Below, one piece after another: positions 1-64,000 of a stretch of DNA of 64,000 nucleotides. Origin of the DNA: Alligator mississippiensis (lineage: Eukaryota; Chordata; Crocodylia; Alligatoridae); NCBI RefSeq assembly GCF_030867095.1, contig NC_081824.1:85332382-85396381 (forward strand), written 5' to 3'. Position 1 is the stretch's first letter. Every line of letters begins with the position of its first letter. The translations under genes and the position numbers were made by a program. The notes below the pieces were generated by a model. That model did not search any database and had not been told where the DNA came from. It saw nothing but the letters and a program-made list of their open reading frames with translations.

Positions 1-173
1 GGAATGTATATCATATACAAACTTTATATAATGGTGTTTTTTCTTTAACAAATTATTCATAAAATTTCTTTTACTCCATTTAAAAGTTAATTAATAGAAG
101 TTCACTAGCAATCTAATAAACTAGCCCAATTTAAAAGGAAGTTTTATCAGAAGTTTAGAAAAATGGTAATGTA

Positions 174-620
174 ATGTTTAGTGGCCATGTGGGCTGTGTG
201 GGCCATGCAGGGGGCACATGTGGGTCCTGTAAGGGGGGGGCTGTGGCCTTGAGGCAGGAAGCTGTGGCTCTATGGAGGGAGCTGTGGGGCCTGCAGTGGG
301 GGGGGGGCAGTCTGTGTGCTAGGTGGTTGGGCTGTACCCTGTGGGGGGGGACAGGGGACCCACCCCTCCTGAGCAACACCCCCACAAACTCCCAAACACA
401 GTCCTCCCACAATCCACCCACAACACCCACTTCCCCAAGCCACCCCCACAAACCCCTCACCCACATACCCAGCCACAAACTTCAAACCCCTGCACAAGCC
501 CCACATCCCTCCAAACCTCACCCGCACAAACCCTACTCCCACCCACAAACTCCCCCAGCCTCCCCCACTAAATTGGTTTACACTTGTAAATATATCAATA
601 AAACATTGCCCAACTGATCT
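174..620. repeat. G-rich then C-rich low-complexity repeat
   Basis: GTGGGCTGTGTGGGCCATG-type G-rich sequence (174-350) followed by CCCACAAAC-type C-rich sequence (360-570). ORFs across it are compositional. Probably part of the family at 1080 and 16040. Confidence 0.55.
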
Positions 621-729
621 CTCTCTATATAGTGGCATTTCATTTTAATAGCAGAAGAACACTATTTTGGGTACTTTAATAGGAGAATTTGGGTTTCTTA
701 TCAGAGTATTTGCAATTCCTAAACAGTGC

Positions 730-955
730 AGGTTTTCATACTGCTGGGGCCAGCACAGGTGCTGGCCCCAGGCTTTAGCTTCCCCTGGCTGCAGATCCAG
801 GAGGAGCTGGGCAGGGTAATTTTGCCCCAAGTGGCACAACTTGCCCCACACCAAAGTGCATGCTCAGGCACATGCAGTGAAGCATAAATCCCCAACACAG
901 ATGTGTGCCGCTCCTATTTGAGCTGCTGCAAGCGCATGTGCCTGCATGTGTGGCC
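730..955 (-). mobile_element. Repeat shared with 14890-15095
   Basis: Reverse complement of the segment at 14890: CAGCACAGGTGCTGGCCCCA, GAGGAGCTGGGCAGGGT, GGCACAACTTGCCCCACAC and the TTTGAGC/GCTCAAA blocks all correspond. It contains a perfect 13-bp palindrome at 744-771. Confidence 0.7.
744..771. repeat. Perfect 13-bp palindrome with 2-nt spacer
   Basis: CTGGGGCCAGCAC at 744-756, AG, then GTGCTGGCCCCAG at 759-771. Confidence 0.95.
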
Positions 956-1079
956 ATGCCCTATGATTTACAACAACTGATGATGACTATGTGGTATATT
1001 CACCATGTCTAAATTTTCCAAATTTGTTTTATTCACACTTTGACCTAACTACATTTGTAGAATGTTAGCTGATGTGCGC

Positions 1080-1605
1080 TTTGTTTGAAAGAGGCAGCAC
1101 TAAACTGCAGGGGATGGGACTGTGGGCCATGTGGAGGGCAGGCGGGGGAGACCCACCCCTCCCAAGCAGTTCCCCCTCTCCCCACACCCACAGTCCCCTG
1201 CACCCACACAGCTGCCTCATTCCAATCCTCCCCACCCCCATTTCCTTACTTACCTGGGATGGAGCCTAGTCCCATCAGGCTGCAGCCTGCGCTGGTCCAG
1301 GCTGCCCCACACGCAGTGGCAGCGTGCTGCAGCATCAGGGAAAGGGGCAACTATAAAAACACTCTGGCCGGCTACCAGAGTGTCTGTTTGGAGGACCCCA
1401 GCCTCCGATTGCCTAAGGGCACAATCCTGGGCTGTGCCCTGCCCCATGTTTTTTCTGCGGGTTTTTTTTTAATATCAAATTTTGAGCCCATGCTGCAAAT
1501 ATGTAGCACAGAGAACGTTATTTTCTTCCTAGCGTGCCTCTTGTGGTGTCTCAAAGTGCTTTGAGATGTAGCAAAAGGCACATGCGGGCTCATTTGGATG
1601 CACCC
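1080..1605 (+). mobile_element. GC-rich repeat, copy A
   Basis: Shares with 16300-16830, in the same orientation, a C-rich CCCCACACCCACAGTCCC-like tract, TTACCTGGGA, an AGCACAG..AACGTTATTTT block and TGCCTCTT..TTTGAGATG. It ends near GATGCACCCA. Non-coding; ORFs here have no family match. Confidence 0.65.
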
Positions 1606-1607
1606 AT

Positions 1608-2190
1608 AGGATGGAAAGGGACCTCCAGGGTCATCTAGTCTAATCCCCTGTATGAATGCAGAGATGCTAAATCTAAATCATTCCTGTCCCATGCTTATCT
1701 AGCCTCCTCTAGCACATCTCCAAAGAGGGAGATTTACTAGGCACTCTGTTCTACTGTTGTCTTGTTCTAACAATGAGGAAAAATTTGTGACATCTGATCC
1801 TGAAATCTATCTTTTTGCAATTTAAAGCCACTGCTTTGTGTCCTGCCCTCTGCAGCGAAGGAGAACAGTTTTTCTCTCTTTGCTGTGGCAGCCTTTCCAA
1901 TATTTCAAAACTGCTATCAAAACCCCAAATTTCTCCAAGCTAAGAATACCTAATTTTCTCAGCCTTTCCTCATGCAGCTTAACATCCAACCTCTTTTTTT
2001 TTGCTCCCTGCCTATGGACCCTCTCCTACTTCACATCCTTCTAATCATGTGGAGTCTAAAACTGCATCCTAATGCTTAAAAATAAGGCTTAATCAGCACC
2101 AAAAAGTAGTACTATTATTTCTAGTCTTACACCCAACATTTCTGGTAATATAGCCCAAAATTATCTTTGCTTTTTTAGTTTATTTTTTTG
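1608..2190 (-). mobile_element. Old CR1/L3-like 3' remnant, minus strand
   Basis: The + strand reads GGATGGAAAGGGACCTCCAG then GGTCATCTAGTCTAATCCCC, the reverse complement of the 3' UTR typical of CR1. It continues as T-rich sequence with AACAATGAGGAAAAATTTG, also typical of these tails read backwards. It is much more diverged than the three CR1 copies above and has no ORF. Confidence 0.7.
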
Positions 2191-2224
2191 CCACTACCTC
2201 ACATTGCTGACTCATATTGAGCCT

Positions 2225-2345
2225 TTGTAAATATTAAAGAGAGGGAGTTAGGCATGTTAGTCTGGAGTCAAGCCAAAGGCAGGGTAGATCTGCACCTTTA
2301 TAGATAAATTAGAGAGGTATAATGTCTTTGTAAATCAAGCCAATG
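2225..2345. mobile_element. Partial copy of the 36.1-kb repeat
   Basis: GGCAGGGTAGATCTGCACCT followed by TTATAGATAAATTAGA parallels 36088-36120. Short and diverged. Confidence 0.5.
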
Positions 2346-2458
2346 ACTTTAAGATCCAGTTCTTTCAGCACTCTGAGATGATTTTGCTGGGTCTTGCCAA
2401 CATAAATTCATTCAAATTAATAAAAACTCTCTGGTCATAGGCAGAGGGAAAACAAGTT

Positions 2459-2512
2459 ATTTGGGGGGGCTGAGCACGTGCATGCATACGCACACACTCA
2501 GCCCCCCCAAAT
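2459..2512. repeat. Perfect 16-bp inverted repeat with 22-nt loop
   Basis: ATTTGGGGGGGCTGAG at 2459-2474 pairs exactly with CTCAGCCCCCCCAAAT at 2497-2512. It stands at the edge of a GC-rich repeat running to about 2960, so it may be an element terminus. Confidence 0.95.
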
Positions 2513-2960
2513 GGGGCACGGGATGGAGCCGCGAGTGGCTTGTCTGGGGGGGAGGCGCCCAGCATAGGGAGGGGGTAGCAGCTTTCACTGTTGGGGGAGG
2601 GCATGGGTATGTGCCCCCAGATCTGTGGGGGGGGGGGGGTGCTGCTGCAGGCAGGGGCCGGGGCTGCACTGGGCTCTTCCTAGTTGGGGCGTTTGGGCCA
2701 AGCTATGCTCAGGGCAGACGGTGGCAGCACTGGACAGGGGGGTCAGGGGGCTATGGCAAATTCTGGGGTGGCTGCAGCCTCCCCCTGTAGCCCCCCTCCC
2801 TGCACCCCCAAGATGAGCTCCATTCCATGCCCTGCCCCCCCGGCTGTGCAGCACCTGCCCGTCCCAACCCCATTCCCATTCCCACTCCCTCCCTACCCCT
2901 GCTGCAGCCACCAGAAGCCCATGGCTAGGCTGTCTTGCAGCCCTACCACTGCCTTGTTAG
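2513..2960. repeat. GC-rich repeat body next to the 16-bp hairpin
   Basis: G-rich then C-rich sequence with an 11-12 base G run near 2630. No protein family is recognisable in any frame. Confidence 0.45.
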
Positions 2961-5900
2961 CCCCCTCTTCCACCACCTATGCTGACGGTGTCTTTAGTTA
3001 TCATGACCATTGCCCTTGCCTTTTGTCTCTCTTATTTTTGTTAGCTGTCCTGTTGGAGCTTTTTGCATCATGTCAAAAGCAAAACAGATATTGAGGAGCT
3101 CTGTATTTGCACTTTAGCTAATAACTCACCCTGGCTATTAAGCAATGGCCCCATGGCTTCTTTGGTCTTTTGTTCCTGTCCAACGTATTTAGGAAGAGCC
3201 TAGAAATCCTTGTTGTTCTTGAGATCCCTCAGGTGAAAACCATTTTTGATCTGTGATTACCTAATTTTATACTGGCAGGTTCTTTCTTTTTCTTGAGTTT
3301 GTATGGGGTCTGAACTGTTTAGGATTAGAGATTCTGTGGTTATGTCTCACACCAACAACTCCATTTTGAATATAAGGTTGTTTATCTTCTGTCTCCATAC
3401 TTAGCTAACCATGGAAAACAGGAGAAATTCTGGTACCTTGTACAGGGCTACCAAACAATGATTTCCCTTTTAACTTCTATTAGGAGGAGTCTAAAAGACA
3501 GAATAAATTATTTTTTTTAAGTCTGAACCTTGAGTTTGGGAGGAACAGAAGAAAGGATGGAAAGCGAGGGGATGGACCTAAACAGCAGATCACAGAGCAG
3601 GGGAATTCAGAGGAACTCATTGCAGGAACAGCTGTAGGAGAAGAAGTAGAAAAATGTCTAAGACAAGATGCCATGATTTGGAGAATGGGCCATGTGCGGC
3701 AGGGGAGATCATGGACTCCTTAAAGGAGTCCAACCAAAGCCCAAGCAGCACTCTTTGTGAGGAAATTGAAACAAAGCCATTCATAAACTGTCTTTTTTAC
3801 TGCTCATTCTACCAAATGTGAAGACTGTGTCCGTTTGCTTAAATGAGCACATGTTCTCTGAAGAGTTGGACTGTAAATTCAGACAGATTGCACAACCAGA
3901 ACTCTGTAAAAAAGGTGTGCTTAAGCTTTTGGGGAGCCTGAGACATGTTGTGAATCAGCACTGGTCCTGTGCCTAAAACCTCTGGTCACAGATAGAGCTT
4001 GTTTCCATGAAGGATTTCAGAGATGGCAAAGAAAGAGACAGCACTGCAGCCCACTCAGAGCAAATCAAACTTAATAGCACATGGCCCAGTGATAGGCTCC
4101 ATATAAAACAACTTGGCATATCTCCAGCTCTGCTGAGTGACAACCTCCCATAGACTATAACAGATACTAATTTAGCTTTCTTTAATGAGAAGTGACACAG
4201 CCTCTTAGCAAGTCACATGTACAATCTACCTTCTAAACATTTGGGGAACTTACTAAGGTTTTCTAAATATTTTATTCACATGTATGTCAAGTACAGAATA
4301 TACACTGTAAATGCAAAAAAAAGTGTATAGAAATCAGGCAGTAGCTTTATTCTGAGAAAATTTATATGTGAAAGCATTTGATACAGTGCTGGAGGATATA
4401 AAAAAAAATTCCAACATTAAGCAAACTGTAAAAACTGATTTCTGATACCTAGTTTGCTGTTTATTTTACCAATGCAATTCAGTATTATTAGTTTATAAAC
4501 AAAGCGTTCAAATAGAATCTTAAAAGAAAGAAGCATTCCAAACTTATACTAAATACCTAAAAAGGCTCTTATGGAACATCTAAATATCCACCTAAATAAC
4601 AGTAAAAGCTTTTGTATTAAAGCAAAAGCTGGTGAAAAGGAGAAAAACAAAAATGATTCACAAGTTGAAGATGTATTTTCCCCTTAACGTTATGCCTAAA
4701 CAAACTAGTATGTCACAAATTTTATTATTATTATTACTTAGACCCATAATCCTGTACCTCTTATACATGCAAATAATTTGAATGCAATGAGACTACTCAC
4801 ACACACAAATGCATGTGGAATCAGAGTCTTAATCAGGGTACGAGTTATCCAACTATGTAACATGGGTCTGAGTGCAGGCACAGGGGTCTAACTACAGGGA
4901 GCTCAATACAGTTTCAAGTTACACAGTGCAGAAACCAGTTAAACACAACCATAAATGATGGGATAAACATTTTACACTTAAATAAATATAATCAAAATAA
5001 ATGCTTTCACAGACAGAATATGCAGGGACTTTCCATTTACTTTTAAAAAGCAAATAGTATTGATATTTTATATTATAAACATCATGGAACAAAACAAAAA
5101 GCTGCGATAAATGGATTCAAATATACTTGATGATTAAAAATATATACTCTTGTATTTCTCTCCTATTACAAATAATTTTATTTCCATAGACAATTTATAT
5201 AAACACTATATAACCCAAGTAACTGTAAAAACACACAGTTATAATTAAGATTATCACTGCATATACAAAATAAAATCTGCTAGTCTTCCTTTTGCCAAAA
5301 GATTGTGCAAGAAAAATGATTCACCTTAAAGGGACACCATCGGTTTAAAAATCATGTTAGTCTGAAAACAACTTACTTTGAAACAAACACCTCCTAAGGA
5401 TTATTACAACTGAAAGAAATTAAAGATTACTCCCATTTATTTACTCCAAGGATGACCCTTTGTGGACCATCAGTTTCCCATTGTTCTTTTTGGTGTTTTT
5501 ACGTGGTAACATGGGATAGAAAAGCTTTTAAAAGGAATGGTAAAACATCACTGTAAAACTAGACAGGAGTCAAACAGTTGTAAGTGACCAGCTTGATGGT
5601 GTCCTGTTCATATAGAGTTGTAAATATGTGTGCAAATGTATGTAGATATGCAAGAGTACAACCAAATACCAACTCTCTGCAGTGAAAAATTAATGTCACA
5701 CCTACAGGATATATCCTCAGAAAATTCTGCTTCATGAGAGCAATTACACAGCTGTGCCATCTGGTGTTAAAATACCCAAATGGCCGTTTTCTAACTAATG
5801 TTCAGATTTGCTAACTGTTCTTTCTATTTGAGCAAATGCATCCAAATTCCCTTTACCTCCCCTAAATCACTTAAGGTTAGATTTTGCCTTCAGAAGGCAA

Positions 5901-7045
5901 TTTTTTAAAAATAAACTTCAGGCATTTAATTTCTGTTGTAAAAACTCTTACTTGAAAATATTTAGAAATCCTGTTTTTGCTAGTAGATACAGACACATTC
6001 ATTTCTTGGGTCTTTAGGATTTCAGTTTGTGTTATTTATAAAGTCTACAGGGGTGGAATTTCAAAGTTTCACAAGATATCTCAAAGCATTTGACAAATTC
6101 ATAAAGCACCAACTACTGAAAACCCACAAACAAGGATACTTGGGGATTAAAAAGGGAGAGAAAGCAGCATGGTAGCAGGGAAAGGGAGCACTAAGTTGCC
6201 CACCTCAACCAAGAAAACACAAACAAACTAACTAAACAACCAAGAAAACCCAAACAAACTAAACAAAAACCCCAAGACAAAACCAAATGGAGAAGCAAAC
6301 AGGGGCCAAGAAGATTTCTCTCACTTTCACACCCAAGGAAATAGCATTTGGATAAAAATAATGTGGCAAATTAATATGGATTTATATATTGCAGCTCCCG
6401 AACCCTGGTGTATAAGCCTAGGATGCTCTATGGAGTAGATTCTCTTTTTTAGCATTCAAGAAGCACCAGCTGCTTGTTGGGAGTCCCACAGAGGACTGTC
6501 AGAGGTTTGACCAACTACACAGAAATAAAAGCAAAAAAAAAAAGAGCAGCTCTCTATAAGCAGTGTGGCTTGCTAGAAAAGGTGTGGAGATTAGTTAATC
6601 TGTTAGTGAGTGACAAAGTAACCATTAACTTTTTCCTAATGTAGACTCAGGTTAATACATTTTATATTTATTTATGTGGGAGAACATGACACTTAAAGCC
6701 AAGTTCTGTTCTGCTTACTAGGTGTGTAAGTGGACTTAAGTGCCTACATGCAATTCTATGACATTCTGCTCTGGTTCCTGAAAAAGTTAATAAAAAGGTG
6801 GGTTGGTCCTCCTCTTTGCTGCTTTTTTTGTGATTCACTTTTAGAATAAGATGCTGGTGTGTTACAAAAGCAGATGCATTAATGGATTTTCCGAGACTTG
6901 AACAAAGAATCACACTTAGGTGCCTAAATTCATTTGGACACTCAATAAATGGAATAGGATCTGGCCCCTAAAAGTCAATCCTCAAGGGAGCCTATCAGCT
7001 ATATTAAGGTAAAGGGTATTGATTTGAATCTATCTCAGGAAAATG
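2961..7045. other. AT-rich unique sequence downstream of USP45
   Basis: No exon, conserved ORF or clear transposon recognised. 4200-6600 is AT-rich with several AATAAA/TTTATT motifs on both strands. An A/C-rich stretch (AAACAAACTAA type) lies at 6205-6295. Confidence 0.5.
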
Positions 7046-7053
7046 GTTTAGCT

Positions 7054-7123
7054 CAGGGGTTAACTCTCAGCCTACAGGCTCCTGCTCAGCTACCACTTCC
7101 CCCATTCCTTCTGCTATTGTGTG

Positions 7124-7164
<41 letters not shown>

Positions 7165-7597
7165 GCACCATGTGTACACACACTGGCAGCAATTCCTGCA
7201 ATGGCAAAAGCCATGTCCTGCCTACCCGCCCTGGCTCCTTGCAGCCCCGTGGACGTGTGAGCTGGTGTGTGTGGGGAGCTGCAAGTTGTCATGCACCGGG
7301 GTTCCCCTACACCACGACACAGCCCCATTGAGGAATGGCCTGTTGTAAAGCAGCTGCTGGAAGTGGCAGTGCAGTAGCACTCCCCCCCATGATTGGCAGG
7401 TGAGAACTAGAACACTTGGGGCAGGGCAGGGTAGGGAGCTTGGAGCCAGGAAACCTCTGTACATAGGCAGGCAGCAGAGGGTACTGGTCCAGCTGCAGCT
7501 TGGGTGCTACCAGGCAAAGCGTGTGGAGGGACTGAGACAGAAGGGGATGTTCCATGTGGCACATGGGTCCCAGCCACTCAGGAGTTGGACAGCCCTG
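7054..7597. mobile_element. hAT-like element containing a CA microsatellite (544 bp)
   Basis: Left end CAGGGGTTAACTCTCAGCCT, right end AGGAGTTGGACAGCCCTG, imperfect inverted repeats. The flanks are GTTTAGCT (7046-7053) and ATTTAGCT (7598-7605), 7 of 8 identical. The interior is GC-rich with a (CA)n tract at about 7127-7162. Downstream of USP45. Confidence 0.78.
7127..7162. repeat. (CA)n microsatellite
   Basis: About 18 uninterrupted AC units inside the 7054-7597 hAT-like element. Confidence 0.95.
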
Positions 7598-7605
7598 ATT
7601 TAGCT

Positions 7606-8699
7606 AACGTATATTAGCTAATTTTGACCTAACCTCAACTTTGTTACCTGACAAATCCCACTTGACTAAATGCTCCAGCTGGCCATTAGATTCCCTCTAT
7701 CTACTACCTATACATTATGGTTATTTAGCCCCCTGCCATTCAACAAGTAGATTCACATGGCATAGTATATGGCCATGAAATACAAAGCCCCCTGACCAAC
7801 TGCTGCTTCTTGATTCTGAGCTATATAGCCATGGTAGAGTCTCCTGCTTTCTAGGATGCACATCCTTATACACAGAGATGGTTACCAGAAATCTGCTATA
7901 GCAGCTTGAAGTCCTGAGAGTTCTGTGGCAAGGCTGGTAGTGCTTGGAGGACTGGCAATTTTCACCATGAAACACAATGTTTCCATAGATGAAAACAGTA
8001 AATTGAAATAGAAGTGAAAGCTTATTTACCAAATACAGGTACTTTTGGGATGGATGGGTTGTAATCTTTGAGCTACCTGATATAAACAATCAGCTGCTAA
8101 AATACATTAACAGATTATTTAGAAGAAAATGTGAAAAAAAAATAATTTTAATGTCAAACATTGACAACCATCATCATCTATTATGAACTGGGAAAAGAGC
8201 AGCACAGGTGCTGCAGGCGGTAAGTTTTCAGAACACCAAGAGCAGCAGGAATATTACTGGCAAATTCGGACAGTTGACATAGCTGACTACAAAAGGAAGA
8301 TACATACACCTGAGTTGTCACATACACCTGAGTTGTCTGTCACTCTACTCACACACACAATACAAAAATAATTTGTAATTTATTCCTTATGTGAGAAACA
8401 TAAATCAGTAACAGATGAACTAATAAGTTTTCAGAACTAACAGTAATAGAATTACTGTCGTCCTTGAACAATTCCATTCATACTCTCATACAAGCTCACA
8501 ATAAACTTTACATGTGTAGCAAAAAACAGCAAATGAGTGTTTAATAATATAGAACTATTTGTAATTCTCTTATTTCCCAATAAATATATTAAGCCATTAG
8601 ACTTGAAAACAATAGATTTATGGCGTGTTTATACCAGGGTATTTTTTAATGCCAATCAGCAGTGGCTCAGAGGAAGCATATTAAATGGTGTTTACAAGT
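7606..8699. other. Unique sequence beyond the probable USP45 3' end
   Basis: Contains the 18-bp duplication at 8303 and an alternative minus-strand AATAAA at 8379-8384. A 122-codon minus-strand ORF at 7721-8089 has no recognisable domain. Confidence 0.4.
8303..8338. repeat. 18-bp tandem duplication
   Basis: CATACACCTGAGTTGTCA at 8303-8320 is repeated at 8321-8338 with one change. Confidence 0.9.
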
Positions 8700-9356
8700 A
8701 TTCACACCTTAAATACTTTATTCATCATCAGGAAGCATTAACAGGCAGACACTATATTTTAAATTGCTTCATAACAGTATATCAGAAAACTACATTGTGA
8801 CATTATCCAATCACTGTCATTTCAGTGAGGATCTCACTGATTTCCAGCTGCTTAGTCTAGTATCACAGTCTAATCAGTTCCATTTTGTTCTGCAGAATCC
8901 TTAAATTCAAATATCTAACCCAGCCCTTGGTCTGGTCTGGGCTAAATCCCAATGAAGGTAAATCATTTTGCATTATTACTTTCCATCAAGGAACCCAGGC
9001 ACTTAATATTACCCATCTCATTTTTACTCTTTACTGTTTTAACACCTTGGCTCTGCTGAAGTCAACAGCAAACCTTCCAGTGACCTCAACAGAGTATTTT
9101 TATACCACATCTCAGATCCACTCAAGTCTGTTTCTCTCTAGCTGAATTTAGGAACTTTCAAGACAAAGTGCATATTTAAAGGAGGCATTTAGATATAGAT
9201 GATAAACTTGAGTGATATTTAGATTCAACATAGGGTAAGCTCTCTACAAGAGGCCAGATAAAGGCACAATACTTGCAGGTACTGTAGCCAATGCAGCGTT
9301 TAAATAATATAGACTAAATAACCATTATAATTTTTAAATTAAATTGATGAACACTC
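8700..9356 (-). other. USP45: Probable USP45 3' UTR with first AATAAA signal
   Basis: AT-rich sequence directly after the stop codon with no exon signal or repeat. The first canonical AATAAA on the minus strand is at 8717-8722, about 640 nt past the stop; a second is at 8379-8384. Cleavage just below 8717 is plausible. This is inference only, as longer 3' ends are possible. Confidence 0.45.
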
Positions 9357-9487
9357 TTATAATATTCTTTCATAAAAAAGCAGGTAAGCTTGTGCATTCA
9401 GTACTCTTGATTCGGGAACCATTTGTACATGGACATCACTAACATATACCCATTGTCCTGTGGATGCTCCTACAGCTTCTTTTAAAC
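9357..9487 (-). CDS. USP45: USP45 terminal coding exon: catalytic Asp and stop
   Basis: A 131-bp coding part. GT completes Gly, then LKEAVGASTGQWVYVSDVHV, and the exon ends QAYLLFYERIL followed by TAA. The acceptor is TTTATATTTCAG. The Asp in YVSDVHV is the third catalytic residue of the USP triad, and AYLLFYERIL is the usual USP C-terminus, so the protein ends naturally here. Confidence 0.96.
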
Positions 9488-10205
9488 CTGAAATATAAAG
9501 CAAAAAAGTCAACGTTCACTGCCTTATATCTTTAGCATCCAACAACTCAATTGGTGCCTCCCAATGGGAAGTGGCAGAATACCTTTAAACTCAGCAATTA
9601 GTCAGGAGTTAGATGTATATTCATGTATATCACATTTATATTGAATAGGCTTAAGTGGTATCAAGTTTTTGTTTTGTTTTTACTTTGTAACCACTTAAAT
9701 GCATCTTGGAATGCCTTAGTCCAAAGCCAAAAGGCTCATAATTTACCACACAGTTCACTGAGCAGGCCTCAAATGGGGCCCCAGCAGAGTCAACAGCTTT
9801 TCAAGCCAAGGTAACCCTGCGTGTACCCCAGATACTCCCCATAAAGGATCCATGTGTTAATTAGCCCCACAATCATAACTGGAATTGGGCGTTCTCATTA
9901 CTAGTCTTGGACTCCTCCAAAAATTTAGATGCAGAAGAGGTGCAGGGCAATATGTTCTGGGCCACCTCACGGAGGGCAGGGCCACACTAAACATATGAGA
10001 CAGGCTGAGAGAGGGGGTGACAGAGGGATTCTGGGTGAACTGTTTGGGGCCCCATTTGGTAATGTTTCCCAGACAATTAACACTGGTGAAGAAACAGGAA
10101 TCACTGGAAATGGGCATAAAAGGCACAACTCAGCTGTGGGAGTGAAGAGGAAGTTGAAATGTATTCAAGTGGCTCACCACGATTTGGAAAAGGAGCTGGC
10201 GATAA
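9488..10205. other. USP45 last intron, part flanking the solo LTR
   Basis: 9488-9700 looks unique. 9900-10200 is GC-richer and repeat-like (CACACTAAACATATGAGACA region) and directly abuts the LTR, but no retroviral domain is readable. Confidence 0.4.
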
Positions 10206-10210
10206 GGGGG

Positions 10211-11150
10211 TGTAACAATGCACAGGTTGTGCTTGTCAGTAAAAGGGGTGTGGGCAGGCAGCAGAGCAGCCTGCAGGTGGCTGTACTTTCAATCAGGTGT
10301 TACATGCCCAGCAGGAGACCGCTTGACTGGGAAGTGGGCCCAGCTGCTGGATATAAGAGCAGTGGGCCAGCAGTTTGCTGGAGGGAGCATCACCTGGCTA
10401 GAGCTGCTGCTCACAGAACATCTTGGAGGTACAGGGCAGGAACTATGAGGATGGTGGAGGTTCCTGGCGCTGGGGCATGACCTAAAACTACATTTTGCTG
10501 GGGCTGGATAGTGTGGTGGGGCTATCAGTAGTGGGGTAGTCTTCAGGAAATGCCATACTTGTGCCTCCCCAGTGAAAGGCAAGTATGGGGCACCAGAAAG
10601 CCTCAGCCCCCATCACTTTGTGGGTTACCCCATGAAGGGGAAAGGGTAGGGGAGCACACCCTGAAGATAAAAGCACAGGGCCCAGGCTCATGAAGTGAGG
10701 CCTAAGGTGAGGTCCAGGCTAAAGAAAGGCGCCTGCAGCAGGGCACAGGTCCACAGTAAAGCCTGAGGCCCCAAATTGGGGGTGGGATGTTAGCTACATG
10801 TGGGACAAGCCCCAGTGCGGGGGCACAGGATAGAGAGCCCAGTGTGTGGGTATGGGATGATAGGCTGGGTGAGGCCAACTAGGGTTAGGCCAAGAGAGGC
10901 CAAGGGATGGTCCAGCTAAGGGACCAGGGTGTTGATAGATATGGATGCCAGCTGCGAGACATGGGACACAGTATAAGGGGAGGTTTGGAGCTGTGTATAA
11001 ACCCTTGGCATCAGGACAATTAAATGGGCAGCCTCTCACCTGGGAACATCATAATGATCCATCTAAGGCGTGGCAGGAAAGACAGGCGGGCGGTTAGCCC
11101 TAGGCAAGTGGGCAGGCTAATGATTAGCCCTGGGAGCTCCATTTGTTACA
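10211..11150 (+). mobile_element. Solo LTR (endogenous retrovirus-like), 940 bp
   Basis: Starts TGTAACAATG and ends ATTTGTTACA, so it has TG...CA ends with an 8-bp inverted repeat (TGTAACAA/TTGTTACA). A 5-bp direct repeat GGGGG lies on each side (10206-10210 and 11151-11155). A TATA-like GATATAAGAG is at about 10350 and an ATTAAA poly(A)-type signal at 11019-11024, which suggests plus orientation. No gag, pol or env sequence is attached. It sits in the last USP45 intron, antisense to the gene. Confidence 0.8.
10350..10359 (+). promoter_or_regulatory. TATA-like box of the solo LTR
   Basis: GATATAAGAG about 140 bp into the LTR, followed 30 bp later by CAGTTTGCTGGAG where a start site could lie. 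If active it would transcribe antisense to the last USP45 intron. This is inferred from sequence only. Confidence 0.4.
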
Positions 11151-11554
11151 GGGGGGCTGAAAACAATGGTCACTAGCATGTATTCTATTCAGATAGGCTG
11201 CACTAACTTATCCTTTGTGGTAGGTTCCCCTCAGTATATTTGTCCAATATTGCCCATAGATTTTATAGCCATGCTCAATGTAGGCTTTATTTAATCAGCT
11301 TCGTAGTCGGTTTCCATTACTGAGCATATGCTGCTTTTGGCAGCAGTTTAATGACAGACACTGTATTTAATGAAGTTCCATTGTATGTGAATGTAAGGCA
11401 AGGAGCTGTTTTCCTTTTGCTGACTAGAGAAAAAAACCCTCATATTTGGGTAAATACAAAGTGTGTGCACGCGTGTGTAGTAATTGGATGAAGAAATGTA
11501 GTAAATGATTAATTCTGTTTGCTCGAAGAGGGAAAAAAGGTTTCTTGTACATAC

Positions 11555-11708
11555 CTAGACCATTTTTATTGATAGAAATATGCTCCAGTAATTTCTTGGA
11601 GGGTGATCGGACTTTCACATATGCTGCATAGTGACCACCTCGCATTGAACCACTGTGTTCTACGATTCCATAAAGACTATATAGAACTTTTGCTCCATCT
11701 GTCACATT
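11555..11708 (-). CDS. USP45: USP45 coding exon: His box with catalytic histidine
   Basis: A 154-bp exon: 51 codons plus one base, from NVTDGAKVLYSLYGIVEHSG to NKNGL. It contains the USP His box SMRGGHYAAYVKVR; the His in GGHY is the catalytic general base. The acceptor is TGTAAATAAG and the donor CTAG|GTATGT. The last base G joins GT of the final exon to form Gly. The next intron (9488-11554) contains a solo LTR in the opposite orientation. Confidence 0.96.
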
Positions 11709-12120
11709 CTTATTTACAAAACCACAGAAAATAAAAGTAAAGGAGTTATTTTACATAGTGGGTTATCATAACATAAATCAATAATCTTCCTATGTAACAT
11801 TTAAGGAACAGGTAATTATAAACAGCTTTTTGCCCTGCTAAATTAATTTAAGAAACAAAGGTTTGGTTTAATAACTAAATCATTTTTTTTTAACAGCACT
11901 GCTGTCTAATGTATGTCTACAGATGCACTGACTCGATGCCAATTTACAGTAGTTTAGGATCTCATTCTAGGGTATGTCTGGAAACATTAAATCAATAGCT
12001 TCTCCAAGAGAAAATAATCTGGTTTTATTTGTATCCATAACAACTACAAATACAGATCTACAATAAACTAGTTTGAAAAATAACTAAAAAGCTATAAAAT
12101 GTACTTCTAATATACTGTAC

Positions 12121-12207
12121 CTTGCAGGAAGCAGAACAAAATGGTGCTAGGTCTAAAACCAGTGGAAAATCCACGTGCCTATTTACTTTCCGCAGACTCA
12201 AACCAGC
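12121..12207 (-). CDS. USP45: USP45 coding exon: [20 protein letters not shown]
   Basis: An 87-bp exon of 29 codons, phase 0 at both ends: [20 protein letters not shown] then APFCSASCK. The acceptor is TATCTTTCTTGGAG and the donor CAAG|GTACAG. The V(N)RHVDFP block is the conserved USP strand between the LKRF core and the His box. The short intron that follows in transcription order (11709-12120, 412 bp) shows no repeat. Confidence 0.94.
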
Positions 12208-13031
12208 CTCCAAGAAAGATAAAAAGATTGTAAACAGAAATATTTTACCATGGTTGTCTTTTATACATAGGCATATTGCTATTATAGCTCCCCCCACTTT
12301 TTGAAACCACTTCAAGAGTATATTTTTCCATACCCTTAAATAATGTGAAAAGCCAAAGCTGAAAACAAGATTTGTAATAAATGCAAATATAAGCATTCAC
12401 TTAGTTTCAACATAGTACATATTACACACAAAAATAGTGCAGAAATGTTTGTTTAAGAAGTAGAGTGGCTCACAAGTTAGGCAATACCACATCTGCAGTT
12501 GACCATGCAATGTTTATTCTGTCTCTTTGTGTATTCATCTTGTGCAGTGAAAGAAACGGTGCTGTGAAAAACAGATGTGACTAAATATTATCATAGACTA
12601 TCATATTGCATGGACATAGAAGGCCATATTTAAGGTGCAGGGCAGCCATAAATTTGGCATGTCTCAACTTTTGAGTGTTTGACTTTGTAACCAAAGTAAC
12701 CTGGTAAAAAATGTTAATGCAATTTCTCGTTATTTGATTTTACAAAGAATAAAAGGTAAGATTCTGTTACACAGAATTGTACTAACTCCCTATCACCCGC
12801 CATGAAAAAGCACAGGCCCAAACCTTTAGAATATTCATGTTAAATTATTATTTTGGCATCCTGCCAATTTTTCCCTGCATAATGCAAGTCTCACAAAGGA
12901 AATAGCAGTTTTCAACAGTTTACATCTCACTGCCACAGACATGGAATTTTCGTGACAAAAGACACTATTTTCATTCTCTTTCTCCCTGCCAAATTTTAAA
13001 AGGCCAGCTGCAAACGTTGGAGGTGCTGGAA

Positions 13032-13259
13032 CAGAGGTCGGCAATGTTTTTCGGCAGAGTGCCAAAAATACCCACAACCTCGACTTCAAGGATGTTGGTG
13101 TGCCGGGGTGGATGTGGGGGGAGCTGCAAGGGGCCCGATCTTTGTTGTGGCTGCCTAGTCCTAACCCCAGCCCCGCTGTTCACCCTGAGGCATGTATGAC
13201 AAGCAAAATACTTTCGTATGCCACGTTCTGGCACCTGTGCTGGAGGTTGCATACCCTTG
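13032..13259. mobile_element. hAT-Charlie-like MITE (228 bp)
   Basis: Left end CAGAGGTCGGCAATGTTTTT; right end GGAGGTTGCATACCCTTG, an imperfect inverted repeat. The flanking 8-mers (TGCTGGAA and TGTTAAAG) match at only 5 of 8 positions, so the target duplication is decayed or absent. In the USP45 intron 12208-17143. Confidence 0.65.
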
Positions 13260-14885
13260 TGTTAAAGCCTTGCAAAAAAGGAAATCTCATATACTGGAGC
13301 TCATATATTGGAAAGTGTAAAGAAATCTAAATAAAGCAGTTGCTACCAGCTCCCTAGATAGTATGCACACAGAGATGCACTAGAACTCAAGCTCCAGAGA
13401 CACAAACAGTGTGGTTGAGGAATATACTTCACAGCAAAATGCATGCTACAAAATAATTTATTTATGATAAATACATAAAAATTTATGCTTACAATTTATA
13501 CTGAACTTATACTTACTGGTATAACATGCTGACTGAACTGATTTAGAGCATAATGATTTAGACCACTGATTTCAATAATGAACTAAATTAAAAAGTAGAA
13601 AGCCTTTTATTTATTTTTCTAAAGAAAGGTTAATTGTCACTTGCTGGTAAAATTTAATAACACTTTTTGCTAACCAGGAGTATATGCTATCTCCATACAC
13701 ATTTAAGTATGGTTAAACTTAACACAGATTTATTCAGGCAGGAGCAGTGTATCAGGCTGTATTGGAAGGAAACTGACATTGAATTAAAATGAATAAAAAG
13801 CAGTATTTTGAAGAATGTTTCTATTAAATAAAACTACTTTGAAGGTAAGGGATAAAGAAGAAAAAAATAAGAACTAAACATGCTTTGCATTTAAAACTGC
13901 GTTATTAAATAAAATATTACTGCCTGTAGTTACTGAGTTAAACTAATTTCTGGTCATCATGTCCTTCAAGATTTTAAAACTAGTAGATGTGGTCCTCTTA
14001 CACCTTGTTTTTTATGCATAACTTGGAAGACATAGGCTTTCCTAGTTTTTCTGTTCCAACTTGGTTTCTCAATTTTAAAAACACTCCCCATTAAGTTGAA
14101 GTAGTTCAATGAACTGCAATTAAAAAAATGTTTTCCATGCAGAAGATGCTGCTGCTATCAAAAGCTGTTTAGCACCACAGCAAACTCTGGTTCCAGGTGC
14201 TTAGCCAGAGATTTCCATCACGTCAGTGATCTGACTTTGCTGCCAAAATTTTAAAAAAATCTATACTTGCTTGAAAAATTACTTTTTGTTTAAATGATGA
14301 ATACATCTAGGCTTGAACATGAACTACCAGTTTCAAATTTACGCAAGTTTATTTTTAAAAAGGAAAAAAAAAAAAGATAAAAATTCAAATAAAAAAAAAA
14401 TCTTTAAGTTTCAATTTCTGTCCACTCCGATCACAAAATTTTTAAGTACAGATGCAACCTATTGTGCTGTTCCCGCTGCTTCTTAATTATCACTGTGTAA
14501 CTACTATTTGAAAAAAAATGGCTTCTTTTAAAGACACTAGTACAATTATAAGTATTCTAATGCGGAGGAATGTAGATGAAAAATACAGCAGTCTGACAGA
14601 CAGGTAACTCTGTTTGGTTCAAGAGAGGAAAAATAGCTATTTTTTAACATACTAAGCAAATTTTGTTCTATATGTTGTACTGGAAGGTATTTTTTCTCTA
14701 GCAAAAGTTAGTTAACATTAGACACTTCTGCTAGGCTCCTTTAAGTTGAGAAAAAGGCTGGTAAGAGTAGGATTTGGCATCTAGGCATTTCTACATTTAT
14801 TTTCACATTTTAAATTCCTTGAAATCATGGCTGGCCAGCCTGCTTCAGATTCTGATGTGGAAAGAAGCCAAGAAACTAGACAAGG
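13260..14885. other. USP45 intronic sequence, AT-rich
   Basis: No recognised repeat or exon; several A-rich runs near 14360-14400. Confidence 0.45.
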
Positions 14886-14889
14886 GGCA

Positions 14890-15680
14890 AGTCCACACAT
14901 GCATGCATGTGTACTTGCAGCCGCTCAAATAAGAGCAGCATAAATTTGTGCCAGGGATTTTTTCCTGAACAAGCACTTTAGTGTGGGGCAAGTTGTGCTA
15001 CTTGGGGCAAACTGACCCTGCCCAGCTCTTCCCAGATCTGTAGCCAGGGGGAGCTGGAGGCTGGGGTCAGCACCTGTGCCAGCCCCAAGAGTATAAAAAG
15101 CTGCCCTGCCAAGCAACTCAGGGCTACTTGCTCTTAGCAGTTTCTCAGGCCCAGCCAGTTGGTATCTGGGGACACTAGCCCCTCGTGCCAGCTGGATTGC
15201 TGCAGCGGCCCTGCCCTGAAGCTGACCCTAGCCCTTCTATCCATTGCAGCAGCCTGGCAGCAGGGGCTGCTGCCTGGCTGTGAACTGCCACCTGTGACAG
15301 CATCCACCTTCTTGGACCATCAGCCCCATGTCTGCATGCCTGCCAGATCTGGACTGTGACTGCATGGCTGCCTGGGCTGTGGCACTGGCACTGTAACAGA
15401 GCTGTCTGCACCTTTGGGCTAGCTATCAGGGGCCCATGGCTGTACAGTCGGCCTTTGTACAGCACTGCTGCCATGTGTGCCCCTGCCCTGCCATCTGAGC
15501 AGCTACTGCCTGGAAGGTGTTCTCAGTGTGGTGGCCTCCTTTGAACTGTCAAAGCATGACCTCCTGGCCCCAAATGGCCAGGAGGTCAGCCACCTTGTTT
15601 GCCCTCCAGCTGGGTCCCAGGTGCCAGCCCTGAGCAGGCTCCTCTGCCTGGGTCCTGCCACTAGTCCCACTAGCAGAAAT
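14890..15680 (+). mobile_element. GC-rich repeat including the copy of 730-955
   Basis: Starts GTCCACACATGCATGCATGT and runs through GGGGCAAGTTGTGCTACTTG to GTCAGCACCTGTGCCAGCCC, the inverted match of 730-955, then about 0.6 kb of CTGCC-rich sequence. Boundaries are approximate. In the USP45 intron 12208-17143. Confidence 0.6.
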
Positions 15681-15789
15681 CCTGGTGTTCCCTATTTAAA
15701 AACTGCAAAATCTCTGATAAAAAATCCCAGATTCACTCTTTAAAATACCCCAAAAATCCATGTTATTCCACAATTAAAACAAAAGACCA

Positions 15790-15874
15790 CTATATATATA
15801 TATATATGTGTGTGTGTGTGCGTATGTATGCATGTATAGAGAGAGAGAGAGAGAAAAAGAGAGAGAGAGAGAGA
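15790..15874. repeat. Compound microsatellite (TA)n-(TG)n-(GA)n
   Basis: (TA)n at 15790-15806, (TG)n to about 15820, then CGTATGTATGCATGTATA and (GA)n at 15839-15874 with one AAAAA break. Confidence 0.95.
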
Positions 15875-16039
15875 TCGATTAGTTGGGAAGTGTTTTATTG
15901 ATTTAATTTACAACTTTAAAGCAATTTGGAAGCCTACCAGTGCCTCTATCATCATCATCAAATAAATTCTAAATATCTAAGTTTTGATGTTTGTTTTTGG
16001 TTTTCTTATCATAGAAAAATTAGAGCTTTCCCTGAGCCC

Positions 16040-16830
16040 TTTGCTAACCAGGATGTGGGGACAGCTGCCCCTGCAGCCACAGCTCCTGTCAGCAGGTCTC
16101 ATTGCGTTTAGCAGCAGGACACACTGGGTGTGTGATGGGGGGATGTGGGGATTGCAGCAGTGCAGTGGGAAGGAGTGTGGGTGGGTGTAGGGGGTATGTG
16201 GGGTGTCTGGGTAGATGTGGGGTTTGTGGGAGGAGTTGAGAGGGGCCACCACACACCCACTCCCTGCAGCACACAGTTCCCAATGTTGGCAGAGCTGCCT
16301 CACTTGCGGTCTGTGCATGGAGAACAGGCGTGGCCCAACCTGATCCAGTCACTCCCCAACCCCCCCCCGCTTCCTCACACATCCCACATCCCCCTGACAC
16401 ACCCACCCACACACCCAGAAACCCTGCCAGAAACTACACAGCCCCCCCACCCCCAGTCCTTGCTTACCTGGGACAGCGCCTAGGGCCAGGTCATGTCGCA
16501 GCCTTGCCCCACTCCTGTTTGCCCTGCACGCTAATGCAGTGTTCTAGGGCAGCAGAAGCACCATAGAGATGCTCTGGCCAGATGCCAAAGCATCTCTGGA
16601 GGACCCAGACTCTGCTTGCCTCAGGGCATGCTGCAGAACCATGCCCTATGTTGCTTTTTTCCCTATGTGTTATTTTTTGATACCTGGAAATCCAGGTATC
16701 AGATTTAGAGCCTGCGCTGCAAGTATGCAGCACAGGGAACATTATTTTGTTCTTAGGGTGCCTCTTCTAGCATCTGAAACTGGTTTGAGATGCCGGAACA
16801 GGCACATAAGACACTCGTCTGGACATGCCC
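16040..16830 (+). mobile_element. GC-rich repeat, copy B
   Basis: Same family as 1080-1605. The upstream part (16130-16250) adds GTGGGG-rich sequence also seen near 180-340. A short palindrome GATACCTGGAAATCCAGGTATC is present around 16680. In the USP45 intron 12208-17143. Confidence 0.65.
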
Positions 16831-17143
16831 AAGAAGACAGAAACAGGAAAAAGAACTAGCTAGGAGCAACCACCTCCCCCCCGAATATTATTATGGGAGT
16901 TGATGTTCCTATCTACAGGATCATACTGAGGCCTGGTAAGTGTCTTCTGTGATCACAAAGCATTAGCAGGTTAACACAGTGATTGTTGCCACTGTGACTC
17001 CTTCAAGTAACCATCCTAAAAATAGTCCTAACATACCTCTGTGAAACAGTTACCTCTGTGAATCTCAGTTAGGTAGAGGCTGTATGTTATGGAATGTTCT
17101 TTTGATTTGAAAAGTTTAAAACAACAGTCTCTTGGACTTTTAC

Positions 17144-17241
17144 CTGGTGGAATCTTTTCAGATGGAGAACAAGAATGGCAGGAACCGCAGAAATTAACAG
17201 TTGTTTCCGGGCATTAGTGTACACACCTTCCATTTTCTTTT
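17144..17241 (-). CDS. USP45: USP45 coding exon: YTNARKQLLISAVPAILVLH
   Basis: A 98-bp exon. Two bases (AA) join the G of the previous exon to make Glu; then KKMEGVYTNARKQLLISAVP through LKRFHQ. The acceptor is ATCTCTTTACAG and the donor CAG|GTAAAA, ending in phase 0. The PAILVLHLKRF stretch is the hydrophobic core strand found in nearly all USPs just before the His-box half. It has no long ORF of its own and was found by translating the minus strand around 17.2 kb. Confidence 0.94.
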
Positions 17242-17956
17242 CTGTAAAGAGATTGCATACAAATTATAAAACAATAATTTATAAAAAGCAAAATGATAAT
17301 AGAGAATAATACAATCATTTAGTAAAGTATTCCAAAAAAGAGGAATTTAGGTTGCAATGTTTTTCCTCAGGAAGACATTCCAATTTATTTTACTGTTTAC
17401 ATCCAGCAAAAAAATAATTTTTGAACAACATTTCTGTGCTGTGTATTTAAGAATATAATACCATGAAATACACTTTAAAAAAAAGTCTAAGCAGAACTTT
17501 GTAGCGTGAGTCAGAGCAGGAGTGGAAGGAAGAACACTCCTTAGCTTATCTTATTTTTAATACCCAACTCTACCAGCTCTTGGCTACCACCATGATCTTT
17601 CAACTAGCTAGAATAAGCAACATCATTAATGTCTATTATACAGACCAACAACAAATGCATATTTGCATAGTTTCTAGGGCTGTGAGGGGGGCAGCTTTGT
17701 CTTGCTTTGTTTCTCAATAAGCATTTTATAGAAAGTGAGACAGGTTTGGCAGAAGGGACTGAAGGACACCCTTAGAATACCCTATAACCTGGTAGTATCG
17801 CCAATTTTCTGGAAGGTGGGGCAAATGGGTTCAAATCCTCTGAACAATGAGGGAAATGAACCCAGGATGTTAAGATCTTGTGTGACCTCAACCTGATACA
17901 CAAATGAAAAAAATGGGGAATACATCATAAGCAACTCTAAATCTAAGAGTCTAACC

Positions 17957-18185
17957 CAGGGGTAGGCAAACTTTTCCAGCTGCAGGCTGGAATGTCCCAC
18001 CCCAGAGTAGAGGCAGGAGGGTGCTAGGACTTGGACACCCTCACTGCTTGTCCCTGCAGGAGCATGGAGAAAACACCTGCAACCAAAGCCCCCTACTACT
18101 GTGATGCCGAAGCCCTAGTCTGCAGGCTGTATCCAATGGTGCCAAGGGCCAGATCTGGCCCACAGGCCATAGGTTGTCAGCCCTG
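17957..18185. mobile_element. hAT-type MITE with perfect 8-bp target duplication (229 bp)
   Basis: Begins CAGGGGTAGGCAAACTTTTC and ends GGCCATAGGTTGTCAGCCCTG, so the ends are imperfect inverted repeats of Charlie-like hAT type. Both flanks carry GTCTAACC (17949-17956 and 18186-18193). It lies in the USP45 intron 17242-20557. No transposase. Confidence 0.88.
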
Positions 18186-18404
18186 GTCTAACCCCTCATA
18201 ACATTTGCTTTCTTTTAAGCATCCAATATTATACGGTCACTGACAGACATTCATTTTAAGATATGATGAGATATAATTTGTGATCCCCACAATCCCGCCT
18301 CCTGTCATGCCACATACACACAGCTGACAAGCAATTTTGGAATAGATTGGATCCCAATCTCACCTTACTTGCCAGTGAAAGAGGAGCCCAGGATTATGAG
18401 CCCA

Positions 18405-18960
18405 GGATCCCCCTGCACCAGCAAGTTGAAACCTGGCTGTCCACAATCATCTGATTGTCAGTAGGGACTGGAAACTAAACAAGGATCTGGAACTGGCCTC
18501 AGTCTAGTCCCTGGCCCCAGCTGACAATCAGTTGAACAACACACAGGGTTTTCACAGATCCCAGCACACAGGGACCCTGGGATCAGGCTGCTGCAATCTG
18601 AGTGTGTGGTCGTGGTATGCAGGCATGAGTAAAAACCATCCAGCTGGGCACCACACAGGGTTTCCACCAGTTCCAGTGCTTGGAGATCCCAAGATCGAGT
18701 TGCAGCTGCTCAATAAGTGAAAACCATGCATGATGCCCAGCACTGCAGCACAGGTTCTGGAGCATAGGGACTTGGGGATCAGGAAACCTCTCCCTAGTCC
18801 TGGGATTGGGTTGTGCTGGGTCCTTTAAAATTCTGTGTGTGCACCTGCACACATGGTTTTCTGATATCCCTAGTGCATGGGGACCTCAGAATCAGGGAAA
18901 GGCTCCTTGATCCTGGGATCCCCAAGAGCCAGGGAGGTCAGAAAACCATGTGTGCAATTG
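18405..18960. repeat. Degenerate tandem repeat
   Basis: Diverged units of roughly 100-150 bp share CACACAGGGTTTTCACAG, GATCCCAGCAC and GGGACCTTGGGATCAGG-like blocks; at least four can be followed (about 18535, 18650, 18760, 18850). In the USP45 intron 17242-20557. Confidence 0.6.
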
Positions 18961-20557
18961 CCTATTCTAGGCATATTTATGCCAATTTTCCACCATGGGC
19001 ATTTCCCATGCTTCTGGGTTTTGTTGGTTGCTTCTGTACACCCCATGTCCCCCCACCCCAACCCTTTTTCTGCACTATGTGTCAGGTTGTTTTAAGCTTC
19101 CTCAGAGGCACTGGGTGTTGGCAAGAACTAAGGCTGGGGACTTCATGCCTTAAATTAATTTGAACATATGGCCAGGTTACCATTTAAAGCATGATTAACC
19201 TGCTAATCGCATCTTAAATGTAATGTGCGTGGCTTACTTCATTTCAGCTTGAATGTAAACTTTGTCATATGATATGAAATCAACTTTTTATTTTATTTTG
19301 GTTACAAAAAATGAAAAAAGTAGTAGAATTAGAACTGAATGGTTCTTCAATATTTTTATTTGGTTCTTGAACTGAAAAATAAAACCCTTGCACAACTCTT
19401 ACTCTCAGGGCAGTGTCCTGACTACTTGAACAAGCTGCCTTACAGAAATGGAACTGGAGAATTCCAGTTGTAGAGGCAGTTTTCAGAATAGGGTCAAACT
19501 TTAACCTGATCTCTTCATGTTGTGTGAGCCTGGGGAGAATTCTTTTATATATTTATACATACATGTAAATGCTTGCTCATGTTACCTCTATATTTTTTTA
19601 GAAAAATCACAAAAATCCAGGGTTCTACACAACATCAGATTTTAATACTTATAGAAGGAAAGTGGCCTCTATCTTACAGGAGTACGTACAGGAGACAGTC
19701 AACAAGGGGAAGACAACTTTTGAATATTGGGGTGCTACATGGTGCAGTAAAAATTAAAGTGTGTGGGAGGGGTGGGTGGAAAGGGCAGAAAACCCAACAA
19801 AAGAAAGAAGACTAAAAAAAATTCTCTCATCTTTTCTAAGGGATAGAAATAATGAAAAAAATACAGTCAAAAAATGAAGAAGCCCTTGCAGCACAAGGAA
19901 GGTATGTAGGCCCCAAGCTAAAGCTGATATAATTGCTCCAACTCTAGCCAGTGTAGTCCAGAGGAATTCAGAAGCCAGTGTCCTTATCCCCTTGGCATAG
20001 ACTGAGGGCAGACTGTGTCTATTGTACACCCAATGCATACTACTGAGATAACAAGCTTCCAATTCGGTGCATGTACACTCACATAATGAAAAGGCCCTTA
20101 TGGACAATCGTCTCAAAGGAGAACCTATTTTGTTGACTCACACATTCTTACTTACAGGATTTCTCCGAGCAGTGGGGTTTCAAGCACTGAATATTAAAAC
20201 ATTTATTCTTTGCCTGTCAGGGACTTCGTAAATATGAAAAATCATAGGTCAAATGCTGAACCTATCAAATGTTAAACAGTCCTATTATGTTATTCAGGTT
20301 GTACCAAAGGAGTGTAGAATTCTGAATCTGAATTTAAACCAGTATCAAATTTGTATACAAATTACATGTGTATACAATTACTTTGTATTAAAGTTTAGTT
20401 TCACCAACTTTAACTGAAACTTACAGCTATTTATTTCACCACCAGAGGGAGGCCATGCAGTTCAACAGAGACTGACATTGACAACTAGAGCAAGGAAGCA
20501 GTTGAAAGGAAATATATTTAACTTATTAACATATTTCAACAAACATTAGTATATTAC
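18961..20557. other. USP45 intronic sequence
   Basis: Mostly unique. A 120-codon minus-strand ORF at 19754-20116 shows no domain and no splice support. Confidence 0.4.
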
Positions 20558-21245
20558 CTGTGGAGTTTGTTTTCTTTTGATACTTCTGTTTCCTTTCTGT
20601 ACAACTCTCACATAAAAGCTTGTTGTTCCCCATTAACAGCTCCACAGATGTAAACTGGTAGAGGCAGGACTGAACAGAACATTCTTTAGAGCTAGTTGAA
20701 TATGTTTGAGAAAGGGTCTGAAAAGCATTTTGGGGGTTTTTGGACACAGGGGACTTTTCCATTGAAAACATTGAATTGCTTGACAAACTTAATGGTGAAT
20801 CCCCAGTGATGGTCTCTTCACATTCTTTTACAGTATCGCTGAGGCTGAGCTTGGATATGGCAGTGATAACAGCCACCTCATTGTGACTATCGCTTGGTTT
20901 GCTGTTTGGTGGTTTGACATTTCCTGATAAATGGTTAAGCCGGTCGACATGCAAACCAGATGTGTTACTGGATGTGCCAAAAAGTGACTGTGTAGAAGCA
21001 CTTTCGCCTTCCGAGGCTTCGCTGTCTGCATCAACACTACTTTCAGAACAACTGATATCTTTTTCACTGCCTTCAGTCTGACTTCCATTTACTGCAGACT
21101 CAGGAATTGTGTCTTCTGAATACAGAACTCCAGAGCCACATTCTGCTTCAAGCTTATCATCTTTTTCATGCATGATAACAGGACTTCTATCTTCCCCACC
21201 AGAGGAGGATTTTCTGGAAAGACGTCTTTCATAATTTAACTGATT
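20558..21245 (-). CDS. USP45: USP45 large coding exon: Ser/acidic insert and second CxxC
   Basis: A 688-bp exon: 229 codons plus one base. It starts NQLNYERRLSRKSSSGGEDR after the acceptor ATATTTGCAG and ends AACTCCACAG|GTAATA. Roughly the first 170 residues are low-complexity and rich in Ser, Glu and Asp (for example ESSVDADSEASEGESAST), typical of the disordered USP45 insert. The C-terminal part, QNAFQTLSQTYSTSSKECSV through LYQFTSVELLMGNNKLLCESC, returns to the catalytic fold. CESC is the second zinc-ribbon CxxC pair. A Met two codons upstream of the acceptor, in frame, is intronic and is not a start. Confidence 0.97.
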
Positions 21246-21853
21246 CTGCAAATATTATTGAAATATTTCAAAAATAGAGGCGAGAGAGGAAATAGATTTG
21301 CGAAACTAAAGTAACAGCAAATATAACTTATATTTTCAAAGCAAAATAAAGACCTGTATTGTATTGATCTGGTTTCACCATGTTCTAAAACCCTACTTCT
21401 TTAAATTGTTTAGACAAATTGGTGTTTGGATGTAAACTTATATATTTGGCAGCAACAGATCCATAGTGACATCTATCTTACCCATTCTAATTATATCAAC
21501 TTTATAACATTATAACTTGATCCATACATGGTAAAGGATTCCATATTTGATTTGTGAACTTAGAATGAGAGATCAGTTAGACTAATAATTTGTGCTGCCA
21601 ATGAAAAACTAGCACACACAGACCTATACTAAGATTGCATCCTCACAACTAAATTCTACTTTGCTTGGAACCTAGGTTTTAAGACATTTTGAATTGTTTT
21701 TAAAATTCAGAAATATTAAAAATTGTTAATAAAAATGCCTGTTTATGAGAAGAGAGAACCAGTTTTTTACCAGACAAATTCTGAAAAAAAGAAAAAGGGT
21801 TCACAACATTTTCCATTTGGGATCACTTGCCTCTTCTCATCTTTGTTCTAATA

Positions 21854-22363
21854 CGGTGATTCTCAACCAGGGTGCTGCTTGGGGTGCCTTCAAATATTTT
21901 GAAGGGTACTATGAGGTATGAGGAGATAAGCAGAAAGCTAAGCAGGTAAGCCAGGCTCAGGCTTGTCCATGACTGGACAATCTCTTACAACTACTGTAAA
22001 AACCTACAGCAGGGATAGGCAACGTTTTTTGGCCAGAGTGCCAAAAAAACCACAATGTCTACCTCGGAAGGTGCTGGAGTGCTGACATGCCCTGCTGCAG
22101 CCAGCCCTAGGAACCTGGTCTGCTTGAAGCCTCCCAGTCGCCTGCTGGGAGCAGCCTGGTCTCCGTGGCTGGCAGCAGCTGCTTAGAACCCGGTCTGGCG
22201 GTCATGCACTGAGCAAAATGGCATTGCGTTCCATGCTCGGCATGCATGTAAGCACTGTAACGTATAGTTTTTGAAACCGGGTGCCACTCAATTCACAAAA
22301 GTTATGGAGGGTACCTCAAGTGCAGGAAGGGGTGCCTTGAATCCAAAAAGATATGAACCACTG
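21854..22363. mobile_element. hAT element with perfect 8-bp target duplication (510 bp)
   Basis: Left end CGGTGATTCTCAACCAGGGT, right end AAAAGATATGAACCACTG; TTCTAATA is duplicated at 21846-21853 and 22364-22371. From about 22010 the sequence CAGGGATAGGCAACGTTTTT starts a second, nested hAT-like element of the family seen at 13032. The right limit of the nested copy is not clear. Confidence 0.88.
22010..22270. mobile_element. Nested hAT-like MITE fragment
   Basis: CAGGGATAGGCAACGTTTTT followed by GGCCAGAGTGCCAAAAA matches the left end of the element at 13032 (CAGAGGTCGGCAATGTTTTT, CGGCAGAGTGCCAAAAA). The right boundary is approximate. Confidence 0.55.
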
Positions 22364-22371
22364 TTCTAATA

Positions 22372-24952
22372 TCCTAATCTTTTGTAGTTACTTATGATAA
22401 TATGGTTGCAATTGGCTGTGATCACAGGAGAGACTCGGCTGGTTTTGGTGATAAGGAGTTGCAAGGCTGTTTGTTGCTTGAGTAGGCCCTGGAAACTGCT
22501 GGAGTGGGTTGAAGAGAGTTCTAGGTTGGGACACGCTTAAAGATGGAGGTTCAAGTGATGATAAACTGATACCTGCTCACACCTGCATTAATCTCAAAAC
22601 ACTTTGTGTAGCCAAGTTTAAAATATTTTACCATATACTTCATTCACCTAATCTGTACTGATTACTTTATTCTTGCAGCACTGTAAATGTGTTAAGGATT
22701 ATCTTTATAATCTTTATTATGTTTTTCTGTGATAGGTCTATTTTTGATCATCTGTATGTGGTTTCAGTATCTGCACATGGATTTTTTTAAAACTTTGAGT
22801 CAAAGAGCCAGAGGCAAGAAGAGGATAACCTTTCACCCACAAGAAAATACATCATTAGGCCAGTTTTTAGTAGACTTATACTCATCTCTCAGCTTTCTCT
22901 TCTCCCCTCCTCCCGCCTCTTTTGGCCTCTCTGGTATCTACACAAAATTGTAGTCAACCTACTCCTCTGTTCATTCCTAATTCATTTTCTCAGTCAGATC
23001 CAAATTCCAGTTAAGCCCATAAGACTCTTCCAGTTAACTTCAAAAGGTTTTGGATCTAGTCCTTTATCTCCCACCATTATGAATGCCTATATTTTTTTCC
23101 TTCCATCTTTTCTACTGTTTCTATTACACCTTTCTTTTTTATACTTCAGTCTCATTTATCTTTCCTGCATATTCTCTAGCGCTATGCTACTGTCTCTGCT
23201 TTCTTCACGTTCATTGTTTGTGTTAAAAGCATGAGTCAGAGGGTTTTGGAGCATATGCTCAATTTTAAGTTTTAAGTACATACTTAAATCCACTGAAGTT
23301 AATGGAAATCAAGCATGTTCCCAAAAGTTCTCCTAGACAGGGACAAGCTTTTGTGATTTGGAGCCTTAAACTGGGAAGTAATTGTGCTATTTAGCAAAGA
23401 AGAAATAAAAAACAAACAAAAAACCACTGACTACCCACCGTGCTATTTTCCACTACTCAGAAAAGTTTCTTGTCCCAGTGAAGTTTATTTCTACAAGTTA
23501 TACAAAGAAACTAATTCCCTATTGTCACTAACTCCTATTAGAACTCGTGGATATTATGCAAACAGCACTCATTAAGCCCTTAAACCTGTTAAGTCTAGTT
23601 TGCTGAATAAAAGCATTAGGCCTGGCAACCAGTGCTTGGATGCCTTCCTGCTGAAAATGGATGGTTTCCAAGTGCCTCTGGAGCTCCAGATACAGACTTC
23701 TGAAATCCTAGGCTAGACGCACAGAATAGAAACAAATGGTATGTGGAACTGGCAATCCCCTGTTTCAGAGAGATTCAGTGATTCAGAGGAGAATAAGGAT
23801 ATTTAGTACCTCTTCAAATATCCAGAAAGAAAACCATAATAATACAGTGGTGATGGATGGTCCAAAAGAAAAGTAGTTAATGAGTTTCTGAACCACAGGC
23901 TCTCACAAATTAGACACTAGTAACTTTATAATTATTGTTAGCTACCTTCAATGAAAGCACAGTTGTTTCCTGCACTACGTTGGAGAGTTCTGTCTAACTC
24001 AGACTTATAATACTAAAATTAAATTAGTGCTCTATTTAAAGTTATACAATTTAGACTCATAGTTATGCTAATGAGCATCTCTGGAATCATCTTAGTGGTA
24101 CTAATTTCCTGTCAGTACTATTAATAATTTCATACCCATTTGAAGACTGTTTAGAACCCAGCAAGGGCAATGCTGATAGGACTTAATCTAATGTTGGGTC
24201 ATATATAAAATAAGAAGGCACATAATACATGTATTAACACATAGAACCTTAATAATATCAATATCCTGTCATTTTATCTTTACCATTGGTACTTGTATAC
24301 CACGTGTATCACAGATCTCCCTTCCTCTGCAAAGCTCTGATAACCAAAAATATATGCTTTCTTGTGCAATAATAAAAAAGGGCACATGAAGTAGGAAAGA
24401 GCTTCAGTATTTGCTAGTTTGGCATGTCTGCAGAATGCTGTGCCACCATCAGGAAGACCATGTTAAGGGGCTGAACTATAGTTCTCAGGCCCTGGAGGCT
24501 GAGTGCATCATGAAAATCATGTTCTCTGTCTCTAGGGAGACTGGGTTGGCTGTACTACTTTTGTAGCACTCCCTGCCAACTGATCCACCAAATGGCACTA
24601 ATACTGACATGTCTGCTTTCTTGGCCAGCATTACAGGGCCTGTGACTGCAGCCAGAAGCAAACTTAGTGGACAGTAAGAGGTGGGGGAGGGTAATAAAAG
24701 AAAAAAGAATGAATTAAAAAACTGATCTGCAGAAAAGTTCTCTCTTCTAATGAGGTCACATTTAAATGATGGAATTATGGCATTCCAGTAACCGATTTGT
24801 TCATGCATTTACAACGTTCTGTATGTTTTCTAACATGTTTGCAATTCAGCCCATAAAAATACAGACTTTCAAAATTCCCACATCTGTAAATCCACAAGTA
24901 AACAATTTGCTGCTAATCAATCTGAAGATTACTGGACAGCACAGATGCTTAC
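22372..24952. other. USP45 intronic sequence
   Basis: Pyrimidine-rich around 22880-23200. No exon or clear transposon recognised. Confidence 0.4.
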
Positions 24953-25099
24953 CTTATCTTTTGTTAACGAGCGTTTCTTAGTGATTTTTGCTTGCTGGTT
25001 ATTCAGAGCAGTAACAGAAGGGCAATTGTAGTGACCAAAATCCACTTCCTGTGTGGTTTTACCTTTACTTGTCCTTCCCAAAGGCACAGGTTTTGAGAC
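24953..25099 (-). CDS. USP45: USP45 coding exon: start of the variable insert
   Basis: A 147-bp exon of 49 codons, phase 0 at both ends, starting VSKPVPLGRTSKGKT and ending KKRSLTKDK. The acceptor is TTGTTTAACAG and the donor AAG|GTAAGC. It begins the long, poorly conserved, basic and Ser/Thr-rich insert that separates the two halves of the catalytic domain in USP45. Similarity to human USP45 is clear at both ends (VSKP and SKDK-like) and weak in between, as expected for a disordered loop. Confidence 0.9.
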
Positions 25100-25308
25100 C
25101 TGTTAAACAATATCATTGAAGAGAAGTAGTATATAATTACATTTTTCCAATTCTTTGCAATTTTGTAAAGTAATAAAGAAAGTCACATTTTGTTAACTGG
25201 AGAGAGAGCCCCAACAGAACTGTAGTAACACCTAAGGGCAGCAAGAAACTCCTGTAGCAAAAAAACTACCACTCCCAGGGCAGATATGTGAACAGGAAGA
25301 CACTGGGT

Positions 25309-25556
25309 GCATCTACAGTGCATTAATGCACCTTTGCTACTGGACATTAAGTTTAGTACCTCTAATATGAGGAACTACATAAATGCACAGTAGCCGGAGC
25401 TACTGCGTAGTAGCAAAGGCACACAGTCTTGTTATGCAGTTTAATGAGCAGTAAACTAATTCTACTGCACATTAGCACAACTTTTGCCATGACGCGTTAA
25501 TGCACAGTAGAATTAGTCTACTGCACATTCAGGATCTTGTATAGAGGCACCCACAG
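25309..25556. mobile_element. Small MITE, TGGGTGCATCTACA ends
   Basis: Left end TGGGTGCATCTACAGTGCAT and right end TTGTATAGAGGCACCCA are imperfect inverted repeats of about 16 bp. The interior repeats TACTGCACATT and GTGCATTAATGCAC motifs in both orientations. Target duplications are not clear. In the USP45 intron 25100-26283. Confidence 0.65.
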
Positions 25557-26283
25557 AAGCCCAGACCCTAAAGGTTTTTAGAATGCCTCATTCCCACTGA
25601 CTTCAATGGGAGTTGGACATCTAATCCTTTTGGGGAGTCAAGTCTCAGCCCACACATTCTCAGGCAGATTTACTACAAATTAAGCTGCTTTTCCCCAGAA
25701 GAATACATGGAGAAGGATGATGGTAAAAATGCTGTCAACTTTCCCTCACAGGGAAAGTCCTTTTGGGGTTCAAATGCCTCACCTGATGTCCAAGAGGAAA
25801 TCTGTATAACATGTACCAGCATGGATTAAAAAGTCATTTTATTTTAGCCTTCAAGCCTAAGTAACTTTATTATACTAAGTAGTGAATGCTCTCCCCCAGC
25901 ATTCATATGACCTTTTAAAAAACATGTAAGTCCCCTGAAATCTATTTGTATTTAGTCATATCTAACAATAAACTACTAGTATATGTATGTATGTATACAG
26001 GCAAAGTTATTATTAGAATAAATTCAGAACTATATGCTGATTAAATAATATATTTTGTTCTAAATCTAATCTAATATTATAAACACTGTTTATATATTTT
26101 GTATGTATGTAAATATTTAACTATATAAGCATATTACATATGCATATTCGTAATTTTAGGCTATAAATTCAAGTCACATGTGTCTATACCTAAGTACATA
26201 CAAACACATACACATTTTCATGTAAAGAAAAAAGTGCTTCCATGGAAACTGCTTTCAAATTTAATATTTTATGTGCATCTTAC

Positions 26284-26340
26284 CCTCTCCTCTATTATAG
26301 GAAGTGAAAGATCAATGAAAGGCTCTTTTACTGTGGAAAT
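26284..26340 (-). CDS. USP45: USP45 coding exon: ISTVKEPFIDLSLPIIEER microexon
   Basis: A 57-bp exon of 19 complete codons, ISTVKEPFIDLSLPIIEER, phase 0 at both ends. The acceptor is TTTCCTTCAAG and the donor AGG|GTAAGA. This is the conserved USP strand after the first zinc-binding pair (FIDLSLPI block). The 5.6-kb intron upstream in transcription order (26341-31900) holds a 5'-truncated CR1, two palindromic MITEs and the GC-rich Tigger-like element. Because it is phase-neutral, skipping it would leave the frame open. Confidence 0.93.
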
Positions 26341-26839
26341 CTTGAAGGAAAACAAAAAGCAAATAAAATACAAAGAACTTTATTAGTATTCTAGTATGCA
26401 GCTTCCATGTTTTATCATATCATCATAATACTACAAAAACCCATAGAAGCTAACTGCCTGTGCAAGATCTATTTAATTACAATGAAGAACTTCCCATAAA
26501 CATTTCATTAAATATTTACTTGAAGCTAATTTTGATTTCCATTTTGGTTTAATACATAATGGAGAATGCCACAGTGAACTGCAGCACAGAAAAACAATGG
26601 GCACGGTCATACAACTTGAATCCACACATAGAGGGGAATCTCCACAGGTAGATCTCTCCCCATCCACTCCTTAAGAGTCAACTCTCTCCCCAGTAGTACT
26701 CCCCCTACCCTGCCTTGAGGCTCTCCATTAGCAGAAATAAGAGCTGAGAAAGTAAGTAGGAGAGATGCATCTTGTCTCTGATCCAAGAGCAAGCTGAACA
26801 GCATAGCAAGTCCTTTTTTAAAAGTGAGTTCCAAAGTCA

Positions 26840-27000
26840 GATAGGAAGCCATTGGCAACCAGGGGCATTTATAGATGGGCTCCAGGAGGCTGAGGGAGAG
26901 CGGGGTACTTTTATTAGCAAGGCTCTGAGAGCCATGCTAATTAAAAGTGCCTGGACTGTCATGTGTATCACCATCGTGTATGGTACATAAGAGCTTTTTA
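26840..27000. mobile_element. Short MITE related to the 28.9-kb element
   Basis: GCTAATTAAAAGTGCCTGGA then GTCATGTGTATCACC matches GCTAATTAAAAGCACTTGTG and TATCATGTGTATCAG at 28994. It ends just before the CR1 at 27155. Confidence 0.5.
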
Positions 27001-27154
27001 TTTCTTTTTTCTTGCAGTTAAGACATAGGCCATTTTTAGAAGAAATACTTTGTTTTAAAAAGTGTATTCTATACTGCAATACAGTATATCAAGAGGGTAA
27101 AATGGCAATATTCTGTTTAGTCATATTTGAAGTAACATAGTTAGCTTCAAGTCA

Positions 27155-28695
27155 GCATGAACGGATAGAATCCATCGGAGAGTGCTGAAGGAGATGGCTG
27201 AGGCCATTGCGGAACCCCTGGCAAAGCTCTTTCAGAATTCGTGGTGCACAGGGGAAATCCCTGACGACTGGAAGAAAGCCAACATTGTGCTCATCTTCAA
27301 GAAGGGGAAGAGGGAGGACCCAAGCAACTATAGGCCAATCAGCCTAACCTCCATCCTAGCGGAAATCCTGGAAAAGCTCATTAAAGAATCTATGTGCGAT
27401 ACGCTCGCAGAAGGTAAGATTCTGAATGACAGCCAGCATGGCTTCGTCACAGGTAGGTCTTGTCTTACCAATCTCATCTCCTTCTACGATCAGGTTTCTC
27501 ACCACCCAGACACAGGAGACGTGGTAGATGTTATATACCTAGACTTCCAAAAGGCTTTTGATCTAGGATCCTACAATATCCTTGAGGGGAAACTGGAAGA
27601 TTGTAGGCTCAGCTGCCCAACAGTTCAGTGGGTGGGAAACTGGCTACAGCGTAGGACCCAGAAAGTTCTCATGAATGGATCTGTGCCATCCTGGTGCAAA
27701 GTGGCCAGTGGTGTCCCTCAAGTGTCCGTGCTTCGACCAGTGCTTTTCAACATCTTTATCAATGATTTGGATGGGGGAGTGAAAAGCTTGCTGGTCAAGT
27801 TTCCAGATGACACTAAGTTATGGGGCAGTGGTCACGTCAGAAGATAGGCTGCAGATACAGGTAGACCTGGACAGGCTCGAGACTTGGGCAGACCAGAACC
27901 AGATGAAGTTTAACACTTCCAAGTGTAAGGTGTTCCATCTGGGGGAAAACAACCCTCAACATACATACAAGCTTGGTGGTGACAGCTTGACTTGCACCAT
28001 TGCCGAAAGGGATCTAGGGGTAATGACTGATCTTTGTATGAATGTGAGCCGTCAGTGCAAGGTGGTGGTCAGCAGGGCAAACAACATGCTGGCATGCATC
28101 AACCGATGCAACTAGTGTAAAACTAAAGAAGTGATACTCCCGCTGTACTCAACACTGGTGAGACCACAGTTGGAGTACTGCATCCAGTTCTGGGCACTGC
28201 ACTTCAATAAGGATGTGGAAAAACTTGAGAGGGTCCAGAAAAGAGCAACCTGTATGATCAGGGACTTGCAAGGCAAGCCATACAAGGAGAGGCTGAGGGA
28301 CCTGGGCCTCTTTAGCCTAAAGAAGAGAAGGTGGAGAGAGGACTTGATAGCGGCTTCCCGCTATATCAGAGGAGTGCACCAGGAGCTCGGTGAACAAGTG
28401 TTCACTAGGGCACCCCTGGTAAGACCAGGACCAATGGATACAAGCTCCTGGAAAGCTGCTCCAGGCTTAATACCAGGAAAAACTCCTTCACAGTCGGGGT
28501 GTGCAAACTGTAGAATAAACTCCCTACAGAAGTGGTGCAGTCACCTACCCTGGAGGTTTTCAAGAAGAGACTAGACAGTCACCCTGCTGGGGTCACCTAA
28601 CCCCAGTTGATGTCCTCCTGTCTAGAGCGGGGGCAGGGGCTGGACCCGATGATCTGCAAGGTCCCTTCTAGCCCCTAACAATCTATGAATCTATA
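27155..28695 (+). mobile_element. CR1 LINE fragment, plus strand, 5'-truncated
   Basis: A 5'-truncated CR1 in the intron 26341-31900, antisense to USP45. It carries only the RT half of ORF2 and the 3' UTR, and ends at 28694 in ATCTATGAATCTAT. The RT spans three frames: [50 protein letters not shown], then [10 protein letters not shown], where the usual FADD is changed to FPDD. Frame changes occur near 27810 and 28115. The copy is decayed and non-functional. Confidence 0.93.
27182..28574 (+). pseudogene. Broken CR1 reverse transcriptase
   Basis: RT coding remnant in three overlapping frames: 27182-27847, 27807-28115 and 28131-28574. The first contains the finger and palm motifs up to the mutated FPDDTKLW, the second the LETWADQNQMKFNTSKCKVF thumb-proximal part, and the third the VILPLYSTLVRPQLEYCIQF segment typical of CR1. 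In-frame stops and indels separate them. QGSVLGP is changed to QVSVLRP, another sign of decay. Confidence 0.9.
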
Positions 28696-28934
28696 TCCTC
28701 AAGCAGATTAAGTCATGTAACTACTTTATTGTCTAAAGCTAAACAGCTATATTTTTTTCAAGTTATGCATCTGGACTAATAGGAGCACTTGCAAATTAAA
28801 TAAGGCAACAGCATAGAGAAATCAATTAATCAGGTGTTTAAAAAATATGTATTTTTATTCTAACATTCTATTTTGCTTCTGGCACCCCATAATCAACTAC
28901 CTTACCTACATAGTTATTTTCTCTCACAGGACTC

Positions 28935-29262
28935 TATGGGATTTTTACACATGCTCTGGGAGGTGCCAGGGGGCACTTTAATTAGTGAGCTGCGCTAATT
29001 AAAAGCACTTGTGTATCATGTGTATCAGCATCTCCCGCGCTGAAAAATAGCAGCAGGGCACTTTGAACTGAAGCTCATTGAACGAACTTTAGTTCAAAGT
29101 GCCCCACTACCATTTTCAGTGCGCACATGCTGATACATGTGATGGCAGAGTCTACTGGAACGTTTTATTTCCATGGTCTAACAGACTTGCTTAATCAAGT
29201 CTGCTCCAACGTGCTGGATTTCCAGCACGTTGGAGCCGGCTCCCTGCATGTCTATAGGAGCT
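28935..29262. mobile_element. Palindrome-rich MITE
   Basis: Four nested or adjacent inverted repeats in about 330 bp: arms 29011-29069 against 29091-29148 (imperfect, with a perfect 14-bp core at 29056-29069/29091-29104), an 8-bp stem CAGACTTG/CAAGTCTG near 29183-29204, and a perfect 16-bp stem 29203-29218/29221-29236 with only TT between. No ORF. In the USP45 intron 26341-31900. Confidence 0.7.
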
Positions 29263-30574
29263 CTATATGCCTTCTCCCATATTCTGGTGTCTGAAATGTC
29301 CCACCCCCACAAACCTACTTGTTAAATTCCATCCATTCCAACAAATGACTTCTAGAAACTTACCTCTGACTAACTAGGAGAAGATAAAGTGAAAAAAAAT
29401 TAAGAAGTATACATATGTATTGAATTATCATGCTTTCTTATTACTATTAGCCTTCCCCTCATTTCCCCTTTATACGTTCATGACTTTCAGGTCTCCTATT
29501 AAATTTAGTTGCTGTAGTTCATGTACCAAGGACCACAATATTTCTTTTTTCTAAACCACCCAGCATTTTTCTGGGTGATCAAGAATGATAGATGAGGATT
29601 AGAACTGCCCTAACTACATCTATGCTTAAATACGTTACTTTTTTGTCAGCAGGATACTGTATAAGCAAAGCTTTTATAGCATGGTATTTTGTAAAAATGA
29701 GGTAATAAGCAAAAGCTTTTTTTGCCACTACTGGAAAAGAAAACTGAGCTGGAACCTCATTTAAATATGGTTGACTAGCGAAGTCCTGATGAGTATGGAT
29801 GGAATCTAAGAATAAAGCAAGATACAGTACATTTAACTCCTAACCTTTCTAAATTGCATGCAGGTGAAGTTCTTCATTGATACAAGAAACAAACTACAGT
29901 ATAATCTGCCCATCATAAAGGGGAGATTACCTGACACTGCAGAACTGAGATTAATTATTCATACCGAATTATGTATTTTGTTTATGAAGTATGTTTTAAA
30001 GAAAACTCAAACACAAGTTCAATGAAAGTAATCCATGCAAAATAATCAAAACAAAAAACTGTCATCCTTATGAAGTTACAGACACTTGTAAAGATGACAG
30101 TAACCACTTATTTATAATAAAACATTATTGCATATTAATAGTTACTTATTGTTAAAAATATTGAGTTAACAATTAAAAGTATTTCAAATTAGGATAATCT
30201 AAGCAAATATCAATTCTATAATATAAATTTTAAAATATAAATTTTATTCATTATTTTTCTATGTCCATTAATTATAATCAGCATTTCCCAAGGTAAAGAC
30301 CAGGTCTGAAAGGAATAACCAGCAGGCCATGGAAGACATAAAGATTAAGGGCAGGTACTTCTTTACCAAGATTTGGCTGAGTTGTGATCAGGGTTAGTGA
30401 TTATTTTCATTTTCTGAAATAGGTTTCAACATTCAGAAGTTTGGGAAATGCTGTATTAAATATGGTATCAGTATTTCCAGGACAATTGTAAAATTTGAAA
30501 CCTCCAAACTTAAATTAGCTAGGTACAAACTACTACCAGCATTTAAGCCATTTCTAATTCATAGGACTCCTTCG
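29263..30574. other. USP45 intronic sequence, AT-rich
   Basis: Nothing recognised apart from A/T-rich simple stretches near 30130-30260. Confidence 0.4.
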
Positions 30575-30889
30575 TACAGGTTTTCCTCGCCAACCAGAGT
30601 TCTGAGTATCCACAGTTAATATTCTGTATACTGTTTTGGTTACCACGGTATACAGTTTTGAGTAACCACCGTTTTCTGTGGCCACGCATCAGCCCACCAA
30701 CCCCCTGGCCCTGCTTGTGCCTCTCCTTCCCCCCCAACAGCCCCTGCTACCCCAGCCAGAGGTGGCCCCCAAGCTGTACCAAAGGTGTGTGCAGTGGCGG
30801 GGAGCTGCCCTACCTGCAGTGGCAAGGAACAGCAGGCCTGCTCACTGCTGTTCCCTGCTGCCCTCCTCCATGACCCAGTGTGGCAGGGA

Positions 30890-31094
30890 GCAGAGAAGCC
30901 ACGCGGGGATCTCTTCACTCACCGCTACTCACCCCATGCTGCCCTGGTGATGCGCTTCCTGTGCCTGCTGCTGATTTGAGGGGCGCAGCCCTGCACCACT
31001 GCCCTCAATGCAGCCCCGTGTGTAGGAGGCACATCGCCAGGGCAACGTGGGGCGAGCAGTGGTGGGTGAGGAGATCCCCGCACAGCTTCTCTGC
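30890..31094. repeat. Large internal palindrome: 71-bp arms, 63-bp loop
   Basis: The left arm 30890-30960 (GCAGAGAAGCCACGCGGGGA start) pairs with the right arm 31024-31094 (TCCCCGCACAGCTTCTCTGC end) with scattered mismatches. Weaker pairing extends outward to roughly 30822 and 31148. Confidence 0.85.
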
Positions 31095-31152
31095 TTCCTG
31101 CTGCACCAGGCCACGGGGGAGGGAAGCAGGGTGGCAAGGAACTGCAGCTCCG

Positions 31153-31258
31153 GCCAGGCTGGATTGTGGGACAATCCGAGCCCAGTTGCTCATCCAGGGG
31201 TGCAGGCAGGTGGCTCCCGCTGCTGCTGGGCTCCGATTGTCCCACAACCCGGCCTGGC
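31153..31258. repeat. Second internal palindrome: 33-bp arms
   Basis: 31153-31185 and 31226-31258 are inverted copies with 3 mismatches in 33. The shared core is TTGTGGGACAATC and its complement. Confidence 0.85.
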
Positions 31259-31900
31259 TAGCATCCCATCTGCAGGCTGCTGACTGGCCAATCGTGTGCT
31301 GCTGAAGGTGGGCACAAAACACCCCCACCACACCATTCAGACAGGTGGGGGCGGGGAAGTGCTACGGTGTGCTGCGCAGGGATGTCTGACATGTCCCTCC
31401 CCTTTCCTTCCCCCTCCTTCTCCCCCGGGTAGGAGGTGAACATGCTGGGGGAGATGCTGCCGCCACACCCTGGGTGCGCTCTGTTCCCCGCCCACTGACA
31501 AGTACCCCCTATAACCTAAGTGCCCCTAGGGGTGTGCCTACTCCCAACTGACCCCGTGTATTAAAGGTAAGTAAAAATTATTTTTATACACTATACTGTA
31601 CAGTATTCAAGTCCCTGATCCCATTTCCCCCATAAGCCTTTAGTTTTACCAACTGCGGTTTTGCCAACCACGGGAACTTTCCAAAACCTAACCCCCGTGG
31701 TTAGCAAGGGAAACCTGTATGTATACAAAGAATATTTTAAGGATGAAATAAGCCATGTTACTAAGAAATCTCCAATAACATCTTTTTTTTTTTTTTAGAA
31801 ACCGAAGTATAAAATTGAAAATACAATTTTATACTCCAAACAATATGAACAAATCAATATGCGATCTATTCCATATCAAACTGAATTCCAAAATACCTAC

Positions 31901-31992
31901 ATTTTCACATTCCTCACACATGACAGTGCTAGTCAATTCACCAACAAAGATCCTATCTATGAAGTTCATCTTCACACCCTCTCTTCCATATG
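31901..31992 (-). CDS. USP45: USP45 coding exon: first zinc-ribbon CxxC
   Basis: A 92-bp exon. Two bases (CA) complete an Ala codon, then 30 codons run from YGREGVKMNFIDRIFVGELT to MCEECEN. The acceptor is a T-rich TTTTTTCAG and the donor AAT|GTAGGT. MCEEC supplies the first CxxC pair of the zinc-ribbon fingers in the USP catalytic fold; the second pair is in the large exon at 20558-21245. A second GT lies 4 bp further on (GTAG|GTAT), but using it would break the frame into the next exon, so GTAGGT is preferred. Confidence 0.94.
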
Positions 31993-33006
31993 CTGAAAAA
32001 ACATTGCTTTTTTTAATGTGAAAAAACAAATCCAATGCCACTGTATAAGTACAACATAATAGTTTCTATGGTTTATTGTTAAAAAAACACAATGTATGAA
32101 TTACATACAAAACACATAATAACACTATTAATGTAATAAATCATTTACTGCTAATATGGCACACTTCGTAATATTTACAGAAGTTATTCAGTGATACAAT
32201 TCATTCAGTCTCTCCTTCTGCCCCTGCTGTATCAGAATAGTGCTGCATCTCTCAAGAGGAGGATTTAAACAAAAATTCTGATTTTCTTTTTAACAAAGAA
32301 TGCAAGTAATCAGCCTTATTTATTTAATATTCTGTTGTTCCAAAGCAGGGACTATAGCAGCAGACATACTGATATGTTTTCTAAATGATAGTTTCTAAAA
32401 CTGTCAAACTTGAAAGAATAACAAAAAAAATATTTATTTTGTTTTATGTTACATTTTCAAGAACAAGTTACAGATTTGGAAAAAGCTAATCTTTCAAACA
32501 AGCTTCAGTATGTTTGGGCTGTAAGACTAAAACTAATAAGCACGTGTAACAATGACTTATATAAATAAAAAGCTCAGATTTGGAAAATAATCTTGCCCTT
32601 ATTGCAAAAATCATTATACTGCTTTTGTGTTCATATTCTTAAAATGCTCAGGATGTCAATAATTCAATCAATGAAACATTCCAGGTGCTCTCTTTGAGTG
32701 ATACAATAGTTGCACAATACAAAAAGATCAGAAGATGCAAAAGAATATATTTCCAAAAGTAAAATTAAATTGTACATTCTTGAGCGATATTAGTAACAAA
32801 TGGAAGCAAGCCAATATATACAAGAATTTCTATATTTTATGTGTGCACTAGATGGCACTAGAATAATAGATAATATAATTTTACTTAAGCCACGCACAGT
32901 GCTCTAGAACTCCAGTTTGTAACAGACAGTCAATATTGAAAAAAATTACATTTGAACAATTGTACATGCTTTTTTTTTTTAAGTGATTCATTAGGAGGTA
33001 GCATAC

Positions 33007-33088
33007 CTTTGACTTTTCTTTTAGTTTCCTCATCTGCTGTTTTAGTGGTTGGATTATTGAATGCTTTTAAGATACCAGTTTGTATCCG
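33007..33088 (-). CDS. USP45: USP45 coding exon: linker before the fingers region
   Basis: An 82-bp exon encoding RIQTGILKAFNNPTTKTADE and then ETKRKVK, plus the first base of the next codon. The acceptor is TTTTAATAG|CGG and the donor AAAG|GTATGC. This matches the human USP45 segment that follows the EETK block. It lies at the far end of a 10-kb intron (33089-43113) that contains a CR1, a Tigger-like MITE and the CpG-rich hairpin block. The next intron is only about 1 kb. Confidence 0.92.
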
Positions 33089-36000
33089 CTATTAAAACAA
33101 ATATATATTTTCAGGAGGTGATAAGCAGTTTAAGAAGATCTAAAAATGATTAGAATTTTTTCTCCATTATTTCTAGAAAGAAGCATAGTTTACTAAGATT
33201 TTAAAATTATATGATCATGCTTTTATATGACACAAACTAATATATAACTTTCGTAATTAACATTCAAAAACTTATCTCCCCATAAAAAGGGACCACTTTT
33301 AGGTTCATAAAGAATTTATCAAGGAACAGTGAGATTATGCTGTCAACATGATTTTCACTTCTGTTATTGCTTGGCAAGAAAACAGCAAAATGACAATGCA
33401 GAAACTGCTTCCTTCTACAATGACTGACAAGAATATAGAAAATGTTTAAAGTCTATAACCATTTGTTAGACTTCTGCCTTACTCAAATCAACTTCATTCT
33501 TCTACTATTGTGTTTAGAAAGTACTAAACTTATATTCTTTTTTCTTTTAGTACTAACTTATGTTATCATACCTCAATGGGTATACGAAAAACTCCTATTA
33601 ACGCATACAAGGATTACCTATGTGTACTGAGGAGAAAACAATTCTAAAAATATATATTTTTGGACATTAAACACATTTGAACATTAAGGTGTAATTTGCG
33701 CATCAAAATGGTAAATTTCCCCACTTCTCAGTCAAAAAATAAATAAATAAATTTATGGTAATGATGCCTCATACTGTAAGACTTCACTACAGATGCAAAC
33801 TGTACCACAAACCTTTACCAGGAAACTATAAAGTATTTATAAACTAAATGATTGTCAAGTAATCAGCATTATCAATGTATTAATTCTCCCTTACTAAATG
33901 TACTTGCTCAGTAGTGCAAATTAGTAAGGCTCTACTGTATTACTGTATCTGGTAAAAGGGACACTGGAGTCACAATTAAGCTAATATACCACTCTAGAAA
34001 TGAGTTCTGATGCTTCAACATTTCTGTACATATTAGCCCTTATATCTACTAACAAAATATTCCTCACATTTACAACAGCAAAGTATGCTCCACTCAGGCC
34101 ATATGAAAAAAAGAATGCTATAATGAAGATATCCTTAGAGGTTCAATTTCCAGTTCATCCACTCACAGATTAGAGTCATACTTCTACCTTATGAATATAT
34201 GACCTGGCTTGCGATTAATCTCCTGCCATCCCAAGCCCTTCTTTGTTCATCTTAAAGCCAACAATATACTAAAAGGACTAATCAATAGGTAATTCACCAA
34301 GTTGAACACCATAAATGGGTTTAGGGCCATAAGCAACCCCTTTTGTTGGGATTAGTGCGTTGAACCATTTATTTAGGTCAAAGAAAGACATAGTCCCTGA
34401 ATGGTCAGGGTGCTGCTAACAATGGCAGCAGACATTAATCAATTAGCAGCAGGGTTCAGCTACTTCAAACCCTGGTGTGAAACAATCTCCAGCACACACT
34501 GCTGGAAACAACAGACTGTGTAATTTTGATTGTAGTATTGACAGCCTTTCACTTTAAAAGTCTATTTACATACATATCTACATACATGTACTTTTAGAAA
34601 GATATGGAGAAAAAATAGAATGCCAAAGAATCTGATGTTGGTTTCAGACCACCAAAAACAGACAAAAATCTCAGGACAATTAAAAGAACCATTTTATAAG
34701 ACACATACAGAGGCAAGCAAAAAAGTAAATTTATGTAAAATTATGTAAATCCAGAAAAGGCTTTTATAATATATACTGTAAATACATGTTAATAACATAG
34801 TATATTAATATCAGAGGACCAAGTAGCTCTGCTTTCAAAATTAATCAGGGCAGGATGTATAAGAAATGGCAATTAGACTGTTCAGCTAAATAAAAGGTTT
34901 TCCACAGGTACACAATCAAGTGCTTAGCTGCAATTTTAGTAGAGCTGTTACCTAAACTTTACACTCAAAAGCAAGCACATTTAAAAGCAGCATGAAAGAG
35001 AAAGGTTAGTGGCTGTAATCATTTCTAAAGGATTCTGGTGGCAGACATATTGCTGTAGGCTTTCTTCAATCAAAAAACACATGGTAGTGACACTCCATAA
35101 CAATAGCACGATTAACAGCTGTGGAGTTCCCATGACAGACAATGCTGCTACTGCTTGTATCTGACTGGCACAACTGTCCAATGCTCACAAGACTGAATAG
35201 ATCCACAGATCTGACATTCTCAGTTTGTCACACCATCTATAGACCCGAAAGAGAGAGGAAAAAGAGCTTTTAGTCATAATGTCCCTTGCTGCGCAGCCTG
35301 GAGGTGATAGACTCACTGTTCATAGTAATGCACTATTATGGCAAAACGGGGGTTTAATTGCAGTAAAGGGTGGGGCCAACCTTCACTTACCCAAAGACAA
35401 AGGTGACAGAGTTACTGCACAGACCAATTCATAAGAGAAAACATTTCTCAACATGTTATGTTGTTCTTTTATTGTACTTATAATATCTACTATTTCTAGT
35501 AAAACTATTTAAAGGCCGAGTAACTATGCACATTGATACCACCATAAGGACAGCACATCCAATGATAACAATGACATTTACTCTCATATTTTTGTTAATC
35601 TGTTCCTCAGGAGGAAGAAAGCATCTGAATATTTGCTTTAAAAGGCTTTCCCTTGATTTTATTGCACATCAAGAGTGAGGGAAACATTTTCAATTATTTT
35701 ATACCAGAAGAACAGTATAGTAACTTCCACCCCTGCTGCAACATTAAAAAAACCAAACAAAACCTTTAAGTGGCTCAGCTTCAACAAGGAGAGGGAAGGA
35801 GTGCCTTCCCAGTCTTGAGGTCATGGCACTCTTCTGAGGTGATATTGTGGGTTTGACCTCCATCAGGCTGAGAAAGGCCTAAAACATAGGTCTCACAACC
35901 TGAATAAGTGCTCTACTTACTAAGGTATTGTACACTACTACCTCCCCTCCTTTGGTCACATTTTAAGAGCAAGCCAGTTGCCCGTCATGAAGGAATTAAT

Positions 36001-37399
36001 TAGTTGATTATATGTGGGGGGTTTCAATCCGTAAATCCCAATCATAAGCAGGCATCTAACTTAGGCACTTAAATCCAGGGAAGAGGCAGGGTAGATATGC
36101 ACCTTATAAATTAACTAAATAAGACGTATATAGAGAGAAAGCATAAGCTCTTGTCAAACTAAGTTCACTTCATCAGATACCTGCCTCTCCTTAGAGTTTC
36201 TTTTTGCCTGGCTTTGGCATCCTCCCTTGTTTGGCATGCTGAGCATTGCACATTTCACTCTAGTGCTCAAAAGGTAAGGTGCTAAATAAACTAGTAACAG
36301 AACACATTAAGAAATACTTGCTTTTACAAACTACTCTGTACAGTGTTTCTGCCACTGGGCAAATGAAGGTTGGTCTCACCCTTTACAGTGCATTCTATGG
36401 AGTAAAAGGGGGAAGGATTTAATTAAACCAGGTGTCATTACTTCTGTGATGACTACCAGTGTGCACTACTCTTATCCTGGGGTAAGTGGAAGCTCAACTG
36501 TGGTAACTTACCACAGTTTAACTTCCACTAACTGCAATTTAAGGGCATGCACATGTGCCGTTACTACAGAGCAGCTGATAAGATGGAATCCTTTTACTCT
36601 GTATGTCCGTAGCCTGATTCTCTCTCTTTAAAGCATAGGGAACAGAGGCACCTGAAGTTGTTAATTCCTTTCCTGGAGCAGGAAACCTAACTTCTGTTGC
36701 AGGAACACTCACCATGTTCAAGTCCCTTTGTGATTCTGGTCCTTAATCGATAAAGACATGGATTAACGGATAGCCAGAAGTGTCAAGTGTCAGAAAAATA
36801 GTCCCATCATGTCCAATACACAACAGAATACTGCAGCATACAACTCTAACAGGGGCTGCCTCAGTGCATCCATGGGCTGGCCTATACTACTGCAGCAGTG
36901 AAGCCCAAAAAGGACAGAGCTGAGCATGCCTTGTCCACCCATGCCTGCTGACATACTCCTAGAACTGGGAGTGTACCAATAAAGCAGCTTCAGCATCTAC
37001 TTTCAGGACTGCCAGAAACCATGGGATCAAAAGCAGACATTTGGAGCAGCTTCACTGGTGAAATTCCAGGTTTGGAGCAAATTAGTGAGCCCAAGTGATG
37101 GAGTGTGCTTATCCCCATCTTGTACTGAAGGTACAAAAAAGCCCCATACTCTAGAGAAGGGGGTTCAGGTCAGGCAGAGGCCCAGCCCCCAAAAAATGAA
37201 GTTTACCTTCAAAAGGTGAAGCTTTTGACACAAGAAGTCCAATTTTAAGAAACTAACACTTAAAACAGAGATTTGATAGTTTCCACTTCTTGAACAGAAT
37301 AGAAGAGAAACTATAACTCCCTTGAATAATTGATTACTAAGGATATTGGATTAGTGATCTATACATACTGTATTTATTCAATTTTAAAATGAAAGTTTT
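33089..37399. other. USP45 10-kb intron, distal part
   Basis: Mostly AT-rich unique sequence with an (AAAT)n run near 33735 and the short repeat at 36090. No exon recognised. Confidence 0.4.
36090..36205. mobile_element. Short repeat with GCATAAGCTCTTGTCAAACT motif
   Basis: GGCAGGGTAGATATGCACCT then GCATAAGC and CACTTCATCAGATACCTGCC resembles a common reptilian repeat. The segment at 2275-2345 (GGCAGGGTAGATCTGCACCT) is a second partial copy in the same orientation. Confidence 0.55.
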
Positions 37400-38040
37400 T
37401 TTGCCCCATTTAACATGGGGGAGGGGGGAAGCCCCTCATCTTGGACTCCAGCACAAGGTGGGAGCGGGGCAGACAGTTGCCGTGCTCCCCAACCTGTGCT
37501 GCTTCTCTCCCCTCACTGCAACCCCACTTGCCCCTTGCTCTAGTGTAGGCATGCTAGACCATGGAGCATGGCCCTAGCCTTGTCCCATAGCAGAGGTGCT
37601 AGCCCCATGCTCTATGCCCCAGCCTGAATGTAGACAGAGCTTACCAGCACAGAGCAACAGTAAGCACAAAGGAGGGGCAGAGGCTTCAGGGGAGAGGAAG
37701 ATGGGGGGGAAGAAGGATGGGGACTTGAGCCTGTTGGCAGGGAGGGGCACAAGCAGTGTAGGGGGAAGACACGTGGAAGGCAGGAAGGGCTGCAGGCACA
37801 AGGGAGAGGTAAGTGGGGGGGAAAGGTGGTAGGGGACAAGGTGCCCACCCCTCCAACTGCCTCCACACCAAATGTCCCCTACCACCTGCTACTTCCTGCC
37901 TACCTCTTACTACTCCTACCACTGACTGCCCCCGCACTGTTTCCCCCACCACCTGTCCTCCACACCCTGCCACCTGCCCCCTTACTACTCCCCTCCTTGT
38001 TGAGTGTCCCCCCACCACCTGCAGTATTGGTGGTAAGGTA
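37400..38040. repeat. GC-rich low-complexity block next to the CR1 3' end
   Basis: G-rich then CCACCACCTGCC-rich sequence directly at the 3' end of the minus-strand CR1. Degenerate CCCCACCACCTG units recur from 37860 to 38020. ORFs on both strands are compositional. Confidence 0.55.
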
Positions 38041-38045
38041 TCAAT

Positions 38046-41020
38046 TTCATAGATTTCATAGATTTCATAGACATTAGGGCTGGAAGGGACCTCGGAAGAT
38101 CATCGAGTCCAGCCCCCCGCCCAAAGGGCAGGACGTCAGCTGGGGTCATAGGATCCCAGCAAGATAAGCATCCAGTTTCATCTTGAAGGTGTTCAATGAA
38201 GGCGCTTGAACAACCTCCGGCGGCAGGCTGTTCCAGACCTTGGGGGCTCAGACAGTAAAGAAATTCTTCCTTATGTCCAGCCTGAAACAATCTTGTAGTA
38301 GTTTGTGACCATTCGTCCTCGTCATCCCTTGGGGCGCTCTGGTGAACAAACGTTCCCCTAGATGCTGGTGATCACCCCTGATAAACTTGTAGGTGGCCAT
38401 CAGATCACCCGAGCCTGCGCTTTTCCAGGCTAAAGAGCCCCAGGGCTCTCAGCCTGTCATCGTAGGGTCTGCTTCCCTGACCCCTGATCATGTGCGTGGC
38501 TCTTCTCTGGACTCTCTCAAGCTTCTCCACATCCTTTTTGAATTGTGGAGCCCAAAACTGGACGCAGTACTCCAGCTGCGGCCTCACTAAGGCCGAGTAC
38601 AGGGGGAGAATGACGTCCCGGGATTTGCTTGAGAAGCATCTATGGATGCAAGCCAGCATTTTGGTCGCTTTACTAGCCGCAGCATCGCATTGCAGGCTCA
38701 TGTTCATCTTGTGGTCAATGATGACCCCCAAGTCTCTTTCTTCCATAGTGCTAACCAACATAGCACTGCCGAGCCTATAAGGATGCTGCGGGGTTTTTTT
38801 CCCAAGGTGGAGAACCTTGCATTTATCGGCGTTGAACACCATCAGATTCTCATCCGCCCACTTGCTGAGCCTGTCCAGGTCAGCCTGGATCACCCGCCTG
38901 TCTTCTGGCATGGATGCTTTGCCCCAAAGTTTGGTGTCATCGGCGAACTTGGCCAGTCCGCTTCTGACTCCAGTGTCCACATCGTTAATGAAGATGTTGA
39001 ACAGTATGGGTCCAAGGACAGAGCCCTGGGGGACCCCACTGGTCACAGGACACCACGATGAGTGACTTCCATCAATGACTACCCTCTGGGTCCGACCCCG
39101 GAGCCAATTTTCCAGCCAGTGGATCGTGGGGGACCCAAGGCAACAATTGGCCAGTTTCTCCAAGAGACGATCATGGGACACCAGATCGAAGGCTTTTTTG
39201 AAGTCAAGATATATGACATCAATCTCATCTCCCTTGTCCAGGTGATAGGTCACCTGGTCGTAGAAGGAAATGAGATTGGTCAAGCAAGACCTACCCGCAA
39301 CAAACCTGTGCTGGCTATCCCTTAAGATGTTGGCGTCGGCCAGTCCATTAAGGATGGCCTCCTTAATAAACTTTTCTAAGATCTTCCCCGGGATAGAAGT
39401 CAGGCTGATGGGCCTATAGTTAGCTGGATCCACTTTCCTCCCTTTCTTGAAGATAGGCACCACGTTGGCCTTCTTCCAGTCTTCGGGCACTACACCAGAG
39501 TGCCAAGAGTTTTCAAAGATCCGCGCTAGAGGCTGGGCTATGATGCTCGCCAGCTCCTTGAGTACCCTGGGGTGAAGATTGTCAGGGCCGGCTGACTTGA
39601 AGGTATCCAGCTTCTCAAGATGTTCCTTCACAAAGTCAGCATTAATGGAGGGCAGGGGATCACCCTCACCCGGACTTCCCGGCCCTGTAGCAGGTACAGG
39701 CGTCCCATGGGGCTGATGAAAGACCGACGCAAAGTACCTATTTAATAGGTTGGCTTTTTCCTGGGCGTCAGTTGTCAGTTGCCCCATCTGGTTCAGCAGG
39801 GGTCCAACGTTGCCCCTGCTTTTCCTCCGGCTCCCCACGTATCTGAAAAAGGACTTTTTATTGTCCTTGATGCTCAAAGCTAGCTGGAGTTCAGTTGCAG
39901 CCTTGGCTTTCCTGGTCTGCTCCCTACAGGACCGGACCAGTGCAGAATAATCCTCCTTGGAGGTGACTCCCATCCTCCATCCTTTGTAGGCCTTTTTTTT
40001 TAGCCTCAGGAGGTCTGCTAGGTCCCTGGAGAGCCAGGGGGGCTGCTGTGCCCTCTTGCTGCCTTTCCTCCGAGATGGAATAGACTTAGTTTGTGCATTG
40101 AGGATCGCTCCCTTGAGGAGCAACCACTCTTCTTGAACTCCCCTCTCCCTGCGGTCACAGTCCCTTAGGGCCTCACTGACAAGCCTCCTGAGCTTGTCAA
40201 AGTCGGCTTTCCTGAAGTCAAGGACTTGCGTGTTGCTGACCGACTTGCCAGCTTTTCGGCGGATGGTGAAGGTGATCAGCTCGTGGTCGCTGTCACCCAG
40301 CTTCCCATCGATCACTAGGTCGTCGACTAGGTCCTCCCCAGTAGCCAGCACCAGGTCGAGCAGCGCTTTGCCTCTCGTTGGCCCATAGACTTCTTGAGCC
40401 AGGTAGAGGTCATCCACGCACGAGAGGAAGCTCTGCGACCGCTCAGATTTTGCTGAGCGATCCTCCCACGAGATGTCTGGGTAATTGAAGTCACCCATGA
40501 CAACCATGGTCCTGGAGCAAGCTGCCTCAGCCAGTTCCTGGGCAAACTCCTGGTCTAGCTCAGGACTTTGGGTGGGAGGTCTGTAATAGACTCCCACCAT
40601 TGTGTCCCCTGTGCCGTGTTCCCCACAGATTTTAACCCAGAGGGTCTCCAGCCGTCCACCCTGGTCGCCAATATCGGCTTGCAGGGGCGCATAGCTTTCC
40701 TTAACATAGAGAGCTACACCCCCGCCCCTTTTCTCTACACGATCCCTCCTGTACAGGGTATAGCCATCTATCCCCGTGGTCCAGTCATGGGTGGAGTCCC
40801 ACCAGGTCTCCGTGATCCCTATGACATCGTAACTGTTTGCACTGAGCAGGAGGATGAGCTCCTCCTGCTTATTCCCCAAGCTCCTGGCATTTGTGTACAG
40901 GCAGGCAAGCGCCCCCTGGGGGGCTCCTTCCTTGCCCACAGATTTTACCAGGGCTGGGGCTGGGGCGGGCTCCCTTGAGTGCCATGATCCGCTGGCTTTG
41001 CAAGGAAACAACCCTTCAAT
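38046..41020 (-). mobile_element. CR1 LINE, minus strand, long endonuclease-RT ORF
   Basis: A CR1-type non-LTR retrotransposon inserted in the 10-kb USP45 intron in the same orientation as the gene. The 3' end at 38046-38075 is a run of TCTATGAAA-like units. The 5' end lies just past the start of ORF2, so ORF1 is lost. The element is flanked at 41086 by an unrelated Tigger-like MITE. Its length and long open frame suggest a fairly young copy. Confidence 0.93.
38405..41011 (-). CDS. CR1 ORF2: AP endonuclease plus reverse transcriptase (frameshifted near C-terminus)
   Basis: An 868-codon open frame. The endonuclease comes first (roughly residues 40-240), with LYTNARSLGNKQEEL, ITETWWDS, VMGDFNYPDISW and GDSDHELITF carrying the usual APE catalytic residues. 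The reverse transcriptase follows (roughly 470-740) with [46 protein letters not shown] (motif A Asp), [18 protein letters not shown] (motif B) and [10 protein letters not shown] (motif C). One change stands out: QHRFVAGRS, where the usual residue is Gly (QHGF). The frame ends at LFSLEKRRLG then a stop, from an indel near 38405. The normal C-terminal region continues in another frame to about 38100, so the copy is probably inactive. Confidence 0.93.
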   Translation of the reverse strand: MFPCKASGSWHSREPAPAPALVKSVGKEGAPQGALACLYTNARSLGNKQEELILLLSANSYDVIGITETWWDSTHDWTTGIDGYTLYRRDRVEKRGGGVALYVKESYAPLQADIGDQGGRLETLWVKICGEHGTGDTMVGVYYRPPTQSPELDQEFAQELAEAACSRTMVVMGDFNYPDISWEDRSAKSERSQSFLSCVDDLYLAQEVYGPTRGKALLDLVLATGEDLVDDLVIDGKLGDSDHELITFTIRRKAGKSVSNTQVLDFRKADFDKLRRLVSEALRDCDRRERGVQEEWLLLKGAILNAQTKSIPSRRKGSKRAQQPPWLSRDLADLLRLKKKAYKGWRMGVTSKEDYSALVRSCREQTRKAKAATELQLALSIKDNKKSFFRYVGSRRKSRGNVGPLLNQMGQLTTDAQEKANLLNRYFASVFHQPHGTPVPATGPGSPGEGDPLPSINADFVKEHLEKLDTFKSAGPDNLHPRVLKELASIIAQPLARIFENSWHSGVVPEDWKKANVVPIFKKGRKVDPANYRPISLTSIPGKILEKFIKEAILNGLADANILRDSQHRFVAGRSCLTNLISFYDQVTYHLDKGDEIDVIYLDFKKAFDLVSHDRLLEKLANCCLGSPTIHWLENWLRGRTQRVVIDGSHSSWCPVTSGVPQGSVLGPILFNIFINDVDTGVRSGLAKFADDTKLWGKASMPEDRRVIQADLDRLSKWADENLMVFNADKCKVLHLGKKTPQHPYRLGSAMLVSTMEERDLGVIIDHKMNMSLQCDAAASKATKMLACIHRCFSSKSRDVILPLYSALVRPQLEYCVQFWAPQFKKDVEKLERVQRRATHMIRGQGSRPYDDRLRALGLFSLEKRRLG

Positions 41021-41085
41021 AATTAGATACTATACACTGAGAAGTATAACAAATTTATACATTTTCTATGTATAGAATCTAATTA

Positions 41086-41579
41086 CAGGTTTCCCTCACT
41101 TTATGCGGGTTCCGTATGTGCGAATTTGTTCTTATATGATGACCCTTTTTATACCAAAAATTCGTTATATGCAAGATAAATTCAATCTTATGTGATCGAT
41201 GTGGCGGAACCCTGTGGTCAGCTGCTTTGTGCAGTGCATTGTGGGAGTGATGCGCACCAAAATATCGTCTTCTGTTTGGATCTGTGCTCCCGCTTGTTGT
41301 CTGCGACACGTGTTTCTGTAGTTGCCATCCTCATTATGATAGTGCCTTGTGTTTGTGTGTACTGTCTGCTGTTGGCGAGTACCAAAATTGTCTTGTAAAA
41401 GTGGTAGAAATGGGTCTAGGAATCAGTACCAGTCAAGGTACTGTATCAGTATCAGTATCAGTCAAGGTCTTGGAATGTATCCCTATTTGTTACATTGTAA
41501 AGTGGGTTCCCTTTATGCGAATTTGAGTTATGGGCTGTTTTCCAGGAACACATGTACAGCATAAAGAAGGGGAAACCTG
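41086..41579. mobile_element. Tigger/pogo-like MITE, copy 1 (494 bp)
   Basis: Terminal inverted repeats of about 21 bp: CAGGTTTCCCTCACTTTATGC at the left and the matching GCATAAAGAAGGGGAAACCTG at the right. TA dinucleotides flank both ends (41084-41085 and 41580-41581), the target duplication of Tc1/mariner/pogo transposons. No transposase frame is present. Compared with copy 2 at 50037, it has an internal TATCAG expansion at about 41437-41463. Confidence 0.88.
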
Positions 41580-41714
41580 TACAAGGGGAGTTGTCTTAAA
41601 TTCAGGGCCATCAAGGATTCAGATAAATATGGTAATACATGTCTCAGATGGCCAAAGCCGACTAGAGGTGATTCAATAATTACTCGTTTGTCGGGGCGGG
41701 CTGGTGAATAGAGA

Positions 41715-42214
41715 GGCCGAGAAAGCTTTATGGTTGTAAAACTTTACTTACGTCGCTTGCTGTTGCGACGAAAATGGTCCGGTCGTCTGAACAACTACAT
41801 TAGTTGTTCCAGCTGGCAGGGCTCAGGCCAGCACGTCCGTCTACAAATCGGGCCGGCAGGGAAAAGGATACGTCTGGGATTGCGCTCGGCGACAGGGAGA
41901 AGAATCGATAGGTGATCAGTCTATCGATTAGCTCAGCCACAAGTCAGATCTCTTCAGAAGCACTCTGCAGCGTGCTTAAAGTTCTCCGACTTGGTCGCGC
42001 GAAATTTTAAACGGCTAGCCAGCCAATTACTAGCCGCCACGTGTGCATAATTTAGAGCTGGCCAATAGCGGGACACAAATTTACATTCGAATAGCGGGAA
42101 CTCTCTTGCACCGGGGGTTTTCTGCAGCAACAGAAAACCTCTTACTTTGCAAGAGGCTCTCATGTGGCGGGAAAACTCCACCATGCCGAGGCACCAAAAT
42201 CACTGGGTTGTGAC
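41715..42214. other. CpG-rich hairpin block flanked by 8-bp direct repeats; origin unknown
   Basis: A 500-bp block with many more CG dinucleotides than the surrounding intron. AATAGAGA flanks it exactly (41707-41714 and 42215-42222). It holds a series of perfect short stems: 41789-41797/41801-41809, 41903-41911/41921-41929, 42012-42018/42030-42036, 42116-42124/42131-42139 and 42103-42110/42148-42155. CCAAT motifs (42023 and 42062) and three E2F-like sites (41997-42004, 42094-42100, 42166-42175) are present, with a GC box just outside at 41694. The minus strand begins TGTCACAACC as an LTR might, but no matching CA end is seen. A solo LTR or a non-autonomous transposon are both possible. Confidence 0.5.
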
Positions 42215-42220
42215 AATAGA

Positions 42221-42291
42221 GATGTGATTTACCATTATATATAAGAAATGCAAATATTCCTTAGCTATAATGGTAAATCAGTGATAACATC
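42221..42291. repeat. Inverted repeat with perfect 14-bp arms
   Basis: GATTTACCATTATA at 42226-42239 pairs exactly with TATAATGGTAAATC at 42266-42279, and GATGT/ACATC pairs further out. It is immediately next to the hairpin block. Confidence 0.85.
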
Positions 42292-43113
42292 TGGCCTCTC
42301 AGGCAGATGCACACCTTTGGGGAGGAAGTTATCTGAATACTATATACATGATCCCTGACCATTGAATAGAAAAATATTCTCTATTGAGAACTCCTCCTCT
42401 AGGAGGAAAAGCTGCTCGATACAGACCTCTAGTGAGAGACTGATGCTACATTTTAGTCAGAAGTGTAGGATTAGATCTTACTCTAGTTTTTATGGTTATT
42501 TTCTAATATGTCTCTTTCAATCTTCTTACTATTTATGTGATTTTCTTGCTTATGTAATAGATCTTTTTGCTATTTCTTATATCTTAGTAATTGTCTATGG
42601 TCAGTGTGATTTCAGAACAAATGATATCTACAAGCTAGTTACACCTAGGGGAGTTAGGATGTACAGTTTTATGCAAACCTAGAAGAGTACAAGTCATCAT
42701 CTGGTAAGATGGCTTCTACTGGAGCTGCAAAGGCCTCGACTGAGACAGGCGGAACTAAGGTATACTAGGGTAAGAAGTTACTTCAGGGGCAAATCTTAAG
42801 TTGGTTCTCCACAGCTAAGCAGCAGAATGGTGAAGACAGGTTTGGAGTTTCAACTGTCCCATAAAATACTGTTAACCAAAGTTACTATATAAAATTGTGA
42901 CAACTTACTTATAATCAGCAGTTTTGAAATACTTAAGTGAAAATGCATCAATTTAACTGTCTTTTCAGAAGCCAACTTTACATTTAGTGGTAGAAGCAAA
43001 CCTCAGCAATGTATGTACCAATCAGACATAGAGAATATGAAGTAAATTAAAACATGGATATTCAATCTAAAATTAATCCAAGTTACTTCCCTGAAAATAT
43101 ATAAAGATTTTAC
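42292..43113. other. USP45 intronic sequence near the hairpin block
   Basis: Contains a 106-codon plus-strand ORF (42362-42682) with Tyr/Phe-rich content and no domain, and ATGGCTTCTACTGGAGCTGC at 42710 opening a 19-codon frame. No family recognised. Confidence 0.35.
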
Positions 43114-43201
43114 CTTTGTTTCTTCTGTTCTCATTGCATCCAACAAGTAGTGGAGAAGCTCTTGGCTATCCTGCTGTTGGAAACCCTTAAACCGAGGGGC
43201 C
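43114..43201 (-). CDS. USP45: USP45 coding exon (first visible): QQQDSQELL motif
   Basis: An 88-bp exon. Its first base completes a codon begun in an upstream exon; 29 codons follow, starting [20 protein letters not shown] and ending EETK. The acceptor is TTTTTTCATAG and the donor is AAG|GTAAAA. The QQQDSQELL stretch is the conserved USP block after the catalytic Cys box that helps shape the active site. The exon starts in phase 2 (two bases upstream, one here), so its true upstream neighbour must end with two bases of a codon. I found no such exon between 43202 and 64000. Confidence 0.93.
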
Positions 43202-43567
43202 CTATGAAAAAAGTAGAAGTTTAAAATGACTTTACTACTACTAAAAGGCAGCTGTATGCTACTGATGAGCTAGCTTAGGAATGTCAGTCACCAACTCGGA
43301 GCGCACCCACATCTGATATTATATTATTTAATTTACTACACACCACTTTATTCCATTTCTGAAAAAAATATTAACATTAAATATATAACATTAAATTACT
43401 GAAAGTCAGGAGGATCCAAATGTATTTCTAAACCATATGAAGATCAGTAAAATGGTGGAAAAAAAAATCAAATGCTTTCAGGGACATTCTTTTGTGGATA
43501 CCAGGACCACTAGATTTGGTCATCTACATGGTCATTTAAGTCTCCAGAGTGCCACTTACACACAGGA

Positions 43568-43769
43568 TTCCTGGGTGTGCACATAGCTACTCACATTCAT
43601 AAGGCTACATGAGCAAGAACACAGTTGTCAATCTGAGCATAAGTTGCATTTTTGGGACTTAAAAACCATGCAGAAGTGTCTGGAGAAGAACAGAATACCT
43701 ACACTTTTGACCATGCTCATATATTCTTCTCGTAATTACGGTGCATTAATGAGCATGTAGACACACCCA
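43568..43769. mobile_element. Small MITE, CTGGGTGTGCACATAG ends
   Basis: Left end CTGGGTGTGCACATAGCTAC and right end GAGCATGTAGACACACCCA are imperfect inverted repeats, and GGTGCATTAATGAGC in the interior links it to the 25.3-kb element. No clear target duplication. Confidence 0.55.
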
Positions 43770-45100
43770 AAGTACACAAATTATGAATACAGGGTAAGTA
43801 AAAAATAAGTAGCCACAGTAGCACTAGACAATTCTTAATATCAAAATTGCCAGGACCTTCCCTCCATTAGGTATCAAAACTTTGAAATCAATGGAAATCT
43901 TTCCCAGTTTCAGCAGTAACTCTTGATATGTGGTAAACATTTGATGAGGTGTCAAACTAAATCAAAGAATCATTCAGCTAACAGAGGAGTGATATTACAT
44001 GTCTGCTACTTCACCACCCATTTTAGGATTGTAAGCTTAAAAGGCATAAAACAGAAAATTGCAGCAGGCACACACTGACAATAGCAAGTGCAATGTAAAA
44101 CAATTTGTTTCTGATTTAAGTAAGCCCTTCTTACAAGTCTTAATTGCATTCACTTCATCAAACTAAGACCCATTATTATGTACAGAGCCTACATAATCAC
44201 TGACTGCCTTGCCTTTTGGATGGGACAATCAAAGTTTGCCAGTATCTTTCTTGAAGACCAGGGCCACAGAGAAATCAACACATGATCCAACAGCATATTC
44301 TTAAATTGCCCTATTCATTCTTTTCTCATGTTTAATTCTTTTAAATTACTTAAATTACTAATAACCTTATGGCATAACTAGAGGATAAATAGCAAACCAA
44401 AAACAGTTAGACTGTTTTGCAGACAAATTTTGTAGCTGTGTATTTTCTCTCTCCCACTGTATGCACATACCTAGTCAGGCAGCCATCATGCTGCTCAGAC
44501 AACCAAGCATTCCCTTGGTGGTATGTACCTCTAGGTGCAAGCTGTATCCATGACCTGAGAGTTCAACAAAAGTATTCTTACCCCAATGAAAACTAACAGG
44601 CCAGCACTTCTTTAGTGTTAAAAAAAACTAAGAAGAAAATGGCACAGACTAAAATAAAGTAGTTATATAGAAGTGAAAATTAATTCCCAGATTTTACTGT
44701 AATCATCCTGCATGGGTTACTGCTATCTTGCCCTATATCTTAGAATCATTTTCTAAAACCCTGTTTGTCTGGTTGGTTTGGTCATTTCATCTATGGGAGA
44801 ACCTTTTGCAATGCATACTATCACTTAAGACAAAATAAAAATTATTTTTAGGGTCCTAGGCTTGTTATTAAAAAATTCTTCTTTATCTGGTAGCCATTTA
44901 TTAATGGATAATTTGATTAGGCTGTTTGAACAAGAAAATCTGTATTTGTCCCAAAGAGTTTATAAGATGAGAACAATATGAGAGGCAAGGATATCTTAGA
45001 GTGATATCTTTGACTGAACTATGATTTTGGGATAAAGTTAGATAATCTTTTGAATGCAAGGCATTCTCTCTCAAGCCTGATCACAAGGAGCCAAGCACAG
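43770..45100. other. Upstream USP45 intron, AT-rich
   Basis: Nothing recognised. This should still be intronic because the first visible exon needs an upstream partner. Confidence 0.4.
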
Positions 45101-45186
45101 GATAGTAAAAACCAGCAGGGGGAAGGGGTGAAAGAATTTCTCCTTCCAAGTCTGAGTACAGATGAGGGGCTCTGTTCCCCACCCCC

Positions 45187-45693
45187 AGGTCCCCAGAACA
45201 GCTGGGAGGAGACTGCATGGCAGGGGCCTCTGTTCTACCCCCTGCCCAACTGCCTGATGGCTGCAGGCAGGAGCCATGGCTCACAGCTGGGCTGTCCACC
45301 ACACCAGAAACTGGGGGCAGGGGAGCAGAGTCCCCACTGCGCAGACCTGGCCCAGAGCCAGTGGGGGGACTGCACAGCAGGCGACTCTGTTCCCCTTGCT
45401 CCCACAACTGCCTGATAACTGCAGCCAGGAGCTGCAGCTCAAAGCTGAGCTGTCTGCCACGCTGAGAACCGGGGGCAGAGTGGGGAGCAGAGCCCTCATT
45501 GCACAGACCCAGCCTGGCCTTCTCGGACCCAAGCCAGCAAGCTCCGTTCCCCCACCCCTTGCCCCCAGTTCCCAGTGTGGTTGACAGACCAGCTCCGAGC
45601 CACGGCTCCTGCCTGCAGCTGTCAGGCAGCTGGGTGGGGGGGTGTAGAATGGAGGCCCCTGCCAGCTGTTCTGGCTGGATCTGGGGGGACCGG
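45187..45693. repeat. GC-rich inverted plus direct repeat array
   Basis: The left arm 45187-45322 and right arm 45556-45693 are inverted copies sharing, for example, CCAGAACAGCTGG and GGCTGCAGGCAGGAGCCATG. Between them lies a second direct copy of the left unit, offset about 157 bp (CTCTGTTCC..., AACTGCCTGATAACTGCAGC). It belongs to a GC-rich block at 45100-46100. Overlapping ORFs on both strands are a result of composition and repeat structure. Confidence 0.8.
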
Positions 45694-46099
45694 GGCTGGT
45701 GGGCCCTCTGCTTCCACCCCTCCCACTGACACATGGCAGGAGGGCATGGCTGTGGAGCAAAGCCATGCTGCCAGGCTGGCCAGGAGGGCCAGGCAGCATG
45801 GGCGGGGAAAAGCCCCCGCCACCTGGCTCCTCCAACTATGGTGGCTGGCGGGGCTGGGGCCTCCATTCCCTGCCTGCCCAGCCCAGCTCAGCTGATGGGC
45901 ATGGGGAGTAGGATGCTGGGCTGAGGGGCAGAGGCTTTGCTGCCTCAGTTCTGTCTGCCTGGGGACGGGGCAGGCCTGGTACTCTGCTAGAGCAGACAAA
46001 CACAGGCCATGGCTAGCTTGACTGCCCTGCAGGGAGGTGGGGGTAGTGGGGGAGCCACAAAAGCTCCTGCGATATTGGGGGACTGCAGCCTAACTTGAG

Positions 46100-46305
46100 T
46101 CAGGGGGGAGATGGGACAGAAGTTCAATATACCAGTCTAACCCAAACCAATTAAATCTAACATTATATCCATCCAAGTCTATTTTAGATAGGGTTCCACC
46201 ATTTTTATACCAGTCTATGTGCACTGAACTTTTGTTCTGTTACACGTTTAGACTGGTTTTTGACCACCTAAACCAGAAAAAAGTGTAATGTCTGCACCTA
46301 GTTTT
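46100..46305 (+). mobile_element. Terminal part of a repetitive element (46-kb copy)
   Basis: GGGACAGAAGTTCAATATAC through ATGTGCACTGAACTTTTGTT aligns with the reverse complement of 62057-62250 and ends GTCTGCACCTAG, like an element terminus. It closes the GC-rich array at 45.1-46.1 kb, so both may be one element. Confidence 0.6.
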
Positions 46306-49300
46306 AGATTCTATGCAACCTTAAAAAGCCTACGAAAAACAAGAAACAAAACCCATAAGAAATGTATTCATGTATGCAGTGTTACACAGTGTAATAGATG
46401 AACCCAGAATGCCTTTAAATTCCTAAATATCTCAGAAAGGCCATACTGTTTGAAAGGGGAATAAGTTAATAAAAGAGACTTCTGTACACATCATCACCGC
46501 ACATATTTTCTATCTTGGTAAAATGAATGGCAGAGACTCTATGACTATAAAAAGACTTGATGTGGATTTTAAAAAATGGTTATTCAAACATTTTAAGATA
46601 AGGAAATGGTGAGGTAAGCCACCCAAATGACCTTAACTCCACTATGAAATAATACTGTGGAGAGAAAGGGGAAATCTAGGCTCCTAGGCCACATCAAAAA
46701 ATTGATTCCTCTTTCAATGCTTGTATTGCTTAGATACAAGAACAGGGCTTGGGAAATATGTAGAGGTAAAAAAATATATAGTTAGAATGTCACATTTTCA
46801 AGGAAGTACATGTGAGCACACACAAAAGATGTGTGTATACACTGTGTGCATCTGTCTATACTTCTCACAGTACTTTAGCAGCTCCTGAATATCTAAAAGA
46901 TGAAATTTTTTATGCCTTGCATTTGAAAGCTTGTCTAATTCCATCCCGATGACATTGCTGGTCAAATAAAAGCTACCACCCTAAGAAATCCTTCCCTTTT
47001 GCCTAACTTCTGGACCATCCCAGCTATGCTATTACTCTTACGCTACCATTTTTATGCTCAACATTTAACTGATTTTAGACACACAATATCAAATATTTGC
47101 CTATCAGCACTACATCCAGATGCTTCCTATGTTAAACAGCACCTCAAAAATTGCAGTCTATTCCCAACAAACTTCTAGTCTCTAGGACTTAAAAATCTGT
47201 GAAGCAAAGGATCCACATGCTTTAGGAAACACACATCTGGTGCTGCCCTTGTCCTCTCACAGCATATCGTCCTTTGAGCTGTCCTCCTTCATGGTGTCTC
47301 GCATCAGCAGCAAAAAAGGCAAGCCAGCTTGCAAGTCAGCACAAGGACACACAAAGAACATTGGCAGTTGCTGGTTTCACAGTTATTATCCAGGACAAAT
47401 GAAGACTTAAAGAGTCTATTGCAAATATTAAAAAAAAAAAGAAGCAATAATATCTCCCTCATAAACCCAAAAGAGGCTAAATTTGCTCAGGCTGGATCAG
47501 CATTTTTCACTGTTTTTGTATTTCTAAGTTACACCAGATGACATATACAAAATAAACACTTCATCTAACAGTAGACACATTGTGGCCTAAATCATGGTTG
47601 CCATTTAAAACCCCACAAATCACTTTCACACCAACAATCCATCTGCAGGATCTATTTTAAGCATAAATTTATAATCCATACGAACAAAGACTTCAAGCAA
47701 AACTGAAATAATTTCTAAAGCAAAAATTGACCAAAAGGTCTCTGTGACTATACTTATATTGAGTGATGAGTTTGCTATAAGAATCCTTCTCAGATGAACT
47801 GTCATAGGACAACTTGGATCTACAGGGTACTCGTCTCCAGATATCTTGAATTGTAAATAAGATTGTGTGTGTTTATTCACTCTTAATACAGTTTTATTTC
47901 ACATTAAATATTACTTGATTATTAACACCAGCCCCTGTCAACATATTAAATGTCCCCCCTTTCCAGAGGGATAATAATACAGCATTGCACTTCAACATGC
48001 CACATCCATTTTTTTTGTCAGCTCTTAAAAAGACTCATTGGCAAATAAACTGAAAATTACAACAACTACTATTCAATTGCATGTTATCAAGTGTATCAGG
48101 TGTGTGTGAATAATGAAAAGAATCCCACATGCAACAAATCAGTTCTTCTTCTCTTGGACATGTCACTGAACGAATGATCTAATATGGCCAATACAGTCCT
48201 TAATGGCAGGAAATATGTTAAGTATTGCTTCCAAAAGGTAAAATGTGCTTATTAATGTAAAAAATAAAAGACATGTGTACCCACTTTCCAGTTTACAAAC
48301 ACATTTCATAACTTGAAACACTATCATAAATTGTCTGTTGCAAGTGGAAATGTCTTTCCAAGCACTTTGCATCATTTGATTAATCGATCCTTAGCTTTAT
48401 TTGTCTAGTTTCAGCTTATGCAGTGAACCAAGATAAGCTAATAGTTGATAAGCAAATAATTGGGTGAAATTTAACTTAATAGATAGCAAACATTCTTTTC
48501 TGATGAAGCAACCAATCAAAATATGTGAACAGCTGATAAGTGATTAATTGGAATGAACAGCATTAAAATGAAAACAAGACAGAAGACCTAGTTTAAATTA
48601 ACAGCCTCCTATTTCAAGGCAAATCAACACTTCTAATTTTAAGAGCATATCATCCAGCTTGTCCAGAACACAGTAATTTCACTTGTCCAGGCAATGTCTT
48701 TAGGGGTTCTAGGCATCTAGATAATAAGATTTTCCATAACCTTGCATCACAACTGCTCAATTTTGTGTTGGATACTTCATACCAAGAGCATGCAGAAGAA
48801 TATATAACATTAACATTAACAATTATGTAACACAGTATACATGCAGATCAAATGCTAATTTGCAAATCCTTATCATTTGCACTTTTTACTTTTTATACTT
48901 TACTAAGGTCATCTATTTTTAAAATATGGCAGGAGCCATGTTATTTTGTTCGAACATTAACTGGAAGTTAATAAACTGGGAAATCAAAAAAGTTGGCATA
49001 ATTTTTTCTTTGAAACTTTTTTCATCAAAAAATGAAAATGTAAGTTGACCAAAACATGCTCTGAATTCCTGTTATTTATTTTCCTGTTTCACTCAGAAAA
49101 AAACTGAAATAAATCAACATGTTGAAATATTTTGTTGTGATATTTTCAAAATGAAATAGCTTCACAATGTGCTTTCCAATAGTCTCTTGTGAGGGTCTGT
49201 TTTATATCCCCTTTAACTAGCCATTTTTGCCTTTGTAATAACAACAGAATACACTCTAACTCTGCCCTCCTTTCTGCCCCCTCACCAAAGGGATAAAGGC

Positions 49301-50034
49301 CATGGACCCAACCTGCTTCTCAAATTTCCTTTCAACCAGTACCCCATATTTACTTGACTTGAAAGAAGAAGGCTGGCTCCAGTAGAGAAGCTGTTCCTGC
49401 TCAGACACTGAGACCTCATGGTGGTCTTGGAAAATAAGGAAAATGGGCCAAGTTCTTAAAAAGGTTAGACAAATTCATAGAAGACAGGTCCACTGATAAC
49501 TATTAGAATACTAGACATGCCCTGCACATATAATCTCCCCTCTAAAGCATTTACTACTTGCCACTATCCAAGTGAATACTAGGCTAGACAGACTATTGGT
49601 CTGACCCAGTACGATGCTTCTTACATTCCTCTGCATGGACTCTGGATAACGAATGTCTCTGATTGTGGTGGGAGCTATTAAAAACCCTAAGGCCAGACTA
49701 ACACTGGTGTATATCCCACAGGCTATTCTGCTGATAACATTAGGGCTTGTGAGCCAATCCATGTGGTATCTATCTTTCAGCAAATGTTCATGGTGCTGTA
49801 TCAGTGGAGGCAAAAGGGTGGGGGAAGGAGATGGTTATCTGGTATCTGCAGATCTTGATTGTCTCTGTGAACAAGAAGACTTTGTCCATAGAGAGGATGG
49901 GATCTGTGTCAGGGGGAGCACTTACTGCCAGTGCTGCTTCAGACATGAACAAGTCTGGTGCTGGACAGCACGACAGCACTGACAGATAGGTAAAGTGAGA
50001 TGGTGCCAGGAGTAGGCTGCATTGACATCACAAG
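46306..50034. other. Upstream USP45 intron
   Basis: AT-rich unique sequence except the old CR1 end at 49450-49640. Minus-strand ORFs at 47626 and 48163 have no domain or convincing splice pair. Confidence 0.4.
49450..49640 (+). mobile_element. Old CR1/L3-like 3' end, plus strand
   Basis: Contains GGCTAGACAGACTATTGGTC followed by TGACCCAGTACGATGCTTCT, a recognisable 3' end of ancient CR1/L3 elements (GACCATTGGTCTGACCCAGTA type). It is short, lacks an ORF, and its 5' limit is uncertain. Confidence 0.65.
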
Positions 50035-50036
50035 TA

Positions 50037-50506
50037 CAGGTTTCCCTCACTTTATGCAGGTTCTGTATGTATGAATTTGCTCTCATGAGATGACCTTTTT
50101 TATACCAAAAATCCGTTATATGTGAGATAAATTCCCTCTTATGCGATAGGTGTGGTAGAAGCCTGTAGTCAGCTGCCTTGTGCGGTGCATTGTGGGAGTG
50201 ATGCACACCAAAAAATAATCTGTGTGGATCTGTGCTCCTCACTCATTGTCTGTGACACGTGTTTCTGTAGTTTTCATCCCCATTATGGTAACATTCACCA
50301 CCACCCTGTCCTTAAGTGTACTGTCTGCTGTTGGTAAGTACCAAAATTGTCTTGTAAAAGTGGTAGAAATGGATCTGGGAGTCAGTACAGTCAAGGTCTT
50401 GGAACGTATCCCTATTTGTTACATTGTAAAATGGGTTCCCTTTATGCGAATTCGAGTTATGCGCTGTTTTCCAGGAATGCATGTAGCATAAAGCGAGGGA
50501 AACCTG
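50037..50506. mobile_element. Tigger/pogo-like MITE, copy 2 (470 bp)
   Basis: Same family and same orientation as 41086-41579: it begins CAGGTTTCCCTCACTTTATG, ends GCATAAAGCGAGGGAAACCTG, and is flanked by TA at 50035-50036 and 50507-50508. The internal sequence aligns over nearly the whole length, with mostly substitutions. No coding capacity. Confidence 0.88.
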
Positions 50507-50508
50507 TA

Positions 50509-53500
50509 CAGTACTAGACTGTGAGCTGATAATGACCCCTATACTTTTTCAGGCTCAAGAGCTGCAAGCATCTTTGATAAGCATGCTTGCCCCTTGTCAG
50601 ACAGGAATACTGAACAACCTTTTTTTTTTTAAATGAGCTCAGGCAGGACTCCTCTCTTTATCTCTTATGCCCTGGATCCATGTGCATCAGTGGTAACATA
50701 GCTATCTTTAAATGACTGTGAGATTCTGTAGGCCAAGAAATCTTGGGGGCAGAAATCAGTACTGGGACTAGCACACCTGGGTCTTCAAGAGTTCTGGGTT
50801 CTGCCAAGTTGAGAAATCTCAGAAGCTTTATCACTCTCTGTGCGTGGATCTGGGAAGTGGGAATGGGAACAGTATGGCTACACTCTTGAGCTGTGGAACT
50901 CTATGGAGTCAGCTCTCTGAGTTTGGCAACAGGCCAGGATAGGTGTGGGGTGAAGAGACAGTGGCATCTGCCTCCTGGGTCCTGGAACTTCACTAAAGCA
51001 GTAGCTCTAGCCAGGAGCCACACTGAAGAGGCAGTGAGGCTAGAGAGCTCACTGTACAAATGTGCACAGCCAAAGGTGGATACAACTGTATCCCCAGGTA
51101 AGATCCTGTTCCTCTTGTGAAGGCTTTTTGCAAGCTGAGAGGTACTCTGGTAACATGAGGATGATTTGCAGGAGGATTTCCTTTGTTTGCCTCTGACTGG
51201 AAATCTACCTGTAGATCTTGTCTGGGACTGTACAAGGGTGTTGAACCTAGCATTGTTCAAGAGGAAGGTCCCAAGTGCTGCAAGTGTGTGGTGCTTAATT
51301 GCGGCCCCTGACCCCAAGTTCAACGGAGGTTCTTATTGCTAGCATTCTTATGACAGTTTTCAGTGCACACAGATGGCAAATACAGGACTATTCATCAACA
51401 CAAAACAAGATAAAATAGAAGATAGGCAAAACCACGATCCTTTTGCATTCTGAGTACAACTCCCTCACTCAGAGACAGATTTACAAAGCAATTAAGAGAA
51501 AAATCATGAATAACTTCCCCATTAATAAACAAAATGTGAAGCTAAGTGTGCTTATTAAAAGTAACTGACTAAAATATTTTAAGAGAGAACTGCTGCAGTG
51601 GCTATCACACAAAACTGTTTCTTTAAGAGTTCAGTTTCACAACAGTTCTTGGAGCCTTTAACAGAGCTAGAGGAGGGTCCTTTTAACACTGTTTTTAGAC
51701 TTTCCTATAGTGAATTAAATCTTCATTACAGCTAAAAGGGATTAACTGAAAGAGGAGAGACATATAGAGAGGGGGGGAAAAAGAGAAAGAGGAGAGAGAT
51801 ATAGAAAGAAAGAGGATGGGACTACAGTGGGCACTGTTTTAAAGGCAAAGTGTTAGGAAAATGCCTTTTACAAGGCTACAGTGCAAGGTTTGGCTGTTTC
51901 GCTGTGACTGACAGGTGCTGTCATTATTAATACACTGCTTAATAGATGAGCAATTGGGTATCCATGCCTGTAACGTGTTATATAATACTACAATCAATCC
52001 TAAATTTCTAATGCTCTGTGGAAATATTCTTAGAATGAGGGAGTTTGGGTTTCATTTCTTTTTTGAGGGTGGAGAGGAAGAGGTACAAGAATATAAGGAG
52101 AACAAACAATACAATGACACTTTTGCAAAAAAGATTCCTAAATCTTATAAACCAAAATAAGGGGTTAGAAGAATTGATTTTCATTGATACATAGAAATCT
52201 GACAACTAAAAGATGTGCATTCTCGTCTCCTTGAAAATATGCTTCAAGCAAGATCCTTGGCAAAAGTGGAGGACTTTAAGATGGTTGGTTGAATTGACCG
52301 CTCACAGATGTGCTGACATATGGAAGCCAGTGCCAATGCGCTACAACCTGTTGTACAGTGTCAGCAGTATAATGACAGAACAGGTTGAACTCCTGTTAAT
52401 GGCCATAAGTAGTGAAGGACAACTGTGACAGCTATATGCATGTTTCTTAAGCCTATCATTTCACAACTGATCTTGATACATCAGCTAAAGAGATATTTCT
52501 AGTGATTATCTACCATTTTTTTGCAATGTAAATTAGGAATTAATTAAAATGTGCATTAGAAATATATGTTTGCTGTTAAACAGGTTTCTTTTTTATAAAT
52601 AATCATCATTTTCAAAACCATCATAAATTAAACTATTCTTTCTTTTTGAGAATTAAACTATGCTTTAAACATTGTTCAACCATATTACAAAGAGGGGCTA
52701 TAGTATACTGTCTTTTAAAAACACTTGCACCTGTGCTTTCTACAAATTAATTTTTAGAGGCAAATTCTCTGGATGAAAGGTAAATTTTGGAATGTATTAT
52801 TCTGGAAAACCTTAGAAACAATGATGACCAATAAATAAATATTTAAGAAATAGAACTTACTATTTTTTCTAGGATTACTAAAAATGGAGAAGAATCATCA
52901 CTTATTTTTTTCAGTCTGGTTCTGTCTAAACTACTCAGTCGCAATGAGCAAGGCAAAATGTATGCTTAACTTCAGTTGTGGAGAGGATATTCTGCTTGTT
53001 GTCATTAGACTTTCCTCCAAAATGGTCAGTTGCAGGACCAACAACAGTTACTGTCATTCAAGAATAGCTGGATTAAAAACTGACTTTCTTGTTGTCCCTG
53101 TCTTTTTATGAATGCGTATGCTTGATCTAGCACTCAATTTTGATTTCAGTGAAAAATAGTGAAAGAACAATATGCAACAACTTTAAGATTAAAATTCATT
53201 TATTCCTGGTCATTTATGGGTAGGTCCAGCAATATGTATGTTAGACATATTTATAATTTTCAAAGCACAGTTATAGTAAATTGCTCTGTATAAAGATAAA
53301 CCTCAGTCAAACTGGCGAAGCAATCACTGTGCTTCATTTAGCTCTAAGAAACAGTTAAGCAACTTTATTAAATAGCCGTAACCTCCACCTCAGTCACAGG
53401 CACATCTCTCTGTCCTGAATACAGTATATATGGGTAGACAGGTTTCTGTTAGCTACTGTTTTAGAAGATGTTGTGGCATGGGTATGTTTACACTGCAAAC

Positions 53501-55200
53501 TATGGGGCAGCAGGGAAAAACCCAAGCTAGTTAGGAAACTGAAAGCAGCTTAGCCATGTCAGCCCAGAGCTCTGTGTGGGTTGCCAAAGAAATAAAATAC
53601 CTCATTTTCTCATTCATTTCTTCTGGAAGAACCTGCAAGACCCTGGACAACCTGCATTTTTGTCTAGTCAGTCAGGTGAAAAGAGCAAAAAAATCAACTT
53701 CAATCTTGCAAATTAAAATACCTTGTTTATAAAGATGACAAATAGTCACAAAGTATATATATTAATCCTTTTCTACATAAATGCTTTTTATTACTACTAA
53801 AGCCTGATGCATCTATCACCAGAAAAATATAAAGAGAAAAAATAACTAGATTTATAAATACATGTGTTTTTTTTCCCAAATAAAACATACTTTTACAATG
53901 TTGGCTGAATACTCATATTTGGCCAGCTTCAAGAAGATACAGATTTTACCTTAGAGTTTTCCAAAGTCCTTATTTAAAGTGCTTTCCAGGTTAGTTAAAT
54001 GGGCATAGCAGGAGTCCCTCTGGAGGTCTGTTCTCCTCCTACATTTAGTGCATTTACTCAGTTGGGCAGCAATGCTTTTATCCTCTACTAAAGTAATGAG
54101 GTAGTTTGAGTACTGCTAGAATATTTTTCTTTTTTTCATCCTGAGCTTAAATGGGCCACCCAATATATATGATGTATTTGGTTTAATTTGCAAAACTGTT
54201 ATTTAGCAGTGAGCTACTACTTTTAAATCCCTATGTTCTTCTCCCCCAGCATAAAACATTATTAATCTTTCATTAGATATCAAACTCATCTGATTTATGA
54301 ATGGAAATAACGCAATGTCAAAGTAAACTGAAGTACCAAGTTAATCAATGCTTGGATAATCACTTGCTGATTTTTAACAAATAAGTAGTTGATCATCATC
54401 TCTGCACAGCAATTTGTGATTGAAGACTGAAGCATTTTCAGAGCTGCAGATGGGCACCCCATTTATCTGAAAGTTTGAGATATCTGGTCCCTACATTTTC
54501 AAAAATACCTATACTAGCTCCAATTGATGCACCTTACAGGAATCAGATTTTTCAGAAGGTGGGAATTCAGCATTTTCTGAAAAGCAGCAACTCCCAGGTA
54601 TAATAAATGAATCCCCCCCCCACAAAACTGACCCAAAAATCACTAGTCCCATTTAACTTTTAGACAAATGGAGCTAACCACTCAAAGCAAGAACAAGTTC
54701 CAAGATCTAAACATGCATCTCTTATCTCTTATAAGCAAGGTGGCATGGCTTACTGGAACTGAGCAAGCAGGCTCACTGTGAAATCTAATTTAGAAGAAAA
54801 TACTAGGTGTCTTTTGGGTCACACAACATGGGAAGATCACAGCTGCTATTCTGCTTGATAAACTGAATGGTTCTGGGAAACAGGTGGTCACTGCACAAGC
54901 TCAAAAAGGGGTGGGGAAGGCACTGCATCTGGAAACTGTCAATATGTATGAAGGGGAGACAGCTTGTAGAAGTAAACTTGCTGCATTCTGCAACCTCTAT
55001 GCTAGCAGATCAGTCCATATCTTCAACTTTTAGTAAGCCTTTAAAATATGAATTAATCTTCCACAACTGACCACAGAAGAACAGGATTTTTATATGAGAT
55101 CAGTCAGTCTTTATAACTGTTAATTAAAATGTGTCTGTGACTATAAGGCACAGAGGAGAAAGAGGGAGGAAAAAATGAAAAAAGAATGCCTGTAGGTGTA
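50509..55200. other. Upstream USP45 intron
   Basis: Mixed unique sequence with the purine tract at 51745. A 140-codon minus-strand ORF at 50901-51323 shows no recognisable domain. Confidence 0.4.
51745..51815. repeat. Purine (GA-rich) tract
   Basis: About 70 bp almost entirely of A and G (GAGAGAGATATAGAAAGAAA type), simple-sequence in nature. Confidence 0.85.
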
Positions 55201-55209
55201 CCTGTCCAC

Positions 55210-55898
55210 TAGGGGTATGTGAAATAAGCCGTATTCGATTTAGATTCGGCCCAAATCAGGGACAGTGATTTGATTCGTTGATTCGGATCACTGTCCCCAA
55301 TTAGATTCGGCCAAATCCAAATCTGGAGATTCGATGCTGATTAGGAGAATCAGATTCAGCCATAGACACAGCTTTAAATGTTTTTTCTACATACCTCGAG
55401 GTACCAGGTGCAGCTCGTGAACGCTGAGATGCTGGGGCGGATGGAGCATCCCACAGGAGTGCGGGTGTCCCCCCCAGACCCAGAAGGCACCAGTTGCCAA
55501 GCAGGAGGGGTGCAGGGGTGCCCCCCTATGCGCTCCTCGGCAGAGCTGGAAGTGGACTGGAAGTGCTTCTGATCCACTTCTGGGTCTGCTGCCGAGCGTG
55601 CTGGGACGCTCCTGTGGGACACTCCCCCATGCTCCTGTGGGACACTCCATCCACCCCACCATCTCAGCATTCACGAGCCACCTAATAACTTGAGGTATCT
55701 AGAAAAAACATTTAAAGCTGTGTCTATATCTGAATCACCGAATCTTTCTGAATCTCTCCGAATCGATTTGGAGGGTTCCGATTCAATTCACAAAGATTAA
55801 AGGGTCTCTTGATTCGATTCAGATTTGGAGACTTGGCCACTGACTTGGGCTGAATCTCTGCTGAATCGAATCAGGGACTGAAGCTTCGCACAGCTCTA
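55210..55898. mobile_element. hAT-like element with perfect 8-bp duplication and long inverted interior (689 bp)
   Basis: CTGTCCAC is repeated exactly at 55202-55209 and 55899-55906. The outer thirds are rich in GATTCG/CGAATC motifs. Two arms, about 55351-55465 and 55625-55735, are inverted copies sharing GACACAGCTTTAAATGTTTT and TCGTGAACGCTGAGATG-like blocks. No transposase frame. Confidence 0.85.
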
Positions 55899-56169
55899 CT
55901 GTCCACCTACAAATAGAAAAAGAAAAAAAACCTCTATAAAGTTCATACAACAAGTCACTGGAAAAGATGTGATAGCCTCCAATGCTCTGGCTGAATGGAT
56001 ACAGAAGATCCAAGTCCTACTCCTAGCTCTGTTATTGGCCAGCTTGGGTAACCTCTGCTGAATCATTTAATCTCTCTGTGCCTTAGCTTTTCCACCTGTA
56101 AAACAGGGATGACAATACCAATTTCCTTTATAAAACACTTGAAAGTCTACTGATAAAAAAACCCATTAA

Positions 56170-56900
56170 AGCACCCATAAAGGAAACTGCTCTACTGGTT
56201 CAGGTCAATGGTCCTTTTAGCTGGCACCACACACTTCAGAGGAAAGTACATGGATCCTTTTGCAGCCAATTATGAAATAATCTGTCCATAGAAGTTTTTC
56301 TTAATTCATCAATTAGTAGTTGATTTATGTCATTAAGCATGAAGCTTTACATCCTTTCTAATAATGCTCCTTGTTATGTAACTGGGAATAACTACATATT
56401 TTTAATCTGTATACTTTTGCCTGAAGGATAATTTATAATAAGTTCCAAACAATTACTTGGCAAGTTAAAAAAGTGTTTCCTCAGTCTCTCCCTAACTTTT
56501 CCAGTTTCATAAATATCCCTGTTTCTCTTTTATTACCAGAAAGGTTAAATGAATATGACTAATTTGCCTTGTCTGTGTTATTGTTTATTTTGTGTTTTTT
56601 CATCATCCCACCTTCGGTCGCCTCTTTAATTAAAATAGCTTCAATTTTATTATTTCTTCTGCTGTGAAAGCATGCTTGTGCCTGTAACCATTTCTGTTGC
56701 CTGTCTCTGGATGTTCTTTTGTATTTTTGCCCATCTTCCTTCCAAAAGCTTGATCAGAGCTTAAATGAGTATTCCAGGTGAAGGCATACAATTGAACTAC
56801 ATGATTACAACATCATATTTTTAGTTGTTGTTTCCAAATATAATTATTTGGCTTTATTTATCTCCACTACATAATTATTATTATTAAGCTATCCAAACCG
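56170..56900 (-). mobile_element. Probable ancient CR1-like fragment, minus strand
   Basis: T-rich sequence with the layout of a CR1 read backwards: TGTTTCCTCAGTCTCTCCCT, CTGTCTCTGGATGTTCTTTT and GAGTATTCCAGGTGAAGGCA resemble the RT C-terminal and 3' region of old CR1s (compare CTCTGGACTCTCTCAAGCTT in the 38-kb copy). Boundaries are approximate. Confidence 0.45.
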
Positions 56901-58774
56901 TCATACATTTTTTTTCTCCAGAATGGAGAAAGTAAATTTACAACTGAGGAAAAGGTGCAAATAGTTTAGTTTATTCCTGCTAACATATCATAAGCTTGCC
57001 AAGAAGAATTATAATTTTCCTTCATCTTGCCCATTCACCTAGCTTTGTTAAGCTTCTCTTCAGATTAGTAAACACTGAAGAATTTAGTTGAAACTAACAT
57101 GTACTATTGGTATATTTTTGCATGGAAGTTATTCACTATATCATCATACATGAACACAAGAAGAATATTCAGATGGGTCCCCTCTTCCCTGTTGTGGAGT
57201 TCCAGGACATAGACCAGTAAATCTCAACCAGGCACAAGCATACAAGTTTCATATCCTATAATAATTCTTTATAGCTAGCCAAGAAAGAAGAAACCAATTC
57301 TATGCTCTCATGTTGGGCAGTACACAAAAGGACTCTTTAAAAAAATTAGGAAGGTATACAGATGGAGAAGCAGAAAATTTTCTGAAATAAAAAAAGTCGT
57401 CCTTGTGGAAAATAATCCTTTTCTCTATAAAAGACTCCTAATTAATTGATTAATCAGAATGAAGAGAAAATGGTAATTCTTCTCCCTATGAACCACTCTT
57501 ACCATTACCTCTCTCACCAGTCATAATGATGAATGAATAATAATCCAAGCATTCTATAAGGTTTCTCTCTAAAATGATAACTAGTCATGTGGGTCTTACC
57601 ACAGTTACCCCACCCCTAGCAAATGCATCCCTCCCTTTTTAGATTATACTTGGAAAGAGCACTCCCTTCCTCACTAGAAAAAACTTGTATTAACACCATC
57701 CATGACACCAGTAACAAAATCCTTGTTCAACAGTGTTAATGCAGGAAAACAATCCAAATACTAATCCATTTTCCAGGAAAGTACCAAGCAGTTTTTCCTA
57801 TAATTAAAGACACTCATTTGTTCTGAGCACTCAAGTATTACGACATTAACTTGCTGCACAGATCTAAACAAAGTAACTGCACTTCTTCCACTGAAAAAAT
57901 TACTCAGCCATAATAAATATGGGAAATATTTATGTCCTCTTAATACATAAATGTTGTGTCAATCACTAAGTCTCCAGATAAGTCAGAAGTCTGCAGTCCT
58001 AATATTCAGAGTAGTGGAAAACAAACAGAAGGGCCCTGTAGCTATGCACACAATCTGTCCTAGCAAAACGTCTGACAGCTGCAACACTAACAAAATTAAC
58101 AGTGGATGAATTAGTACCAGACGCTAAACAGTTGCCATAGAAAGGAAAGAAATGGACAATTCTTTTTTTTCCTTTTCAACCTATCTACCCCATCACTCTA
58201 CTTCCCCCAAAATTAATAGTAAAATTAACATCTTTTTTTATTATTTGATTAGAAATGCATCTCAAATGCCCACTTATATACTTAATACATACAAACTGCT
58301 CCATTTCACACATGGCCCATTTAGAACCTTATAAGGTACAGTTTATAATTTGAAGGGTCATGTTCCTAATTTTTTTTAATCAAACATTTTACACTTCTCC
58401 TTTAGATTCTTCTCACACCTTTGCTTCCCAGATTTCACTTAGTTTGATTTTTGGAGTCACAGCTTCTCTTCAATAATGGAAAAGGGACACCACCTCTTTG
58501 GTTCATCTCTCTGTTATCTTTACCTGTGCATTCTTGGCCACCTTCTCTTTCCCTGCTTTTCCTCTTTCCCCCTTGGCATTTCAAAAAAACTTTCTTTCAC
58601 AAGCACTTCTAGCCTTAGATAGTACCAAGAGTTATGAAATATAATGATTATATATTGAAATATAACAAATTTAACAGTTTCAAACAATATGAGTTAGGTT
58701 GCCTACTTCTGTATAAGACCATGCATATTTATATTTGGGCACAATACCAAATGTCTAGGTGCCTGAGGTGCTAC
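56901..58774. other. Upstream USP45 intron
   Basis: AT-rich unique sequence; no exon or transposon recognised. Confidence 0.4.
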
Positions 58775-60117
58775 TTTGAAAAACAGGGTCTTTGAAAAAA
58801 TTATCAAGGCTCGCATATGTGAGAGCCCGGCAGGACAAATTATGCTGAGGGGAAACCAGCACGGGTTTGTGGCAGGCAGATCGTGCCTGACCAATCTAGT
58901 TTCTTTTTATGACCAGGTTATGAAATGCCTGGACACAGGAGGAGGGGTGGATGTCGTATACTTAGACTTCAGGAAGGCCTTCGATACGGTATCCCACCCC
59001 ATACTGGTGAACAAGTTAAGAGGCTGTGACTTAGATGACTACACAGTCTGGTGGATGGCGAATTGGCTGGAGGGTCGCACCCAGAGAGTCGTGGTGGATG
59101 GGTCGGCTTCGACCTGGAAGGGTGTGGGCAGTGGGGTCCCACAGGGCTCGGTCCTTGGACCGATACTCTTCAATGTCTTCATCAGTGACTTGGATGAGGG
59201 AGCCAAATGTACTCTGTCAAGTTTGCAGATGACACAAAGCTATGGGGAGAAGTGGACACGCCGGACGGCAGGGAACAGCTGCAAGCAGACCTGGACAGGT
59301 TAGACAAGTGGGCAGAAAACAACAGGATGCAGTTCAACAAGGAGAAATGCAAAGTGCTGCACCTAGGGAGGAAAAATGTCCAGCACAACTACAGCCTAGG
59401 GAATGACCTGCTGGGTGGCACGGAAGTGGAAAGGGATCTTGGAGTCCTAGTGGACTCCAAGATGAACATGAGTCGGTAGTGTGACGAAGCCATCAGAAAA
59501 GCCAATGGCACTTTATCGTGCATCAGCAGATGCATGATGAATAGGTCCAAAGAGGTGATACTTCCCCTCTATCGGGCGCTGGTCAGACCGCAGTTGGAGT
59601 ACTGCGTGCAATTCTGGGTGCCGCAATTCAAGAGGGATGTGGATAACCTGGAGAGGGTCCAGAGAAGGGCCACTCGTATGGTTAAGGGCCTGCAGACCAA
59701 GCCCTACGACGAGAGACTAGAGAAACTGGACCTTTTCAGCCTCCGCAAGAGAAGGTTGAGAGGCGACCTTGTGGCTGCCTATAAATTCATCACGGAGGCA
59801 CAGAAGGGAATTGGTGAGGATTTATTCACCAAGGCGCCCCCAGGGGTTACAAGAAATAATGGCCACAAACTAGCAGAGAGCAGATTTAGATTGGACATTA
59901 GGAGGAACTTCTTCACAGTTCAAGTGGCCAAGGTCTGGAACGGGCTCCCAAGGGAGGTGGTGCTCTCCCCTACCCTGAGGGTCTTCAAGAGGAAGTTAGA
60001 TAACCATCTAGCTGGGGTCATCTAGACCCAGCACTCTTTCCTGCCTATGCAGGGGGTCAGACTCGATGATCTATTGAAGTCCCTTCCGACCCTAACATCT
60101 ATGAATCTATGAATCTA
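58775..60117 (+). mobile_element. CR1 LINE fragment, plus strand, 5'-truncated
   Basis: A third CR1, truncated inside the RT at about 58775 and ending at 60117 in TCTATGAATCTATGAATCTA. It is better preserved than the 27-kb copy; the 3' UTR contains the diagnostic GACTCGATGATCTATTGAAG. The RT reads through [20 protein letters not shown] and [16 protein letters not shown], then shifts frame near 59215. The next frame carries [12 protein letters not shown]. Confidence 0.94.
58776..60025 (+). pseudogene. Broken CR1 reverse transcriptase and C-terminal region
   Basis: Three pieces: 58776 to about 59215 (RT motifs A and B, ending near [16 protein letters not shown]), 59207-59479 (FADD motif C and thumb, closed by a stop after MNMSR), and 59534-60025 (C-terminal region starting MMNRSKEVILPLYRALVRPQ and ending KLDNHLAGVI). 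The stop near 59479 and the frame change near 59215 inactivate it. The full C-terminal region seen here shows what the 38-kb copy lost from its main frame. Confidence 0.9.
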
Positions 60118-61293
60118 CATAAACATGAAAAAGCACATCTGAGTATTCAGGAGGGTTGCCTACATCAGATGTAATTTACAGTTGTGCATATCATATTTTG
60201 TGCCGATAATGTAACTTGTGATCCTTTAGATAAGAATGTATTGCTCATTTTCCTAGGGGGAGCAGGGGTGGGAAAGGATCATGGTAATACAATTTTTTTC
60301 AGACCTATACAATCATATATACCAATGTGGACATCCAGGAAAAGAATCAAGTTTGAATGGATCAGCTTTATATTACACATGACAGCAATATGGTTACTGG
60401 CACACAGCAACTGGACTTCTAATACTCCTTACAGGCAGGTGGATGCAAACATATGAAGAATGACAAGTTCATCATGAGCTTCAGAGCACTTCAGCATTTC
60501 ACTCATTTAGATTTATGTAACTGTCACACCAAAATGGTTTGTGAAATATTAAACTGACTATAATATAAAATATATTAACATTTATAGGGTCAAAATCCAG
60601 GGATGGCTCATTCATAATTCCCCACCTTTACAAACATCCTAGAAACTGTATGCAGTTTTTTTCAAATGCCATTTAGTTGCAGTAAAGTGGGTCTTCACCC
60701 TATTCTTTTCTGAGTAACATAGGAATAGAATGGACCTCCTGAATCATGGAGTCTGATCCCTTACTACTACCAGCAGGTATATCATACAGCCCGTTTCATA
60801 AACTCATATTGAAGAAAGATCTGTTAGCAGGCCAATAAATTATGGTCTGAGACACTGATCCATAGGATGGTGTGGTGAACTAAGAACTACATTTAAATAT
60901 CATTTTTTGCATTCAAAGATTTCAAATTCCTACACATCTTAAAAAATTCCAGCATACTTAAAAAAGAAGTAATATATAAAAAAACCCAAAAAACCTAACT
61001 GGTAAAATTCTGCACATCTACGTGGCCATTTCTCCCTTCTCTTGTCAATACGGATGTTAACTCTTTTCCCCAATTCCTGAGAGGATAATGCACTGGATTC
61101 CCTGGGTCATACAGTTTTTCCTTTTATGGTTATTTTTCAAAGGAAGAAGACTTTGACTTTATTTCGGTCTATTTTAAATTATTTCAGGTAGCAGTGCCAA
61201 CAATTTTAGAATATATCTTTATAGCAAAATCAAATTTCAACAAAACTTTAAATACATCACTGTTCTAACAAGCTGGCTAGTATTTCAGAGTAC
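60118..61293. other. Sequence between the CR1 and the orphan exon
   Basis: AT-rich; only the small CR1 scrap at 60715-60800 is recognisable. Confidence 0.4.
60715..60800 (-). mobile_element. Small CR1-like 3' scrap, minus strand
   Basis: GGAATAGAATGGACCTCCTG followed by AATCATGGAGTCTGATCCCT resembles the reverse complement of a CR1 3' end (GGAAGGGACCTC...CATCTAGTCCAGCCC). It is short and diverged. Confidence 0.45.
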
Positions 61294-61467
61294 CTGCCAG
61301 TTGACACTAGCTTCAAAATAATGATCCAAACAAAGAAACCTGGCATCTTTATTCCAGTTTACATCCAGGCATTCTCTAATGAGGCAAGCTGAGCTCAAAC
61401 GGATTCTTTGGCTAGTAATTATATTTGGCAAATCACTACTGCTGTCTTTCCAGTGCTTTAAAGCATA
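61294..61467 (-). CDS. Exon-like ORF of unknown gene (58 codons)
   Basis: A 174-bp open segment bounded by a strong acceptor (TTTTCTTGTTGTTTCAG) and a donor (CTGGCAG|GTACTC), phase 0 at both ends. It starts YALKHWKDSSSDLPNIITSQ and continues RIRLSSACLIRECLDVNWNK to FEASVNWQ, with mixed, protein-like composition. I do not recognise the family and it does not match the USP45 N-terminus as I know it. The first visible USP45 exon needs a donor exon ending two bases into a codon, so this phase-0 end cannot splice directly to it. It could belong to a nested gene, a cassette exon used with another exon, or be chance. Confidence 0.35.
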
Positions 61468-61894
61468 CTGAAACAACAAGAAAACCACCATTTGACTAAG
61501 TGGCATATCTTCAGACACTAAGAACAAATGCAGAGACTTAACAAAAAGCCCATGTTCTTCTCTTTATTAATTTTTGCTAAATGGCTTAGGGAACACATTT
61601 TCAGTAGGTCAATAATTTAAAAACACATAATTTTAACAATTTCAGAAATATGAAGTCTCATTTCTCTCTCTCTCTGAACTCCTTAGTAAAATTTTTCAAA
61701 GGGTGTTTGATGATGTGTCACAAAATTGTCAAACTCGACTACCAAATGGCAGCTCCCCCTCTACCAAGCTGAGAGAAGAGAATGATTATTCCTTGTTGTC
61801 ATTGACCCTAAAATAAGAGACAGCAACCCCTGCCTTTAACTTTTGTGTTGAAGAAAAGGTTAAGCACAAACAGTAACCTTGATAAAGATCTTCT

Positions 61895-61985
61895 GAGAGT
61901 GAAGGATTTTTGTGGTGTTATCTTTTATCGGACAAACTGTTCATCCAATAAAAGATATCATCCTAAAAAGATCCTTGTCTCTCAC
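61895..61985. repeat. Palindromic short repeat (ATCTTTTAT/ATAAAAGAT)
   Basis: GTTATCTTTTATCGGACAAA and CATCCAATAAAAGATATCAT form an imperfect inverted repeat. It resembles the core of a common reptilian repeat, but that identification is not certain. Confidence 0.6.
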
Positions 61986-62056
61986 ATACTTCCTGGACCA
62001 TCATGGCTTCAACATCAGTTTAACACTACTGTAACAAAGGTCTTCCAAGAAACTTC

Positions 62057-62250
62057 AAGGCTAGGGACACACAAACCGGTTTAAGTACTCAGAAACTGGT
62101 CTAAACCTGTAGCAGAAGCTACAGAAGCTACAGAAGCTCAGTGCACGTAAACCAGTTTCAAAATGGCTGAAACTGGTTTAAGATAAACCTGGTTGAATGT
62201 AGTATCAGACTCAACTGATTTGGGTCAAACCAGTTTATAAAACTTCTGTC
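62057..62250 (-). mobile_element. Terminal part of a repetitive element (62-kb copy)
   Basis: Begins CTAGGGACACACAAACCGGT and carries repeated AAACCAGTTT/AAACTGGTTT motifs and a triple AGAAGCTAC. Reverse-complement match to 46100-46305. A GC-rich stretch follows (62290-62740), as it does in the other copy. Confidence 0.6.
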
Positions 62251-62390
62251 CCAGGTCCCTTGCTGGTTCAAGTTAAATCACAGTCCCTCAGCATCCCATC
62301 ATGTTTTCTAGCCCTGGGCTGGGCTGGACTGTCTGTTCCAGCAGAGAAAGGTTTTTTGTTTTTTGCTGGTTTTTTTTGTTGTTTTTTTTT

Positions 62391-62406
62391 GGGGGGGGGG
62401 GGGGGG
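62391..62406. repeat. G16 homopolymer after T-rich tract
   Basis: A run of 16 G directly after T-rich sequence (62351-62390). Length is likely unstable and error-prone in sequencing. Confidence 0.9.
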
Positions 62407-62740
62407 AGGAGCAGGGACTGCCCCATCCAGGGAAACCCTGGCTGGGGTCTGGGAGGGGGGGCTAAACTTACTTTCTCCAGAGTACAGAGCTGCCCCGCTG
62501 CTAAACTTACTGAAACTGTAGCTGTGGTTGTGGCCTACAAATCCCCGAGGCACCTGGAAGCAGGAAGAGGAAGTGATGAGTAACCCTGGAGAGTCCTGTT
62601 GCTGTGATTCTGGAATGCAAATCCCAGAGACCTTGGAGGCAGCAGGAAGAGGAAGCAAACACACAGTCTATGCTGGATACCTGCCAAAGAGGCTTGCTCT
62701 AGTGCCCCAGGGCTTCTGGCCTGAGCCACTGCAGGCATGT

Positions 62741-63472
62741 GGCTGCATTTCCTTATTCAAAAGTAAATGTGTGTCCTACTTGTTTCTCAGTTTAATCTCT
62801 GAAATTTAAACTAACCTGCAAAGACTGAATTGATTCAACCTCAGACTTCTGACTGTCTGTACTTAGCTCAAGTGAAAGAAAGTGAGGGTAGATAAACATT
62901 CCATCTCAAAAGGTTAAAAATAAACAGGAGAAGAACCTTTACCAAAAGAAACCCTGAGGAATTGTTCCTAAGAAATAAAGAAATAAAGGGGACAAAAAAT
63001 GTTTTAAAAATATACTGATATAACAAAAGAAAAAATGGGGGAGGGCAGGTTATGGTTTATTGAAATCCAATTAATAATATTAATTCATGAAAGTTATTAA
63101 AAATATGTTAATTCTAAATACTGAACAAACAAGTGATATTTCCAGGCCAGAACAACACGATTCTAGGTTTTCATTATAGCAAGTAAAACAAAATTAAGAT
63201 TTAATTAGAATTTGAATTATAATTCCAATTCATAAGGCCTTCAATATTCCTCAAATCACAACATTTAAAAAGTCAATTTAAATTAATAGTTACAGGAAGT
63301 AAAATAAAACAAACAAAAAACCCCTAAAGCATACATATTTGGAGCCAGTCTCATCTTTTACCGTACAGATAAGTTTGTTTGGAATACATCTTCTTATGTG
63401 AGTTAGCATGGGCAGGTGATGTTTCAGTAAAAACAAGTCACCCTGCAACTATCTCAAATGATTCCTCTAGTC
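62741..63472. other. AT-rich sequence near the window end
   Basis: No exon, repeat family or regulatory signal recognised. Confidence 0.4.
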
Positions 63473-64000
63473 CAGAGGAGGGCAATTATTTCAGCTGGAG
63501 GGTCATTTAATAAGTTTTGGTGAGCTATGAAGGACTGCACACAGAAAATCTTTCAGAAGATATCATTTAAACAAATTATAGATAAAAAACAAATCATATA
63601 CAAAAAAATTAAGCATCTACTATAACATATTTCAATTTTATTTTAAAAATATTTTTTGTCCTGATTTATGTTTTGTTGAGTAGTGTATATAGAGGTGATT
63701 GAATAATAGCTCAAAATAAAGTGTTACTTTTGTATGGGGGGGAGGGGGTGCTTCCTGTGCATTAGGTCCAGGGAGCCAGTCGAGGTTGGGGGTAGGGTAG
63801 GTGGTAGGGGGCACGTGCAGCAGAACTTGACTGGGCATGTAAAGCAGAGCTGTAGTTGGGGGGCTTCTGCCCCAGCATGCAGAGTTCCAGCTTCAGGCCA
63901 CCTTCCACCCATTTGGCTGCCTGCAGGTGGCTGCTCAACATGTCGGGCACAGTGGGTAGAAGGCAGACAGAAACTGGAGCCCGATGCACTGGGGCAGGAA
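63473..64000. mobile_element. Probable hAT-like element running off the window edge
   Basis: CCAGAGGAGGGCAATTATTT then CAGCTGGAGGGTCATTT resembles the left ends of the hAT MITEs in this window. It is followed by AT-rich sequence and then a GC-rich interior from 63735. The right end is not in the window. Confidence 0.45.

Follow-up and report, generated by a model that had tools for sequence, protein, structure and literature searches.

An LTR is both the promoter and the terminator of its element. Among the systems with which the locus described here can be compared, Ty3/gypsy elements make 5-bp target duplications; ERV3 lineages of the mammalian-like kind have a dUTPase downstream of the integrase, and the primer binding site (PBS) of ERV3/ERV-L elements (class III) is of the leucine type. 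ERV4, as described by Chong et al. (2014, PMC4299795), is found in crocodilians and turtles (CrocERV groups, including the former CERV2), makes 5-bp duplications, has no zinc finger, GPF/Y motif or dUTPase, and carries a relatively intact env; the same paper reports that some ERV3 lineages are env-less, and its table lists both ERV3 and ERV4 without a gag zinc finger and without GPY/F.

The window, i.e. the whole stretch of 64,000 nucleotides that was analysed (C1:85332382-85396381 of the Alligator mississippiensis genome), contains a CpG-rich block with a chain of hairpins. An initial annotation had seen in it a young solo LTR, a non-autonomous transposon of an undescribed type or a cell-cycle-responsive regulatory element. 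We conclude, with a probability of about 0.96, that this block represents a solo LTR from an LTR retroelement with many copies in the alligator genome. The own-genome search for many copies with different flanks, proposed along with that annotation, was decisive for the transposable origin: in 2.35 Gb of sequence (195 contigs), 39 other places matched the block at 93–95% identity (the best 40 of 3797 first-look candidates were scored; as these were the best-scoring candidates, the sample may lean to young copies).

Aligned with their flanks, the copies have common ends; 35 of 41 rows begin and stop at the same bases (41640 and 42215 of the window, query positions 1–576 exactly), five of the remaining six rows are short by 1–2 bases and one, L003, by 27. 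The analysis covered 40 unique LTRs (L005 duplicates an LTR of L010). Thirteen of these were solo, with host DNA on both sides; 26 bordered a PBS (14 LTRs, with at most 4 mismatches in 17) or a PPT (12 LTRs, with at most 3 mismatches in 10); L003 was the only truncated one. Exact 5-bp duplications flanked 11 of the 13 solo LTRs, with one mismatch in the window copy and in L006. As to proviral pairs, the second LTR could be measured in 17 of the 22 tried (four were without any, one had a fragment only); in the printed flanks of these 17 pairs there were 11 exact 5-bp duplications and five with one mismatch, while L017 had no recognisable duplication. Thus, the family has dispersed copies with common ends, 5-bp duplications and a definite orientation, and the solo LTR option of the initial annotation is borne out.

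No second LTR was found within the 64-kb window, and the interior of L010 had no match in the window; hence the locus holds no interior sequence. The search of the own genome for a paralogous empty site returned none; the flank matched old diverged repeats only, one of which reaches the insertion join, weakly. From ~42236–42248 on, the flank is itself an old diverged repeat with 13 other matches at 74–85%. The block had no match in phage and plasmid collections, and the IMG/VR pattern scan gave 0 matches.

When a USP16 protein was used as a tblastn query, ubiquitin-protease exons were located on the minus strand, among them one at 43120–43203 (E 5e-8) and, weakly, one at 32939–33088 (E 0.003). 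The two are adjacent in the protein, and from paralogue differences we take the host gene to be USP45-like. The block is situated in the intron that separates these two exons, at a distance of 0.9 kb from an exon, a position that eliminates a host-gene promoter or first exon. The sense of the LTR, judged by the PBS and PPT sides in full-length copies, is minus, the same as that of the surrounding gene. The block is, then, an ordinary mobile-DNA relic in an intron: an old solo LTR in the sense orientation of its USP45-like host gene. A copy of ~6.5 kb would have inserted into this intron, creating the 5-bp target duplication, and LTR–LTR recombination would then have deleted the interior, leaving one LTR. 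Coordinates of its features are given in Table 1.

Table 1. Features of the solo LTR and of its immediate borders (window positions; copy numbers refer to the 40 unique LTRs)
Feature	Position	Strand	Remarks
Solo LTR, 576 bp, TGTC...GACA	41640..42215	-	exact ends in 35/41 alignment rows, same genome
LTR ends: 5′ end TGTCACAACC; 3′ end ...GAGACA	42215; 41640	-	minus-strand sense
Left target-site duplication ATACA	41635..41639		one mismatch to right copy
Right target-site duplication ATAGA	42216..42220		one mismatch to left copy ATACA
CATAAAG, possible variant poly(A) signal	41726..41732	-	39/40 copies; putative function
GTAAGTAAAG, splice-donor-like (GTAAGT)	41742..41751	-	35/40 copies; putative
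Hairpin, 6-bp stem	41751..41770		all pairs kept (G-U allowed) in 26/40
Hairpin, 9-bp stem	41789..41809		perfect stem confirmed; all pairs kept (G-U allowed) in 38/40
Hairpin, 6-bp stem	41812..41832		all pairs kept (G-U allowed) in 38/40
Hairpin, 9-bp stem	41903..41929		perfect stem confirmed; all pairs kept (G-U allowed) in 36/40
Hairpin, 6-bp stem	41958..41977		all pairs kept (G-U allowed) in 31/40
TTTAAAA, TATA-like box	42005..42011	-	40/40 copies; putative function
Hairpin, 7-bp stem	42012..42036		all pairs kept (G-U allowed) in 28/40
Two inverted CCAAT boxes, probable promoter part of U3	42022..42066	-	ATTGGC at 42061-42066 and 42022-42027, 40/40 copies
Outer 8-bp stem around 42116-42139	42103..42155		perfect stem confirmed; all pairs kept (G-U allowed) in 36/40
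Hairpin, 9-bp stem, within 42103-42155 stem	42116..42139		perfect stem confirmed; all pairs kept (G-U allowed) in 24/40
Alternative 6-bp hairpin, rare in family	42138..42156		all pairs kept in 5/40 only

Repeats of other kinds surround the block. To the left of it there is a Tigger-like element at 41086–41579 (plus strand; CAGG...CCTG, flanked by TA on either side), which shares about 80% identity with a second Tigger-like copy at ~50036–50508 (plus strand). A CR1 LINE occupies 38405–41029 on the minus strand, with a frame open over 874 aa; related CR1 stretches are present at 27142–28694 and 58848–60117. Five self-reverse-complement stretches of 110–470 bp, large palindromic elements, were seen at 30853–31131, 55353–55736, 45218–45664, 29015–29143 and 18846–18956. 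An exact 11-bp direct repeat, TTCAATAATTA, was read by eye at 41015–41025 and 41672–41682; as its second copy is inside the LTR, the repeat is probably due to chance.

The four full-length copies (L009–L012) are ~6.5 kb long: LTRs of ~583 bp and an interior of 5380–5398 bp. In the sense direction the interior starts with TGGCGACGAGGATGGGAT in three of them (L012 differs by one base), which we take to fit a serine-tRNA primer site, and ends with a PPT, AAGGGGGCA. All four copies have interrupted reading frames. Among selected ORFs of these copies, Pfam detected RVT_1 and rve above the cut-off and, weakly and below the cut-off, RVP; no dUTPase was found in the ORF pieces scanned. P0001 shows RNase H and HHCC residues, although RNase H is absent from the Pfam output; the gag-like frame, at most 525 aa long, matches no family. 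In the parent family, paired LTRs thus enclose RT and integrase coding along with PBS-like and PPT sequences. No env was detected: ~500 bp lie between the long pol frame and the 3′ LTR, and the one ORF scanned there matched no family. The three sense frames of the four copies showed no CCHC pattern in gag, and the P0001 pol frame had no in-frame GPY/F (the GTF at residue 693 does not qualify); an out-of-frame GPF is present in L009, L010 and L012.

The protein database search scored only those candidates that had exact words in common with the query; in it, a predicted pol protein of Alligator mississippiensis (NCBI) matched at 92%, and all matches at 57% or more came from A. mississippiensis or A. 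sinensis. Throughout this pol lineage (L010:4275-5975, P0001–P0007, P0021–P0025) close database relatives are all from Alligator, with 57–94% identity over the matched part. Beyond these came gypsy-type proteins: P0008–P0010 at 33–41% (integrase), P0020 at 48% across 44% of the integrase piece, and weaker plant ones. Repbase or Dfam may already list the family.

Most likely, the parent family is an ERV3/ERV4-like endogenous retrovirus without detectable env, a kinship that we infer from shared traits and scores, not from a tree. A profile search of RT–RNase H against PDB gave the highest scores, 59–63 bits, to chains named by depositors Pr125Pol and Peptidase A9/RT/RNase H, presumably those of foamy virus; 4ol8, which we take to be Ty3, followed with 49.3 bits and Ty3 7q5b with 45.6 bits. 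Scores of the single-sequence RT search were close together (34–35 bits for foamy virus, ~31 bits for MLV), and PFV integrase was first among the matches to integrases of solved structure. With ERV3/ERV-L the family shares 5-bp duplications, the lack of a zinc finger, a foamy-like pol (by score) and, as reported for some ERV3 lineages, the lack of env; unlike ERV3/ERV-L, it has no dUTPase found downstream of the integrase, and its putative PBS would be serine-tRNA-like, not leucine. The traits listed above for ERV4 recur in it as well: 5-bp duplications, no gag zinc finger (CCHC), no in-frame GPF/Y and no dUTPase found, in a crocodilian host and with the order protease–RT–RNase H–integrase; however, env, a common rather than a defining trait of ERV4 and described there as relatively intact, is where the two part.

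We consider it less likely that the parent was a Ty3/gypsy retrotransposon and not an endogenous retrovirus; in that case, too, a solo LTR is what the block would be. Such a parent would agree with the gag–pol order, with the undetected env, with the integrase similarity to P0008–P0010 and P0020 and with the presence of Ty3 among the PDB profile matches; the 5-bp duplications fit it too. However, the RT–RNase H profile scores Ty3 below foamy virus, PFV leads the solved integrases, and a gag without CCHC together with the lack of in-frame GPY/F is the combination tabulated for ERV3/ERV4 in the comparison of Chong et al. (PMC4299795).

CG dinucleotides are indeed kept at a level unlike that of the rest of the intron, as had been noticed from the start: positions 41001–42000 contain 38 CpG (o/e 0.80), while o/e is <0.35 in most other 1-kb tiles of the window and 0.40–0.49 in a few (at ~31, 38–41, 55 and 59 kb). 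In all 40 LTR copies, however, CpG o/e is 0.84–1.08, and the window copy retains 32 of the 42 majority CpG sites, the other copies retaining 27–40. Retention in the window copy being within the family range, its CpG richness is inherited and needs no local protection; with LTR copies elsewhere equally CpG-rich, local protection was rejected. In the compared columns of the Tigger-like pair, the copy near the block has 13 CpG, the other one 9, with 3 shared, numbers too small to bear on the question.

The word ‘young’ is doubtful. The window copy differs from the others by 5.0% on average, and the others differ among themselves by 4.9% (2.6–2.8% outside CpG); the 17 LTR pairs differ by 2.2–5.2%, with a median JC distance of 0.037 (0.016 outside CpG). 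At 3.9e-10 per site per year, a rate that its authors call rough where they give it (PMC4299795), the LTR pairs would be 29–68 My old by all sites and 5–39 My old by sites outside CpG.

The motifs named in the initial annotation were also recovered: CCAAT, read as ATTGGC on the minus strand, occurs twice, and the window copy has three E2F-like TCCCGC half sites. TCCCGC is present in 40 of 40 copies and the E-box CACGTG in 35 of 40; AATAAA is present in none of the 40. The two CCAAT boxes are probably part of a promoter in U3. In the predicted minus-strand layout, U3 would run from 42215 and include the CCAAT boxes, the E2F-like half sites and TTTAAAA, with a start expected at ~41975–41985. The CpG density, the CCAAT and E2F-like motifs and the hairpins are features of the element's own putative promoter and leader, not of the host gene.

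The perfect stems reported for the block, including the nested one, are where they had been placed. The 14-bp flanking stem (42226–42279) exists as well, but it is a 15-bp one (42225–42280) and is outside the element. A 56-bp near-palindrome with 25-nt arms (88%) spans 42225–42280, just outside the LTR. The count of hairpins is above that in shuffled sequence: perfect stems of at least 8 bp (loop 3–60) number 5 in 41695–42291 versus a mean of 0.37 after dinucleotide shuffling, with 0 of 300 shuffles reaching 5. Yet real DNA of the window is richer in stems than its shuffles; by the same count real 597-bp tiles average 1.39, and 2 of 107 reach 5. Stems of at least 6 bp (loop 3–14) in 41715–42214 number 8 versus 1.19 in shuffles (0 of 500 reach 8), the 127 real 500-bp tiles having a mean of 2.8 and a maximum of 7. 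RNA folding of 41715–42214 gave z of -3.9 for the minus strand and -2.6 for the plus strand; the two parts of this segment folded separately, minus strand, were weaker (z -1.3 and -2.0).

Hairpin richness is a trait of the family. The 40 copies have on average 5.45 stems of at least 6 bp versus 1.32 in shuffles, 31 of the 40 exceed all 20 of their own shuffles, and the window copy with 8 stems is at the top of the family range of 3–8. Outside CpG, stem columns are more variable than other columns (0.020 versus 0.012), so that selection to preserve the stems once inserted is not apparent. Of the eight short hairpins, five follow the expected start; PMC2664473 describes stem-loops in this part of other retroviral LTRs, in R or U5 of the beta-, gamma- and lentivirus-like ones. 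One could speculate that the chain of hairpins across U3, R and U5 (3–8 stems per copy) worked as an RNA/DNA structural program in an env-less ERV4-like lineage, a suggestion that we regard as quite improbable. A known structured RNA is out: the Rfam search (E up to 5) yielded five matches, all far below gathering scores.

The 8-bp repeat AATAGAGA, taken initially for the border of the block, is exact, at 41707–41714 and 42215–42222. As a border or a target duplication it fails: identical 8-mer pairs 300–700 bp apart number 877 in the window, the left AATAGAGA is inside the LTR and the right one starts on the LTR's last base, so neither copy marks an end of the element. First guesses at LTR ends, made from TG/CA with 4–5-bp duplications, had produced three candidates, about as many as estimated for chance, and none of them was the true end. 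A TIR-type transposon was looked for too, but the surroundings of the block yielded no convincing terminal inverted repeat accompanied by a duplication. It is this repeat and the hairpins that an undescribed type of non-autonomous DNA transposon making 8-bp duplications could appeal to; against it stand the shared ends of the alignment rows, which refute it, the 5-bp duplications of the copies, and the full-length members, in which RT and integrase coding lies between paired LTRs; the chance of such an element being present is minute.

Hardly more credible is a cell-cycle-responsive regulatory element or an orphan CpG island of the host gene. A CpG o/e near 1 and the CCAAT, E2F-like and E-box motifs would suit it, but dispersed copies have the same CpG density and the same motifs, beyond which nothing points to such a function; the full E2F-like TTTCGCGCG occurs in 6 of 40 copies only, the window copy among them, and the intronic position at 0.9 kb from an exon, the element ends and the near-exact duplication speak against it. 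Later co-option of the window LTR by the host may have occurred.

A candidate ‘mystery regulatory island’ is thereby removed. With the slow substitution of crocodilians, an LTR that is maybe tens of My old still keeps most of its CpGs, and an old solo LTR therefore resembles a young insertion or a CpG island; reptile windows with such CpG-rich old LTRs can mislead the eye. The many-copy family itself, env-less and ERV4-like, would be a modest addition to catalogues of crocodilian endogenous retroviruses.
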